Below, piece by piece: positions 1-64,000 of a DNA stretch of 64,000 nt (position 1 is the first letter of the stretch; every line of letters starts with the position of its first letter). The notes under the pieces were generated by a model. The model saw only the letters and a program-made list of their open reading frames with translations. It did no database searches and was not told where the DNA came from. This DNA comes from Streptomyces atratus (GTDB lineage Bacteria > Actinomycetota > Actinomycetes > Streptomycetales > Streptomycetaceae), in the NCBI RefSeq assembly GCF_014648655.1, contig NZ_BMRN01000003.1, forward strand, positions 204,335 through 268,334, read 5' to 3'. A program made the position numbers and the translations under genes.

Positions 1-660
1 GAGGCCCATGGCGAGGGCGACGAGCCGGGCCTGTGCCCCGTCGTGCAGGTCGCGTTCGATGCGGCGCAGGTCGGCGGCGGCCGTGTCGACGACCACCCCG
101 CGGTCCGACTCCAGCTCGGCGATCCTGCGCTCCAGCTCGTCGGAGGGCGAGAGCAGCCCGCGTGCCATCGCCCGGTCGGCATTGGCGAGGAGCCGCGCGA
201 TGTAGGGAAGCACCGGCCACAGCACGAAGAGGCTCACGAGCGTCACGGTGAAGCTGAGTACACCCCAGGGCAGCCGTATGAAGGAATACAGCACCGCCCG
301 CCAGCCCACCGGGTCCGTGAGGCTCGACCACAGCCAGGGGAAGAACCCCTGTTCCCGGCGGGACAGAACCGTCGGGCTCGGTTCGTCGATCCGCACCCCG
401 AGCATCGCCCGCGCCCGGCCCCGCTCGGCCCTCCCGATCAGCCGCGCTCCTTGCAGTCCGGCGGCGAGCAGAGGCAGACCGATCACCGTGACCGCGAGCC
501 CCACGCCGATGCCGATCATGAACACTGTGTAAACAAACCCGGCGATGGCCATGGGGAGATTGGCCAGGAGACAGGCGATCTCCTTCCATGTCCACCGATC
601 GAGGGCGAAGCGGGCGGGCGGCGGCCGGTCGTTGTCGGGCACCAGGGGGCTCATGGTCAT
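1..660 (-). CDS. Sensor histidine kinase, C-terminus cut by window edge
   Basis: Two-component sensor kinase of the NarL/DesK-like (HisKA_3) class; only the first 220 residues are in the window. The N-terminus is a membrane sensor domain with hydrophobic stretches near residues 25-50 and 115-155, resembling the 'putative sensor' domain common in actinobacteria. It is followed by the phospho-acceptor motif RDLHDGAQ with the predicted phosphorylated His at residue 206. The ATPase domain and any response regulator lie beyond position 1. Two ATGs (660 and 654) are possible starts. It is divergent from the nuo operon. Confidence 0.85.
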   Translation of the reverse strand, partial: MTMSPLVPDNDRPPPARFALDRWTWKEIACLLANLPMAIAGFVYTVFMIGIGVGLAVTVIGLPLLAAGLQGARLIGRAERGRARAMLGVRIDEPSPTVLSRREQGFFPWLWSSLTDPVGWRAVLYSFIRLPWGVLSFTVTLVSLFVLWPVLPYIARLLANADRAMARGLLSPSDELERRIAELESDRGVVVDTAAADLRRIERDLHDGAQARLVALAMGL

Positions 661-705
661 ACGCCCAGCCTGCCGGGCGGGGCCTGCGCACGCCATGGGG
701 CTCGT

Positions 706-735
706 GGGTGGGGTGAAGTAGGGATAACCCCACCC
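706..735. repeat. 9-bp inverted repeat between kinase and nuo operon
   Basis: Perfect arms GGGTGGGGT and ACCCCACCC are separated by 12 nt, in the divergent intergenic region. It could be an operator for either the kinase or nuoA, or the base of an RNA hairpin. No regulator is assigned. Confidence 0.4.
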
Positions 736-752
736 GTTGTCCGATGCGACTG

Positions 753-781
753 CTTACCCTCTCTTTAACAGGGCCTAGACT
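753..781 (+). promoter_or_regulatory. Possible nuo operon promoter
   Basis: A -10-like TAGACT (776-781) lies about 50 nt before the chosen nuoA start. The -35 region (CTTACC, 17 nt upstream) is weak. This is a motif match only. Confidence 0.3.
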
Positions 782-829
782 CCCGTGCGTACAGATCGTC
801 GAACAGGTTTGAGGGAGCGAGGGACGGAC

Positions 830-1231
830 GTGGCGGACCTGCCGGAATCGACCGTTCTTGCGTCGGACTACTTCCACAGCTATTCAGTGGTCGGACTGCT
901 CGCTGTGATCGGCGTGCTGTTCGTCGCCGTCGCCTTCGGCGCCGGCCGACTGCTGCGCCCCGTGGTTCCCACGCCGGAGAAACTCCTGACGTACGAGTGC
1001 GGCGTGGACCCGGTGGGTGAAGGATGGGCACATACCCAGGTCCGTTATTACGTGTATGCCTTCCTGTACGTGATCTTCGCCGTCGACTCGATCTTCCTGT
1101 TTCCGTGGGCGACCGTATTCGCCGCACCCGGATATGGGGCGACGACTCTGGTGGAAATGTTCATCTTCCTCGGTTTCCTGGCCGTAGGACTGCTCTACGC
1201 ATGGAAGAAGGGCGTCCTCGAATGGACGTGA
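830..1231 (+). CDS. nuoA: NADH-quinone oxidoreductase subunit A
   Basis: Small membrane subunit of respiratory complex I, 133 aa, with three hydrophobic segments and the conserved acidic loop motif YECGVDPVG. The GTG at 830 is preferred over the in-frame GTG at 785 because a purine-rich ribosome binding site (AGGGA) sits 6-7 nt upstream and the protein then has normal family length. It is the first gene of a ten-gene partial nuo operon; its last codons overlap the nuoB start by 10 nt, implying translational coupling. Confidence 0.9.
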
Positions 1232-1926
1232 CGAGCCCGCCGCCCCCCGAGCACCGGCCCGCAGTGCAATCGGGACCGGAGCCGATGCCCGAGGCGGGGT
1301 CCGGACCGCAGGCCGGGGTGGGGCCCGAACCGCAGCCCGTTCCGACGTTCCTGCCGGAGCCCAAGCGGCTCGGTGTCCTGTCGCGCCTGGCTCCCGAGCC
1401 GATGAAGGTGGTCCTGAACTGGGGCCGCCGCTACAGCCTCTGGGTCTTCAACTTCGGGCTCGCCTGCTGCGCGATCGAATTCATCGCCGCCTCCATGGCC
1501 CGGCACGACTTCATCCGGCTCGGCGTGATCCCGTTCGCCCCCGGCCCGCGCCAGGCCGACCTCATGATCGTTTCCGGCACGGTGACGGACAAGATGGCTC
1601 CGGCCGTGAAGCGGCTGTACGAGCAGATGCCCGAGCCCAAGTACGTCATCTCCTTCGGCGCCTGCTCCAACTGCGGCGGCCCGTACTGGGACTCGTACTC
1701 CGTGACGAAGGGCGTCGACCAGATCATTCCGGTCGATGTCTATGTACCCGGCTGCCCGCCCCGGCCCGAGGCGCTCCTCCAGGGCATCCTCAAGCTGCAG
1801 GAGAAGATCGCCCGCGAGTCGCTGGGTGAGCGGTACGCGACGGGCGGCGCCGGCCGTCCTTCCACCGCCGCACTGCGCAGCGGCCTGGTCGCCGCTCCGC
1901 CGACACCGGGGGAGGGGCAGAAGTGA
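1222..1926 (+). CDS. nuoB: NADH-quinone oxidoreductase subunit B
   Basis: Iron-sulfur subunit of the complex I connecting module, 234 aa. The four N2-cluster cysteines are visible: the tandem pair C82-C83 (LACCAIE), C148 (GACSNCGG) and C178 (PGCPPRPE). The first ~50 residues are Pro/Glu-rich and not part of the conserved core. The start ATG lies inside nuoA. The stop overlaps the GTG of nuoC (GTGA). Another in-frame GTG six bases downstream (1228) cannot be excluded. Electrons would normally reach NuoB from NuoI and pass to quinone at the NuoB/NuoD interface, but no nuoD is present in this operon. Confidence 0.92.
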
Positions 1927-3068
1927 CCGGCGCCGAAAACCATGACCGGGAAGGCTACGACCGGCTTCCGGACGCCGCCGCCGAACTCTTCGGCGAGGAC
2001 GCGACGGCCGAGTACGCCTACGACCTGCTGACCGTCGACGTACCGGCCTCCTCCTGGACCGCCGCTCTCGAAACGGCCCGCGACCGGCTGGGGTGCACCT
2101 ATTTCGACTGGCTGAGCGCTGTCGACGAACCGGGCACCGGCTTCCGGGTCTGCGTCCATGTCGCCTCCCTGGCCGAGGGCAAGGTCCGTCGGCTCTTGAT
2201 CCGTACGACCGTTCCGCACGAGGCGGCGGTCCTTCCCACCGCCATCGGCATCTACGCGGGCGCCGCCTGGCACGAGCGCGAGACACACGAGATGTTCGGC
2301 ATCGGCTTCGAGGGCCACCCGCACCTGGTGCCGCTGCTGCTGCCCGAGGGCTTCGAGGGCCACCCGCTGCGCAAGGACTTCGTGCTGGCGGCACGCGTCG
2401 CGAAGGCCTGGCCGGGCGCGAAGGAGCCGGGCGAGTCGGAGCACGGCGGCCCGAAGCGGCGCACGATGCTGCCGCCCGGCGTCCCCGACCCGAACGAATG
2501 GGGCCCCCTCAAGGGCCAGCTCCCGCCCGCCCCGTCCCGCCCGGCCCGCACCCCGCGCGCGGCGGGCGACCGCCCGGTACGCCGTACCCGCAGCGTGAGC
2601 GAGGGCTCGGCCGGCCAGCAGCCGAAGACGGCAGCACCGGCCACCGAGCCCACACCCGCCGCAACCCCGCGCCGTACCCGCAGCGCGTCCCAGGGCTCGG
2701 CCGGCCAGCAGCGCGAGGCGGCGAAGCCGGGGACGGCCGGGGCCGGGGCCGAGGCCCGGGAACAGGCAGGACCGAACGCGTCGGGGACAGGGACCGGGAC
2801 GGCAGAGCCGAAACCCGGAAGCAGCGACGCTCCCTGGCACCACGCCCGCCCGGCCTTCGACACGACCGGTGGTCCGGAGGCGGAGCCCCCGGTCCGGGAA
2901 GGGGCGGGCAGGGGAGAGGCCCCGCGCAGCGACACCTCCGTCCCCGAGGCCACGCCCACCCCCGACACCACAGCCCCCACGGACACCCCCGACCAGCCCG
3001 AGCCCCCGGCCCAGGACCCCACACCCGAGCCGGCCCCCGACCGCCCAGCCGGAGGCGATACCGCGTGA
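1923..3068 (+). CDS. nuoC: NADH-quinone oxidoreductase subunit C with long disordered tail
   Basis: The first ~185 residues match the 30-kDa (NuoC) subunit, including the conserved segment [18 protein letters not shown]. From about residue 190 to 381 the protein is a Pro/Ala/Gly/Thr-rich, low-complexity extension with no recognisable domain, roughly doubling the usual NuoC length. Two near-identical segments ([14 protein letters not shown] and [14 protein letters not shown]) show a small internal duplication. GTG start overlaps the nuoB stop; the stop overlaps the nuoH GTG. It is not a NuoC-NuoD fusion: no 49-kDa subunit motifs occur in the tail. Confidence 0.88.
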
Positions 3069-4033
3069 ACGACGCACTGGACGTCGCCCTCCGGCTCGTC
3101 ATCGTCTTCGCCGTGTTCATGGTCCTCCCCCTCGTCGTGGGGCAGACCGAGCACAAGGTGATGGCCCATATGCAGGGCCGCCTCGGACCCATGTACGCGG
3201 GCGGCTTCCACGGCTGGGCCCAGCTCGTCGCGGACGGCGTGAAGTTCGCGCAGAAGGAAGACATCGTCCCGGCCGAGGCCGACCGCCGTATCTTCCAGCT
3301 CGCGCCGGCCGTCGCGCTGCTCCCGTACCTCCTCGTGCTCGTCGCCATCCCGATCGGCCCCAGCGAGGGCGCGGTCGGACAGATCGTCGACGCAGGCATC
3401 TTCTTCGTGCTCGCCGTGATGGGCGTCGGAGTGCTCGGCTCGCTGATGGCGGGCTGGGCCTCGGCCAACAAGTTCTCCCTCCTCGGGGGCCTGCGCACCG
3501 CCGCCCAGCTGCTCGCGTACGAACTGCCGATGCTGCTCGCCGCCGCGTCCGTCGCGATGGCGGCAGGCACCGTCTCCCTCCCGGGCATCCTCAACGCCTT
3601 CGAGTGGTGGTGGCTGCCCTGGCAGATCGTCGGTGCCCTGGTCTTCTTCGTGGCCGGACTCGCCGAACTGCAGCGCCCGCCGTTCGACATGCCGATCGCC
3701 GACTCGGAGATCATCTTCGGCGCGTACACCGAGTACACCGGCCTCCGTTTCGCCCTGTTCCTGCTCGCCGAGTACGCGGGCATCGTCGTCCTGTGCGGAC
3801 TGACCACCGTCCTCTTCCTCGGTGGCTGGCACGGCCCGTTCGGCGCCGACGGACTCGGCTGGGTCTGGACGCTCCTCAAGACCGCGGTCCTCGCCTTCGT
3901 CGTCATCTGGCTGCGCGTGAGCTACCCCCGGCTCCGGGAGGACCAGCTGCAGAAGCTCGCCTGGACCGCCCTCATCCCGCTCGCTCTCGCGCAGATCGCG
4001 CTCACCGGCATCGTGAAGGTGGCGATCAACTGA
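3065..4033 (+). CDS. nuoH: NADH-quinone oxidoreductase subunit H
   Basis: Membrane subunit of complex I that lines the quinone entry channel, 322 aa with about eight hydrophobic helices. Family signatures include [16 protein letters not shown] near the N-terminus and [16 protein letters not shown] in the middle, the acidic loop characteristic of NuoH. The GTG start overlaps the stop of nuoC, and the stop overlaps the ATG of nuoI, so all three are likely translationally coupled. Confidence 0.93.
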
Positions 4034-4764
4034 TGGCTGCACCGCTCCCGCCCTCGCGGCCCCGCATCCCCGGATCGGGCCTGGCCAAGGGCCTGGCCGT
4101 CACCCTGCGGACGATGACGAAGAAGACGGTCACCGCGCAGTACCCGGACGTCCAGCCCGAGCTGCCGCCCCGCTCCCGCGGTGTCATCGCGCTGTTCGAG
4201 GAGAACTGCACGGTCTGCATGCTCTGCGCCCGGGAGTGCCCGGACTGGTGCATCTACATCGACTCCCACAAGGAGACGGTGCCCGCCGCCACCCCGGGCG
4301 GGCGCGAGCGCAGCCGCAACGTCCTCGACCGCTTCGCGATCGACTTCTCGCTCTGTATGTACTGCGGTATCTGTATCGAGGTGTGCCCCTTCGACGCACT
4401 GTTCTGGTCGCCGGAGTTCGAATACGCGGAGACGGACATCCTCGAACTCACTCATGAGCGCGACAAGCTCCGCGAATGGATGTGGACGGTGCCGGAACCG
4501 CCCGCGCTCGACCCCGGCGCCGAGGAGCCGAAGGAGATCGCCGCCGCCCGCAAGACGGCGGAGAAACTCGAAGCCCAGCGCGCCAAGGAGGCGCAGGAAG
4601 CCCAGCAGGCCGAAGAAGCCCGGCAGGCCGAAGAAGCCCGGCAGGCCGAAGAAGCCCGGCAGGCCGAAGAAGCCCGGCAGGCCGAAGAAGCCCGGCAGGC
4701 CGAAGAAGCCCGGCAGGCCCGGGAGACCCAGCAGGTTCAGAGGGAAGAAGAGGGGGAGGAGTGA
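4033..4764 (+). CDS. nuoI: NADH-quinone oxidoreductase subunit I with tandem-repeat tail
   Basis: 8Fe ferredoxin-type subunit, 243 aa, carrying two [4Fe-4S] motifs: C59-C62-C65-C69 and C108-C111-C114-C118, the latter as [12 protein letters not shown]. The ferredoxin core ends near residue 150. The rest is a charged Ala/Glu/Gln-rich extension that should form a long helix or coiled coil, including six exact copies of the hexapeptide QAEEAR (residues 192-227). ATG overlaps the nuoH stop; the last codons overlap the GTG of nuoJ. The repeat tail is not part of the normal family architecture. Confidence 0.92.
4606..4713 (+). repeat. Six-copy 18-bp tandem repeat inside nuoI
   Basis: Six exact, in-frame copies of CAGGCCGAAGAAGCCCGG encode (QAEEAR)6. 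A partial, diverged seventh copy (QARETQ) follows. Perfect identity at the DNA level suggests recent expansion by slippage or unequal recombination. Confidence 0.95.
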
Positions 4765-5324
4765 CACTCGCAGCCGCCGCGGCCCACTCCGCCCACTCCG
4801 GCTTCCTCTCCCCGACCGGCATCGAGATCGCTTTCGTCCTCGTCGGAATCGCCACCCTCGGCGCAGCCCTCGTCACGGTCACGACCAAGCAACTGGTGCA
4901 TGCCGCCCTCTGGCTGGTCGTGGCGCTCGGCGGTCTCGCCGTCGAGTACCTCCTGCTCACCGCGGAGTTCATCGCCTGGGTGCAGGTACTGATCTACGTC
5001 GGTTCCGTGGTCGTCCTCCTTCTCTTCGGGCTGATGCTCACCAAGGCCCCCATCGGCCGCTCCCCGGACGCCGACTCGGGCAACCGCTGGGCGGCCCTCG
5101 GGGTGGCGGTCGCCGCCGCCGGCGCGCTCGTCTGGGTCGTCGTCGACGCCTTCCGCACCACCTGGATCGACCTGGACGGACCGGCCCAGGGCTCCACCGA
5201 GGTGACCGGCACCTTCCTCTTCCGGCACTGGGTGCTGCCGTTCGAAGCACTCTCCGTCCTGCTGCTCGCCGCCCTCGTCGGCGCGATCGTCCTGTCCCGC
5301 AAGCGCAGTAAGGAGCAGAGCTGA
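4761..5324 (+). CDS. nuoJ: NADH-quinone oxidoreductase subunit J
   Basis: Membrane subunit of complex I, 187 aa, with five predicted transmembrane helices and the NuoJ-typical run [20 protein letters not shown]. The GTG start is chosen because it overlaps the nuoI stop (GTGA) and gives a protein of normal family length. Its TGA overlaps the ATG of nuoK. Confidence 0.9.
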
Positions 5325-5737
5325 TGCACCTCGCCTATCCCGCCGTGCTCGCCGCCCTCCTCTTCTGCACCGGGCTGTACGGAGTGCTCGCCCGTCGCAA
5401 CGCGATCCTGGTCCTGATGTCCGTCGAGCTGATGCTCAACGCCGTCAACCTCAACCTGGTCGCCTTCGATGTCTGGCTCCGCGACACCCTGCACTCCGGC
5501 CAGGCGCTCACCCTCTTCACCATCGCCATCGCGGCGGCGGAGATCGGCATCGGCCTGGCGATCGTCCTCGCCGTCCACCGCAACCGCGGCAGCTCGGACG
5601 TCGACCGCCTCCGCGACACCGCCGAGACCGACGCCGCCGAAACCCTCCCCGGCGATGAGGCCGACGAGATCCACGGCACCGAAGACCAGGCCACTGCTCC
5701 GGCAGGGAAGGCAAAGAAGGCAGAGGCCACCGCGTGA
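5324..5737 (+). CDS. nuoK: NADH-quinone oxidoreductase subunit K
   Basis: Small proton-pumping membrane subunit (homologous to MrpC), 137 aa. Three hydrophobic helices are evident, with the conserved segment [17 protein letters not shown] containing the glutamate important for proton translocation. The last ~35 residues (after about residue 100) are an acidic, Ala-rich extension beyond the usual ~100-residue length. Start overlaps the nuoJ stop; the stop overlaps the nuoL GTG. Confidence 0.92.
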
Positions 5738-7734
5738 CCACCACGACCCTCGCCGTCCTCGTCCCCCTTCTTCCGTTCCTGGGCGCCGCGGCCGGTCTCC
5801 TTCTCGGACGCACCGCCCCCGGATACGTACGCCCCCTCGCCGTACTGCCCACCCTCGCCGCCTTCGTGCTCGCCGTCGTCGTCGCCTCGGACCAGGGCGG
5901 CGGCCGGGCCATCGACGCCGCGACCCGGCTCACCCCCACCGGCTCGGTCCCGATCGACCTCGCCCTCCACCTCGACGGCTTCGCGGTCCTCGTCGCCGTT
6001 CTGGTCGGGCTCGTCGCGACCTGTGTGCAGATCTACTCGACCGCCTACTTGCGCGACGACCCCCGATACCCCTCGTACGCGGCTCTCGTCTCCCTCTTCA
6101 CCGCCGCGATGCTGCTCGTCGTCTACTCCGGCGACCTGATGGTGCTCCTGGTCGGCTGGGAGATCATGGGCATCTGCTCGTACTTCCTCGTCGGCCACTA
6201 CTGGGAGACGCCCGAAGCCCGCGCCGCCTCCCTCAAGGCATTCCTGGTAACCAAGCTCGGCGACGTCCCCTTCCTGATCGGTCTGTTCGCGCTCGCCGCC
6301 GACACCGGCACGTTCCGCATCACCGGCATCCTGGGCGCCGTCGCGAACGGCGGCCTGGACCACCCCACCGTCGTCGCCCTGCTGCTCCTTGCGGGCGTCG
6401 CGGGCAAGTCCGCGCAGTTCCCCCTGCACACCTGGCTGCCCGACGCGATGGCCGGCCCGACCCCCGTCTCCGCGCTGATCCACGCCGCGACGATGGTCGC
6501 CGCCGGTATCTACTTCGTGGCCCGGCTCCTCCCCGTCTTCGCCCAGTCCGGCGCGGCCCTCGTCGTCCTCGCCGTGATGGCGGCGATCACGATGATCGGC
6601 TCGGGACTCGCCGCCCTCGCCCAGGACGACATCAAACGCGTCCTCGCCTACTCGACGATCGGCCAGCTCGGCTACATGGCCGGCGCCCTGGCCGTCGGCG
6701 ACCGCGGTGCCGCCGTCTTCCACCTCCTCTCCCACGGTGCGTTCAAGGCCGTCCTCTTCCTCGCGGCGGGCGTCGTCATCCACGCCGCCGGGACCAACTC
6801 GCTGGCCGCCATGTCCCGTATGGGCGGCCTGGCGAAGCGCATCCCGGACGCCTACTGGACGATGACCGTCGCCCTCCTCGCGCTCGCCGCCATCCCGCCG
6901 TTCGCCGGCTTCTTCTCCAAGGAAGCTGTCCTCGTCGCCGCCGAGCACACGGCACTCGGGGACCGGCACGTCGCCCCGGTCGCCGCCGGCTGGACCGTCC
7001 TTGTCGCGGGACTGCTCGCCGCCGTCCTCACCGCCGCGTACGCCACCCGCCTGTGGCTCCTCGCCTTCCGGGGCCGCGGCACCGAGGTCCCCGACCACGG
7101 CAGGCAGCCCGTCGCGATGACCGCCGTCCTCTGGGTGCTCGCCGTCCCCACCATCGCCTTCGGACTGACCGTCGGCGCGATCACCGACTGGTTCGACGGC
7201 CACAGCCTCACCCCGTCCGTGACCACCGCCGTCCTCTCCACGGGCGTCGGCCTCGTCGGCGGCCTCCTCACCTACGGCGCCTGGCGCCACACATCGGCAC
7301 TCGCCGCCCGCACCCCCGTCGGCACCGTCGTCGCCCACCCCGAGGCCGAACCCGCCCTCGTCGAGGCCGAGGCCATGACCCACCACACCGCCGGCTACGG
7401 CGACACTCCGGGCACCCCCGACCCGGCCGACCCGGGCCGCCTCCTGCTCGGCCCGCTCCACCGCCACGCCGCCACCGGCTTCCACCTGGACGCCCTGTAC
7501 ACGACCCTGTTCGTCCGCCCCGTCCAGGCCGCGGCGAGCCTCGTCCGCTTCCTGGACCGCGAGGTCGTCGACACCTACGTACGGGGCTCCGGCACCGGCG
7601 CGCGCTGGCTCGGCACCGCCGTCCGCCGCGCCCAGACCGGCAATGTGCAGACCTATCTCAGCGCACTGCTCGCCGGTTCCCTGGTCCTGGCGATCGCCGC
7701 CGTCGTTTTTGCCAACGTCAACGCCGGGTCGTGA
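5734..7734 (+). CDS. nuoL: NADH-quinone oxidoreductase subunit L
   Basis: Antiporter-like proton-pumping subunit, 666 aa, with multiple transmembrane helices. The conserved Mrp/NuoL segments are clear: [16 protein letters not shown], the [29 protein letters not shown] region and the lysine-bearing helix [15 protein letters not shown] start overlaps the nuoK stop; three bases separate it from nuoM. Length and content suggest an intact, expressed subunit. Confidence 0.93.
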
Positions 7735-7737
7735 ACC

Positions 7738-9312
7738 GTGATCGATATCAGCGAAACCGTGATGCAGTTCCTTCTCGCGTTCATCGTCGTCGTCCCGCTC
7801 ATCGGCGCTGTCGCCGCCCTCCTGCCGGCCCCGCCCGGGCTGAAGGGAAAGAGCCCCGACCAGGCCGTGCTCCGCCACGGCGTGACCGTCACCGGCGCGA
7901 TCCTCATCGCCGCGATCGTGCTCGCCGCCGGCTTCGACCACGACCACCCGTCGAAGATGCAGGCCACCACCGACATCAGCTGGATCCCGGCGCTCGACGT
8001 CCGCATCCACCTCGGCATCGACGGCATTTCGCTCCCCCTTCTCGTACTGACCGCGCTGCTGACCTTCCTCTGCGCGCTGTACAGCTACTTCAAAATGCCT
8101 GAAGGCCCCTCCCCGAAGGCCTTCGTCGCACTCGTCCTCGTCCTGGAGTCCGGCACCCTCGCGACCTTCGCCGTCCTCGATCTGCTGCTGTTCTTCCTGG
8201 CGTTCGAGATGGTGCTCATCCCGATGTACTTCCTCATCGCCCGCTGGGGCGGTGCACAGAAGCAGGCCGCCGCCTGGAAGTTCATCCTCTACACGCTGCT
8301 CGGCTCGGTGATCATGTTGCTGGGCCTGCTCCTCATCGGACTGAAGAGCGGCACCTTCGACATGGTGGCACTCGCCACTGACAACGGCCGTGGGCTCACC
8401 TCGTCCGTACAGGTCATCGCCGTTCTGGCGATCGGTATCGGGCTCGCCGTGAAAACCCCGATGTGGCCGCTGCACAGCTGGCTCCCGGACGCCCACACCG
8501 CCGCCCCGACCGTCGGCTCGGTCCTGCTCGCGGGTGTCCTGCTGAAGATGGGTACGTATGGATTCGTCCGCATCCTGCTTCCCATTGCCCCCGACGGGAT
8601 GCACACCTTCGCGCCGTACCTCGCCGCCTTCGCGGTCGTCGGCATCGTCTACGGATCGCTCGCCTGCCTGGCGCTGGCCCGCCCGGGCTCCAAGGGCGAC
8701 CTCAAGCGCCTGATCGCGTACTCCTCCGTCGGGCACATGGGCTTCGTACTCCTCGGCATCGCGAGCATGACCCCCACCGGAGTCAACGGCGCGCTCTTCG
8801 CCAACATCGCCCACGGTCTCATCACCGGCCTGCTGTTCTTCCTGGTCGGTGCGGTCAAGGACCGGTACGGCACCGCCGACCTCGACACCCTCTCCGGCGC
8901 CACCGGGGCCGCGCTCTACGGCCGCGCCCCCCGCCTCGGCGGCCTCCTCGCCTTCGCCGCCGTCGCCTCCCTGGGCCTGCCCGGCCTCGCCGGGTTCTGG
9001 GGAGAGATGCTCGCCCTGTTCGGCTCCTTCGACCCCGCCGACGGCCTCAGCCGCCCCGCCTTCCTCACCTTCATGTCGATCGCCGCGTTCGGCACCCTGC
9101 TCACCGCCGCGTACATGCTGATCGTCGTACGCCGGGTCTGCATGGGCGAGAAACGGGAAGAGCCGCAGCAACTGGCCGATGTCCAGACGTACGAATTCGC
9201 CGCCTGGACCCCGCTCGTCGCCCTCACCGTCCTCGCCGGTCTGTGGCCCGCAGTCCTCCTCGGCCTCACCGACCCGGCCGTGCAGAAGCTCCTCGCAGGA
9301 GGCAAGTCGTGA
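7738..9312 (+). CDS. nuoM: NADH-quinone oxidoreductase subunit M
   Basis: Second antiporter-like subunit, 524 aa, about 14 hydrophobic helices. Signatures include FEMVLIPMYFLIARWGG (conserved Glu in helix 5), PLHSWLPDAHTAAPTVGSV, and LKRLIAYSSVGHMGFV. The GTG start, three nt after nuoL, gives normal family length. Its TGA overlaps the GTG of nuoN. Confidence 0.93.
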   Translation: MIDISETVMQFLLAFIVVVPLIGAVAALLPAPPGLKGKSPDQAVLRHGVTVTGAILIAAIVLAAGFDHDHPSKMQATTDISWIPALDVRIHLGIDGISLPLLVLTALLTFLCALYSYFKMPEGPSPKAFVALVLVLESGTLATFAVLDLLLFFLAFEMVLIPMYFLIARWGGAQKQAAAWKFILYTLLGSVIMLLGLLLIGLKSGTFDMVALATDNGRGLTSSVQVIAVLAIGIGLAVKTPMWPLHSWLPDAHTAAPTVGSVLLAGVLLKMGTYGFVRILLPIAPDGMHTFAPYLAAFAVVGIVYGSLACLALARPGSKGDLKRLIAYSSVGHMGFVLLGIASMTPTGVNGALFANIAHGLITGLLFFLVGAVKDRYGTADLDTLSGATGAALYGRAPRLGGLLAFAAVASLGLPGLAGFWGEMLALFGSFDPADGLSRPAFLTFMSIAAFGTLLTAAYMLIVVRRVCMGEKREEPQQLADVQTYEFAAWTPLVALTVLAGLWPAVLLGLTDPAVQKLLAGGKS

Positions 9313-10883
9313 CCACAGCCGTCGTCACCCCGGGCGTCGTCACCACAGCGGCCGAGACCACCACCAGCCTCATCCAGTCCGTCGACTGGCTCGCTGTCGC
9401 GCCCCCGGTCGTCGTCGCGGCCGTCGCCCTGATCGTCCTGGTCGCCGACCTCTTCCTGCCCGAGGAGCACAAGCCGCTCCTCGGCCGGGTCACCATCGCC
9501 GGACTCGTGGCCGCACTCGCCCTGCTCGTCCCGCTGCGCGACGGCGACCGCTCCACCTTCTGCCTCACCGCGGCAACCACCGGCACCGGTGGCCCCGGGG
9601 CCTGCAGTTACACCGCCGACCACTTCGCCCTCGTCATCCAGGCCCTCGTACTCGGCGGTGCCCTGCTGACCGCCCTGCTCTCCCTCGGCGACACACGCAA
9701 GCTCCCCGCGGGCGAGTTCTGGTTCCTCCTGCTGTCCTCCGCGTCGGGCGCCGCACTCCTGCCCGCCGCCCGCGACCTCGCCACCCTCGTCGTCGCCCTC
9801 GAAGTCGCCTCGCTGCCCGCCTTCGCCCTCGTCGGCATCAAGCGCGGCGACCGGCGCTCCTCCGAAGCCGCGCTGAAGTTCTTCCTCTCCTCCGTCGTCG
9901 CGACCGCCGTCATGCTGCTCGGCGTCAGCTTCGTGTACGCCACCACCGGCACCCTGCACCTCACGGAGATCGCCGCCCGGCTCGACGACGTACCCGGTCA
10001 GCTCGACACCCTCGCAAAGGTGGGTGTCGTCCTCACCCTGGTCGGCTTCGCCTTCAAGACAGCCGCCGCGCCTTTCCACTTCTGGGTTCCCGACACCTAC
10101 GTCGGCGCACCTCTGCCGGTCGCCGCCTACCTTTCGGTCGTCGGCAAGGCGGTCGGCTTCTCCGGCCTCATCCTCGTCACCGTGATCGCGTTCCCGGCGT
10201 ACGCCGACGTCTGGGGACCGGCCCTCGCCGTCCTCGCCGCGCTCACCATGACGACCGGCAACGTCGCCGCACTGCGCCAGAGCTCCACCCGCGTCCGCAG
10301 CGCCGTACGCCTGCTCGCCTGGTCGTCCGTCGCCCAGGCCGGCTACCTCCTGGTGCCGATCGCCGCCGCCGCGTACTCCAGCGACGGGCACATCGGCTCC
10401 ACCGTCGCGTACGCCCTCATGTACGCCGTCGTGAACCTCGGCGCATTCGCGGTCGCGGCCCTCGTCGCGCGTACGAACCCCGGAAACCGGATCTCCGACT
10501 ACCGCGGCCTGTACGCCACCCGCCCCCTGGCCGCCCTCGCGATGGCCTTCTTCCTGCTCTGCCTGGCCGGCCTGCCGCCCGGCATCATCGGCCTCTTCGC
10601 CAAGGTCACGGTCTTCTCCGCGGCCGTCGACGCGGGACTCGGCTGGCTCGCCGTCGTCATGGCCGTCAATGTAGTGATCGCGCTCTACTACTACCTGCAG
10701 TGGACCGCGGCCCTCTTCCGCGCTCCGGAGGAGACTGCGGCGGACGAAGCCGCACCCGCCCCCACCAGGCACCGCGCCCCGGCCTCCCTCACCGCCGCGA
10801 TCGCCCTCACCGCCGTCGTCGGTGTCGTACTGTCCGGTGCTCCGCAGACGGTCCTCAGGTTCGCCGCCGTCAATCTCTTCTGA
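9309..10883 (+). CDS. nuoN: NADH-quinone oxidoreductase subunit N
   Basis: Third antiporter-like subunit, 524 aa, multi-pass. The family region around AAPFHFWVPDTYVGAPLPV and the later segment LLAWSSVAQAGYLL match NuoN. The GTG start is chosen for its overlap with the nuoM stop. This is the last gene of the operon; a 97-nt gap follows before mscL, without a convincing intrinsic terminator. Confidence 0.93.
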   Translation: MTTAVVTPGVVTTAAETTTSLIQSVDWLAVAPPVVVAAVALIVLVADLFLPEEHKPLLGRVTIAGLVAALALLVPLRDGDRSTFCLTAATTGTGGPGACSYTADHFALVIQALVLGGALLTALLSLGDTRKLPAGEFWFLLLSSASGAALLPAARDLATLVVALEVASLPAFALVGIKRGDRRSSEAALKFFLSSVVATAVMLLGVSFVYATTGTLHLTEIAARLDDVPGQLDTLAKVGVVLTLVGFAFKTAAAPFHFWVPDTYVGAPLPVAAYLSVVGKAVGFSGLILVTVIAFPAYADVWGPALAVLAALTMTTGNVAALRQSSTRVRSAVRLLAWSSVAQAGYLLVPIAAAAYSSDGHIGSTVAYALMYAVVNLGAFAVAALVARTNPGNRISDYRGLYATRPLAALAMAFFLLCLAGLPPGIIGLFAKVTVFSAAVDAGLGWLAVVMAVNVVIALYYYLQWTAALFRAPEETAADEAAPAPTRHRAPASLTAAIALTAVVGVVLSGAPQTVLRFAAVNLF

Positions 10884-10980
10884 TGTACGCAAGATCGGTT
10901 TGCCCGGGACGGCCCGTACAGGGCAAGGTCATGCCCGCACATCCCCACATGCGTACGCATTTCCCAGAGGAGCCAGAGCA

Positions 10981-11439
10981 GTGCTGAACGGGTTCAAGGA
11001 CTTCATCCTGCGTGGGAACGTCATCTCCATGGCCATCGGGCTGGCCGTCGGAGCCGCGTTCACCGCAGTCGTCACCGGATTCAGCACCGCTTTCATCACC
11101 CCGCTGATCGGCCTCGCAACCGGTTCCGTCGGCGACTTCAGTTCTGCGCAGTTCTCGGTCGAGGGCGCCATCTTCCCGTACGGGAAGTTCCTGGCCGCCG
11201 CCATCGCCTTCCTGATCACCGCGGCGGTGCTCTACTTCGGCGTCGTCGTCCCCATGACCAAGGTCCAGAACCGCTTCTCCAAGGTGGACGAGAAGGTCGA
11301 CATCAAGGCCGCCGTGCGCGACTGCCCCCGCTGCTACACCGAGATCCCGGCCATCGCCTCCCGCTGCGCCCACTGCACCAGCGAGATCGAGCCGGACCGC
11401 GAGGCCCTCGCACTCGCCGGCCTTCCCGCCCAGCGCTGA
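10981..11439 (+). CDS. mscL: Large-conductance mechanosensitive channel with zinc-ribbon tail
   Basis: 152-aa channel that releases solutes during hypo-osmotic shock. The N-terminal amphipathic helix and first transmembrane helix (FKDFILRGNVISMAIGLAVG) and the second helix near residues 68-92 are typical MscL. The C-terminus has four cysteines in CPRC-x10-CAHC spacing (C115, C118, C129, C132), likely a small zinc ribbon instead of the usual helical bundle. GTG at 10981 is chosen from the family N-terminus and a purine-rich ribosome binding site (AGAGGAG) about 10 nt upstream. Confidence 0.92.
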   Translation: MLNGFKDFILRGNVISMAIGLAVGAAFTAVVTGFSTAFITPLIGLATGSVGDFSSAQFSVEGAIFPYGKFLAAAIAFLITAAVLYFGVVVPMTKVQNRFSKVDEKVDIKAAVRDCPRCYTEIPAIASRCAHCTSEIEPDREALALAGLPAQR

Positions 11440-11488
11440 GCAGCCCGGCGCCGACCGGCACACGCCGATCCCTCCACCCGTACGGCCC

Positions 11489-11524
11489 AGGGCCCGATCC
11501 GGCCGCAAATGCCGGACAGGCCCT
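11489..11524 (+). terminator. Hairpin after mscL
   Basis: Imperfect stem: AGGGCC and TCCGGC on one side pair with GCCGGA and GGCCCT on the other around a 7-nt loop, with a small internal loop. No T-run follows, as is common for GC-rich actinobacterial terminators. Confidence 0.5.
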
Positions 11525-11588
11525 GTGCCCACGGCCACGCGCACAAGGGAACTAGCTCTCCTCGCCTGGCGTTGACCAGTACGGGAGG

Positions 11589-11607
11589 CTCCACTGAAGG
11601 AGTGGAG
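11589..11607. repeat. Inverted repeat upstream of htpX-like gene
   Basis: Perfect 7-bp arms CTCCACT and AGTGGAG with a 5-nt spacer, about 50 nt before the protease start. Possible operator. It does not match CIRCE or the HspR HAIR consensus. Confidence 0.4.
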
Positions 11608-11654
11608 ACCACCAAGCAAAGGGTTCCCCTGCCGCACCACTTGGAGGGCGTACC

Positions 11655-12518
11655 GTGCACCGCCGGCACAACGGGCTGAGAACCGCCGTACTCCTCGGGG
11701 GCCTGTCCGCACTCATCATCGTCATCGGAAGCTTCTTCGGACGTACGGGCCTGATCGTCGCGCTCCTCGTAGCCGTCGGCACCAACGCCTACGCGTACTG
11801 GAACAGCGACAAGCTGGCGCTCAGGGCCATGCGCGCCCGCCCCGTCAGCGAATTCGAGGCGCCACAGCTCTACCGGATGGTCCGCGAGCTCTCAACAGCA
11901 GCCCGCCAGCCCATGCCCCGGCTCTACATCTCCCCGACACAGGCCCCCAACGCCTTCGCCACCGGCCGCAATCCGCGCAACGCGGCGGTCTGTTGCACCG
12001 AGGGCATCCTGCAGATTCTGGACGAGCGAGAGCTGCGCGGAGTCCTCGGCCACGAGCTGAGCCATGTCTACAACCGCGACATCCTGATCTCGTCCGTCGC
12101 CGGAGCGCTCGCCTCCGTCGTCATGTTCCTGGTCAACTTCGCCTGGCTGATCCCGGTGGGCCGGTCCGACGACGACGAGGGCCCCGGCATCCTCGGCATG
12201 CTGCTGATCATGATCCTCGGCCCGCTGGCCGCCTCCGTCATCCAACTGGCCGTAAGCCGCTCCCGCGAGTACGAGGCGGATGCCTCGGGGGCCCAGCTGA
12301 CCGGCGACCCATTGGCCCTCGCCGGCGCCCTGCGGAAGCTCGAAGCCGGTACGAAACAGCTCCCTCTGCCTCCCGAGCCGAGGATCGAGACCGCGAGCCA
12401 CATGATGATCGCGAATCCCTTCCGCCCCGGCCAGGGCATCTCCAAGATGTTCTCGACGCACCCGCCGATGGCGGAGCGCATCGCACGCCTGGAGCAGATG
12501 GCAGGTCATCGTCCGTGA
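11655..12518 (+). CDS. htpX: M48-family membrane zinc metalloprotease (HtpX-like)
   Basis: Membrane-bound protease of the HtpX family that degrades damaged membrane proteins, 287 aa. Two N-terminal hydrophobic helices (roughly residues 10-48) precede the zinc motif HELSH (H133, E134, H137). A further hydrophobic pair lies near residues 147-200, and the third ligand region SREYEAD (E205) follows. GTG start with GGAGG about 6 nt upstream. It stands alone between mscL and a convergent membrane-protein gene. Confidence 0.9.
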
Positions 12519-12700
12519 GGACGATCGGTGCGGACGCCCCTGGTGGAAGTCGGAGAAGAGCAGACCGAGGAAATCCACAGAGGGATGCCGAGCACGGTGA
12601 GCACGGCGATCGCCGCCCCGGCCGGGCAACCGCACCCCGTCAGTCGGTTGCTGGTTCTCGCGTACTCATCGTCGTCCCCCACGCCGCCATTGGACCGCAT
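12506..12700 (-). CDS. Possible small membrane protein
   Basis: A 64-codon reading frame on the minus strand with one plausible transmembrane segment ([18 protein letters not shown]). Third-position G/C is only moderately high and falls off toward the end. No convincing ribosome binding site lies before the ATG. Its end overlaps htpX by 13 nt. It may be spurious; listed because it fills an otherwise empty 208-nt gap. Confidence 0.3.
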
Positions 12701-12726
12701 CCCCTGTCAGGGGACGCCGACAGCTC

Positions 12727-13128
12727 CTAGCGGGCTCCGAACGCTTCGTCGGTCGGGACCACCTCTCGGCCCAGCGGCATGAGCGAGATGGGGATCATCT
12801 TCAGATTTGCCCAGCCGAAGGGGATTCCGATGATCGAAACGAACAGCGGGATGCTCGTGATCAGGTGCCCCAGCGCGAGCCACCACCCGGCGAAGACGAG
12901 CCAGATCACGTTACCGACGCACGAGGGCGCACCCGCGTCGGGCCGTTCCACGGTGGTCCGCCCGAATGGCCACAGCACGTAGCCGGCGATTCTCAGCGAG
13001 GCGATGCCGAACGGGATCGTCACGATCAGGACGAAGCAGATGATCGCAGCGAGCAGGTAGCCGAGGGCCATCCAGAACCCACAGAACACCACCCACAAGA
13101 CGTTCAGGATCAGCTGTACGAGCTTCAT
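12727..13128 (-). CDS. YccF-domain inner membrane protein
   Basis: 133-aa protein of the YccF family, whose function is not established. It contains two similar halves, each with hydrophobic segments and the repeated motif IPFG (VTIPFGIASLRIAGYVLWPFG and IGIPFGWANLKMIPISLMPLG). The start MKLVQLILN is preferred over an upstream in-frame ATG because GGAAGG lies 9 nt upstream and family members begin this way. Convergent with htpX and divergent from the SMI1/KNR4 gene. Confidence 0.85.
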   Translation of the reverse strand: MKLVQLILNVLWVVFCGFWMALGYLLAAIICFVLIVTIPFGIASLRIAGYVLWPFGRTTVERPDAGAPSCVGNVIWLVFAGWWLALGHLITSIPLFVSIIGIPFGWANLKMIPISLMPLGREVVPTDEAFGAR

Positions 13129-13238
13129 GATCACTAGCCTTCCGCAAGTTCGCCTGTCAGGGCTGTTCAAAGCCAGTATCGGTCCCGGAACCGAAGAGGG
13201 CTCGCCTGACTGTCAGTGCCGTCGTCCACCATGAACCC

Positions 13239-13796
13239 ATGAACGACACCGAGCAGTTGCTGGCAGCCGCGGAGAAGACCGCACGCACCACCCCGCGCCC
13301 GGAGAAGTACCCCCTCCCGGCGCCCCTGCCCGCCGAGGGCGTCGCGCGTGCCGAAGCCGCCCTCGGCTTTGCCCTGCCACCGCTGCTCACTGCCCTGTAC
13401 ACCCGGATCGCCAACGGCGGCTTCGGGCCGGAGTACGGTCTGATGCCGCTGATCGGCGACCGGGCTCCGGACGGGGAGGAGTCCGCCGTCGCGCAGTATC
13501 TCGCCCACCGCCGGAGCGCGGCCGAGGAGGGCGAGTGGCCGTGGCCGGAGGGCGTGCTGCCGATATGCAGCCTGGGCTGCGGGATGTACTCCTGCGTGGA
13601 CTGCCGCAGCGAACACACGACGGTGCTGCTCTTCGAACCGAACGCCGACGAGCCGGAGCACGCCTGGTACGTGGACCAGCCCGACCTCGCACAGTGGCTG
13701 CGCAGTTGGCTGGACGGTACCGCGTGGTACTCCGAGGAGTCCGAGGACGAAGGGGCCGACATGGCGCCCTGGCCGGATTTCAGCGCCCGCGTATGA
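13239..13796 (+). CDS. SMI1/KNR4 family protein
   Basis: 185-aa protein with the SMI1/KNR4 (SUKH) core: the helix AEAALGFALPPLLTALYTRIANGGFGPEYGLMPL is the characteristic family segment. In bacteria these proteins are often immunity proteins against nuclease toxins, but no toxin gene adjoins this one, so the role is unknown. A CxxC-like pair (CVDC) occurs near residue 124. Third-position GC matches the neighbours, giving no sign of recent transfer. Confidence 0.8.
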   Translation: MNDTEQLLAAAEKTARTTPRPEKYPLPAPLPAEGVARAEAALGFALPPLLTALYTRIANGGFGPEYGLMPLIGDRAPDGEESAVAQYLAHRRSAAEEGEWPWPEGVLPICSLGCGMYSCVDCRSEHTTVLLFEPNADEPEHAWYVDQPDLAQWLRSWLDGTAWYSEESEDEGADMAPWPDFSARV

Positions 13797-13861
13797 CCCA
13801 TGGGCGGGCGGGTGCGGCCCGTTCGCGGATCGCGCACTGCAACCGCCCGACCGGCAGGAAC

Positions 13862-13895
13862 GTCTTGGATTCCAAGACCGAGTGACGGGTAGGTT
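13862..13895 (+). promoter_or_regulatory. Promoter with 17-bp palindrome before glsB-like gene
   Basis: Arms GTCTTGGA and TCCAAGAC flank a single T (13862-13878). This perfect palindrome overlaps a possible -35 (TTGGAT). A -10-like TAGGTT (13890-13895) ends only 7 nt before the ATG of the downstream gene, which would make its transcript leaderless or nearly so. The palindrome is a likely operator for an unidentified regulator. Confidence 0.5.
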
Positions 13896-13902
13896 CGCAC
13901 GC

Positions 13903-14175
13903 ATGAGCATCATTGGCTGGATCATTCTCGGACTGCTTGCCGGCGCCATCGCCAAGGTCCTGCTCCCGGGTCGCGACCCGGGCGGCCTGGTCGGCACCAC
14001 CCTCATAGGGATCATCGGTGCCTTCCTCGGCGGCTGGATATCGTCGCGCTTCCTCGACCGACCGATCTCCAACGACTTCTACGACACGGCCACTTGGGCC
14101 GCGGCCATCGGCGGTTCGCTGGTCCTGCTGATCGTCTACCGGCTGCTCTTCGGAAACTCCCGCGAACGCCGCTGA
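13903..14175 (+). CDS. GlsB/YeaQ/YmgE-family stress membrane protein
   Basis: 90-aa, three-helix membrane protein (transglycosylase-associated family). The opening MSIIGWIILGLLAGAIAK and the glycine-rich GTTLIGIIGAFLGGWIS segments are characteristic. Family members respond to general stress; the biochemical function is not known. The ATG at 13903 is chosen over an upstream in-frame GTG by family start. Its 3' end overlaps the end of alkB on the opposite strand by 40 nt. Confidence 0.88.
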   Translation: MSIIGWIILGLLAGAIAKVLLPGRDPGGLVGTTLIGIIGAFLGGWISSRFLDRPISNDFYDTATWAAAIGGSLVLLIVYRLLFGNSRERR

Positions 14176-14849
14176 CGCCCGTCAGAGCCTGGGGTGCCCA
14201 ACCCGGTCTCGCGCAGGGTCAGATTGAGCCGGCCACGGCTCATCCCCGTCGCAGGATCGGCCGTCCCCGGACGGACCTTCGGTACGCCGTGGAACGCGAA
14301 GCGTGAAGGCCCGCCGAAGACGAACAGGTCACCGGAGGTCAACTCCACATCCGTGTAGGGCTTTCCGCGGTTCTCGGTGTTCCCGAAGCGGAAGACACAG
14401 GTGTCGCCGATGCTGAGTGACACCACCGGAGCACCGGACCGCTCCTCCTTGTCCTGGTGCATGCCCATCCGCGCCGCGCCGTCGTAGAAGTTGATGAGGG
14501 CGGCGTCCGGCGCGTACGCCCGGGCCGGGCTCTCGTCCCCGTACGCCTCTGCCAGCGCCTCCCGTCCCAACTCCGCCAGCCAGTCGGGAAACTCGGCGAC
14601 CCGCGCACCGTTCACATCGTCGGCCGTGCGTGAATACCGGTACGGCTGCCAGTGCCACCCCAGACAGACCGTCTGCACGGACATCACCCCGCCACCCGGC
14701 ACCACCGTGTGCCGCAACGGCACAGGCCCGCGCGCCCATTCCCGGCAGGCCGCCACCAACTCCCGTTGGCGCTCCTGCGGCAGCCACTCGGGCACATGCA
14801 CGGCCCCCGGCGCGACGACGGCCCGCGGCCTCGGAAAGAGCCCGGACAT
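14136..14849 (-). CDS. alkB: Alpha-ketoglutarate-dependent DNA repair dioxygenase AlkB
   Basis: 237-aa Fe(II)/2-oxoglutarate dioxygenase that oxidatively removes alkyl groups from damaged DNA bases. The iron triad H131-x-D133 ... H187 and the 2-oxoglutarate-binding RxNxTxR motif (R207-R213) are visible. The nucleotide-binding lid region lies around SVQTVCLGWHWQPY. The ATG lies one base after the stop of ogt, so both are probably made from one transcript as a direct-reversal repair pair. The C-terminal codons run into the convergent glsB-like gene. Confidence 0.92.
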   Translation of the reverse strand: MSGLFPRPRAVVAPGAVHVPEWLPQERQRELVAACREWARGPVPLRHTVVPGGGVMSVQTVCLGWHWQPYRYSRTADDVNGARVAEFPDWLAELGREALAEAYGDESPARAYAPDAALINFYDGAARMGMHQDKEERSGAPVVSLSIGDTCVFRFGNTENRGKPYTDVELTSGDLFVFGGPSRFAFHGVPKVRPGTADPATGMSRGRLNLTLRETGLGTPGSDGRQRRSREFPKSSR

Positions 14850-14850
14850 G

Positions 14851-15360
14851 TCAGCGCACCGCCAGGGCGCCTTCCAGCCCCAGAAGCTGTTCCTTGCGCT
14901 CCAGGCCGCCCGCGTACCCCCGCAAGGCCCCGTCCGCGCCGATCACCCGATGACACGGCCGCACGACCAGCAGGGGATTGCGCCCGATCGCCGTACCCAC
15001 GGCCCGCACGCCCGCCCCGGGCGTACCGATCCGTTCGGCGATCTGCCCGTACGACACGGTCTCCCCGTACGGGACAGTGTCCAGCGCCGCCCAGACCCGG
15101 CGCTGGAAGTCGGTGCCCAGGCCGTCCGCGTACACGACGTCGAAGCGGGTCAGCCGCCCCTCGAAGTACTCCCGCAGCTGTGCGGCGATCCCCGCGAAGG
15201 CTTCCGGCGCATGGACCCACCCGTCCTGGACGACAGCGGCGCCCTTCTGGCCGGGCAGTGAGAGTGAGGCGAGCGCGACTGGGCCGTCCGTGCCGGTGGC
15301 CTTCTCGCCGACCAGCAGCAGCTCACCCAGCGGGCTGTCGACCGTTGCGTACATGGTCAT
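14851..15360 (-). CDS. ogt: Methylated-DNA--protein-cysteine methyltransferase
   Basis: 169-aa suicide repair protein that transfers the alkyl group from O6-alkylguanine to its own cysteine. The active-site motif PCHRV (C136) and the DNA-binding helix-turn-helix (VSYGQIAERIGTPGAGVRAVGTAIGRNP) are intact. The start at 15360 is preferred to a further-upstream ATG because GAGAGGGA lies 6 nt before it and the upstream part is not family-like. A long inverted repeat lies just before the ribosome binding site. Operon with alkB. Confidence 0.93.
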   Translation of the reverse strand: MTMYATVDSPLGELLLVGEKATGTDGPVALASLSLPGQKGAAVVQDGWVHAPEAFAGIAAQLREYFEGRLTRFDVVYADGLGTDFQRRVWAALDTVPYGETVSYGQIAERIGTPGAGVRAVGTAIGRNPLLVVRPCHRVIGADGALRGYAGGLERKEQLLGLEGALAVR

Positions 15361-15377
15361 GACTCGTCCCTCTCCTC

Positions 15378-15424
15378 CTTGTCCGTGCCGGAAATCGACC
15401 GGATCGTCGTCCGGCACGGACAAG
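15378..15424 (-). promoter_or_regulatory. Perfect 15-bp inverted repeat in the ogt leader
   Basis: Arms CTTGTCCGTGCCGGA (15378-15392) and TCCGGCACGGACAAG (15410-15424) match perfectly around a 17-nt spacer. In the minus-strand transcript the 3' arm ends next to the ogt ribosome binding site. It could be a yajQ terminator, an operator, or a translational control stem. No T-run follows. Confidence 0.6.
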
Positions 15425-15546
15425 TCTGCGTCCCCCGCTCCGCCGCGACCGGCGGTATTCGGACATCGCACCCCGGGTGCGGGGCGGAGCGGCGCATCCG
15501 GCTCCGCGCCCCCCCGTGCCCGGAAGGCGCACGGCCTGCCGGAGGC

Positions 15547-16035
15547 CTACCGGTAGTTCACGAACTGCACGGCGAAGTCGAAGTCCTGGCCCTTCAGCAG
15601 CGCCTGCACGGCCTGCAGATCGTCCCGGCTCTTCGAGCTGACCCGCAGCTCATCGCCCTGGACCTGCGCCTTGACGCCCTTCGGGCCCTCATCGCGAATG
15701 ATCTTCGCCACCTTCTTGGCGTTCTCCTGGGAGATGCCTTCCTCGATCGTGGCGAAGATCTTGTACTCCTTGCCGGACAGCTGCGGCTCGCCCGCGTCCA
15801 GAGACTTCAGCGAGATGCCGCGCTTGATCAGCTTGGACTGGAAGATGTCGAGGATCGCCTTGACCCGCTCCTCGCCGTTCGCCTCCATCAGGATCTTCTC
15901 GCCGGACCAGGAGATCGAGGCGCCGGTGCCCTTGAAGTCGTAACGCTGCGAGATCTCCTTGGCGGCCTGGTTGAGGGCGTTGTCGACCTCCTGCCGCTCG
16001 ACCTTCGAGACGATGTCGAAACTGGAGTCGGCCAT
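15547..16035 (-). CDS. YajQ family nucleotide-binding protein
   Basis: 162-aa YajQ-family protein, full length ([23 protein letters not shown] start). Some members bind cyclic di-GMP and act with transcription factors; others are described as general nucleotide- or RNA-binding proteins. The sequence alone cannot tell which applies here. The ATG is preceded by AAGGAG on the minus strand. It is a single-gene unit followed by the inverted repeat upstream of ogt. Confidence 0.9.
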
Positions 16036-16248
16036 GACGTGTGGCTCCTTGTATCGGGGTGCTGGGAAACGGGGTGCATACGGGCGGCTGCGGGCCTGCC
16101 GGCCCCACGCTGCCGATCAAAGCCTAGCCACCCACGCCCGATCGGGCCGCTGATCAATCCAGTGGCGAAGCACCCTCGGGCATCGGGTATCGTTTACGTC
16201 GTTGCCACGGAGCACCGCCGAAAAGCGGTTCTCACGGCAGCAATCCCC

Positions 16249-16293
16249 GGCGGTGTGGCTCAGCCTACCCAGGTTCGAACCCTGGCGCCGCCA
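16249..16293 (+). pseudogene. Remnant tRNA gene, probably tRNA-Tyr, lacking D and anticodon arms
   Basis: The 5' acceptor strand GGCGGTG pairs fully (one G-U) with CGCCGCC at the 3' end, followed by discriminator A. A perfect T-arm (CCAGG, loop TTCGAAC, CCTGG) precedes it. Only about 14 nt lie between acceptor and T-arm, including GGCTCAGCC, which looks like the variable arm of a class II tRNA such as tRNA-Tyr. Thus about 40 nt with the D and anticodon arms are missing and it cannot decode. The Tyr assignment is inference from the sequence type and location after yajQ. Confidence 0.65.
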
Positions 16294-16299
16294 CATAGC

Positions 16300-16337
16300 A
16301 AGGCCCCTGTCCCAGGACAGGGGCCTTCTTTGTTTCT
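16300..16337 (+). terminator. Intrinsic terminator after the tRNA remnant
   Basis: Perfect 13-bp stem AAGGCCCCTGTCC / GGACAGGGGCCTT with a 2-nt loop, followed by a T-rich stretch (CTTTGTTTCT). A textbook terminator directly behind the tRNA remnant, supporting that this was once a transcribed tRNA unit. Confidence 0.85.
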
Positions 16338-16367
16338 GCTCGAGGGGTCGTGAAGAGGTTCGTGAAC

Positions 16368-16817
16368 GTGGATCCTGTGTTGGTCAGCGCCTGTCTGCAT
16401 GGCGTGCCCTGCCGATTCGACGGCCGCGGCAAGGCCTCCGCCGCAGTGACCGAGGCCATCGGAGACCGCCGCCCCGTCGCCTTCTGTCCCGAGGTCGCGG
16501 CGGGACTGCCCACCCCGCGCCGCCCCGCCGAGATCGTCGGCGGCGACGGCCACGACGTGCTGGACGGTCGCGCCCGCGTCGTCGACGACACCGGGCACGA
16601 CGTGACGGAGGAGTTCGTGGACGGCGCCCGGCGGGCGCTGGAGGCCGCGCGCAGGGCCGGGTGCACCGAGGCGCTGCTGATGGCGCGCAGCCCTTCCTGC
16701 GGGCGCGGCGCGGTCTACGACGGTACGTTCACGGGCGAGCTCCGCGAGGGCGACGGCGTCACCGCCGCGCTGCTGGAGCGCCACGGCATCACGGTCCGCC
16801 CGGCGCCGGGCGGCTGA
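16368..16817 (+). CDS. DUF523 family protein (TudS-like)
   Basis: About 150 aa, DUF523 family. Characterised relatives (TudS) are [4Fe-4S] enzymes that remove sulfur from thiolated uracil. The conserved cysteines are present in SACLHG, FCPE and PSCGRG, plus PCRFDG. The GTG at 16368 gives the family N-terminus (DPVLVSACLHG) and has AGAGG 9 nt upstream; GTGs at 16350 and 16362 are alternatives. The enzymatic role is inferred from the family only. Confidence 0.8.
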   Translation: MDPVLVSACLHGVPCRFDGRGKASAAVTEAIGDRRPVAFCPEVAAGLPTPRRPAEIVGGDGHDVLDGRARVVDDTGHDVTEEFVDGARRALEAARRAGCTEALLMARSPSCGRGAVYDGTFTGELREGDGVTAALLERHGITVRPAPGG

Positions 16818-16892
16818 ACCGGGGCGGCGGGCCGCCCCGGACCGGCAGTGCAGTCGTCAGAAAGCCGAACCAACGGCTCAGTGTGCAACGGC

Positions 16893-17549
16893 TCAGTTCC
16901 CCGCCACGTCCTTCACGGCGACCGACACCGGCATGTTCCCCGAGATGAGTTCCAGGGTCAGCCCCGCAGTCGCAGGGGTATCCAGCAGCTCCAGCAGCGC
17001 CGCCGCCACGTCGTCGCGCGGTACCGGTCCGCGGCCGGTCGAGGCGGTCAGGAGGACCATCCCGGTGCCCGCGTCGTTCGTCAGCATTCCGGGGCGCAGG
17101 ATCGTCCAGTCGAGTGCGGTCCTGGAGCGCACGTACGCGTCCGCGGCGCCCTTCGCCCGCAGGTAGGCGTCGAAGACCTCGTCGCCCGGGTGGTCGGGGT
17201 CGGCGCCCATCGACGAGATCACTACGCAGCGCCGTACGCCTGCCCGTTCCGCCGCGTCCGCGAACAGCACCGCCGCGCCGCGATCCACTGTCTCCTTGCG
17301 TTCCGATCCGCTGTTCGGGCCCGCGCCGGCCGCGAAGACCGCCGCGTCGGCGCCGCGCAGCACCTCCGCCATCTCTTGCACGGAGGCCGATTCGAGATCC
17401 AGGACGACCGGCTCGGCGCCTGCCGCCCGGAGGTCCTCGCTCTGTTCCGGATTCCGGATGACGCCTACGGCCTCGTCCCCGCGCGCGGCGAGCAGCCGCT
17501 CCAGCCGCAGCGCGATCTGACCATGTCCACCTGCGATGACAATGCGCAT
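16893..17549 (-). CDS. NAD(P)-binding Rossmann-fold protein
   Basis: 218-aa atypical short-chain dehydrogenase of the NAD(P)H-binding (NmrA-like/YwnB-like) type. The dinucleotide-binding motif GGHGQIALRL occurs at residues 7-16. It lacks a clear YxxxK catalytic pair, as many such proteins do; the related motif is YLRAKGAADAYVR. Start at MRIVIAGG, because the glycine motif must lie near the N-terminus. The substrate is unknown. The end of the amidohydrolase gene reading the same way is 34 nt upstream. Confidence 0.78.
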   Translation of the reverse strand: MRIVIAGGHGQIALRLERLLAARGDEAVGVIRNPEQSEDLRAAGAEPVVLDLESASVQEMAEVLRGADAAVFAAGAGPNSGSERKETVDRGAAVLFADAAERAGVRRCVVISSMGADPDHPGDEVFDAYLRAKGAADAYVRSRTALDWTILRPGMLTNDAGTGMVLLTASTGRGPVPRDDVAAALLELLDTPATAGLTLELISGNMPVSVAVKDVAGN

Positions 17550-17583
17550 GCTCACGACCGTACGCCGCGGCGGGCCCACGCGC

Positions 17584-18879
17584 TCAGGGCCCGCCGCAGG
17601 GCCCGGAATCCGGCCGGGCCTGGCGGGGCAGACCGAGGGCGACGACGGTCTCCGAGTCGCAGTACTCGCGCACCGCGCTCGTCCGCGTCACGACCCGGCC
17701 GCGATGCACCACGACCCGGCTGTAGGCGAGCGACAGCACGCCGGAGAGCTGCTCCCCGCGTACGGCGAGCAGCTCGGCCGGGAAGCCGGCCTCGACCCTG
17801 ACCTCGGGCAGCCCCATCGCCTTCCTCGCGACCGAGGAGACCGCCTCGTACGCCTCGTCGGCCCGCATCCCGCTCTGCGAGGCCAGCAGGTAGGCGGCCT
17901 CCAGCGGATCCCCGCGGCCCACAGGGTTTGCGACGTCCCGCAGCGCTCCGCTGCCCGCCGCGACCCGCACTCCGGCCGCACGCAGCAGCCGTACGGGGGC
18001 GGTGCCCCGGCCTTCCACCCCGCAGCAGCCGCCCTGGGGGAGGCAGATCACCGTCACCCCGGCCGCGGCGAGCTGGTCGGCGGCGCGGGCCGCGGCCTGA
18101 GGGGGAAGCCGGGACAGGCCGGCGCACGGGCCGATGGAAACACCGGGCCGCAGCCCGCCCGCCATGGCGGCCAGTCGGCCGAGTCGGGCGGGATCGTCAC
18201 CGTGCGTGTGCAGATCGACGGGGCAGCCCTGTTCGGCGGCGATCTCCAGGACGGCTTCCGCGTATCCCGCCGGATCCGGGTCGAGGTCGGGGCAGCCGCC
18301 GACCGCGCCGGCCCCCATCTTCACGGCGTCACGCAGCATGGCCAGGTTGTCGGCGCCCGCGACGCCGGTGAGCAGTCGGGGTACGGCGACAGGGGTCAGC
18401 TCGGCGAGTCCGCGCAGCGAGCGGCGCGCCTGCAGTACGGCTCCGAGGGAGGTGAGGCCCTGGACGTCCCCGATCCGCACGTGTGCGCGCAGCGCGGTGG
18501 CGCCGTGGCCGAGCTGCAGCAGGGAAGCCTCGGTGGCGCGGCGCTGGATGTCCTCCCGGCGGTGCGACACGGGTCCCGGACTGTCGGGGCCCGCACCGTG
18601 GGCGGTGAGCGCGGTGTCGCTGTGGGCGTGGGGCTCGGCGGGGGCGGGGAGCAGAAGATAGCCGCGCAGGTCCACCCGCGGACCCGGTGCGGTCAGGCTG
18701 CCCGCGGTGCCGACGGCCTCGATGCGGCTGCCGCCGAGCCGTACGTCCACGATGCGGCCGTCGGTGAGACGGGCGCCGCACAGCACCAGGGTGCCGGTCT
18801 CGGCGGTGGCGGGGCGGCTGGTCGCATCGGCCGCGTCGGCGGCGTCGTCGTCCGGCCGCCGCGGCTGGCTGTCGGGCAT
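17584..18879 (-). CDS. Amidohydrolase-fold protein (cytosine deaminase-like), active site degenerate
   Basis: 431 aa, with an N-terminal composite domain and a TIM-barrel resembling cytosine deaminase/N-isopropylammelide-type amidohydrolases. The first metal motif survives as HAHSD and a later His as DLHTHGDD. At the position of the conserved Ser-His there is IGPCAGL, and at the Asp-bearing GHDD position there is GSGALRD. These substitutions suggest loss or change of catalytic activity. It is 34 nt upstream of the Rossmann-fold gene and possibly co-transcribed. Confidence 0.72.
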   Translation of the reverse strand: MPDSQPRRPDDDAADAADATSRPATAETGTLVLCGARLTDGRIVDVRLGGSRIEAVGTAGSLTAPGPRVDLRGYLLLPAPAEPHAHSDTALTAHGAGPDSPGPVSHRREDIQRRATEASLLQLGHGATALRAHVRIGDVQGLTSLGAVLQARRSLRGLAELTPVAVPRLLTGVAGADNLAMLRDAVKMGAGAVGGCPDLDPDPAGYAEAVLEIAAEQGCPVDLHTHGDDPARLGRLAAMAGGLRPGVSIGPCAGLSRLPPQAAARAADQLAAAGVTVICLPQGGCCGVEGRGTAPVRLLRAAGVRVAAGSGALRDVANPVGRGDPLEAAYLLASQSGMRADEAYEAVSSVARKAMGLPEVRVEAGFPAELLAVRGEQLSGVLSLAYSRVVVHRGRVVTRTSAVREYCDSETVVALGLPRQARPDSGPCGGP

Positions 18880-19181
18880 CGCGCTCCTGGGAAGGGGTAC
18901 AAGATCACGCAGAGTGAGTCGAGCCTAGGGGCGTGTTCGGTCCGGTTCGAGGAGGAGCGAAATAGTCGTACCGGTGTGGCCCTGAGGAGTATCCGGGGCA
19001 CGGGTGTACGGCTGGGGCCGCGGTGGCTCATGCGGTGGCCGACGCACTGTTCAAGTGGCTGGTGGGCGGGCCGAAAGGCCGCCGGTCGAGGGATCGACGG
19101 GGTCTCGATCGAGGGCGCAGGCCGGGGCGTCGAAACGGATTTGGGCGATCGGCAACCAACCGTGTAATGTCTTCATCGCTC
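18880..19181. other. Intergenic region before the tRNA genes
   Basis: About 300 nt separating the divergent amidohydrolase gene and tRNA-Thr. Apart from the tRNA promoter at its right end, no protein-like reading frame with normal codon bias or strong repeat was seen. Confidence 0.5.
19141..19170 (+). promoter_or_regulatory. Probable tRNA-Thr promoter
   Basis: TTGGGC (-35-like) and TAATGT (-10-like) are separated by 18 nt, ending about 12 nt before the mature tRNA 5' end. Confidence 0.45.
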
Positions 19182-19254
19182 GCCCCAATAGCTCAGTCGG
19201 TAGAGCGTCTCCATGGTAAGGAGAAGGTCTGCGGTTCGATTCCGCATTGGGGCT
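19182..19254 (+). tRNA. tRNA-Thr (GGT)
   Basis: 73-nt cloverleaf: acceptor GCCCCAA pairs with TTGGGGC, discriminator T. The anticodon stem TCTCC/GGAGA encloses the loop ATGGTAA with anticodon GGT. The T-arm is TGCGG-TTCGATT-CCGCA. The 3' CCA is not encoded. Confidence 0.95.
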
Positions 19255-19299
19255 CTGGTGATCGGGAAACCCCGCTTCGGCGGGGGGACTCGTCATCAA

Positions 19300-19372
19300 A
19301 GCGGTGTAGCTCAGTCGGTAGAGCAAGCGGCTCATAATCGCTGTGTCACCGGTTCAAGTCCGGTCACCGCTA
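19300..19372 (+). tRNA. tRNA-Met (CAT)
   Basis: 73-nt cloverleaf: acceptor AGCGGTG pairs with CACCGCT, discriminator A. The anticodon loop CTCATAA has anticodon CAT. The A1-T72 pair is Watson-Crick, so this is an elongator rather than initiator tRNA. Followed after 89 nt by rpmG, probably in one transcript with tRNA-Thr. Confidence 0.93.
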
Positions 19373-19461
19373 CTTACGGTAGCCGATTGTGGGGTCGGTC
19401 CTTCGATCGGCTACTCTTTTTTGCGTTCATCCGTCCATCCGTCCGTCCAAGGAGCACTCAC

Positions 19462-19626
19462 GTGGCTGCCACCGACGTCCGCCCGAAGATCACGCTGGCC
19501 TGCGTGGAGTGCAAGGAGCGGAACTACATCACCAAGAAGAACCGGCGTAACAACCCGGACCGTCTTGAGATGAAGAAGCACTGCCCGCGCTGCAACTCGC
19601 ACACTGCGCACCGCGAAACGCGCTGA
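19462..19626 (+). CDS. rpmG: 50S ribosomal protein L33
   Basis: 54-aa L33 of the zinc-binding (C+) type, with CVEC and CPRC cysteine pairs. Streptomycetes usually have a second, zinc-free L33 elsewhere. GTG start with AAGGAGC 7 nt upstream. Located between tRNA genes and the MaoC-type dehydratase pair, the same order as rpmG-hadA-hadB in mycobacteria. Confidence 0.95.
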
Positions 19627-19639
19627 AACAGGCTCGTAC

Positions 19640-19670
19640 ACGAGGCCGTCCCCACTGGGGGCGGCCTCGT
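19640..19670 (+). terminator. Terminator after rpmG
   Basis: 14-bp stem (one G-U) with a 3-nt loop, ACGAGGCCGTCCCC pairing with its complement, immediately after the rpmG stop. A T-rich stretch follows weakly. Confidence 0.75.
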
Positions 19671-19729
19671 GTCGTTGTATGGGGGCTGTCCTTCGGCCTT
19701 TTCATCTTTCATCAGGAGGTAGCGAGCTC

Positions 19730-20182
19730 ATGGCGCTCGACCAGTCCTTCGTGGGGCGGATCTATCCGCCCACCCCGCCGTACGAGGTCGGCCGGGAGAA
19801 GATCCGCGAGTTCGCCGAGGCGGTGGGCGACACGAATCCGGTGTACGTCGACCCCGAGGCCGCCAAGGCGCTCGGCCACAGCGATGTGATCGCGCCGCCG
19901 ACGTTCGTCTTCTCGATCACCTTCAAGGCCGCGGGGCAGGTGGTGCAGGACCCGCAGCTGGGCCTGGACTACAGCCGCGTGGTGCACGGTGACCAGAAGT
20001 TCGCCTATGTGCGCCCCGTGCGGGCGGGGGACCGGCTGACGGTCACCTCGACGATCGAGGGCATCAAGTCCCTGGCGGGCAACGACGTCCTGGACATCCG
20101 TGGCGAGGTCCACGACGAATCCGGTGAGCACGTCGTGACCGCGTGGACGAAGCTGGTGGCGCGTGCTACCGAGGAGGCGTGA
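19730..20182 (+). CDS. MaoC-family dehydratase, HadA-like
   Basis: 150-aa FAS1-like/MaoC N-terminal hot-dog protein. It aligns by type and position with HadA, the non-catalytic partner of the mycobacterial (3R)-hydroxyacyl-ACP dehydratase. The segment EFAEAVGDTNPVYVDPEAA is typical. Strong ribosome binding site AGGAGGT before the ATG. Its TGA overlaps the ATG of the next gene, supporting a heterodimeric enzyme. Its substrate in an organism without mycolic acids is unknown. Confidence 0.82.
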   Translation: MALDQSFVGRIYPPTPPYEVGREKIREFAEAVGDTNPVYVDPEAAKALGHSDVIAPPTFVFSITFKAAGQVVQDPQLGLDYSRVVHGDQKFAYVRPVRAGDRLTVTSTIEGIKSLAGNDVLDIRGEVHDESGEHVVTAWTKLVARATEEA

Positions 20183-20610
20183 TGACGGCGAAGGTTGCTT
20201 ACGAGTCGGTCGAGGTCGGTACGGAGCTGCCGGCGCAGTCCTTCCCGGTGAGCCGGGCGACGCTGGTGCAGTACGCGGGCGCTTCCGGTGACTTCAACCC
20301 GATCCACTGGAACGAGAAGTTCGCCCGCGAGGTCGGACTGCCGGATGTGATCGCGCACGGCATGTTCACCATGGCCGAGGCGATCCGGGTGGTCACGGAC
20401 TGGGTCGGCGACCCGGGTGCGGTCGTCGAGTACGGGGTGCGGTTCACCAAGCCGGTAGTCGTGCCGAACGACGACAAGGGCGCTCTGATCGAGGTCAGCG
20501 CCAAGGTGGCCGCCCTCCTGGACGACAAGCAGGTGCGGGTGGACCTGACGGCCATGAGCGAGGGCAAGAAGGTGCTGGGCATGTCCCGTGCGGTGGTGCG
20601 GCTCGGCTGA
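20182..20610 (+). CDS. MaoC-family dehydratase, HadB-like catalytic subunit
   Basis: 142-aa hot-dog hydratase. It carries the hydratase-2 motif ASGDFNPIHWNEKFA, with the Asp and His expected for catalysis, and a second conserved region LPDVIAHGMFTMAEA. By analogy with HadAB it would form a heterodimer with the upstream protein and dehydrate 3-hydroxyacyl thioesters. The ATG overlaps the stop of the partner gene. Confidence 0.85.
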   Translation: MTAKVAYESVEVGTELPAQSFPVSRATLVQYAGASGDFNPIHWNEKFAREVGLPDVIAHGMFTMAEAIRVVTDWVGDPGAVVEYGVRFTKPVVVPNDDKGALIEVSAKVAALLDDKQVRVDLTAMSEGKKVLGMSRAVVRLG

Positions 20611-20625
20611 GGCCGCCCCGTGCGG

Positions 20626-20659
20626 GTGAGGGGCACTGTCCTTGGGCGGTGCCCCTCAC
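20626..20659 (+). terminator. Terminator after the dehydratase pair
   Basis: Perfect 11-bp stem GTGAGGGGCAC / GTGCCCCTCAC with a 12-nt loop, 16 nt downstream of the stop codon. Confidence 0.7.
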
Positions 20660-20732
20660 GCATGCGGGCTCGGGCGGGGCCCTCACTCCTGCCGCCGCCC
20701 GACGCGTCGTTCGACGGGCCCCGGTAGACCGC

Positions 20733-20762
20733 TTGACTTAGTTAGTGATTGAGCACTAACTT
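20733..20762 (+). promoter_or_regulatory. Promoter and operator of the TetR gene
   Basis: TTGACT and TAACTT, 18 nt apart, form a good promoter. Overlapping it is the perfect inverted repeat AGTTAGTG-6 nt-CACTAACT (20740-20761). The same site recurs before the efflux gene, so it is the probable binding site of this TetR protein, implying autorepression. Start of TetR follows 7 nt after the -10, close to leaderless. Confidence 0.75.
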
Positions 20763-20768
20763 TCCTGC

Positions 20769-21326
20769 ATGGCAAGGATGAGTGCAGAAGAGCGGCGCGA
20801 GAGCGTCATCCGTGCGGCGATCACCGAGTTCGCCCGAGGCGGTTACGCCGCCACCTCCACCGAGGCGATTGCCAAGCGCGTCGGTGTCTCGCAGCCGTAC
20901 CTCTTCCGTCTCTTCCCCAACAAGCAGGCCATGTTCCTCGCCGCCGCCGAGCGCTGCCTCGCGGACACCCGGAAGGTCTTCTCCGATGCGGCCGAAGGTC
21001 TTGAGGGTGACGAGGCGCTGCATGCCATGGCCGCGGCGTATCAGCGCCTGATCGTCGGCGATCCGGACAAGCTGCAGATGCAGATGCAGACGTACGCGGC
21101 CGTCGCGGCGGCCGAGGCCTCGGGGGATCACGAGTTCGGCGAGTCGACTCGGGCCGGCTGGCTGCAGATGTGGGACGAGATCCATCTCGCACTCGGCGCC
21201 GATCTCGGTGAGACGACGACGTTTCTCGCGTACGGCATGCTCGTCAACACCCTGGCCTCGCTCGGTTTCCCGGCCGGTCACCGGATCTGGTCGGGGTTCT
21301 ACGACTCGGCCAGGCCGATCGCCTGA
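20769..21326 (+). CDS. TetR/AcrR family transcriptional regulator
   Basis: 185-aa repressor with an N-terminal helix-turn-helix (TSTEAIAKRVGVSQPYLFRLFPNKQAMFLAAAERC, residues ~31-65) and a helical ligand-binding C-terminus. The adjoining DHA2-type efflux gene has the same operator sequence upstream, so it very likely represses both itself and the transporter and is released by a substrate of the pump. The ligand is unknown. A second ATG three codons in is an alternative start. Confidence 0.9.
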   Translation: MARMSAEERRESVIRAAITEFARGGYAATSTEAIAKRVGVSQPYLFRLFPNKQAMFLAAAERCLADTRKVFSDAAEGLEGDEALHAMAAAYQRLIVGDPDKLQMQMQTYAAVAAAEASGDHEFGESTRAGWLQMWDEIHLALGADLGETTTFLAYGMLVNTLASLGFPAGHRIWSGFYDSARPIA

Positions 21327-21367
21327 GCGGTGCGACCCGGGTTCTGCCCGGTTTTCTGCCCAGAGAA

Positions 21368-21387
21368 GTTAGTCATTGATAACTAAC
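21368..21387. promoter_or_regulatory. TetR operator before the MFS gene
   Basis: GTTAGT-8 nt-ACTAAC with spacing and central ATTGA identical to the site before the TetR gene. Shared consensus: GTTAGTNATTGANNACTAAC. It lies 14 nt upstream of the transporter start, overlapping the expected promoter or ribosome-binding region. Confidence 0.75.
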
Positions 21388-21401
21388 CCCCAGGGGGAGC
21401 A

Positions 21402-22832
21402 GTGAACCAGCACACAGCAGGCCGCTCGGGAGCGGTCTGGGCCCTTGTCATCACCAGCGTCGCCGGATTCATGGCGGCCCTCGACAACCTCGTCGTCACC
21501 ACCGCCCTGCCCTCCATCCGCGAGAGCCTCGGCGGCGAACTGACGGAGCTCGAATGGACCGTGAACGCGTACACCCTCACCTTCGCCGTCCTGCTGATGC
21601 TCGGGGCTGCCCTCGGCGACCGGTTCGGCCGGCGCCGGCTCTTCCTCGCCGGGCTCACCGTCTTCACCGGCGCCTCCGCCGCGGCAGCACTCTCGCCCGG
21701 GATCAACGAGCTGATCGCCTTCCGGGCCGTCCAGGGCGTGGGCGCGGCGATCATGATGCCGCTGACGCTCACGCTGCTCACGGCCGCCGTGCCGCCCGCA
21801 CGCCGCGGTGCCGCGCTCGGCATCTTCAGCGCCATCACCGGACTGGCCGTGGCCGGCGGACCGCTGATCGGCGGCAGTCTCACCGAGCACCTGTCCTGGC
21901 AGTGGATCTTCTGGCTGAACGTCCCGATCGGTCTGGTCCTGCTGCCGCTGGCGCGGCTGCGCCTGACGGAGTCGCACGCGCCGGACTCACGGCTCGACAT
22001 ACCCGGCACACTCCTGGTCAGCGCCGGACTCTTCGGCATCGTCTACGGCCTGGTCAACGCCGATTCCGACGGCTGGACCAGCCCCACCGTCCTCACGGCC
22101 CTGTTCGTCGGCGCCGCGCTCATCGGCGGATTCATCCACCACGGCTTCCACGCGAAGAACCCGATGCTGCCCATGCGACTCTTCCGCAGCCGTGCGTTCT
22201 TCGGGATCAACATGGCCGGCCTGCTGATGTTCCTCGGGATGTTCGGGTCGATCTTCCTGCTCAGCCAGTACTTCCAGGGCGTGCTGGGGTACTCGCCCAC
22301 CGAGGCCGGCCTGCGGATGCTGCCCTGGACCGGAATGCCGATGCTGGTCGCACCCATCGCGGGCATGCTCTCCGACCGGCTCGGCGGCCGCCCCGTGGTC
22401 GTAGCCGGGCTCGCTCTCCAGGCGGTCGGCCTCGCACTCTTCGCAGTGGTCATCGGGCCCGACGCCTCGTACTCCTCGCAGCTGCCCGGCCTGATCGTCG
22501 GCGGCGTCGGCATGGCCCTGTACTTCGCGCCCGCCGCCGGCCTCGTGATGTCCAGCGTCCGCCCTGCCGAACAGGGCATCGCCTCCGGTGCCAACAACGC
22601 CCTGCGCGAGGTCGGCGGAGCCCTCGGGGTCGCCGTGCTCGCCACGGTCTTCTCCTCGCAGGGCGGTTACGACTCCGCGCAGTCCTTCACGGACGGGATC
22701 GTTCCGGCGGTGTGGATAGGCGCCGGTGTGGTGGCGCTGGCCGCCCTCGTCGCCCTGCTCATCCCGGGCCGCCGCAACGTCCCGGCCCCGGAGCCCGAGG
22801 CGGTCGAGGGACGCATTCCCGTCGCCGCCTGA
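21402..22832 (+). CDS. MFS transporter, DHA2 (EmrB/QacA-like) drug efflux type
   Basis: 476-aa multi-pass protein with about 14 hydrophobic helices. Motif A (LGDRFGRRRLFLAGL), motif C (AVAGGPLIGGSL) and the opening segment with ALDNLVVTTALPSI are typical of drug:proton antiporters of the DHA2 family. GTG start with GGGGGAGC upstream. Controlled, by its matched operator, by the preceding TetR regulator. Substrate not predictable. Confidence 0.9.
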   Translation: MNQHTAGRSGAVWALVITSVAGFMAALDNLVVTTALPSIRESLGGELTELEWTVNAYTLTFAVLLMLGAALGDRFGRRRLFLAGLTVFTGASAAAALSPGINELIAFRAVQGVGAAIMMPLTLTLLTAAVPPARRGAALGIFSAITGLAVAGGPLIGGSLTEHLSWQWIFWLNVPIGLVLLPLARLRLTESHAPDSRLDIPGTLLVSAGLFGIVYGLVNADSDGWTSPTVLTALFVGAALIGGFIHHGFHAKNPMLPMRLFRSRAFFGINMAGLLMFLGMFGSIFLLSQYFQGVLGYSPTEAGLRMLPWTGMPMLVAPIAGMLSDRLGGRPVVVAGLALQAVGLALFAVVIGPDASYSSQLPGLIVGGVGMALYFAPAAGLVMSSVRPAEQGIASGANNALREVGGALGVAVLATVFSSQGGYDSAQSFTDGIVPAVWIGAGVVALAALVALLIPGRRNVPAPEPEAVEGRIPVAA

Positions 22833-22847
22833 CCCACGGCTGCGCGC

Positions 22848-22892
22848 GTACGGTCCGTGGCCCCGCCCGAGCGGCGGGGGCACGGACCGTAC
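22848..22892. terminator. Long hairpin between the MFS gene and murB
   Basis: 20-bp stem with one mismatch and a 5-nt loop: GTACGGTCCGTGGCCCCGCC pairs with GGCGGGG..CGGACCGTAC. It probably terminates the efflux transcript. Its right arm overlaps the murB -10 (TACTCT at 22890-22895). Confidence 0.65.
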
Positions 22893-22902
22893 TCTTGTCC
22901 CC

Positions 22903-23958
22903 GTGCAGGAACTCCACGACGCCCCCCTCGCCCCCCTGACCACCTTCCGGCTCGGCGGCCCCGCCGCCCGCCTTCTCACGGCGACGACCGACGCCGAGGT
23001 GATCGAAGCCGTGCGCGAGGCCGACGAGAGCGGCACCCCGCTCCTGGTCATCGGCGGCGGCAGCAACCTGGTCATCGGCGACAAGGGGTTCGACGGCACC
23101 GCCCTGCGCATCGCGACCGAGGGCTTCGCCCTGGACGGTACGACGCTGGAACTGGCCGCCGGGGAGGTCTGGACGGACGCTGTCGCCCGCACCGTCGAAG
23201 CCGGTCTCGCAGGCATCGAGTGCCTGGCCGGAATTCCGGGCTCCGCAGGGGCGACACCGATCCAGAACGTGGGCGCCTACGGCCAGGAAGTGTCCTCCAC
23301 CATCACGGAGGTCGTCGCCTACGACCGGTACACCCGTGAAACGGTCACCATCCCGAACGCCGAGTGCGCATTCTCGTACCGGCACAGTCGCTTCAAGGCC
23401 GAATCCGACCGCTTCGTGGTGCTGCGTGTCCGCTTCGAGCTGGAAGAGGCGGGCGGTCTGTCGGCGCCCCTGAAGTACCCCGAAACGGCCCGCGTCATGG
23501 GCGTCGAACAGGGCGAGCGCGTGCCCGCCGCGGCGGCCCGCGAAACGGTGCTCAAGCTCCGCGCCGGCAAGGGCATGGTGCTGGACCCGGAGGACCACGA
23601 CTCCTGGTCGGCCGGTTCCTTCTTCACCAACCCGATCCTGGAGGAGGCCGAGTACGAGGCGTTCCTCGCCCGTGCCAAGGACCGGCTCGGCCCCGAGGTG
23701 ACGCCCCCCGCCTTCCCCGCGGGCGGGGGACGCACCAAGACCTCCGCGGCCTGGCTCATCGACAAGGCCGGTTTTACCAAGGGATACGGCACGGGACCGG
23801 CCCGTATCTCCACCAAGCACACCCTCGCGCTCACCAATCGCGGCGGCGCGACCACCGAGGACCTCCTCGCGCTCGCCCGTGAGGTCGTCGCCGGGGTCCA
23901 CGAGGCGTTCGGCATCACGCTCGTCAACGAACCCGTTACGGTCGGCGTGACCCTGTAG
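22903..23958 (+). CDS. murB: UDP-N-acetylenolpyruvoylglucosamine reductase
   Basis: FAD-dependent enzyme of peptidoglycan precursor synthesis, 351 aa, reducing the enolpyruvyl group of UDP-GlcNAc-enolpyruvate with NADPH. The FAD-binding segment VIGGGSNLVIGDKGFDG, the region IECLAGIPGSAGATPIQNVGAYGQE and the catalytic-serine region WSAGSFFTNP are intact. The GTG at 22903 lies only 7 nt after a TACTCT -10, suggesting a leaderless transcript. Not in a cell-wall gene cluster here. Confidence 0.93.
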   Translation: MQELHDAPLAPLTTFRLGGPAARLLTATTDAEVIEAVREADESGTPLLVIGGGSNLVIGDKGFDGTALRIATEGFALDGTTLELAAGEVWTDAVARTVEAGLAGIECLAGIPGSAGATPIQNVGAYGQEVSSTITEVVAYDRYTRETVTIPNAECAFSYRHSRFKAESDRFVVLRVRFELEEAGGLSAPLKYPETARVMGVEQGERVPAAAARETVLKLRAGKGMVLDPEDHDSWSAGSFFTNPILEEAEYEAFLARAKDRLGPEVTPPAFPAGGGRTKTSAAWLIDKAGFTKGYGTGPARISTKHTLALTNRGGATTEDLLALAREVVAGVHEAFGITLVNEPVTVGVTL

Positions 23959-23970
23959 CGGGCGCAGCGC

Positions 23971-24606
23971 TCAGTACGCCACGCCCACGCCCTGCTTCAC
24001 CGCCGCCGGATCGTCGATCAGCGCCAGCATCGCGTGCGCCACATCGGCCCGCGAGATGGACCGGCCGCTGCGCGGGTTGCTGCCGTAGACCGTGCGGTAC
24101 GTCCCCGTCAGCGGCCCGTCGGTGAGCTTCGGCGGTCGTACGGACGTCCAGTCCGTCGCGCTGCGGGCCAGCGCGGCCTCCATCAGCGTCAGGTCCGCGT
24201 AGACCTCCTTGAGGATCGCCCCGATCGCCTTCAGCATCATCCGGTCCAGCAACGGGTCGTCCGCGGGCTCTGGTGCGACCGGGGCCGCGCTGACCACCAG
24301 CAGCCGCCGCGTCCCCTCGGCCTCCATCGCCCGCAGCACCGACCGGGTGAGCCGCTCGGCGATCCCGTCGGCCTTCCGACCGCGCGAGCCGAGGCCGGAA
24401 AGCACCGCGTCCCGGCCCGCGACCGCCTCGCGCAGCGCCTCCGCGTCGTCGACGCGCGCCGCAGTGTGGACCCGTACGGCGGAGAGCGGTACGGGCAGTC
24501 GCGCCGGATCGCGGACCACCGCAGTCACTTCATGGCCCGCCGCCACCGCTTGGCGGACGATTTCCCGACCGATGCCGCCCGTCGCACCGAACACCGTGAT
24601 CCTCAT
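23971..24606 (-). CDS. NAD(P)H-binding oxidoreductase (SDR-type)
   Basis: 211-aa Rossmann protein with the glycine motif GATGGIGREIV at residues 8-18; NmrA-like/NAD(P)H-binding family. No classical YxxxK pair. Divergent from a TetR gene 80 nt away with a large operator between them, so it is the probable target of that regulator. Function unknown. Confidence 0.8.
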   Translation of the reverse strand: MRITVFGATGGIGREIVRQAVAAGHEVTAVVRDPARLPVPLSAVRVHTAARVDDAEALREAVAGRDAVLSGLGSRGRKADGIAERLTRSVLRAMEAEGTRRLLVVSAAPVAPEPADDPLLDRMMLKAIGAILKEVYADLTLMEAALARSATDWTSVRPPKLTDGPLTGTYRTVYGSNPRSGRSISRADVAHAMLALIDDPAAVKQGVGVAY

Positions 24607-24624
24607 TGCGCACCCTCCGGGGTG

Positions 24625-24665
24625 GGTAAGTATTCACTCACCCCTAGAGTGAGCGGATACTCACC
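24625..24665. promoter_or_regulatory. Divergent operator between SDR and TetR genes
   Basis: Imperfect 19-bp inverted repeat with 15 of 19 positions matching: half-site GGTAAGTATTCACTCACCC (24625-24643) and its partner at 24647-24665, separated by 3 nt. Centrally placed in the divergent intergenic region, as expected for an autoregulating TetR protein. Confidence 0.7.
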
Positions 24666-24692
24666 ACCTCGTCAAGCTTCATTGGAGTGCAC

Positions 24693-25298
24693 ATGGAGCA
24701 GAAGCCGGCCCGCGTCCGCATCATCGACGCCGCCCATCAGCTGATGCTCACCATCGGCCTGGCCCGCGCCACCACCAAGGAGATCGCCAGAGCCGCAGGC
24801 TGCTCGGAGGCCGCGCTCTACAAGCACTTCCCCAGCAAGGAAGAGCTGTTCGTGGCCGTGCTCAAAGAGCGGCTGCCCAGGCTCAACCCGCTGCTGAAGC
24901 GGCTCATCGAGACCCCTGGGGCGGGGGAGCGCACCGTCGAGCAGAACCTCACCGAGATCGCCCGCCAGGCCGCCCTCTTCTACGAACAGAGCTTCCCGAT
25001 CGCCGCCTCGCTGTACGCCGAGCCCAGGCTCAAGGAACGCCACAACGCGGCGATGAGGGAGCTGGGCACCGGCCCGCACATGCCCATCCGCGGCCTGGAC
25101 GCGTATCTGCGCTCCGAGCAGGCCGCCGGGCGGGTACGGGCCGACGCGGACACCTACGCGGCCGCCTCGCTGCTCCTGGGGGCCTGCGCGCAGCGGGCGT
25201 TCGCCTACGAGGCCACGGAGGGCGGGGGGCCGCCGCAGTCCCTCGATGCGTTCGCCGCGTCCGTGGCCAGGACGCTGATGCGGGGCGTCGGGGCGTAG
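24693..25298 (+). CDS. TetR/AcrR family transcriptional regulator
   Basis: About 201 aa. Helix-turn-helix at residues ~25-60 (TTKEIARAAGCSEAALYKHFPSKEELFVAVLKERL) and a helical C-terminal domain. The divergent SDR gene shares the intergenic operator and is the likely target. ATG at 24693 and GTG at 24687 are both possible. The 3' end overlaps the adenosine deaminase gene on the other strand by 94 nt. Confidence 0.87.
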   Translation: MEQKPARVRIIDAAHQLMLTIGLARATTKEIARAAGCSEAALYKHFPSKEELFVAVLKERLPRLNPLLKRLIETPGAGERTVEQNLTEIARQAALFYEQSFPIAASLYAEPRLKERHNAAMRELGTGPHMPIRGLDAYLRSEQAAGRVRADADTYAAASLLLGACAQRAFAYEATEGGGPPQSLDAFAASVARTLMRGVGA

Positions 25299-26368
25299 AC
25301 CGGACCCGACCGCCGGTCGGGGGGAACCAATCCCGGACCGGGTTCCTGGCCTGCCGGCTTCGACAGCCAGTCATCGATGCGCGCCAGGAGCTCCGTCCGT
25401 ACCGTGGCCGGCGCTGCGGAGCCGCGCACCGACTGCCTGGCCAGTTCCGCCAGCTCCTCGTCCGTGAACGCGTGGTGGCGCCGTACGAGGTCGTACTGCG
25501 CGGCCAGCCGGGAGCCGAAGAGCAGCGGGTCGTCCGCACCCAGCGCCATCGGTACCCCGGCTTCGAACAGTTTGCGCAGGGGTACGTCGGCGGGCTTCTC
25601 GTAGACGCCCAGCGCCACGTTCGACGATGGGCACACCTCGCAGGTCACCCCACGCTCCGCCAGCCTGCGCAGCAGCCGCGGGTCCTCGGCAGCCCGTACG
25701 CCGTGCCCGATCCGGGCCGCGTCCAGATCGTCCAGGCAGTCCCGCACGCTCGCAGGGCCGGCCAGCTCGCCGCCGTGCGGGGCCGCCAGCAGGCCGCCGT
25801 CGCGGGCGATGGCGAAGGCCCGGTCGAAGTCCCGCGCCATTCCGCGGCGCTCGTCGTTGGAGAGCCCGAATCCGACGACACCCCGGTCCACGTACCGCAC
25901 CGCGAGCCGGGCGAGGGTGCGGGCGTCCAGCGGATGTTTCATCCGGTTGGCCGCGATCACCACCCGGATCGGCAGACCCGTCTCGCGCGACGCGCTGTCC
26001 ACCGCGTCCAGGATGATCTCGATCGCCGGGATCAGCCCGCCGAGCAGCGGGGCGTACGAGGTGGGGTCGACCTGGATCTCCAGCCAGCCGGAGCCGTCCG
26101 CGACGTCCTCCTGGGCCGCCTCGCGCACCAGCCGCTGAATGTCCTCGGGGGCCCTGAGGCAGGACCGGGCGATGTCGTAGAGCCGCTGGAAGCGGAACCA
26201 CCCGCGCTCGTCCGTGGCCCGCAGTTTCGGCGGTTCGCCGCCGGTCAGGGCATCCGGCAGATGCACGCCGTACTTGTCGGCGAGTTCGAGCAGGGTCGTG
26301 GGCCGCATCGACCCGGTGAAATGCAAGTGCAGGTGGGCCTTGGGCAACAGCCGGACGTCACGATCCAT
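25205..26368 (-). CDS. Adenosine deaminase
   Basis: 387-aa metal-dependent purine deaminase converting adenosine to inosine. The metal motif HLHLH (H14, H16), the HGGE segment (catalytic Glu), RIGHGVRA and the aspartate pair in GADDP are visible. The usual HLDG after the metal motif is HFTG here, as in a subset of actinobacterial enzymes. The C-terminal ~30 residues are encoded over the end of the convergent TetR gene. Confidence 0.88.
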   Translation of the reverse strand: MDRDVRLLPKAHLHLHFTGSMRPTTLLELADKYGVHLPDALTGGEPPKLRATDERGWFRFQRLYDIARSCLRAPEDIQRLVREAAQEDVADGSGWLEIQVDPTSYAPLLGGLIPAIEIILDAVDSASRETGLPIRVVIAANRMKHPLDARTLARLAVRYVDRGVVGFGLSNDERRGMARDFDRAFAIARDGGLLAAPHGGELAGPASVRDCLDDLDAARIGHGVRAAEDPRLLRRLAERGVTCEVCPSSNVALGVYEKPADVPLRKLFEAGVPMALGADDPLLFGSRLAAQYDLVRRHHAFTDEELAELARQSVRGSAAPATVRTELLARIDDWLSKPAGQEPGPGLVPPDRRSGPVYAPTPRISVLATDAANASRDCGGPPPSVAS

Positions 26369-26561
26369 GTCCGATCACCTTCTGTAGCTGTTACGCTCCG
26401 CACTGTGCCGAAAGGCGTCGGGCAGGGCTTGTCCGTCATGCGGCCAATAGTCGACCACATGAGAAGCCCCCTCTTGTAGGGGGAGGAGTCACTCCAAGAT
26501 CCTGCCGCAAGGATCTCGGTCCAGGCAGCCGGATTCATCGAACGAGCGCTTGCCTGAACGC

Positions 26562-26598
26562 ATGAGCGGGCCCCCGGCTCGGCCGGGGACCCGCTCAT
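26562..26598. terminator. Terminator of aspC
   Basis: 17-nt arms with a single mismatch and a 3-nt loop (ATGAGCGGG...CCGGC / GCCGGGG.CCCGCTCAT), 16 nt beyond the aspC stop on the minus strand. Confidence 0.75.
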
Positions 26599-26614
26599 AT
26601 GCACTACGGAGGCG

Positions 26615-27841
26615 TCAGGCCTTGGCCTCGCCCAGCAGCTTCTGGAGCCGCGAGATGCCCTCGACGAGGTCGTCGTCACCCAGGGCGTACGAGAGCCGCA
26701 GGTAGCCCGGCGTACCGAAGGCCTCGCCCGGAACGACCGCGACCTCGGCCTCGTCCAGGATGAGCGCCGCCAGCTCGACCGCGGTGGCCGGACGCTTGCC
26801 GCGGATCTCCTTGCCGAGCAGATCCTTCACCGAGGGGTACGCGTAGAACGCCCCCTCGGGTTCCGGGCACAGCACGCCGTCGATCTCGTTGAGCATCCGG
26901 ACGATGGTCTGCCGGCGCCGGTCGAAGGCGGTACGCATCTCGGCGACCGCGTCCAGGTTCCCGGAGACGGCGGCCAGCGCTGCGACCTGGGCGACGTTGG
27001 AGACGTTGGACGTGGCGTGCGACTGCAGGTTGGTCGCGGCCTTGACGACGTCCTTCGGGCCGATGAGCCAGCCCACGCGCCAGCCGGTCATCGCGTACGT
27101 CTTGGCGACACCGTTGACCACGATGCACTTGTCACGCAGCTCGGGCACGATCGCGGGCAGTGAGGTGAACTTCGCGGTGCCGTAGACCAGGTGCTCGTAG
27201 ATCTCGTCGGTCAGCACCCACAGGCCGTGCTCGACGGCCCACTCGCCGATCGCCTTGGCGTCGGCCTCGCTGTACACCGCACCGGTCGGGTTCGACGGGG
27301 AGACGAACAGGACGACCTTCGTACGCTCGGTGCGCGCCGCCTCCAGCTGCTCGACGGAGACCCGGTAACCGGTGGTCTCGTCGGCCACGACCTCCACCGG
27401 GACACCGCCGGCCAGCCGGATCGACTCGGGGTAGGTGGTCCAGTACGGAGCCGGGACGATGACCTCGTCGCCCGGGTCGAGGATCGCGGCGAACGCCTCG
27501 TAGATGGCCTGCTTGCCGCCGTTGGTCACCAGGATCTGGGAGGCGTCGACCTCGTAGCCGGAGTCGCGCAGCGTCTTCTCCGCAATGGCGGCCTTGAGCT
27601 CCGGGAGCCCTCCCGCAGGGGTGTAACGGTGGTACTTCGGGTTGCGGCAGGCCTCCACCGCGGCCTCGACGATGTATCCGGGGGTCGGGAAGTCGGGCTC
27701 ACCGGCACCGAAGCCGATCACCGGGCGGCCGGCGGCCTTGAGGGCCTTGGCCTTGGCGTCGACGGCGAGGGTGGCGGACTCGGAGATTGCACCGATGCGG
27801 GCGGAGACCCGGCGCTCGGAGGGAGAAGTTGCAGCGCTCAT
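26615..27841 (-). CDS. aspC: Aspartate/aromatic aminotransferase (class I/II, PLP)
   Basis: 408-aa pyridoxal-phosphate aminotransferase of subgroup Iγ. Conserved elements include [10 protein letters not shown] (substrate loop), the aromatic/Asn region around [15 protein letters not shown], and the PLP lysine in [16 protein letters not shown]. The start [18 protein letters not shown] matches orthologues; an ATG nine bases upstream is possible. It lies upstream of trpT-secE but on the opposite strand. Confidence 0.9.
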
Positions 27842-28066
27842 GACGCCCATGGTCCCAGACCGCGATCCCTGTCGGCACAGGGGTTTCAGGGACCGGACAG
27901 GACTCGGACAGCATGCGGACAACATGCGACCAGGAGTTGTCGGGAGCTATCTGTTCGACGCCGGGCCGCTGAACACGTACACTCACCTGTCGTTGGCCTT
28001 CACCAGCCGCACCGTTCCTGCACCCGGAGCATCGGGGAAGATGCGGTAGGTTGGTGGAAACCACAA

Positions 28067-28139
28067 AGGGTCGTAGCTCAATTGGTAGAGCACTGGTCTC
28101 CAAAACCAGCGGTTGGGGGTTCAAGTCCCTCCGGCCCTG
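28067..28139 (+). tRNA. trpT: tRNA-Trp (CCA)
   Basis: 73-nt cloverleaf: acceptor AGGGTCG pairs with CGGCCCT, discriminator G. The anticodon stem CTGGT/ACCAG encloses loop CTCCAAA with anticodon CCA. It sits directly upstream of secE, the conserved actinobacterial order trpT-secE-nusG. A -10-like TAGGTT lies about 15 nt before its 5' end. Confidence 0.95.
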
Positions 28140-28245
28140 CTACACACTCCTTCGCCAGGATGTGTGCGCATGTACGTACTTCAATGCACCGCCGTGCGGC
28201 TCCACCGGGCGCGGCACGGCCATGACCCGGAATCAGGTGAGAAGC

Positions 28246-28533
28246 GTGACGGACGCCGTGGGCTCCATCGACATGCCTGATGCCGAGGATGAAGTACCCG
28301 AGTCGAAGAAGAAGACCCGGAAGGGCGGCAAGCGCGGTAAGAAGGGTCCTCTGGGCCGCCTCGCGCTGTTCTACCGCCAGATCGTCGCCGAGTTGCGCAA
28401 GGTCGTCTGGCCGACTCGTAATCAGCTGACGACATACACCTCAGTGGTGATTGTCTTCGTCGTCGTCATGATTGGTCTGGTGACCGTGATTGACTTCGGA
28501 TTCCAGCGGGTCATCAAGTACGTCTTCGGCTGA
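28246..28533 (+). CDS. secE: Protein translocase subunit SecE
   Basis: 95-aa single-spanning subunit of the SecYEG channel. The basic linker ([15 protein letters not shown]), the conserved amphipathic region [20 protein letters not shown] and one C-terminal membrane helix are present. GTG start chosen by the family N-terminus ([12 protein letters not shown]) and AGGTGAG upstream; an ATG 24 nt earlier is less likely. Probably read through from trpT and followed by nusG. Confidence 0.95.
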
Positions 28534-28606
28534 TCCCGCGGAGGGCGCCTCATGGGCGCCTCTTTCGCATGTTCCACCCATTTGTATCCAGGAAGAAGCA
28601 GCCACC

Positions 28607-29506
28607 GTGTCTGACCCGAACCTGAACGACGCCGTCGAGCCGACGGCGGGCGCCTTCGAGTCCGCCGAGGACGAGCTCGACATCGTCGAGGCGGCGGACG
28701 CCGAGGAGCCGGACCAGGCCGACGCTGCCGACGCCGCCGCAGGTGAGCCCGCCGAGCAGGCCGCCCTGCACACCGAGGACGACGACGAGGCCGCGGAGGC
28801 CGACTCCGGTTCCGAGAGCGACGACGAGGCCGACGAGCCTGCCGAGGCTGACGAGGAAGTCGGGGAGGAAGCCGAGCCGGCCGCCCCCGTCGACGCCGTC
28901 ACCGCCCTGCGCGAGGAGCTGCGCGGCCTTCCCGGCGAGTGGTACGTCATCCACACGTACGCCGGTTACGAGAAGCGCGTGAAGGCCAACCTGGAGCAGC
29001 GCGCCGTCTCGCTCAACGTCGAGGAGTTCATCTACCAGGCCGAAGTGCCCGAGGAAGAGATCGTCCAGATCAAGAACGGCGAGCGCAAGAACGTTCGCCA
29101 GAACAAGCTCCCGGGCTATGTCCTGGTGCGCATGGATCTGACGAACGAGTCCTGGGGCGTCGTCCGCAACACCCCCGGCGTCACGGGCTTCGTGGGCAAC
29201 GCCTACGACCCGTACCCGCTGACCCTGGACGAGATCGTCAAGATGCTCGCCCCGGAGGCCGAGGAGAAGGCCGCCCGCGAGGCCGCCGAGGCCGAGGGCA
29301 AGCCGGTTCCGTCCCGCAAGGTCGAGGTGCAGGTGCTCGACTTCGAGGTGGGCGACTCGGTCACCGTCACCGACGGCCCGTTCGCGACGCTGCAGGCGAC
29401 GATCAACGAGATCAACGCCGACTCGAAGAAGGTCAAGGGTCTCGTCGAGATCTTCGGCCGCGAGACGCCGGTCGAGCTCAGCTTCGACCAGATCCAGAAG
29501 AACTAG
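28607..29506 (+). CDS. nusG: Transcription termination/antitermination protein NusG
   Basis: 299 aa, binds RNA polymerase and couples it to Rho and the ribosome. The NGN domain begins near residue 110 ([21 protein letters not shown]). The KOW domain is at the C-terminus ([22 protein letters not shown]). The first ~105 residues are an acidic Asp/Glu/Ala-rich disordered extension, typical of Streptomyces and absent from the ~180-residue E. coli protein. GTG start. It ends at a strong terminator before rplK. Confidence 0.95.
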
Positions 29507-29541
29507 CGGCTTCCCGCCAGTTTCTGGACACATGCCTACCC

Positions 29542-29587
29542 AGCAGGTCAGACCGGCTTCACAGCCTGTCTGACCTGCTCGGTTTTT
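29542..29587 (+). terminator. Intrinsic terminator between nusG and rplK
   Basis: Perfect 12-bp stem AGCAGGTCAGAC / GTCTGACCTGCT around a 14-nt loop, followed by CGGTTTTT. The T-run overlaps the -35 of the next promoter. Confidence 0.85.
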
Positions 29588-29613
29588 GGTCGCGCAGCCA
29601 TACCCGTTATCGT
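29586..29613 (+). promoter_or_regulatory. Probable rplK-rplA promoter
   Basis: TTGGTC and TATCGT separated by 16 nt, starting within the T-run of the upstream terminator and about 70 nt before rplK. Confidence 0.55.
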
Positions 29614-29682
29614 TGTGCGGTATGCCTCCATCCGGATGACCGGACGGCGGCGAAACACTCTCACTAGGACCCGGAGAGAGCA

Positions 29683-30117
29683 ATGCCTCCCAAGAAGAAG
29701 AAGGTCACGGGGCTTATCAAGCTCCAGATCAACGCCGGTGCGGCCAACCCGGCCCCGCCGGTCGGCCCCGCGCTCGGCCAGCACGGCGTCAACATCATGG
29801 AATTCTGCAAGGCCTACAACGCCGCGACCGAGTCGCAGCGTGGCATGGTCGTGCCGGTGGAGATCACGGTCTACGAGGACCGTTCCTTCACCTTCGTCAC
29901 CAAGACTCCGCCGGCCGCGAAGCTGATCCTCAAGGCCGCGGGCGTGGAGAAGGGCTCCGGCGAGCCGCACAAGACCAAGGTCGCCAAGCTGACGGCTGCC
30001 CAGGTCCGTGAGATCGCCACGACGAAGCTCCCCGACCTGAACGCCAACGACCTCGACGCCGCGTCGAAGATCATCGCTGGCACCGCCCGTTCCATGGGCA
30101 TCACGGTCGAAGGCTGA
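29683..30117 (+). CDS. rplK: 50S ribosomal protein L11
   Basis: 144 aa, binds the GTPase-associated region of 23S rRNA and is needed for the stringent response. Full length, with the conserved [31 protein letters not shown] split here across the N-terminal domain and a normal C-terminal RNA-binding domain. GAGAG before the ATG. Followed by rplA after 81 nt. Confidence 0.97.
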
Positions 30118-30198
30118 TTCAGCCCCTCACGTCCTCAGTGGTAGGGCCAAGCGCTGGCCCGCACCACGACTCCACACCCTGAAACCACAGGAGTAGAA

Positions 30199-30921
30199 GT
30201 GAAGCGCAGCAAGAACCTCCGCGCTGCGGACGCCAAGATCGACCGGGCGCGCAACTACGCCCCGCTCGAGGCCGTCCGTCTCGCCAAGGAGACCGCCTCC
30301 ACCAAGTTCGACGGCACCGTCGAGGTCGCGTTCTGCCTGGGTGTTGACCCTCGCAAGGCCGACCAGATGGTCCGTGGCACCGTGAACCTCCCGCACGGCA
30401 CCGGCAAGACCGCCCGGGTCCTGGTCTTCGCGACCGGTGACCGTGCTGCGGCCGCGGAAGCCGCGGGCGCCGACATCGTCGGCGCCGACGAGCTCATCGA
30501 CGAGGTGGCGAAGGGCCGTCTGGACTTCGACGCCGTCGTCGCCACCCCGGACCTCATGGGCAAGGTCGGCCGTCTCGGCCGGGTGCTCGGTCCGCGTGGT
30601 CTGATGCCGAACCCGAAGACCGGCACTGTCACCCCCGATGTCGCGAAGGCTGTCAACGACATCAAGGGCGGCAAGATCGAGTTCCGCGTCGACAAGCACT
30701 CGAACCTGCACTTCATCATCGGCAAGGTCTCGTTCGACGACACCAAGCTGGTGGAGAACTACGCAGCGGCGCTGGAGGAGATCCTCCGTCTGAAGCCGTC
30801 CGCCGCCAAGGGCCGCTACATCAAGAAGGCCACCCTGGCCACCACGATGGGCCCCGGCATCCCGCTGGACGCCGGCCGCACCCGTAACCTCCTCGTCGAG
30901 GAGGACCCGGCCGCCGTCTGA
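30199..30921 (+). CDS. rplA: 50S ribosomal protein L1
   Basis: 240 aa, part of the L1 stalk controlling E-site tRNA release, and in other bacteria a repressor of its own operon. The signature [18 protein letters not shown] is present. GTG start with AGGAG upstream. A strong terminator follows, ending the rplKA unit. Confidence 0.97.
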
Positions 30922-30961
30922 GCCCTCGCGCTCGGCAGTACGCCGCGTCACGTGTGACATT

Positions 30962-30998
30962 GACGGGCCCCGCAACCTTTCGAGGTGCGGGGCCCGTC
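30962..30998 (+). terminator. Terminator after rplA
   Basis: Perfect 13-bp stem GACGGGCCCCGCA / TGCGGGGCCCGTC with an 11-nt loop and a short CTTGTAT tail. Confidence 0.8.
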
Positions 30999-31083
30999 CT
31001 TGTATCCGTATTGCCGAAGGCTGTGTCGGAGCCGTGCGTTAGCGTGAGGACCCGACGGAGCCGAACGAGGGGTGGAAGCTGAC

Positions 31084-31986
31084 ATGAGGACCAGTACCGT
31101 GCGACGCGTGTGTCTGTCGGTGGCGGTGGCAGCGGCGCTGACGTCGGTCGCGGCCTGCAGCGGATCGGACAGCGGCAAGAGCGACAACAAGGGCAGCGGC
31201 GTCGTGAAGGCCGACCCGATTGCCGCGCTGCTCGACGTGCAGAAGAAGACTGGTGGGGAGAGCTCGGCGAAGGTCGAGGGCACCACCCAGATGGGCACCA
31301 CCATGTCCATGAAGCAGACCGGCACCATCGACTGGACCGACGGTCTCACCGGCGCCATGGAAATCACGTACACCGGCGGCAGCATGGCGGACGCCATGAA
31401 GCAGAGCGGTGGCACCGGCACCATGCAGGCCCGCTACTTCAAGGACGGCTACGTCGTCAACATGGGCGACGGCTTCGCGAAGCAGACCGGCGGCAAGCAC
31501 TGGATCAGCTACGGCTACGCCGACCTCGCCAAGATGGCGGGCGCCTCCGGCGAGGCGATGAAGCAGCAGATGCAGAACACCACCCCCGACCAGGGCGTGA
31601 AGTCGCTGCTGGCCTCGGGCGACGTGAAGAAGGTCGGCAAGGAGGACGTCCGCGGCGTCTCCACCACGCACTACTCCGGCACCGTCGACGTCGCCGCCCT
31701 GACCGCGAAGAACTCCGAGCTCGACGCCGACCAGCTGGAGCAGCTGAAGAAGCAGCTGAGCGACGCCGGCATCACCACGGAGACGGTCGACATCTGGGTC
31801 GACGACAACGATCTGCTGGTCAAGAAGTCCGAGCGCGGCCAGATGAAGACCGGTGAGCTCAATTCCACGGTGTACTACAGCGACTACGGCACGAAGGTCT
31901 CCGTCGAGCAGCCCCCGGCCTCCGACACGGTCGACTTCGCCGAACTCCTGAAGCAGCAGCAGGGAGCGGGTTCGGGCGCGTCCTGA
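31084..31986 (+). CDS. Secreted lipoprotein, LppX/LprAFG-like
   Basis: 300 aa with a type II signal peptide: basic RTSTVRRVC, a hydrophobic core and a lipobox ending TSVAAC, so the mature protein is lipid-anchored outside the membrane. The body resembles the LppX/LprAFG family, whose mycobacterial members carry lipids to the outer envelope; the ligand here is unknown. The ATG at 31084 is favoured over one 12 nt earlier by GGGGTGGAAG upstream. It sits between rplA and rplJ, a Streptomyces arrangement. Confidence 0.82.
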
Positions 31987-32016
31987 CCCTCCCGGGCCGC
32001 CCTGAGCGGGACGGAT

Positions 32017-32046
32017 TTGCCCGGCGCGACCACGGTCGCGTACTCT
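32017..32046 (+). promoter_or_regulatory. Probable rplJ-rplL promoter
   Basis: TTGCCC and TACTCT separated by 18 nt; would give a transcript with a ~210-nt leader before rplJ. Confidence 0.6.
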
Positions 32047-32177
32047 CCTACAGAAGCCAAAGACCGCTGGTCGTTGCTGTGCTCTCGCAAGAGGGAACAG
32101 TGACCGAAGGATCCGTTGAGTACGGGCGACCTGCGCAGGTGACTGTGGAAAGCTCCCGGACTTCGTTCGGTCGAGCT

Positions 32178-32203
32178 ACGCCCTGGCGCCTGCGCCGGGG
32201 CGT
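32178..32203 (+). promoter_or_regulatory. Hairpin in the rplJ leader (attenuator-like)
   Basis: 12-bp stem (ACGCCCTGGCGC / GCGCCGGGGCGT, one G-U) with a 2-nt loop, followed by T-rich TTCGTCTTTCC, inside the ~210-nt untranslated leader. It fits a role in L10-mediated autoregulation of rplJL, known for this operon in other bacteria; the RNA target for L10 is not proven here. Confidence 0.55.
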
Positions 32204-32261
32204 TTCGTCTTTCCCGGCCCCTTCTGAGCGGTCCTCATCACCCGGAAGGAGGCCGACGCTC

Positions 32262-32792
32262 ATGGCAAGGCCCGACAAGGCTGCCGCGGTAGCCGAGCTC
32301 GCGGACCAGTTCCGCAGCTCGAATGCCGCCGTGCTGACCGAGTACCGGGGTCTCACCGTGGCGCAGCTCAAGACGCTGCGTCGTTCGCTCGGTGAGAACG
32401 CCCAGTACGCCGTGGTGAAGAACACGCTGACCAAGATTGCGGCCAACGAGGCCGGGATCACTTCGCTGGACGACCAGTTCACTGGTCCGACGGCGGTTGC
32501 CTTCATCACCGGTGACCCGGTGGAGTCGGCGAAGGGTCTTCGTGACTTCGCCAAGGAGAACCCGAACCTGATCATCAAGGGCGGTGTCCTTGATGGCAAG
32601 GCGCTGTCCGCCGATGAGATCAAGAAGCTTGCGGACCTCGAGTCCCGCGAGGTTCTGCTCAGCAAGCTGGCCGGTGCCTTCAAGGGCAAGCAGTCCCAGA
32701 CTGCTTCGCTCTTCCAGGCGCTGCCGTCGAAGTTCGTCCGCACCGCGGAGGCGCTTCGCGTCAAGCTCGAAGAGCAGGGCGGTGCCGAGTAA
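32262..32792 (+). CDS. rplJ: 50S ribosomal protein L10
   Basis: 176 aa, base of the ribosomal stalk that binds L12 dimers and 23S rRNA. The N-terminus [17 protein letters not shown] and the conserved [16 protein letters not shown] segment identify it. AAGGAGG before the ATG. Co-transcribed with rplL 111 nt downstream. L10-L12 complexes repress this operon in bacteria where it has been studied. Confidence 0.97.
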
Positions 32793-32903
32793 CTCGGCTC
32801 GCGCATTGATCGTCGCCCACTAGGGAGACGGTCGCAGCGGGCCGAACGTACGCCCGCCTACATGTACATCCGGCACCTGCCGAATTAGTGGAAGGACGCC
32901 ATC

Positions 32904-33287
32904 ATGGCGAAGCTGTCCCAGGACGACCTGCTCGCGCAGTTCGAAGAGATGACCCTCATCGAGCTCTCCGAGTTCGTGAAGGCCTTCGAGGAGAAGTTCG
33001 ACGTCACCGCCGCCGCGGCCGTCGCCGTCGCCGGTCCGGCCGGCCCGGGTGCCGTTGCCGAGGCCGTCGAGGAGAAGGACGAGTTCGACGTCATCCTCAC
33101 CGGCGCCGGCGAGAAGAAGATCCAGGTCATCAAGGTCGTGCGTGAGCTGACCTCGCTGGGTCTGAAGGAGGCCAAGGACCTCGTCGACGGCACCCCGAAG
33201 CCGGTCCTCGAGAAGGTCGCCAAGGAGGCCGCCGAGAAGGCTGCCGAGTCCCTCAAGGCCGCCGGCGCTTCCGTCGAGGTCAAGTGA
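32904..33287 (+). CDS. rplL: 50S ribosomal protein L7/L12
   Basis: 127 aa. Stalk protein that recruits and stimulates elongation-factor GTPases. N-terminal dimerisation domain, Ala/Gly-rich hinge (about residues 36-52) and globular C-terminal domain ([20 protein letters not shown]) are all intact. Followed by a strong hairpin that limits read-through to rpoB. Confidence 0.97.
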
Positions 33288-33347
33288 CTCAGGGAGTCTG
33301 CTGACTCCTTCTGACTGCCTGTGCCGCACGGCACGGACGTCAAAACG

Positions 33348-33383
33348 CGAAGGGCGATCACCCATCCGGGTGGTCGCCCTTCG
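33348..33383 (+). terminator. Terminator/attenuator after rplL
   Basis: 16-bp stem (one G-U) with a 4-nt loop, CGAAGGGCGATCACCC pairing with GGGTGGTCGCCCTTCG. Confidence 0.8.
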
Positions 33384-33694
33384 GCGCACCCGCGGCGGGT
33401 GCCTTGCTCTTCCGGCGGCGACGAGTATGGTGATCTTCGCCGTTGCCTCTCGGGGGCGGTCCGCCGGTGCCGGGAAGCGGTCGGGTGAGGACCGCGCGGC
33501 GCTGTCCTGGCAGGGGGGCCTTGACGAACCGCACGCGGCGCGCAATTCTCAGGACGCGTCGTCACATCGATCCGAATCCGAGGCATGGATCGTGGGCGAA
33601 GAGGGCAGTAAAGAAGAGCGCACCACGCGCAAGGGCTAGTCATAGGTGTTGAGAACAGCTGTTGAGAGCAACGTGGGTCTCTGAGAACCCCGAC
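33384..33694. other. Gene-free stretch between rplL and the rpoB promoter
   Basis: About 310 nt without a supported gene; reading frames present lack normal codon bias and ribosome binding sites. No strong repeat was seen. Confidence 0.5.
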
Positions 33695-33723
33695 TGGACA
33701 TCAGTGCGCCGTTTGGCTACACT
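33695..33723 (+). promoter_or_regulatory. Promoter of rpoB-rpoC
   Basis: TGGACA and TACACT separated by exactly 17 nt, about 160 nt upstream of the rpoB TTG start. A good match to the vegetative sigma consensus of streptomycetes. Confidence 0.7.
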
Positions 33724-33885
33724 GACCCTTTGCGCTGCCTGTTAGCTGCCTCCTGCCCGTCACCAGGGGCATGCCCACGCTTGAGCACCGATGGCCGATC
33801 CTCCCTGACCTGGGATTTCTGTCTCCGTGTCCAACTTGGGACCGGTACGCGCGTAGTGAGTCCGAGCCCTCGGAAGGACCCCCTC

Positions 33886-36800
33886 TTGGCCGCCTCGCGC
33901 AACGCCTCGACCGCGAATACGAACAACGGTGCCAGCACCGCCCCGCTGCGCATCTCCTTTGCAAAGATCAAGGAGCCCCTCGAGGTTCCGAACCTCCTCG
34001 CGCTGCAGACCGAGAGCTTTGACTGGCTCCTCGGCAATGCCGCCTGGAAGGCTCGCGTCGAGGCTGCTCTGGACAGTGGACAAGACGTCCCCACCAAGTC
34101 CGGCCTGGAGGAAATCTTCGAGGAGATTTCACCGATCGAGGACTTCTCCGGGTCGATGTCGCTTACGTTCCGCGACCACCGTTTCGAGCCCTCGAAGAAC
34201 TCGATCGACGAGTGCAAGGAGCGCGACTTCACGTTCGCCGCCCCGCTCTTCGTCACGGCCGAGTTCACCAACAACGAGACCGGCGAGATCAAGTCCCAGA
34301 CGGTCTTCATGGGCGACTTCCCGCTCATGACCAACAAGGGCACCTTCGTCATCAACGGCACCGAGCGTGTCGTCGTGTCGCAGCTGGTCCGCTCGCCGGG
34401 TGTCTACTTCGACTCCTCCATCGACAAGACGTCCGACAAGGACATCTTCTCCGCCAAGATCATCCCGTCCCGGGGTGCCTGGCTGGAGATGGAGATCGAC
34501 AAGCGCGACATGGTCGGTGTCCGCATCGACCGCAAGCGCAAGCAGTCCGTGACCGTTCTCCTGAAGGCTCTCGGTTGGACCACCGAGCAGATCCTCGAGG
34601 AGTTCGGCGAGTACGAGTCCATGCGCGCCACCCTGGAGAAGGACCACACCCAGGGCCAGGACGACGCGCTGCTCGACATCTACCGCAAGCTCCGCCCGGG
34701 CGAGCCGCCGACGCGCGAGGCTGCTCAGACGCTGCTCGAGAACCTCTACTTCAACCCGAAGCGCTACGACCTCGCGAAGGTCGGCCGCTACAAGGTGAAC
34801 AAGAAGCTCGGCGCCGACGAGCCGCTGGACGCCGGCGTTCTCACCACCGACGACGTCATCGCGACCATCAAGTACCTGGTCAAGCTGCACGCCGGTGAGA
34901 CCGAGACGGTCGGCGAGTCCGGTCGTTCGATCGTCGTCGAGACCGACGACATCGACCACTTCGGCAACCGTCGTCTGCGCAACGTCGGCGAGCTCATCCA
35001 GAACCAGGTCCGTACGGGTCTGGCCCGTATGGAGCGCGTCGTGCGTGAGCGCATGACGACCCAGGACGTCGAGGCGATCACGCCGCAGACCCTGATCAAC
35101 ATCCGGCCGGTCGTCGCCTCCATCAAGGAGTTCTTCGGCACCAGCCAGCTGTCCCAGTTCATGGACCAGAACAACCCGCTGTCGGGTCTGACGCACAAGC
35201 GTCGTCTCTCGGCTCTGGGTCCCGGTGGTCTGTCCCGTGAGCGGGCCGGCTTCGAGGTCCGTGACGTGCACCCGTCCCACTACGGACGCATGTGCCCGAT
35301 CGAGACCCCTGAAGGCCCGAACATCGGTCTGATCGGTTCGCTCGCCTCGTACGGCCGCGTCAACGCGTTCGGCTTCATCGAGACGCCGTACCGCAAGGTC
35401 GTCGACGGCCAGGTCACCGACGAGGTCGACTACATCACGGCCGACGAGGAAGACCGCTACGTCATCGCTCAGGCGAACGCGACCCTCTCCGAGGAACTGC
35501 GTTTCGTCGAGCCCCGCGTCCTGGTCCGCCGCCGTGGCGGAGAGGTCGACTACGTGCCCGGCACGGACGTCGACTACATGGACGTCTCGCCGCGCCAGAT
35601 GGTGTCCGTCGCCACCGCGATGATCCCCTTCCTGGAGCACGACGACGCCAACCGTGCCCTCATGGGCGCGAACATGATGCGTCAGGCGGTGCCGCTGATT
35701 AAGTCGGAGGCCCCGCTCGTCGGCACCGGCATGGAGTACCGCTGCGCCACCGACGCCGGTGACGTGCTGAAGGCCGAGAAGGACGGTGTGGTCCAGGAGG
35801 TCTCCGCGGACTACATCACCGTCACCAACGACGACGGCACGTACACCACGTACCGCATCGCCAAGTTCTCGCGCTCCAACCAGGGCACCTCGGTCAACCA
35901 GAAGGTCGTCGTCTCCGAGGGCGACCGGGTCATCGAGGGCCAGGTCCTCGCCGACGGGCCGGCCACCGAGAACGGTGAGATGGCGCTCGGCAAGAACCTG
36001 CTCGTGGCGTTCATGCCGTGGGAGGGTCACAACTACGAGGACGCGATCATCCTGTCGCAGCGCCTCGTGCAGGACGACGTCCTCTCCTCGATCCACATCG
36101 AGGAGCACGAGGTCGACGCCCGTGACACCAAGCTCGGCCCGGAGGAGATCACCCGGGACATCCCGAACGTCTCCGAAGAGGTCCTCGCCGACCTCGACGA
36201 GCGCGGCATCATCCGTATCGGTGCCGAGGTCGTCGCCGGTGACATCCTCGTCGGCAAGGTCACGCCCAAGGGTGAGACCGAGCTGACCCCCGAGGAGCGC
36301 CTGCTCCGCGCGATCTTCGGTGAGAAGGCGCGCGAGGTGCGCGACACCTCGCTGAAGGTGCCGCACGGTGAGATCGGCAAGGTCATCGGCGTCCGCGTCT
36401 TCGACCGCGAAGAGGGCGACGAGCTGCCGCCGGGCGTGAACCAGCTGGTCCGCGTCTACGTCGCGCAGAAGCGCAAGATCACCGACGGTGACAAGCTCGC
36501 CGGCCGTCACGGCAACAAGGGCGTCATCTCGAAGATCCTCCCGATCGAGGACATGCCGTTCCTGGAGGACGGCACCCCGGTCGACATCATCCTCAACCCG
36601 CTGGGTGTTCCGTCCCGAATGAACCCGGGACAGGTCCTGGAGATCCACCTCGGCTGGCTCGCCAGCCGCGGCTGGGACGTCTCCGGCCTCGGTGACGAGT
36701 GGGCCAAGCGCCTGCAGGCCATCGGCGCCGACCAGGTCGCCCCCGGCACCAACGTCGCCACCCCCGTCTTCGACGGTGCGCGCGAGGACGAGATCTCCGG

Positions 36801-37371
36801 TCTCTTCGAGGCCACGATCCCGAACCGCGACGGCGACCGCCTGGTCCAGCCCTCCGGCAAGGCCAAGCTGTTCGACGGCCGCTCCGGTGAGCCGTTCCCG
36901 GACCCGGTTTCGGTCGGGTACATGTACATCCTCAAGCTGCACCACCTCGTCGACGACAAGCTGCACGCTCGTTCGACGGGCCCGTACTCCATGATCACCC
37001 AGCAGCCGCTGGGTGGTAAGGCCCAGTTCGGTGGACAGCGCTTCGGTGAGATGGAGGTGTGGGCCCTTGAGGCTTACGGCGCCGCATACGCCCTCCAGGA
37101 ACTGCTGACGATCAAGTCCGACGACGTGACCGGCCGCGTGAAGGTCTACGAGGCGATCGTCAAGGGCGAGAACATCCCCGAGCCCGGCATTCCCGAGTCC
37201 TTCAAGGTGCTCATCAAGGAAATGCAGTCGCTCTGCCTCAACGTGGAGGTGCTGTCCTCGGACGGCATGTCCATCGAGATGCGCGACACGGACGAGGACG
37301 TCTTCCGCGCGGCGGAGGAGCTCGGTATCGACCTGTCCCGGCGCGAGCCGAGCAGCGTCGAAGAGGTCTGA
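33886..37371 (+). CDS. rpoB: DNA-directed RNA polymerase subunit beta
   Basis: 1161 aa, the size of the S. coelicolor subunit. The start is a TTG (reading [30 protein letters not shown] after it), matching known Streptomyces RpoB; upstream in-frame codons are not family-like. The rifampicin region reads [33 protein letters not shown] across two adjoining stretches, with wild-type residues at the usual resistance positions. AGGACC lies upstream. Part of an rpoBC operon. Confidence 0.97.
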
Positions 37372-37378
37372 CGGGTTG

Positions 37379-37407
37379 GCCGGCCGGATCCCCGTGATCC
37401 GGCCGGC
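37379..37407 (+). promoter_or_regulatory. GC-rich hairpin between rpoB and rpoC
   Basis: Perfect 12-bp stem GCCGGCCGGATC / GATCCGGCCGGC with a 5-nt loop, right after the rpoB stop, without a T-run. Possible partial terminator, processing site or mRNA stabiliser that sets the rpoB:rpoC ratio. A second smaller stem (GGGGG/CCCCC) follows near 37467. Confidence 0.6.
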
Positions 37408-37500
37408 TCTCCCCGGACCCGTTCAGACCATTGCTGAAGTGCCCCGATTTCTCGCGTGACGCGAGGGGGCTCGAACCCCCGAAAGAGGGATTGACGACAA

Positions 37501-41400
<3,900 letters not shown>

Positions 41401-41421
41401 GCGAGTCGCTTGATCGACCGG

Positions 41422-41458
41422 AGGGCGGTCACCCCGTTTCGTACGGGGTGGCCGCCCT
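41422..41458 (+). terminator. Terminator after rpoC
   Basis: 16-bp stem (one G-U) with a 5-nt loop; AGGGCGGTCACCCCGT pairs with ACGGGGTGGCCGCCCT. Located 22 nt after the rpoC stop. Confidence 0.8.
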
Positions 41459-41561
41459 TCGGCATACGCACCGGTTCGGTGAAGCCGCGGCGCGCGTGAG
41501 GCCGTCCAGGTAAAATTCGCCCTTGGTCAAGGGGCTTGACGGTGGACCACGGGGGGTGGGC

Positions 41562-42320
41562 TTGGAGACAGCACGTGTGTTCTTCGGTATAGCGGCGGCG
41601 TTATCGCTGCCGTGGGGAACAGGCTGGCAGCGGACTCGTCCGTGGCTGACCGTGTCCTTCGTGGCCCTGTACGGCGCGTACACCATCGCTCCCTACGCGC
41701 ACGAGCCGAAACCCTGGTCGGCGTTCGGCACCGCTGTTCTGCTCGCCTATGGATCGGTACTGCTGTATCGCTCGGCTCCGACGCCGTCGCCCGGCTTCTC
41801 GATCACACTTCCCCTGACCACGGGTTCCTCGCCAGCAACGAAACGCGCGGGGGCGACCCTGCTGTTCGCCGCCGTGCTGCTGTCGTTGTGGACGGCCGGC
41901 GGGACGACGATCACCTTGGGCAGTGATCTGTTGCGCAGTGACCGAGCGGCGATCTTTCTGTCGGCTCTTCTCCTCGCGGTGTTCGGTGGCGGATCTCTGG
42001 CCAAGGCAGCCACGGCCCCGGTCTGTGCCGAAGTCGAGTCGATGCCGGACGGGCCAGAAAAGACCAGGGCTCTGGATTTCATGAGCGGCAGCAAGAACAT
42101 CGGATTGCTGGAGCGCGGACTTCTCTTCGTCTTCATCGCCGCCGGTCAGCCCGAAGCGGCCGCCCTGGTCCTGGCGGCCAAGTCGCTGGCGCGCGTACCG
42201 ACGAACGATCACGGCAAGCACGCCTCGGAATACTTCCTCATCGGTACGCTGGCCAGTGTAATTGCGTCTCTGGCGATGGGGATGGCTGCTCGATCCGCGG
42301 TCGGGCTGCCTGTCCTCTAG
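41562..42320 (+). CDS. Multi-pass membrane protein of unknown function, TTA-containing
   Basis: About 252 aa from the TTG at 41562, which has GGGGGG 5 nt upstream; a GTG at 41556 and a TTG at 41523 are alternatives. About six hydrophobic segments are visible. The C-terminal part (residues ~185-245) has the pattern LLERGLLFVFI...LAAKSLARV...ASEYFLIGTLASV, recalling the C-terminus of some uncharacterised integral membrane proteins. Codon 14 is TTA, so translation should need the bldA tRNA. The stop overlaps the ribosome binding site of the next gene. Not part of the conserved rpoC-rpsL interval as I know it. Confidence 0.7.
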   Translation: METARVFFGIAAALSLPWGTGWQRTRPWLTVSFVALYGAYTIAPYAHEPKPWSAFGTAVLLAYGSVLLYRSAPTPSPGFSITLPLTTGSSPATKRAGATLLFAAVLLSLWTAGGTTITLGSDLLRSDRAAIFLSALLLAVFGGGSLAKAATAPVCAEVESMPDGPEKTRALDFMSGSKNIGLLERGLLFVFIAAGQPEAAALVLAAKSLARVPTNDHGKHASEYFLIGTLASVIASLAMGMAARSAVGLPVL

Positions 42321-42331
42321 GAGGAGGGCCT

Positions 42332-42772
42332 TTGGACCTGACTGAGCATCCATTCGTTCGGAAGCTCCTGTCCCTCGACCTGGCGCCAGGTGATTATGTG
42401 GTCGCGGGTAGCGGACCCATGCTGGCTCATGGTCTCAGGGAGGCTGTGGGTGACCTGGACGTCGTGGCGAGGGGAGCGGCGTGGAAGACGGCCGTCAGTC
42501 TGGCCGAACCTGTTCCGGCACCGTCCGGGCACGGCCGTATGGTGCTGCTCTTCGGTGGTTGCCTGGAGGTGTTCGACCGCTGGCTGCCGGGCTCCGCGGA
42601 GCCCGACGAACTGATCGAAGCGGCCGAATTCATCCAGGGCATACCATTCTGTCCGCTCCGTGAAGTGGCTGCCTGGAAGGGCAGATCCAATCGCCGGAAG
42701 GACCGAGAGGATCTTGTCTTGATTCAGAAATTTTTAAATGGCAACGGGCGGAAGGGCAGACAAGGGGATTGA
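42332..42772 (+). CDS. Small nucleotidyltransferase-fold protein, TTA-containing
   Basis: 146 aa, TTG start with AGGAGG overlapping the upstream stop codon. It has the nucleotidyltransferase core: a GS motif with following helix (VVAGSGPMLAHGLREA), then DLD as metal ligands (VGDLDVVARG). Near the C-terminus lies the helix VAAWKGRSNRRKDREDLVLIQKFL, typical of minimal and AbiEii-like nucleotidyltransferases. It lacks other domains. A TTA codon occurs at 42734-42736 in an AT-rich stretch unlike the neighbours. Coupled to the membrane protein, suggesting a two-component module. Substrate unknown. Confidence 0.68.
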   Translation: MDLTEHPFVRKLLSLDLAPGDYVVAGSGPMLAHGLREAVGDLDVVARGAAWKTAVSLAEPVPAPSGHGRMVLLFGGCLEVFDRWLPGSAEPDELIEAAEFIQGIPFCPLREVAAWKGRSNRRKDREDLVLIQKFLNGNGRKGRQGD

Positions 42773-42784
42773 GCTTCGGGTGAA

Positions 42785-42822
42785 TACCTCGGCTAGCTCG
42801 GTCCGAAAGCCCGGCCGAGGTA
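42785..42822 (+). terminator. Hairpin after the accessory pair
   Basis: 9-bp perfect stem TACCTCGGC / GCCGAGGTA around a 20-nt loop, shortly after the stop codon. Likely ends the accessory transcript before the rpsL promoter. Confidence 0.5.
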
Positions 42823-42875
42823 GCCGTGCAGAGCCGGAGCAAGGTCCCGGCGTGTCCCGGTGGACAGCATTTGTT

Positions 42876-42904
42876 TTGACCGGAGTCGACGAGGTAGGTA
42901 CGCT
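42876..42904 (+). promoter_or_regulatory. Promoter of rpsL-rpsG-fusA
   Basis: TTGACC and TACGCT separated by 17 nt, about 195 nt upstream of rpsL. Strong vegetative-type promoter. The rest of the 42773-43098 gap holds no gene that I can support. Confidence 0.7.
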
Positions 42905-43098
42905 CAGACCTTGTGCCTGGGGTGTGCCTGGGCTCGTGTGCGTGTCCTCAACCGCATGGCGAGTCCGTCAGTGGCCACCGCAATCTGCGCTCCCTTCTGC
43001 CTTGCGGCAGGAGCCTGCAGCATTCGACACACCCGACCGCGTGGGTCGGTGACGTTCCAGGTTAGTTTCACGAACGGCACACAGAAACCGGAGAAGTA

Positions 43099-43470
43099 GT
43101 GCCTACGATCCAGCAGCTGGTCCGGAAGGGCCGGCAGGACAAGGTCGAGAAGAACAAGACGCCCGCGCTCGAGGGTTCGCCCCAGCGCCGCGGCGTCTGC
43201 ACGCGTGTGTTCACGACCACCCCGAAGAAGCCGAACTCGGCACTCCGTAAGGTCGCGCGTGTGCGTCTGACCTCCGGTATCGAGGTCACGGCCTACATCC
43301 CGGGTGAGGGACACAACCTGCAGGAGCACTCCATCGTGCTCGTGCGTGGTGGCCGTGTGAAGGACCTGCCGGGTGTTCGTTACAAGATCATCCGCGGCTC
43401 GCTCGACACCCAGGGTGTCAAGAACCGCAAGCAGGCCCGCAGCCGCTACGGCGCCAAGAAGGAGAAGTAA
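43099..43470 (+). CDS. rpsL: 30S ribosomal protein S12
   Basis: 123 aa, decoding-centre protein. The segments [13 protein letters not shown] and [13 protein letters not shown] carry wild-type lysines at the known streptomycin-resistance positions. GTG start with GGAGAAG upstream. First gene of the str operon; rpsG begins 2 nt after its stop. Confidence 0.98.
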
Positions 43471-43472
43471 GA

Positions 43473-43943
43473 ATGCCTCGTAAGGGCCCCGCCCCGAAGC
43501 GCCCGGTCATCATCGACCCGGTCTACAACTCTCCTCTTGTCACCTCGCTGATCAACAAGATCCTGCTGGACGGCAAGCGTTCCACCGCCGAGCGGATCGT
43601 GTACGGCGCCATGGAGGGCCTCCGCGAGAAGACCGGCAACGACCCGGTCATCACGCTGAAGCGCGCGCTTGAGAACGTCAAGCCCTCGCTCGAGGTCAAG
43701 TCCCGCCGTGTCGGTGGCGCCACCTACCAGGTGCCGATCGAGGTCAAGCCCGGTCGCGCCTCCACCCTCGCGCTGCGCTGGCTCGTGGGTTACTCCCGCG
43801 CCCGCCGCGAGAAGACCATGACCGAGCGCCTCATGAACGAGCTGCTCGACGCCTCCAACGGTCTTGGCGCTGCCGTCAAGAAGCGCGAGGACACCCACAA
43901 GATGGCCGAGTCCAACAAGGCCTTCGCGCACTACCGCTGGTAG
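43473..43943 (+). CDS. rpsG: 30S ribosomal protein S7
   Basis: 156 aa, 16S rRNA assembly initiator and, in E. coli, repressor of the str operon. Starts [20 protein letters not shown] and ends with the conserved [19 protein letters not shown] lies inside the end of rpsL. Confidence 0.98.
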
Positions 43944-43981
43944 TCGCTACCCACATCGAGACCGAGAGAAGATTGAGCCTT

Positions 43982-46108
<2,127 letters not shown>

Positions 46109-46150
46109 CTCTCCCGAGCTCACGCTTTAGGCTTGTCACCGGAGCCTGGT

Positions 46151-46192
46151 GGGGCATTCGTCGCAGAGCGCAAGCAATGCGGTGAATGCCCC
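46151..46192 (+). promoter_or_regulatory. Stem-loop in the tuf leader
   Basis: 9-bp perfect outer stem GGGGCATTC / GAATGCCCC, with a possible inner CGCA/TGCG stem, about 75 nt before tuf. It overlaps the position of a weak promoter (TTGTCA at 46133). Could control tuf relative to fusA; the function is inferred only. Confidence 0.45.
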
Positions 46193-46268
46193 CGGCCCCG
46201 GCATCCCAGCAAAGATCACCTGGCGCCGATGAAGCAAGGCGTACAGAACCACTCCACAGGAGGACCCA

Positions 46269-47462
<1,194 letters not shown>

Positions 47463-47506
47463 TTACCTGACTGTCTGACCTGGTTGCTCCGCACAGAGCA
47501 CCAAGG

Positions 47507-47546
47507 AGGGCCCCGGCCCGCCGCGCAAGCGGTGGACCGGGGCCCT
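47507..47546 (+). terminator. Terminator after tuf
   Basis: 10-bp outer stem AGGGCCCCGG / CCGGGGCCCT plus a 7-bp inner stem closed by a GCAA tetraloop. It also lies near the end of the convergent deacetylase gene and may serve both. Confidence 0.8.
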
Positions 47547-47566
47547 TCGGTATGTTCCGAGACTTC

Positions 47567-49672
47567 TCAGGGGCGCCAGAGCCACGGCAGGGCGTCGGGC
47601 CCCAGGGCCACCACCGCCGGCCGCCCGTCCCTGCCGACATGCAGCGCGGGCCCGTCCAGCGCCACCGGCCCGTGCTTGCGTACGGAGATCCCTCGGGATG
47701 TACGGAGCTGGATCAGGCCCTTCTCGGTGCGGCCGAGCAGCACCGGGCCGCGAGGCGACCCCGCGGCGGACACCGGCCCGTACCCGTCGAAGCCCACCCG
47801 GTCCTTGATCAGCCGCCCGTATCCGTCGATGCCGGTCTCGTCAGCCGTCTCCCCGGTCATCACGGTCGTCAGGCGGGCCTTCGCGGCCGCGCGGTAGAAC
47901 AGCTCGACGGTCCCGTCCGCACCGGGCAGTGCGGCCGGGCCGTCCGCCGGCACCGGTACCCCGCTGATCTGGGTGCGTGCGGTGACCTCATCCCCGGGCG
48001 CGTCCTGCGTCCAGTGATGCACCGCGTAACGGCCCGCCGCGAAGACATGGACGCACCCCGCGTCGTCCACCACGGCGGCCAGCCCGTCCTGGACCTCACC
48101 CCCGCCCGTGTCCCGCCACCCGCTCCACCGGCCGTCCGTGTCCCGTACCCGCGTACTGAGGCCCTTCTCCGCGTTCCGTACGAAGAGATGGACGCGCCCG
48201 TCAGGGGCGGCGACCGCGACCGGGACGCCGATCCGGCGTCCGGTCTCCCCATTCGGCTCGGGGTTGCCCAGCCCCCGCCAGGCACGGAAGTCGCCGCCGG
48301 GGGAGCGCTGTTCCAGCACGACGATCTCGCGTTCGTTGTCCCCGCCGTGTCCGCCGAGCGCGGCGAACCGCAGCCCGAAGAGCAGCTGCCGCCCGTCCGG
48401 CAGGAGTGCGCCGCCCAGGATCGGTGCGAGCGGGCCGCCGCCGAGGTCGTCCGGTGTCTTCCACACCCCGCTGCCCGGCGCGCTCTCGCGCCAGCGCACC
48501 GCCCGCAGTCCCAGCACCCCGTACGCCACGAGCCGGCCGTCCGGGGCGGTGGCGACGACGGGCCGTGGGCCCGGGTAGCGGTAGTGGGTGGACCGTACCC
48601 AGCCCTTCCGGTTGGTGAGCGGCCGGTTGCCGCCCACGTTGTAGTCCCCGCAGCCCGCCGGGTTGCCGCACCGCCATTCGGCCGAGCCCCCGTACGGCAC
48701 CAGGTGCGACGCCTTCTCGGCCAGCACGGCGGGGGGCAGGTTCTTGGGCCAGTGCCGGTTGTAGTAGCCGCGGAACGCCGTGGTGGCGAAGCTGGGTACA
48801 CCCCCGCCCACGGCGGTGGTCCGGGCCACCCACCGGATCAGCGCCGTCCAGGTGAACAACGCCGTCGCGGTGTGGTCGGGGTGGTCGGAGTAACCCTTCT
48901 GCTCGCTGTCCCGTCGCCGGACGAGCTCGCTGCTGTGCTGGATGTCGGGGTCCGGGTCCATGGTGTGCACGATGCTCGGCCGATAACGGTCGAACAGCCC
49001 GTCCAGGACGTCGATGAGCCCGTCGTAGGTGTACGAACCCGCTTTCTGGAGCGGAGAATTGTCGGCTACGACGGTGGGCAGGACGAGCCGCCGGTCCTGC
49101 CAGAGGCTGGGCAGCCCGAGGCGCCCGTACGAGGTGTGCATGGCGGTGTTGATGAAGATCAGCTCGACCCTGTGGGCGCCGTTTCCGAGGCGGTTGATCT
49201 CGGCGCGATGGTTGCCATGGAGATCGATGACGGACTTCTGCCACTCCGTGAACCTGCCGAGGCCGAGCAGTGTCGCGTACGCCTGGCGGAGCCCCTGGTG
49301 ACGAGAGGAGGAGTACGCCGCCTTGTCGGGGGCGGGCAACGGCCGGCCGGGGACGCGGTTGACGCCGGTGGCCTCGCCCGCGGTCAGATAGACGCAGACC
49401 AGCGGTGTCCCGGCGTCGAGGGCCTGCTGGGTGTCCGGGTTCATGAAGTACAGGTCGTCGTCCGGATGGGCGAGGATCTGCATCATCAGGGCCGGGTGCG
49501 AGGGGCTGATCGGCAGGCCGGGCATCGGATTCGCGGTGGGGTTGCGGCGGCGGGGCGAGGCGGGCACGGTGCAGGCACCGAGGACCGCCAGGCTCATCGC
49601 ACCGGCCGCCGTCATAAGAGTGCGCCGCGACATTCTTGTGGGAGATGCGCGCAGCGCAGGTTCGTCCGTCAC
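47567..49672 (-). CDS. PIG-L family deacetylase lipoprotein with C-terminal propeller-like region
   Basis: 701 aa. Twin-arginine plus lipobox N-terminus (RRTLMTAAGAMSLAVLGAC) predicts Tat export and lipid anchoring. The PIG-L/LmbE domain (residues ~60-300) has the zinc motif AHPDDD and a later SDHPDH. Relatives deacetylate N-acetylglucosamine-containing substrates. The C-terminal ~350 residues contain repeated blades (for example ATAPDGRLVAYGV, AAPDGRVHLFVR) resembling a sugar-binding beta-propeller. GTG start with GGAG 7 nt upstream. Substrate unknown. Confidence 0.82.
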   Translation of the reverse strand: MTDEPALRASPTRMSRRTLMTAAGAMSLAVLGACTVPASPRRRNPTANPMPGLPISPSHPALMMQILAHPDDDLYFMNPDTQQALDAGTPLVCVYLTAGEATGVNRVPGRPLPAPDKAAYSSSRHQGLRQAYATLLGLGRFTEWQKSVIDLHGNHRAEINRLGNGAHRVELIFINTAMHTSYGRLGLPSLWQDRRLVLPTVVADNSPLQKAGSYTYDGLIDVLDGLFDRYRPSIVHTMDPDPDIQHSSELVRRRDSEQKGYSDHPDHTATALFTWTALIRWVARTTAVGGGVPSFATTAFRGYYNRHWPKNLPPAVLAEKASHLVPYGGSAEWRCGNPAGCGDYNVGGNRPLTNRKGWVRSTHYRYPGPRPVVATAPDGRLVAYGVLGLRAVRWRESAPGSGVWKTPDDLGGGPLAPILGGALLPDGRQLLFGLRFAALGGHGGDNEREIVVLEQRSPGGDFRAWRGLGNPEPNGETGRRIGVPVAVAAPDGRVHLFVRNAEKGLSTRVRDTDGRWSGWRDTGGGEVQDGLAAVVDDAGCVHVFAAGRYAVHHWTQDAPGDEVTARTQISGVPVPADGPAALPGADGTVELFYRAAAKARLTTVMTGETADETGIDGYGRLIKDRVGFDGYGPVSAAGSPRGPVLLGRTEKGLIQLRTSRGISVRKHGPVALDGPALHVGRDGRPAVVALGPDALPWLWRP

Positions 49673-49846
49673 ACCGTGCTCCGTCCAATTCCCCCGCAGC
49701 GGGCAGGCGTGCGGCCCTGCGCTGCGTACCGAATCCCGTGCAGGCGGCGGCAGGGGGGCCGGCCGCTGCTGCGGGGGGATAGACGGAGATTCCCGGGGGT
49801 GGGTTGCCTGGGGTTTTACAGGTGTGGGCCGAAGGGCCCGGACGGC

Positions 49847-50305
49847 CTAGCGTGCGGGCGTACGCACCATGAACACGTCGACCGGGTCCTGTCGTTCCTC
49901 GGTGAACCCGTGCCGTTCGTAGAGCGGGCGGGCGGCGCTGCCCCGCAGTACGTTCAGGCGGACGGTCGCGCCCTCCTCATCGGCCCGCGCGAGCAGCGAG
50001 CGCAGCACGGCGGTACCGATGCCGCGGCCCTGGAGGGTGGGGGAGAGATAGAAGTTCTCCAGCCACAGCCCGTCCTCGACCGGCCGCAGGGTGACGCAGC
50101 CCGCGAACTCGCCGTCCGCGACGACGACCGAGGTGTGCTCCGGTGCGTAGACGTCCCGCAGCCGCTGCCGTACGCGGTGCTCGTCGTAGCACCCGAGCCG
50201 CTCCAGGTCGGGGCGCATCACGGTGGCCCTCAGCTCGGCCATGACCTCGACGTCCTCCGGCTCGGCGGGGCGCAGGGCCCAGGCCGCGACGGTGCTGTTG
50301 TTCAC
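49847..50305 (-). CDS. GNAT family N-acetyltransferase
   Basis: 152 aa with the acetyl-CoA-binding motif QGRGIGTAVLRSLL and the helical C-terminal motif PLYERHGFTEE. The GTG at 50305 gives the domain N-terminus (ALRPAEPEDVEVMAEL). Located 37 nt after the RNA-repair protein gene on the same strand, so it may be in that transcript, but a functional link is unproven. Confidence 0.85.
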   Translation of the reverse strand: MNNSTVAAWALRPAEPEDVEVMAELRATVMRPDLERLGCYDEHRVRQRLRDVYAPEHTSVVVADGEFAGCVTLRPVEDGLWLENFYLSPTLQGRGIGTAVLRSLLARADEEGATVRLNVLRGSAARPLYERHGFTEERQDPVDVFMVRTPAR

Positions 50306-50342
50306 GGATGGATTCTCGCAGGTGGGTTGCCGCCGGTTTCCG

Positions 50343-52556
50343 TCACCGCAGCTCCGGTGCCGCGCCCCGGCCCGCCCGGCGCAGGCCCGCTTCCGGGATG
50401 CCACGCAGCAGCCGGGCGCCGATCTCCGCGAGCCGGGCCTCGTCCGGCGGGGTCCGTCCCAGGCCGATGGCGTACTGGGTGTGGGACGCGTCCGCGCCGA
50501 ACGGGCGGGGCCAGGCGTGGGCGTCCGGGGAGCCCGCTTCGGCGAGAGCGGCGAGCAGGGCCAGGAGCCGGCCCCGGAAGCGGCCCTCGTCGGGGCCTGG
50601 GCGTACCGAGACGATCGCCCAGGCGGCGTGACGGAGGTGCAGGGGCGGCGGGGCGCAGAGCAGGGCGTGCGGCACGGGGCCGCAGACGGCGGCGGACTCC
50701 AGGATCTCCCAGGCGCGGAAGAGCTCCTCGGCGATGAGGTCGCGGCCTGCGGGGGAGACCTGCGAGGTGCAGGGGCGGACGGGGGCGGTCGGGGTCAGCA
50801 CAGTGAGGGGGAGTTCACCCGCCTCCCCGGACCCGACCGGCCGGTTCCAGTCCCACACGGCCCAGGTCGCGAAGAAGTGCCGGAGCAGGGGCAGCGGCGG
50901 CAGATCACCGGCCTCGTGGGCGGTGCGGGCCGCCAGTACGGACCAGGCGAGGCCGGGCAGCCCGCCGCACGGTGCGGAGTCCAGGCCGCGTGCCCGGGCC
51001 CAGGCCTTCACCTCGCGCGCGAGGCGGGTGAACGCGGCCCGGTGCGGGTCCGCCGCCGCGAGCACCGCGTCCGCGTCGCTCACCGCGCTGAGCGCCGTGG
51101 CCGCCACCTCGCCCAGTTCGGTACGGCGGGCGACCGCCACGTCCGGGGAGAGCTCACCGGTCGCGACGGTCACCAGGTCCACCCGGAGCCCGTCGAGGCA
51201 GAAACGCAGACCGGGTACGCGCGCACCGGTCACCTCGCGCAGACCGACGGCCTCCGGCAGAGCAGCGGTCAGCCGCTCCCGTGTCCCCCGGAGATCCCCG
51301 TCACCGGGCAGCGCCGCGACCAGGTCCACATCGGCGCCGGGCAGCGCACAGCCCATCCGCCGCGAGCCGACCGGATGGACGCGGCCGTCGGGCAGGGCGG
51401 CGCTCACCCGGCGGACGATCTCCGCCGCGTCGGATTCCGATCCGTCCTCCGGCGCCCCGGTCAGCTCCACCCGTACCCCGAAGTGGTCCGACACATACAG
51501 CCCGTCCGGCGTCGGTACGTCGCCCAGCAGCGCCGCCGACACGGGCCGCAGCCGCTCCGAGCGGACCAGCACCCGGTCCAGCCGGGACGCACGCCCCGTC
51601 AGGGAAGAGACGGCGGCCAGCGGGTTGACGGACGGATCGAAGGTCGGCGTCCGGTCGTCCGCGCCGCGCACCCGGCTCCAGGCATCCGCCATCCCCAGCC
51701 GGTCCTGCGGAGTGTCGCCGCCGTCGTTGAAGTCGCCGAGCAGCATCACATCACCCTCGATCGCGGCCAACCCCGCTGCCAGATCGGCCAGTTCGGCATC
51801 GCGCCGGGTGGCGCCGTTCGCCGAGTGGTCGCTGCTGAGATGGGTGACGGAGACCGTGACCGGTCCTTCCGCGGTCTCCACGACCACGGCGGCGACCGCC
51901 TTGTGCGGGCCGAGGACATGCAGGCCCGCCTCCCGCACGGGGACTCTGCTGAGCAGCAGGAGACCGCAGTCGGCGACATCCCGCCCGGCCGGGTCGGCCC
52001 AGAGGGTGTAGCTCTCGCGGACCCAGGGCGTGGCCAACAGCAGGCCGAGCAGGGCGGGTTCGGCCTCCTGGAGAGCGATGACATCCGCGTTCGCCGCGTG
52101 CAGGGCGTCGAGGAGCAGTGGCCGGCGCCGGGCGGTGTCGATGCGGTCGCTGTCGTAGCGGTCCCAGAGGGTGTTCCAGGTCAGCAGCGCCAGGGAAGCG
52201 GACCGCGCGGGCGCCGGTGCGTCCTCGGGCACGGGTGTCCAGGCGGCCTCCGGTACGCAGTACGCGTGCGGCGTACGAGAGGTGAAGTACGGGGACGGCA
52301 GCCGGCGCGGGGTGCGTACCCGTCCGGCGTCCGTCGCGTCGATCCGGTCCACGCCCGAGGACCGGTCCCAGACCACCTCACCGTCGGCCTCGAAGAACAG
52401 CACCCGGTGCCAGGGAATGTCCCCGCCGGGCGTGAACCGGGGCAGCGGCACCCGTTTGGGCACGGTCCCGCGCTGTGCCACGCCCATCACGAAGCACGCC
52501 GGGTCGAACCGGGCGTCCCAGCGGACCCGGTGGTAGATCTCCTCGCTGGTACGCAT
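50343..52556 (-). CDS. Three-domain RNA end-processing protein: MJ1316/DUF504 - EEP - poly(A) polymerase-like
   Basis: 737 aa. Residues ~1-75 match the MJ1316 (DUF504) domain, proposed to recognise RNA with cyclic phosphate ends. Residues ~120-365 are an endonuclease/exonuclease/phosphatase domain with N128, E164, H239, GDFND (D275, N277) and SDH (D357, H358). From ~375 onward is a nucleotidyltransferase with GSRR (397-400), D409-x-D411 and a third Asp at 460, followed by a poly(A)-polymerase-like helical region. It starts immediately after the RNA ligase stop codon (TAG then ATG). Together they would process and rejoin broken RNA. Confidence 0.8.
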   Translation of the reverse strand: MRTSEEIYHRVRWDARFDPACFVMGVAQRGTVPKRVPLPRFTPGGDIPWHRVLFFEADGEVVWDRSSGVDRIDATDAGRVRTPRRLPSPYFTSRTPHAYCVPEAAWTPVPEDAPAPARSASLALLTWNTLWDRYDSDRIDTARRRPLLLDALHAANADVIALQEAEPALLGLLLATPWVRESYTLWADPAGRDVADCGLLLLSRVPVREAGLHVLGPHKAVAAVVVETAEGPVTVSVTHLSSDHSANGATRRDAELADLAAGLAAIEGDVMLLGDFNDGGDTPQDRLGMADAWSRVRGADDRTPTFDPSVNPLAAVSSLTGRASRLDRVLVRSERLRPVSAALLGDVPTPDGLYVSDHFGVRVELTGAPEDGSESDAAEIVRRVSAALPDGRVHPVGSRRMGCALPGADVDLVAALPGDGDLRGTRERLTAALPEAVGLREVTGARVPGLRFCLDGLRVDLVTVATGELSPDVAVARRTELGEVAATALSAVSDADAVLAAADPHRAAFTRLAREVKAWARARGLDSAPCGGLPGLAWSVLAARTAHEAGDLPPLPLLRHFFATWAVWDWNRPVGSGEAGELPLTVLTPTAPVRPCTSQVSPAGRDLIAEELFRAWEILESAAVCGPVPHALLCAPPPLHLRHAAWAIVSVRPGPDEGRFRGRLLALLAALAEAGSPDAHAWPRPFGADASHTQYAIGLGRTPPDEARLAEIGARLLRGIPEAGLRRAGRGAAPELR

Positions 52557-54227
52557 CTACGCCCTGTCCTCCACGGTTCCGCTCGCGCCGATGTACCAGG
52601 TGCGGTGCGCCTGGCCGGGGTACGGGGGCACGAACCGGTGCAGCTGCGAGGCCAGCACCTGTGGGGGCACCGGGTGGGTGCGGCGTTCGTTGCGCCGGAT
52701 CAGTTCCGCCTCGTCGACCAGGGCCACGGCGTGGGTGAGCAGCGCGTCCCTGCGCCGGGCGACCGTATGCACCAGGGAGCGCTGGTGCGTGTTGAGCGAG
52801 GTGGCGTCCCAGACGACCGTGCCACCCGCGGCGAGCGCGGTGTCCAGCCGGTCGAGCCCCTCGCGCAGCACCTCCCCGTTGGCCTTCTGATCGGCGCGCG
52901 ATCCCCGGGCCAGCCGCAGGTCGTCGAGCGAGAGATACGTGTCGACACCGGGCAGAGCGCGCGCGAAGGTGCTCTTGCCGCTGCCTGAGGGGCCGACCAG
53001 ATGGACCAGGCGCGGGAAGTCCCCGGTCCGCCACCGCCAAGTCGCGGCGACGGCCTCCTCGGCGGTGGTGATCCGGCCCAGGGCGTATGCCTCACGTGCC
53101 TGCGCCCGGCAGCGGTCGGCGGCCGCCGGCTCCAGATCCGCGAATGCCTCGCGCAGCCCGGCCGGTTCCCGTACATCCTCCGCGTGCAGCGCCGACCACT
53201 CCACCTGTTCACGCGTTCCGACGGTGTCCGCCACGGCGGCGGCCAGCGCGTGCAGCAGTGGCAGATCGGCGGCGAACGACATCCGGACCAGGCCGGTCCT
53301 GCGCTCCTCGTCCGGGTACGGGCGGTGCAGTGCGGGGTGCAGTCCGACGAGATCCGCGATACGCCGGGCCGATGGCATCCCCAGCGCACCCGCCAGCGCG
53401 GGCGCCAGTTCCGTACGCCGTCCGCGGTGCAGCAGCGCGGCCAGTACGCCGGTCAGCCGGTCGTCGCCCGTCCGGCCCAGCGCGTCGAGGGAATCGCCCA
53501 TCGCGACGGCAGCCCCGGCGTCCCCCGGTGCCGTGCCTGCCGCGTCGGCCAGTGCCGCCGCGTCGACCGGTGCCCCCGACCGTACGGCCCACAGGGCGGC
53601 GGCCGGGCCGAGCCCGTTCTCCACGACGGAGGCGTGCATCCAGTGCGTATCGGTCTGCACGTGGCCGGGCCGCACCCACTTCGCCACCCGGCGCCCGAAG
53701 TCCGGTGCGTCGAAGCCGTCCGCGGGCCGTACGACGTACCCCTCCTGCCGCCCGGTGTCCGGCCCGAGCGCCCGCAGCGCCTTCTCGGCCCGCGTGTCGA
53801 ACACTCCCCGCCACAGCACCGGCGGCACGGGAATCCCCAGCTCGCGCAGGAAGGCGACGGTCCGGTCCCAGCCCAGGCAGTGCTCCCCGTCCCAGACGGA
53901 GAAGCCGTAGAAGAAGCTCTCCAGGCCGTCGTACGGGATCGAATGGCGCGCGAACATGTTCTCGCCGCACACCCGCCACCCCTCGGGTATGCGGGCCCCG
54001 ATCCGGCCCTGCAGCGCCTTCACCCACCCCCGTGAGGGGTGATGGGCGGAATCGAGAGAGCGTGCGTGGAGTCCGTCGGCGTAGAGCGTGGTGTTCTCGC
54101 CGTCCAGCTTCTCGGTGACGACGACCTCGCGACCGGTCAGCCCGGAGAGGTCCGCGATCCGTACGTCGTCCGAGGTGGCCCCCGGGGACCAGGGCAGATG
54201 CGCGGTGCGCGGATAGTGCGTACGCAT
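52557..54227 (-). CDS. RNA ligase fused to P-loop polynucleotide kinase-like domain
   Basis: 556 aa. The N-terminal adenylating ligase domain has motif I EKLDGEN (nucleophile K40), motif III-like FYGFSVWD, motif IV EGYVVR (162-167) and motif V VAKWVRP (K183). The middle is Ala-rich and helical. The C-terminal kinase has a P-loop GPSGSGKST (412-420) and VVWDAT (471-476), as in T4 Pnkp-type kinases. It could phosphorylate 5'-OH ends and seal RNA. ATG with AGGGG 8 nt upstream. First gene of the minus-strand operon. Confidence 0.83.
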   Translation of the reverse strand: MRTHYPRTAHLPWSPGATSDDVRIADLSGLTGREVVVTEKLDGENTTLYADGLHARSLDSAHHPSRGWVKALQGRIGARIPEGWRVCGENMFARHSIPYDGLESFFYGFSVWDGEHCLGWDRTVAFLRELGIPVPPVLWRGVFDTRAEKALRALGPDTGRQEGYVVRPADGFDAPDFGRRVAKWVRPGHVQTDTHWMHASVVENGLGPAAALWAVRSGAPVDAAALADAAGTAPGDAGAAVAMGDSLDALGRTGDDRLTGVLAALLHRGRRTELAPALAGALGMPSARRIADLVGLHPALHRPYPDEERRTGLVRMSFAADLPLLHALAAAVADTVGTREQVEWSALHAEDVREPAGLREAFADLEPAAADRCRAQAREAYALGRITTAEEAVAATWRWRTGDFPRLVHLVGPSGSGKSTFARALPGVDTYLSLDDLRLARGSRADQKANGEVLREGLDRLDTALAAGGTVVWDATSLNTHQRSLVHTVARRRDALLTHAVALVDEAELIRRNERRTHPVPPQVLASQLHRFVPPYPGQAHRTWYIGASGTVEDRA

Positions 54228-54736
54228 GATCGATGCCCCTGATGACGACGGCGTGCCCGGCCGGTCACTGTAGGGGCGGGTTCGTACGACGCTCGACCGA
54301 ATTACGATGAGCGGTGCCCGGCACTGCTCCCGCTGCGCGCCCGCGTTTGACCGGGCGACCACGCGGGGTAAGATCCTCCGCCCGATTGGCCAGGCTCACA
54401 CCCCGTATGGCACACTGACCAGGTTGCTCGGTTGAGTGTCAATGCTGCGCGCCTCCCGCCGGGAGGACCGGAAGCGAGTCCCACAGTACTCGTCGACCCC
54501 CTGCGGGTCGGACGTACGGGAATCTTCCGGGAAGCGTCAGTGGGGCACCGGCCAGGCACCCGGTGGGTGTTCCGCCCCCGGTCTCGCGGTCCTCGGGCCC
54601 GCACCCCCTTGGTTGGGAAATCCTTCGGGAGATCTGCGTAGAGGGGATGCGACACGCCCGACCGCGTGGGTCGGAGACGGAGTCCTTAGAACCCCCGGGT
54701 TCCAGGGCGTTATGAGAGACAGGACTACTAGTAGCC
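54228..54736. other. Divergent region between RNA ligase and the S10 operon
   Basis: About 500 nt with no supported gene. It holds the S10 operon promoter and its ~350-nt leader, and presumably the promoter of the minus-strand RNA-repair operon, for which only a weak TACAGT was seen. Confidence 0.55.
54347..54374 (+). promoter_or_regulatory. Promoter of the S10 ribosomal operon
   Basis: TTGACC and TAAGAT separated by 16 nt; the best consensus promoter in this gap, about 360 nt before rpsJ, leaving a long untranslated leader suited to autoregulation. Confidence 0.65.
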
Positions 54737-55045
54737 ATGGCGGGACAGAAGATCCGCATCCGGCTCAAGGCCTACGACCACGAGGTCATCGACTCCTCGG
54801 CGAAGAAGATCGTCGAGACGGTGACCCGCACTGGTGCGTCGGTCGCGGGCCCGGTGCCGCTGCCCACTGAGAAGAACGTGTACTGCGTCATCAAGTCGCC
54901 GCACAAGTACAAGGACTCGCGCGAGCACTTCGAGATGCGCACGCACAAGCGCCTCATCGACATCCTCGACCCCACGCCGAAGACGGTTGACTCGCTGATG
55001 CGTCTCGACCTGCCGGCGGGCGTCGACATCGAGATCAAGCTCTGA
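54737..55045 (+). CDS. rpsJ: 30S ribosomal protein S10
   Basis: 102 aa, 30S head protein that also serves in transcription antitermination with NusB (NusE). Starts [20 protein letters not shown], full length. First gene of the S10 operon. Confidence 0.98.
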
Positions 55046-55058
55046 GGTGACGCGCGAG

Positions 55059-55703
55059 ATGGCTAAGAACATTAAGGGCGTCCTGGGCGAGAAGCTCGGC
55101 ATGACCCAGGTCTGGGACGAGAACAACCGGGTCGTCCCGGTGACCGTCGTCAAGGCCGGGCCCTGCGTCGTCACCCAGGTCCGCACCAACGACAGCGACG
55201 GCTACGAGGCGGTCCAGATCGCCTTCGGCGAGATCGACCCGCGCAAGGTGAACAAGCCCCTCAAGGGCCACTTCGCCAAGGCCGACGTGACCCCGCGCCG
55301 CCACCTGGTGGAGCTCCGCACCCCTGACGCCAGCGAGTACACGCTGGGCCAGGAGGTCACTGCCGAGGTGTTCGAGTCCGGCGTCAAGGTTGACGTCACG
55401 GGCAAGAGCAAGGGCAAGGGCTTCGCCGGTGTGATGAAGCGTCACAACTTCAAGGGCGGCAAGGCGTCCCACGGTGCCCACCGTGTGCACCGCATGCCCG
55501 GCTCCATCGGCGGCTGTGCCACCCCCGGCCGTGTCTTCAAGGGCATGCGCATGGCGGGTCGCATGGGCAACGAGCGTGTCACCACCCAGAACCTGACCAT
55601 CCACGCGGTTGACGCGGAGAAGGGTCTGCTCCTCATCAAGGGCGCAGTTCCCGGTCCGAACGGCGGCCTCGTCCTGGTCCGTACCGCGGCCAAGGGGGCT
55701 TGA
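55059..55703 (+). CDS. rplC: 50S ribosomal protein L3
   Basis: 214 aa. ATG at 55059 ([19 protein letters not shown]) matches the family; an in-frame upstream start at 55047 is less likely. Contains the conserved loop near the peptidyl-transferase centre ([20 protein letters not shown]). 13 nt after rpsJ. Confidence 0.97.
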
Positions 55704-55707
55704 GGTA

Positions 55708-56358
55708 ATGAGCACCATTGACATCCTTTCGCCGGCAGGCGACAAGGCCGGTACCGTCGAGCTCCCCTCGGAGATCTTCGACGCGAAGACCAGCGTTCCG
55801 CTGATCCACCAGGTCGTTGTCGCACAGCTGGCAGCTGCCCGTCAGGGCACGCACAAGACCAAGACCCGCGGCGAAGTCCGTGGTGGTGGCCGCAAGCCGT
55901 ACCGCCAGAAGGGCACCGGCCGCGCGCGCCAGGGTTCGACCCGTGCGCCGCAGTTCGCCGGCGGTGGCGTCGTCCACGGCCCGCAGCCGCGTGACTACTC
56001 GCAGCGGACCCCGAAGAAGATGAAGGCCGCCGCCCTGCGCGGTGCCCTCTCCGACCGGGCACGCCACTCCCGTATCCACGTCGTCACCGGCGTGGTCGAC
56101 GGTGCAGTCTCCACGAAGGCCGCGAAGACGCTGTTCGGCAAGATCTCGGAGCGCAAGAACCTGCTCCTGGTCGTCGACCGTGCCGACGAGGCCGCGTGGC
56201 TGTCCGCCCGCAACCTGCCCCAGGTGCACATCCTGGAGCCGGGCCAGCTGAACACGTACGACGTGATCGTCTCTGACGACGTGGTCTTCACTCAGGCCGC
56301 CTTCGAGTCCTTCGTGTCTGGCCCCCAGACCGCTGAGACCGAAGGGAGCGACGCCTGA
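55708..56358 (+). CDS. rplD: 50S ribosomal protein L4
   Basis: 216 aa, exit-tunnel protein; in E. coli it represses the S10 operon by acting on its leader. The extended tunnel loop with [19 protein letters not shown] is intact. 4 nt after rplC; its TGA overlaps the rplW ATG. Confidence 0.97.
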
Positions 56359-56681
56359 TGAGCGAGGCGACCGTTACCAGCAAGACCTACTCGGACCCGC
56401 GCGACGTTCTCGTCAAGCCGGTCGTTTCCGAGAAGAGCTACGCGCTGCTCGACGAGAACAAGTACACGTTCATCGTCGCGCCCGGCTCCAACAAGACCCA
56501 GATCAAGCAGGCCGTGGAAGCGGTCTTCTCGGTCAAGGTCACCGGGGTCAACACGATCAACCGGCAGGGTAAGCGCAAGCGCACCAAGACCGGTTTCGGC
56601 AAGCGCGCTGACACCAAGCGCGCCATCGTGACCCTCGCCGAGGGCGACCGTATCGACATCTTCGGCGGCCCGACCTCCTGA
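56358..56681 (+). CDS. rplW: 50S ribosomal protein L23
   Basis: 107 aa, tunnel-exit protein that docks trigger factor and SRP. The core [23 protein letters not shown] is typical. ATG overlaps the rplD stop. Confidence 0.97.
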
Positions 56682-56720
56682 CGGAGGTCGAGTCGTCCGG
56701 AATCGGACGAGGACTGAGAA

Positions 56721-57557
56721 ATGGGTATCCGCAAGTACAAGCCGACGACCCCGGGCCGTCGTGGCTCCAGCGTCGCCGACTTTGTCGAGATCACGCGGTC
56801 CACGCCGGAGAAGTCGCTGGTCCGCCCCCTGCACAGCAAGGGCGGCCGTAACAACGCCGGTCGTGTGACCGTTCGCCACCAGGGCGGTGGCCACAAGCGC
56901 GCCTACCGAGTGATCGACTTCCGTCGTCACGACAAGGACGGCGTGCCGGCCAAGGTCGCGCACATCGAGTACGACCCGAACCGCACCGCGCGCATCGCGC
57001 TCCTGCACTACGCGGACGGCGAGAAGCGCTACATCATCGCGCCGCGTGGCCTGACGCAGGGCGACCGTGTCGAGAACGGCCCGGCCGCCGACATCAAGCC
57101 CGGCAACAACCTGGCGCTGCGCAACATCCCGGTCGGTACGACCATCCACGCCATCGAGCTGCGGCCCGGCGGCGGCGCGAAGTTCGCCCGTTCCGCGGGT
57201 GCCTCCGTGCAGCTGCTGGCGAAGGAGGGCACCATGGCCCACCTTCGTATGCCGTCGGGTGAGATCCGCCTGGTCGACGCCCGCTGCCGCGCCACCATCG
57301 GTGAGGTCGGCAACGCCGAGCAGTCGAACATCAACTGGGGCAAGGCCGGCCGCATGCGCTGGAAGGGCGTCCGCCCGACCGTCCGCGGTGTCGCGATGAA
57401 CCCGGTTGACCACCCGCACGGTGGTGGTGAGGGCAAGACCTCCGGTGGTCGCCACCCGGTCTCGCCGTGGGGTCAGAAGGAGGGTCGTACTCGCTCGCCG
57501 AAGAAGGCATCGAGCAAGTACATCGTCCGCCGCCGCAAGACGAACAAGAAGCGCTAG
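56721..57557 (+). CDS. rplB: 50S ribosomal protein L2
   Basis: 278 aa, required for subunit association and peptidyl transfer. Starts [15 protein letters not shown]; the conserved [15 protein letters not shown] motif with its key histidine is present. Confidence 0.98.
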
Positions 57558-57569
57558 GAGCGGGTTTAG

Positions 57570-57851
57570 ATGCCGCGCAGTCTCAAGAAGGGGCCCTTCG
57601 TCGACGGCCACCTCATCAAGAAGGTGGACGTACAGAACGAGGCAGGCACCAAGAACGTCATCAAGACCTGGTCCCGTCGCTCGATGATCGTCCCGGCCAT
57701 GCTGGGTCACACCATCGCGGTGCACAACGGCAAGATCCACGTCCCGGTGTTCGTCACCGAGTCGATGGTCGGCCACAAGCTCGGCGAGTTCTCGCCGACT
57801 CGCACCTTCCGCGGCCACGTCAAGGACGACCGGAAGTCGAAGCGCCGCTAA
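57570..57851 (+). CDS. rpsS: 30S ribosomal protein S19
   Basis: 93 aa, 30S head protein ([19 protein letters not shown]). Full length, 12 nt after rplB. Confidence 0.98.
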
Positions 57852-57894
57852 CCGCGGGGTGGAAACGACTATGACTTACACCGAAGGGACAACC

Positions 57895-58242
57895 ATGGAA
57901 GCCAGGGCCCAGGCGCGGTACATCCGCGTCACGCCCATGAAGGCCCGCCGCGTGGTGGACCTCATCCGTGGCATGGATGCCACGGAGGCTCAGGCGGTCC
58001 TGCGTTTCGCCCCGCAGGCCGCGAGCGTGCCGGTTGGCAAGGTGCTGGACAGCGCCATTGCCAACGCCGCACACAACTACGACCACACCGACGCCTCTTC
58101 GCTGGTCATCAGCGAGGCGTACGTGGACGAGGGCCCGACCCTGAAGCGGTTCCGTCCGCGTGCTCAGGGCCGTGCCTACCGGATCCGTAAGCGGACCAGC
58201 CACATCACCGTGGTCGTCAGCAGCAAGGAAGGAACCCGGTAA
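57895..58242 (+). CDS. rplV: 50S ribosomal protein L22
   Basis: 115 aa. The ATG at 57895 ([19 protein letters not shown]) matches orthologues and has AAGGGAC upstream; in-frame ATGs at 57859 and 57871 are less likely. The beta-hairpin reaching into the exit tunnel is present. TAA overlaps the rpsC ATG. Confidence 0.96.
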
Positions 58243-59078
58243 TGGGCCAGAAGGTAAACCCGCACGGGTTCCGGCTCGGCATTACCACGGACTTCAAGTC
58301 CCGTTGGTACGCCGACAAGCTGTACAAGGACTACGTCAAGGAAGACGTCGCCATTCGTCGCATGATGACGAAGGGCATGGAGCGGGCCGGCATCTCGAAG
58401 GTCGAGATCGAGCGCACCCGCGACCGCGTCCGCGTTGACATCCACACCGCCCGCCCGGGCATCGTCATCGGTCGCCGTGGCGCCGAGGCCGACCGCATCC
58501 GTGGCGAGCTGGAGAAGCTGACCGGCAAGCAGGTCCAGCTGAACATCCTCGAGGTCAAGAACCCCGAGGTGGACGCTCAGCTGGTGGCCCAGGCCGTCGC
58601 CGAGCAGCTCTCCTCCCGCGTCTCCTTCCGTCGTGCCATGCGCAAGAGCATGCAGAGCTCGATGAAGGCCGGCGCCAAGGGCATCAAGATCCAGTGCGGT
58701 GGCCGCCTCGGCGGCGCCGAGATGTCCCGCTCGGAGTTCTACCGCGAGGGCCGTGTGCCCCTGCACACGCTCCGCGCGAACGTCGACTACGGCTTCTTCG
58801 AGGCCAAGACGACCTTCGGCCGCATCGGTGTGAAGGTCTGGATCTACAAGGGCGACGTCAAGAACATCGCCGAGGTCCGCGCCGAGAACGCTGCTGCCCG
58901 CGCTGGCAACCGCCCGGCCCGTGGCGGCGCTGACCGCCCGGCCGGCCGCGGTGGCCGCGGTGGCGAGCGTGGCGGTCGCGGTCGCAAGCCGCAGCAGTCC
59001 GCGCCGGCAGCCGAGGCCCCCAAGGCCGAGGCTCCCGCCGCCGCTGCTCCGGCTGAGAGCACCGGAACGGAGGCCTGA
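58242..59078 (+). CDS. rpsC: 30S ribosomal protein S3
   Basis: 278 aa, mRNA-entry protein with a KH domain (motif [14 protein letters not shown]). The C-terminal ~60 residues are a Gly/Arg- then Ala/Pro-rich extension common in Streptomyces and absent from E. coli S3. ATG overlaps the rplV stop. Confidence 0.97.
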
Positions 59079-59083
59079 CCGAA

Positions 59084-59503
59084 ATGCTGATCCCCCGTAG
59101 GGTCAAGCACCGCAAGCAGCACCACCCGAAGCGCAGCGGTATGTCCAAGGGTGGCACGCAGGTTGCGTTCGGCGAGTACGGCATCCAGGCGCTGACCCCG
59201 GCGTACGTGACGAACCGCCAGATCGAGGCAGCTCGTATCGCGATGACCCGCCACATCAAGCGTGGCGGCAAGGTCTGGATCAACATCTACCCGGACCGCC
59301 CCCTGACGAAGAAGCCTGCCGAGACCCGCATGGGTTCCGGTAAGGGTTCTCCCGAGTGGTGGATCGCGAACGTCAAGCCCGGTCGGGTGATGTTCGAGCT
59401 GTCCTACCCGAACGAGAAGATTGCTCGTGAGGCGCTTACCCGCGCTGCTCACAAGCTTCCGATGAAGTGCCGGATCGTTCGGCGCGAGGCAGGTGAGTCG
59501 TGA
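59084..59503 (+). CDS. rplP: 50S ribosomal protein L16
   Basis: 139 aa, contacts the A-site region. [19 protein letters not shown] start, complete. TGA overlaps the rpmC ATG. Confidence 0.98.
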
Positions 59504-59727
59504 TGTCGGCCGGTACCAAGGCGTCCGAGCTGCGCGAACTGGGCGGCGAGGAGCTTCTCAACAAGCTCCGCGAGGCCAAGGAAGAGCTGTTCAATCTCCG
59601 CTTCCAGGCGGCGACGGGCCAGCTCGAGAACCACGGTCGGCTCAAGTCCGTCCGTAAGGACATCGCCCGGATCTACACCCTGATGCGCGAGCGCGAGCTG
59701 GGCATCGAGACGGTGGAGAGCGCCTGA
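59503..59727 (+). CDS. rpmC: 50S ribosomal protein L29
   Basis: 74 aa, helical-hairpin protein next to the tunnel exit ([21 protein letters not shown]-type segment split by normal variation). ATG at 59503 overlaps the rplP stop; a GTG at 59500 is an alternative. TGA overlaps the rpsQ ATG. Confidence 0.96.
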
Positions 59728-60011
59728 TGAGCGAGAAGACTGTGACTGAGACGAACACCGACCGCGGTTTCCGCAAGACCCGTGAGGGTCTGGTCGTCAG
59801 CGACAAGATGGACAAGACCGTCGTCGTCGCTGTCGAGGACCGTGTCAAGCACGCGCTGTACGGCAAGGTCATCCGCCGTACGAACAAGCTCAAGGCGCAC
59901 GACGAGCAGAACGCCGCAGGCGTCGGCGACCGCGTCCTCCTGATGGAGACCCGGCCGCTGTCCGCCACGAAGCGGTGGCGCGTCGTCGAGATCCTCGAGA
60001 AGGCCAAGTAA
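59727..60011 (+). CDS. rpsQ: 30S ribosomal protein S17
   Basis: 94 aa, OB-fold protein binding 16S rRNA ([20 protein letters not shown]). Last gene before the hairpin-containing gap that separates the S10 and spc segments. Confidence 0.97.
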
Positions 60012-60014
60012 TTC

Positions 60015-60036
60015 CTGAGGGGCATTCCCCTCAGGC
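60015..60036 (+). terminator. First hairpin after rpsQ
   Basis: Perfect 9-bp stem CCTGAGGGG / CCCCTCAGG with a CATT loop, 4 nt after the rpsQ stop. Confidence 0.6.
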
Positions 60037-60056
60037 AAGTTCCGCCAGGCTCGGTG

Positions 60057-60087
60057 GGGGCCCGCTCCGGTAACGGAGTGGCCCCCG
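60057..60087 (+). terminator. Second hairpin between rpsQ and rplN
   Basis: GGGGGCC-C-GCTCCG pairs with CGGAGTGGCCCCC (one bulged C, one G-U) around a GTAA tetraloop. Paired with the first hairpin, it may partially terminate the S10 transcript. Confidence 0.55.
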
Positions 60088-60118
60088 CCGGGAACCGGCA
60101 GACGATCAGGAGATAGAC

Positions 60119-60487
60119 GTGATCCAGCAGGAGTCGCGACTTCGCGTCGCCGACAACACGGGTGCGAAGGAAATCCTCACCATCCGTGTTCTCGGTGGTT
60201 CGGGTCGCCGCTACGCGGGCATCGGTGACGTCATCGTCGCCACCGTCAAGGACGCGATCCCCGGTGGCAACGTGAAGAAGGGTGACGTCGTCAAGGCCGT
60301 CATCGTTCGCACCGTCAAGGAGCGTCGTCGTCAGGATGGCTCGTACATCCGCTTCGACGAGAACGCCGCCGTCATTCTGAAGAACGACGGCGACCCCCGC
60401 GGCACCCGTATCTTCGGCCCGGTGGGCCGTGAGCTGCGCGAGAAGAAGTTCATGAAGATCATCTCGCTCGCGCCGGAGGTGCTGTAA
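60119..60487 (+). CDS. rplN: 50S ribosomal protein L14
   Basis: 122 aa, forms an intersubunit bridge. GTG start ([19 protein letters not shown] follows) with AGGAGAT upstream. First gene of the spc-type segment. Confidence 0.97.
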
Positions 60488-60489
60488 GC

Positions 60490-60813
60490 ATGAAGATCAA
60501 GAAGGGCGACCTGGTTCAGGTCATCACCGGTAAGGACAAGGGCAAGCAGGGCAAGGTCATCGTGGCCTACCCCGCTCAGGACCGCGTCCTCGTCGAGGGT
60601 GTCAACCGGGTCAAGAAGCACACCAAGGCCGGTCAGACGGCTCGCGGCTCGCAGACGGGTGGCATTGTCACCACCGAGGCCCCGATTCACGTCAGCAACG
60701 TTCAGCTGGTCGTGGAGAAGGACGGCAACAAGGTCGTCACCCGCGTCGGCTACCGCTTTGACGACGAGGGCAACAAGATCCGCGTTGCCAAGCGGACCGG
60801 TGAGGACATCTGA
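60490..60813 (+). CDS. rplX: 50S ribosomal protein L24
   Basis: 107 aa with the KOW motif ([20 protein letters not shown]). Two nt after rplN; its TGA overlaps the rplE ATG. Confidence 0.98.
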
Positions 60814-61370
60814 TGACTGCCACCACTGCGCCGCGTCTCAAGACGCGCTACCGCGAGGAAATCGCCGGCAAGCTGCGTGAGGAGTTCTCGTACGAGAACG
60901 TCATGCAGATTCCCGGCCTGGTCAAGATCGTGGTCAACATGGGTGTGGGCGACGCCGCCCGCGACTCCAAGCTGATCGATGGCGCCGTGCGCGACCTCAC
61001 CACGATCACCGGCCAGAAGCCGGCTGTCACCAAGGCCCGCAAGTCCATCGCGCAGTTCAAGCTGCGTGAGGGTCAGCCGATCGGCTGCCACGTCACCCTT
61101 CGTGGTGACCGGATGTGGGAGTTCCTGGACCGTACGCTGTCGCTCGCGCTGCCGCGTATCCGTGACTTCCGTGGCCTGTCGCCGAAGCAGTTCGACGGCC
61201 GTGGCAACTACACCTTCGGTCTCACGGAGCAGGTCATGTTCCACGAGATCGACCAGGACAAGATCGACCGGGTCCGGGGCATGGACATCACCGTGGTCAC
61301 CACGGCGACCAATGACGACGAGGGTCGTGCCCTCCTTCGTCACCTCGGCTTCCCGTTCAAGGAGAACTGA
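60813..61370 (+). CDS. rplE: 50S ribosomal protein L5
   Basis: 185 aa, binds 5S rRNA and contacts the P-site tRNA. Conserved [17 protein letters not shown] and LRVRD-type regions present. ATG overlaps the rplX stop. Confidence 0.98.
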
Positions 61371-61372
61371 CC

Positions 61373-61558
61373 GTGGCGAAGAAGGCTCTGATCGCTAAGG
61401 CCGCCCGTAAGCCGAAGTTCGGCGTTCGCGGGTACACCCGCTGCCAGCGCTGCGGCCGGCCCCACTCCGTCTACCGCAAGTTCGGCCTGTGCCGCGTGTG
61501 CCTTCGTGAGATGGCTCACCGCGGCGAGCTGCCGGGCGTGACCAAGAGCTCCTGGTAA
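61373..61558 (+). CDS. rpsN: 30S ribosomal protein S14, zinc-binding type
   Basis: 61 aa, short zinc form with CQRC and CRVC pairs (type Z). GTG start. Streptomycetes typically keep a zinc-free paralogue elsewhere for zinc starvation. Confidence 0.97.
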
Positions 61559-61782
61559 TTCTCCTTCGCCCTTTGGGCGTTGGGAATTGACGGAAGCTCT
61601 CGGTAAGCATCTGGTCGGCAGGAGCCCGGCCTCACATGCCGTAGGCTTGTGGGGTTGGGCGCCTGCCGCCCAAGACCGACTTACTACGCCGTAGGTCCCC
61701 GCACCGCACCCGTCCTGCCTCTGAGTGGGGAGAGGGATGGCGCATACAGGAAACCCCGGCGAGAGAGGCCGAAGGCCAATTC

Positions 61783-62181
61783 ATGACCATGACTGATCCC
61801 ATCGCAGACATGCTCACGCGTCTGCGTAACGCGAACTCGGCGTACCACGACTCCGTCGTGATGCCGCACAGCAAGATCAAGTCGCACATCGCGGAGATCC
61901 TCCAGCAGGAGGGCTTCATCACCGGCTGGAAGGTCGAGGACGCCGAGGTCGGCAAGAACCTCGTCCTCGAGCTGAAGTTCGGCCCGAACCGCGAGCGCTC
62001 GATCGCCGGCATCAAGCGAATCTCGAAGCCGGGTCTGCGTGTATACGCAAAGTCCACCAACCTGCCGAAGGTCCTCGGCGGCCTGGGCGTGGCGATCATC
62101 TCCACGTCCCACGGTCTCCTGACCGGCCAGCAGGCCAGCAAGAAGGGCGTAGGTGGGGAAGTCCTCGCCTACGTCTGGTAG
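61783..62181 (+). CDS. rpsH: 30S ribosomal protein S8
   Basis: 132 aa, assembly protein that represses the spc operon in E. coli. ATG at 61783 ([20 protein letters not shown]), with a second ATG two codons in. Preceded by a 224-nt gap with only a short GGGCG/CGCCC hairpin recognised. Confidence 0.97.
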
Positions 62182-62202
62182 TCGGGAACGGAGGAATAGC
62201 TC

Positions 62203-62742
62203 ATGTCGCGAATCGGCAAGCTCCCCATCCAGGTTCCCGCCGGTGTGGACGTCACCATCGATGGCCGCACGGTCGCGGTGAAGGGCCCCAAGGGCACCCT
62301 CTCGCACACCGTTGCGTCGCCGATCGAGGTCACCAAGGGTGAGGACGGCGTCCTGAACGTCGTCCGCCCGAACGACGAGCGTCAGAACAAGGCCCTTCAC
62401 GGCCTGTCCCGCACGCTGGTGGCGAACATGATCACCGGTGTGACCCAGGGATACACCAAGGCGCTCGAGATCAGTGGTGTCGGTTACCGCGTCCAGGCGA
62501 AGGGCTCCAACCTGGAGTTCGCCCTGGGCTACAGCCACCCGATCCTGATCGAGGCCCCGGAGGGCATCACCTTCAAGGTGGAGTCCCCCACGAAGTTCTC
62601 CGTCGAGGGCATCGACAAGCAGAAGGTCGGCGAGACCGCGGCCAAGATCCGCAAGCTGCGGAAGCCTGACCCGTACAAGGCCAAGGGCGTCAAGTACGCC
62701 GGCGAGGTCATCCGCCGCAAGGTCGGAAAGGCTGGTAAGTAG
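62203..62742 (+). CDS. rplF: 50S ribosomal protein L6
   Basis: 179 aa, two similar domains near the sarcin-ricin loop. Ends with the conserved [24 protein letters not shown] upstream. Confidence 0.98.
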
Positions 62743-62744
62743 CG

Positions 62745-63128
62745 ATGGCATACGGCGTAAAGATCGCCAAGGGCGACGCATACAAGCGTGCCGCCCTCAA
62801 GCGTCGCCACATCCGCGTCCGCAAGCACATCTCCGGTTCGCCGGAGCGTCCCCGCTTGGTCGTGACGCGATCCAACCGCCACATGGTCGCTCAGGTGATC
62901 GACGACATCGCGGGCCACACGCTCGCCTCGGCGTCGACCCTGGACGTGTCCATCCGTGGTGGCGAGGGTGACAAGAGCGCCCAGGCCAAGCAGGTCGGCG
63001 CCCTGGTCGCCGAGCGCGCCAAGGCTGCAGGCGTCGAGGCCGTCGTGTTTGACCGCGGTGGCAACCAGTACGCCGGGCGGATTGCCGCTCTGGCTGACGC
63101 CGCCCGTGAAGCCGGGCTGAAGTTCTAA
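62745..63128 (+). CDS. rplR: 50S ribosomal protein L18
   Basis: 127 aa, 5S rRNA-binding ([20 protein letters not shown] and the C-terminal [20 protein letters not shown]). Two nt after rplF. Confidence 0.98.
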
Positions 63129-63175
63129 GCCCCGGTTCCTACGCACAGCGGACGTAACAGAGAGAGGTAAATCCA

Positions 63176-63781
63176 ATGGCTGGACCCCAGCGCCGCGGAA
63201 GCGGTGCCGGTGGCGGCGAGCGGCGGGACCGGAAGGGCCGTGACGGCGGCGCAGCTGCCGCCGAGAAGACCGCGTACGTTGAGCGCGTTGTCGCGATCAA
63301 CCGCGTCGCCAAGGTTGTGAAGGGTGGTCGTCGCTTCAGCTTCACCGCGCTGGTCGTGGTGGGCGATGGTGACGGCACCGTCGGTGTCGGTTACGGCAAG
63401 GCCAAGGAAGTTCCCGCGGCCATTGCCAAGGGCGTGGAAGAAGCCAAGAAGAACTTCTTCAAGGTTCCGCGTATCCAGGGCACCATTCCTCACCCGATCC
63501 AGGGCGAGAAGGCTGCGGGCGTCGTCCTGCTGAAGCCTGCTTCCCCCGGTACCGGTGTTATCGCCGGTGGCCCGGTGCGCGCCGTTCTGGAGTGCGCCGG
63601 CGTTCACGACATCCTGTCGAAGTCGCTGGGCTCCGACAACGCGATCAACATCGTGCACGCGACCGTGGCGGCCCTCAAGGGCCTGCAGCGTCCCGAGGAG
63701 ATCGCGGCTCGCCGTGGTCTGCCCCTCGAGGACGTCGCCCCCGCGGCTCTGCTTCGTGCACGTGCGGGAGCGGGTGCGTAA
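63176..63781 (+). CDS. rpsE: 30S ribosomal protein S5
   Basis: 201 aa, decoding-fidelity protein with a Gly/Arg-rich N-terminus and the conserved [15 protein letters not shown]-type and [12 protein letters not shown] regions. AGAGAGG upstream; TAA overlaps the rpmD ATG. Confidence 0.97.
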
Positions 63782-63963
63782 TGGCTCGCCTCAAGATCAC
63801 GCAGACGAAGTCGTACATCGGCAGCAAGCAGAACCACCGCGACACCCTGCGTTCGCTCGGGCTCAAGCGCCTGAACGACGTGGTTGTCAAGGAGGACCGT
63901 CCCGAGTTCCGCGGCATGGCTCACACCGTCCGCCACCTCGTGACGGTTGAGGAGGTCGACTGA
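63781..63963 (+). CDS. rpmD: 50S ribosomal protein L30
   Basis: 60 aa ([20 protein letters not shown]), full length. ATG overlaps the rpsE stop. Confidence 0.97.
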
Positions 63964-63964
63964 C

Positions 63965-64000
63965 ATGGCGGAGAACAAGCCGCTGAAGGCCCACGACCTC
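63965..64000 (+). CDS. rplO: 50S ribosomal protein L15, start only
   Basis: First 12 codons (MAENKPLKAHDL), one nt after rpmD; the rest is beyond the window. Identity rests on the start sequence and operon order. Confidence 0.85.
   Translation, partial: MAENKPLKAHDL

Follow-up and report, generated by a model that had tools for sequence, protein, structure and literature searches.

The question raised by this locus is why the deposited genome of Streptomyces atratus contains a tRNA-Tyr gene that cannot decode. In the window, i.e. the whole 64,000-nt stretch that was analysed, positions 16249–16293 comprise the acceptor stem, a remnant of the variable arm and the T-arm of a tRNA-Tyr, whereas the D-arm and the anticodon arm are missing. 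The remnant consists of the acceptor 5’-strand GGCGGTG, 13 nt (TGGCTCAGCCTAC), the T-stem and loop CCAGG-TTCGAAC-CCTGG, the acceptor 3’-strand CGCCGCC and the discriminator A; the 46-nt string at 16249–16294 occurs only once. On the plus strand, the 5’-remnant (16249–16257) includes GGCGGTG and tRNA positions 8–9, and intact Streptomyces genes begin with the same nine nucleotides. The 3’-remnant (16258–16293, plus strand) includes the remainder of the variable arm, GGC-TCA-GCC, followed by the T-arm, the acceptor 3’-strand and the discriminator. The two remnants meet at 16257/16258, at a presumably artificial junction that lacks 37 nt comprising both absent arms; its placement is ambiguous by 1 nt (G on each side), and it corresponds to both limits of the maximal match between the intact genes of relatives and tRNA-Tyr of Escherichia coli. 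Thus the acceptor stem, T-arm and discriminator A of a functional tRNA-Tyr are present, while GUA in an anticodon arm was found at 16249–16293 neither in the sequence nor by ARAGORN or Rfam, and neither program called a tRNA there.

The gene is followed by its intrinsic terminator (16300–16332, plus strand) with a 13-bp stem and a T-rich tail, the hairpin occupying 16300–16327. The stretch 16296–16336 folds with −25.7 kcal/mol (z-score −5.1), and none of 200 shuffled sequences was equally stable. Rfam matches to a miRNA and a Burkholderia sRNA near the terminator were rejected as weak, with scores far below the gathering scores. The upstream neighbour (15547–16035, minus strand) belongs to the DUF520 family (Pfam PF04461, E = 3.7e-61), the best-known member of which is YajQ. 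The downstream neighbour (16350–16817, plus strand) is a gene of the 2-thiouracil desulfurase family (PF04463, E = 1.1e-42), also known as DUF523. No match to the locus was found in the plasmid and phage collections.

The same locus was compared in related strains, as the initial annotation had proposed, and a complete tRNA-Tyr gene, 37 bases longer, was found at the same position. Hence the remnant is a genuine tRNA-Tyr sequence, and a chance resemblance is ruled out. It shares with the intact Streptomyces tRNA-Tyr(GUA) gene, the attachment site of SLP1, the position, the acceptor stem, the variable-arm remainder, the T-arm and the terminator, and differs from it by the absence of 37 nt of the D-arm and anticodon arm, so that it is unable to decode. 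The initial description of a tRNA-Tyr-like gene with these two arms deleted, with a T-arm, the correct discriminator and a terminator behind it, is therefore accurate. Its acceptor stem, described as perfect, is indeed present; however, it contains one U-G wobble, as do intact Streptomyces genes.

Without any tRNA-Tyr an organism would not be expected to live, and the tRNA-Tyr gene of S. lividans is reportedly essential. We searched the assembled S. atratus genome (9.83 Mb in 243 contigs, 99.99% complete) for a second copy. It contains 70 matches to the tRNA family, none of them Tyr. ARAGORN, applied to 66 loci, assigned a tRNA to 69 of the 70 places, which together account for 19 amino acids, all except Tyr; the remaining place has the anticodon UCC. 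This uncalled tRNA (L078, 106–177; G000:C26:69215-69286) has an odd T-arm and lies near a normal tRNA-Gly. The pattern spanning the tRNA-Tyr sequence from the anticodon to the T-arm is absent from the whole assembly, and BLAST of the locus against its own genome yielded no match beyond the locus itself and its terminator hairpin. A functional tRNA-Tyr elsewhere, which had been postulated together with a whole-genome check, was thus not found among the 70 tRNA matches. Apparently, the tRNA-Tyr gene is an ordinary, single-copy gene in this genome.

The truncated gene is not confined to S. atratus. A pattern scan of contigs from one genome per species yielded at least 118 loci, 36 of which contain a complete truncated gene; a 37th case (L176) runs off the end of its stretch. 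Among the matches listed, all 37 truncated cases come from Streptomyces, from records with BM or BN accessions whose contigs are named “sequenceNN”, and from JCM or CGMCC strains. This record style is presumably that of the GCM 10K type-strain project. The other 81 of the at least 118 loci have no truncated tRNA-Tyr, and a few of them end in the T-arm of what is apparently another tRNA; in Streptomyces records of this group with accessions other than BM/BN the gene is intact (five of five). In a sample of 392 genomes of the genus, a truncated gene was found in 21, twenty by a strict pattern plus one (G192) with a different T-stem. The anticodon-to-T-arm stretch is present in 369 of these 392 genomes, with the provision that the 3’-copy of an attachment (att) site can also give a match. 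Such is the case in G039, the only one of the 21 truncated genomes having this stretch, where it belongs to a 3’ att copy without a D-arm. In a family-wide sample of 394 genomes, which overlaps the genus sample and was searched with a slightly looser pattern, 24 genomes carry the truncated gene, all in one of 17 genera. In three genomes of the genus sample, G010 (93% complete), G198 (81%) and G276 (94%), both the intact and the truncated pattern are absent. Another genome, G120, has three anticodon-to-T-arm matches on three contigs, perhaps reflecting several elements at the integration site.

The limits of the loss were then considered against the similarity to E. coli tRNA-Tyr genes, which were found using an intact Streptomyces gene as the query. 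In most of the intact Streptomyces genes inspected, a single block matches E. coli; it begins in the D-arm with CCCGAG and runs to CTGCCG past the anticodon arm. In some of them the block contains one mismatch (GAGTGG), and genes with CCGTCG or CCGCCG past the anticodon match E. coli tRNA-Tyr poorly. Fourteen distinct intact forms were compared with E. coli tRNA-Tyr by blastn with +1/−5 scoring, that of VecScreen, and the matched interval was deleted. Eleven of them produced a match, with scores of 31–37 against the wild type and 25–31 against the amber version; three produced none, and truncated versions of these three were not seen among the collected loci. For all six observed truncated forms, deletion of the matched interval from intact forms recreates the truncated sequence exactly, so that the limits of the loss are the limits of the match, also where the match varies.

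Five of the six forms share a single junction, which makes the sixth one, from S. echinoruber JCM 5016 (L104), the discriminating test. Here 34 nt rather than 37 are missing, and TCG is left behind. Three intact genes having the variable arm of S. echinoruber (G234, G240 and G286) carry CTGTCG instead of CTGCCG, and their match to E. coli is 3 nt shorter; the smaller loss in S. echinoruber is what this earlier end of the match predicts. The rule also holds in the opposite direction: S. xantholiticus JCM 4863, whose record has the same style, has a best score of 14 and retains the gene, as predicted. Another record of this style counts against the explanation. In S. albiflavescens CGMCC 4.7111 (NZ_BMMM, L169/L242), again with the same record style, the gene is intact despite the full 37-nt match, and hence the cut is not universal in this series of records. 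This assembly perhaps belongs to a batch other than the damaged ones.

Taken together, the junction shared across species, its coincidence with the E. coli match, the co-variation of the two, the escape of gene copies with a short match and the absence of any other tRNA-Tyr among those found in the genome point to an artefact. We consider it very probable that about 37 nt were taken out of the record due to their match to E. coli tRNA-Tyr, and the organism almost certainly still has them. The initial annotation had allowed for a loss of about 40 nt during assembly; this is nearly right, with 37 nt missing, although their loss is most likely due to later editing and not to the assembler.

Such editing would have proceeded as follows. 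The assembled contigs would have been screened against a contaminant library that includes E. coli tRNA-Tyr, most likely a library of cloning vectors of the UniVec type with the amber-suppressor version supF. The Streptomyces stretch of 37 nt from CCCGAG to CTGCCG would have matched and been mistaken for vector, deleted, and its flanks joined. Compared with a false supF vector match, the missing stretch indeed has the limits of the maximal E. coli tRNA-Tyr match, while the editing step is what we infer.

The choice of the library is suggested by other E. coli-like sequences. Of the 21 truncated genomes, eight still carry a stretch of 48 nt that is the same as in E. coli 23S rRNA. Had the contigs been screened against the complete E. 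coli genome, this stretch should have been removed as well, and such a screen is therefore unlikely. The other 13, S. atratus included, have no match to this stretch and are uninformative about the library; the pattern is also without a match in one of four comparison genomes. Two 16S comparisons were uninformative: a search for the 16S family gave 0 of 7, but only 9 of 14 controls were found, and a 16S pattern gave 1 of 13 and had no match even in G005, a single-contig genome. Cloning vectors would fit a library that includes tRNA-Tyr of E. coli and lacks 23S rRNA, and we think it likely that a vector library was used and that the match arose via supF, which is presumably contained in UniVec. 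The identity of the library as UniVec with supF and that of the editor are parts of the explanation that we infer, as is the passage of the S. atratus genome through the same screening process. As to published practice, supF, a suppressor form of E. coli tRNA-Tyr, is found on shuttle vectors according to the accessible part of one paper (PMC9584611), and in the accessible part of a genome paper finished contigs were compared with UniVec by BLAST and then corrected (PMC8290105). In the main text of the paper on the gcType/GCM pipeline, as far as it was accessible, the word “vector” occurs zero times and vector screening is unmentioned (PMC7778895), a further point against the explanation. Among the papers listed, no report of a vector-screen error in tRNA-Tyr was found, judged by titles and the openings of abstracts.

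One of the two options offered initially was a real internal deletion that left a scar or an attB core, with a functional tRNA-Tyr elsewhere. In this reading the scar would be that of an SLP1-like element, and tyrosine would be decoded by another tRNA-Tyr missing from the draft. In its favor, such elements do integrate at this locus, and the assembly is still at draft level, with 243 contigs. In S. coelicolor, according to the accessible text of PMC3009677, SLP1 sits in the tRNA-Tyr sequence; when it inserts, tRNA-Tyr is regenerated at attL, and a repeat of 112 bp remains at attR. The same source and a 17.6-kb element at the same site in G039 confirm the earlier suggestion that SLP1-type elements use the tRNA-Tyr gene here. 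As in an SLP1-type attB, the 3’-part of tRNA-Tyr lies beside the DUF520 gene, and in G039 this site is occupied. The G039 element (L280; G039:C7:313500-332500), which is SLP1/AICE-like and adjoins the YajQ-like gene, encodes an integrase (L280, 16673–18034; phrog_1, E = 3.7e-27) as well as a protein resembling FtsK/SpoIIIE (L280, 9966–12638; phrog_31069, E = 9.1e-96); these two ORFs had no Pfam match and were named by PHROGs.

However, SLP1 not only regenerates tRNA-Tyr at insertion but also leaves the sequence restored on excision, as described in the available portion of PMC3009677. A real deletion would moreover require an independent origin in species with differing variable arms, and the other tRNA-Tyr was not found in an assembly that is 99.99% complete. 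The junction is accounted for by the identity to the E. coli gene, which it tracks, and with no second tRNA-Tyr found we rejected an SLP1-type excision scar; the initial option of a real deletion is unsupported and appears highly improbable. The G039 element is instructive in this respect. Of its two tRNA-Tyr copies, the one next to the integrase and the YajQ-like gene is truncated, whereas the distal one, whose match to E. coli is only 20 nt and which is uncut, retains AGCAGACTGTAAATCTGCCG ahead of the sequence common to both. The ends of the element form a direct repeat that halts exactly at the excision point, which suggests that the G039 gene once had the bases that are now missing.

An error of the assembler, with the hairpin-rich middle of the tRNA collapsed or skipped, was also considered. 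The affected genomes are mostly drafts of several contigs. Among 199 genomes with contigs counted by hand, the truncation occurs in 12 of 155 multi-contig and in 0 of 44 single-contig ones (Fisher p = 0.07). This tie between truncation and draft status is weak, and it is broken by G667, where the truncated gene lies at 4.983 Mb in one contig of 8.83 Mb, nearly the whole genome (about 390 kb of it were examined). The expectation that no closed genome carries the cut thus failed. At 21.5 kb from the truncated gene, G667 has a 3’ att-like copy (L331, about 2508–2583, near 5,004,430 of C1) with the anticodon arm and a foreign 5’-part, called as tRNA-Tyr by ARAGORN; its match to E. coli is 19 nt long, and it is untouched. 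This arrangement argues against a fault of short-read assembly, and a simple short-read collapse was rejected since G667 is a single contig. Moreover, the anticodon-to-T-arm stretch was assembled in the 369 genomes mentioned above and in the att copies of two affected assemblies, and the break follows the identity to the E. coli gene, moving by 3 nt when the identity does. We consider an assembler error very unlikely.

It could also be supposed that the truncated gene is real and functional. An armless tRNA-like transcript might have a non-decoding role as a minimal RNA, given that the remnant has a folding z-score of −2.4, with 5 of 200 shuffles as stable, and retains the terminator of the gene. 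Such stability, though, would be provided by the remaining acceptor and T stems. In the 392 genomes the truncated form replaces the intact gene and was never seen beside a complete one, and the named cases go with one record style. An armless or split functional tRNA was therefore rejected, and we assign next to no probability to a minimal RNA. Alternatively, the 46-nt gene may be real in some strains, with tyrosine decoded by a plasmid- or element-borne tRNA-Tyr that escaped assembly. This seems extremely doubtful; were it so, G667 would be the first place to look, where the att-like copy at a distance of 21.5 kb would stand as the candidate substitute.

With removal of a vector-like stretch from the deposited sequence as the preferred explanation, the locus is, as biology, an ordinary tRNA-Tyr gene, and its importance lies in data quality. 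An indispensable tRNA gene has apparently been silently damaged in the reference genomes of dozens of Streptomyces strains from culture collections, with the flanks joined and no N at the junction. The false loss will enter tRNA counts, models of codon decoding, surveys of integration sites and studies of gene loss that use such records. As a prediction only, the proposed mechanism would produce cuts of this kind in any host gene that is similar to a marker carried by vectors.
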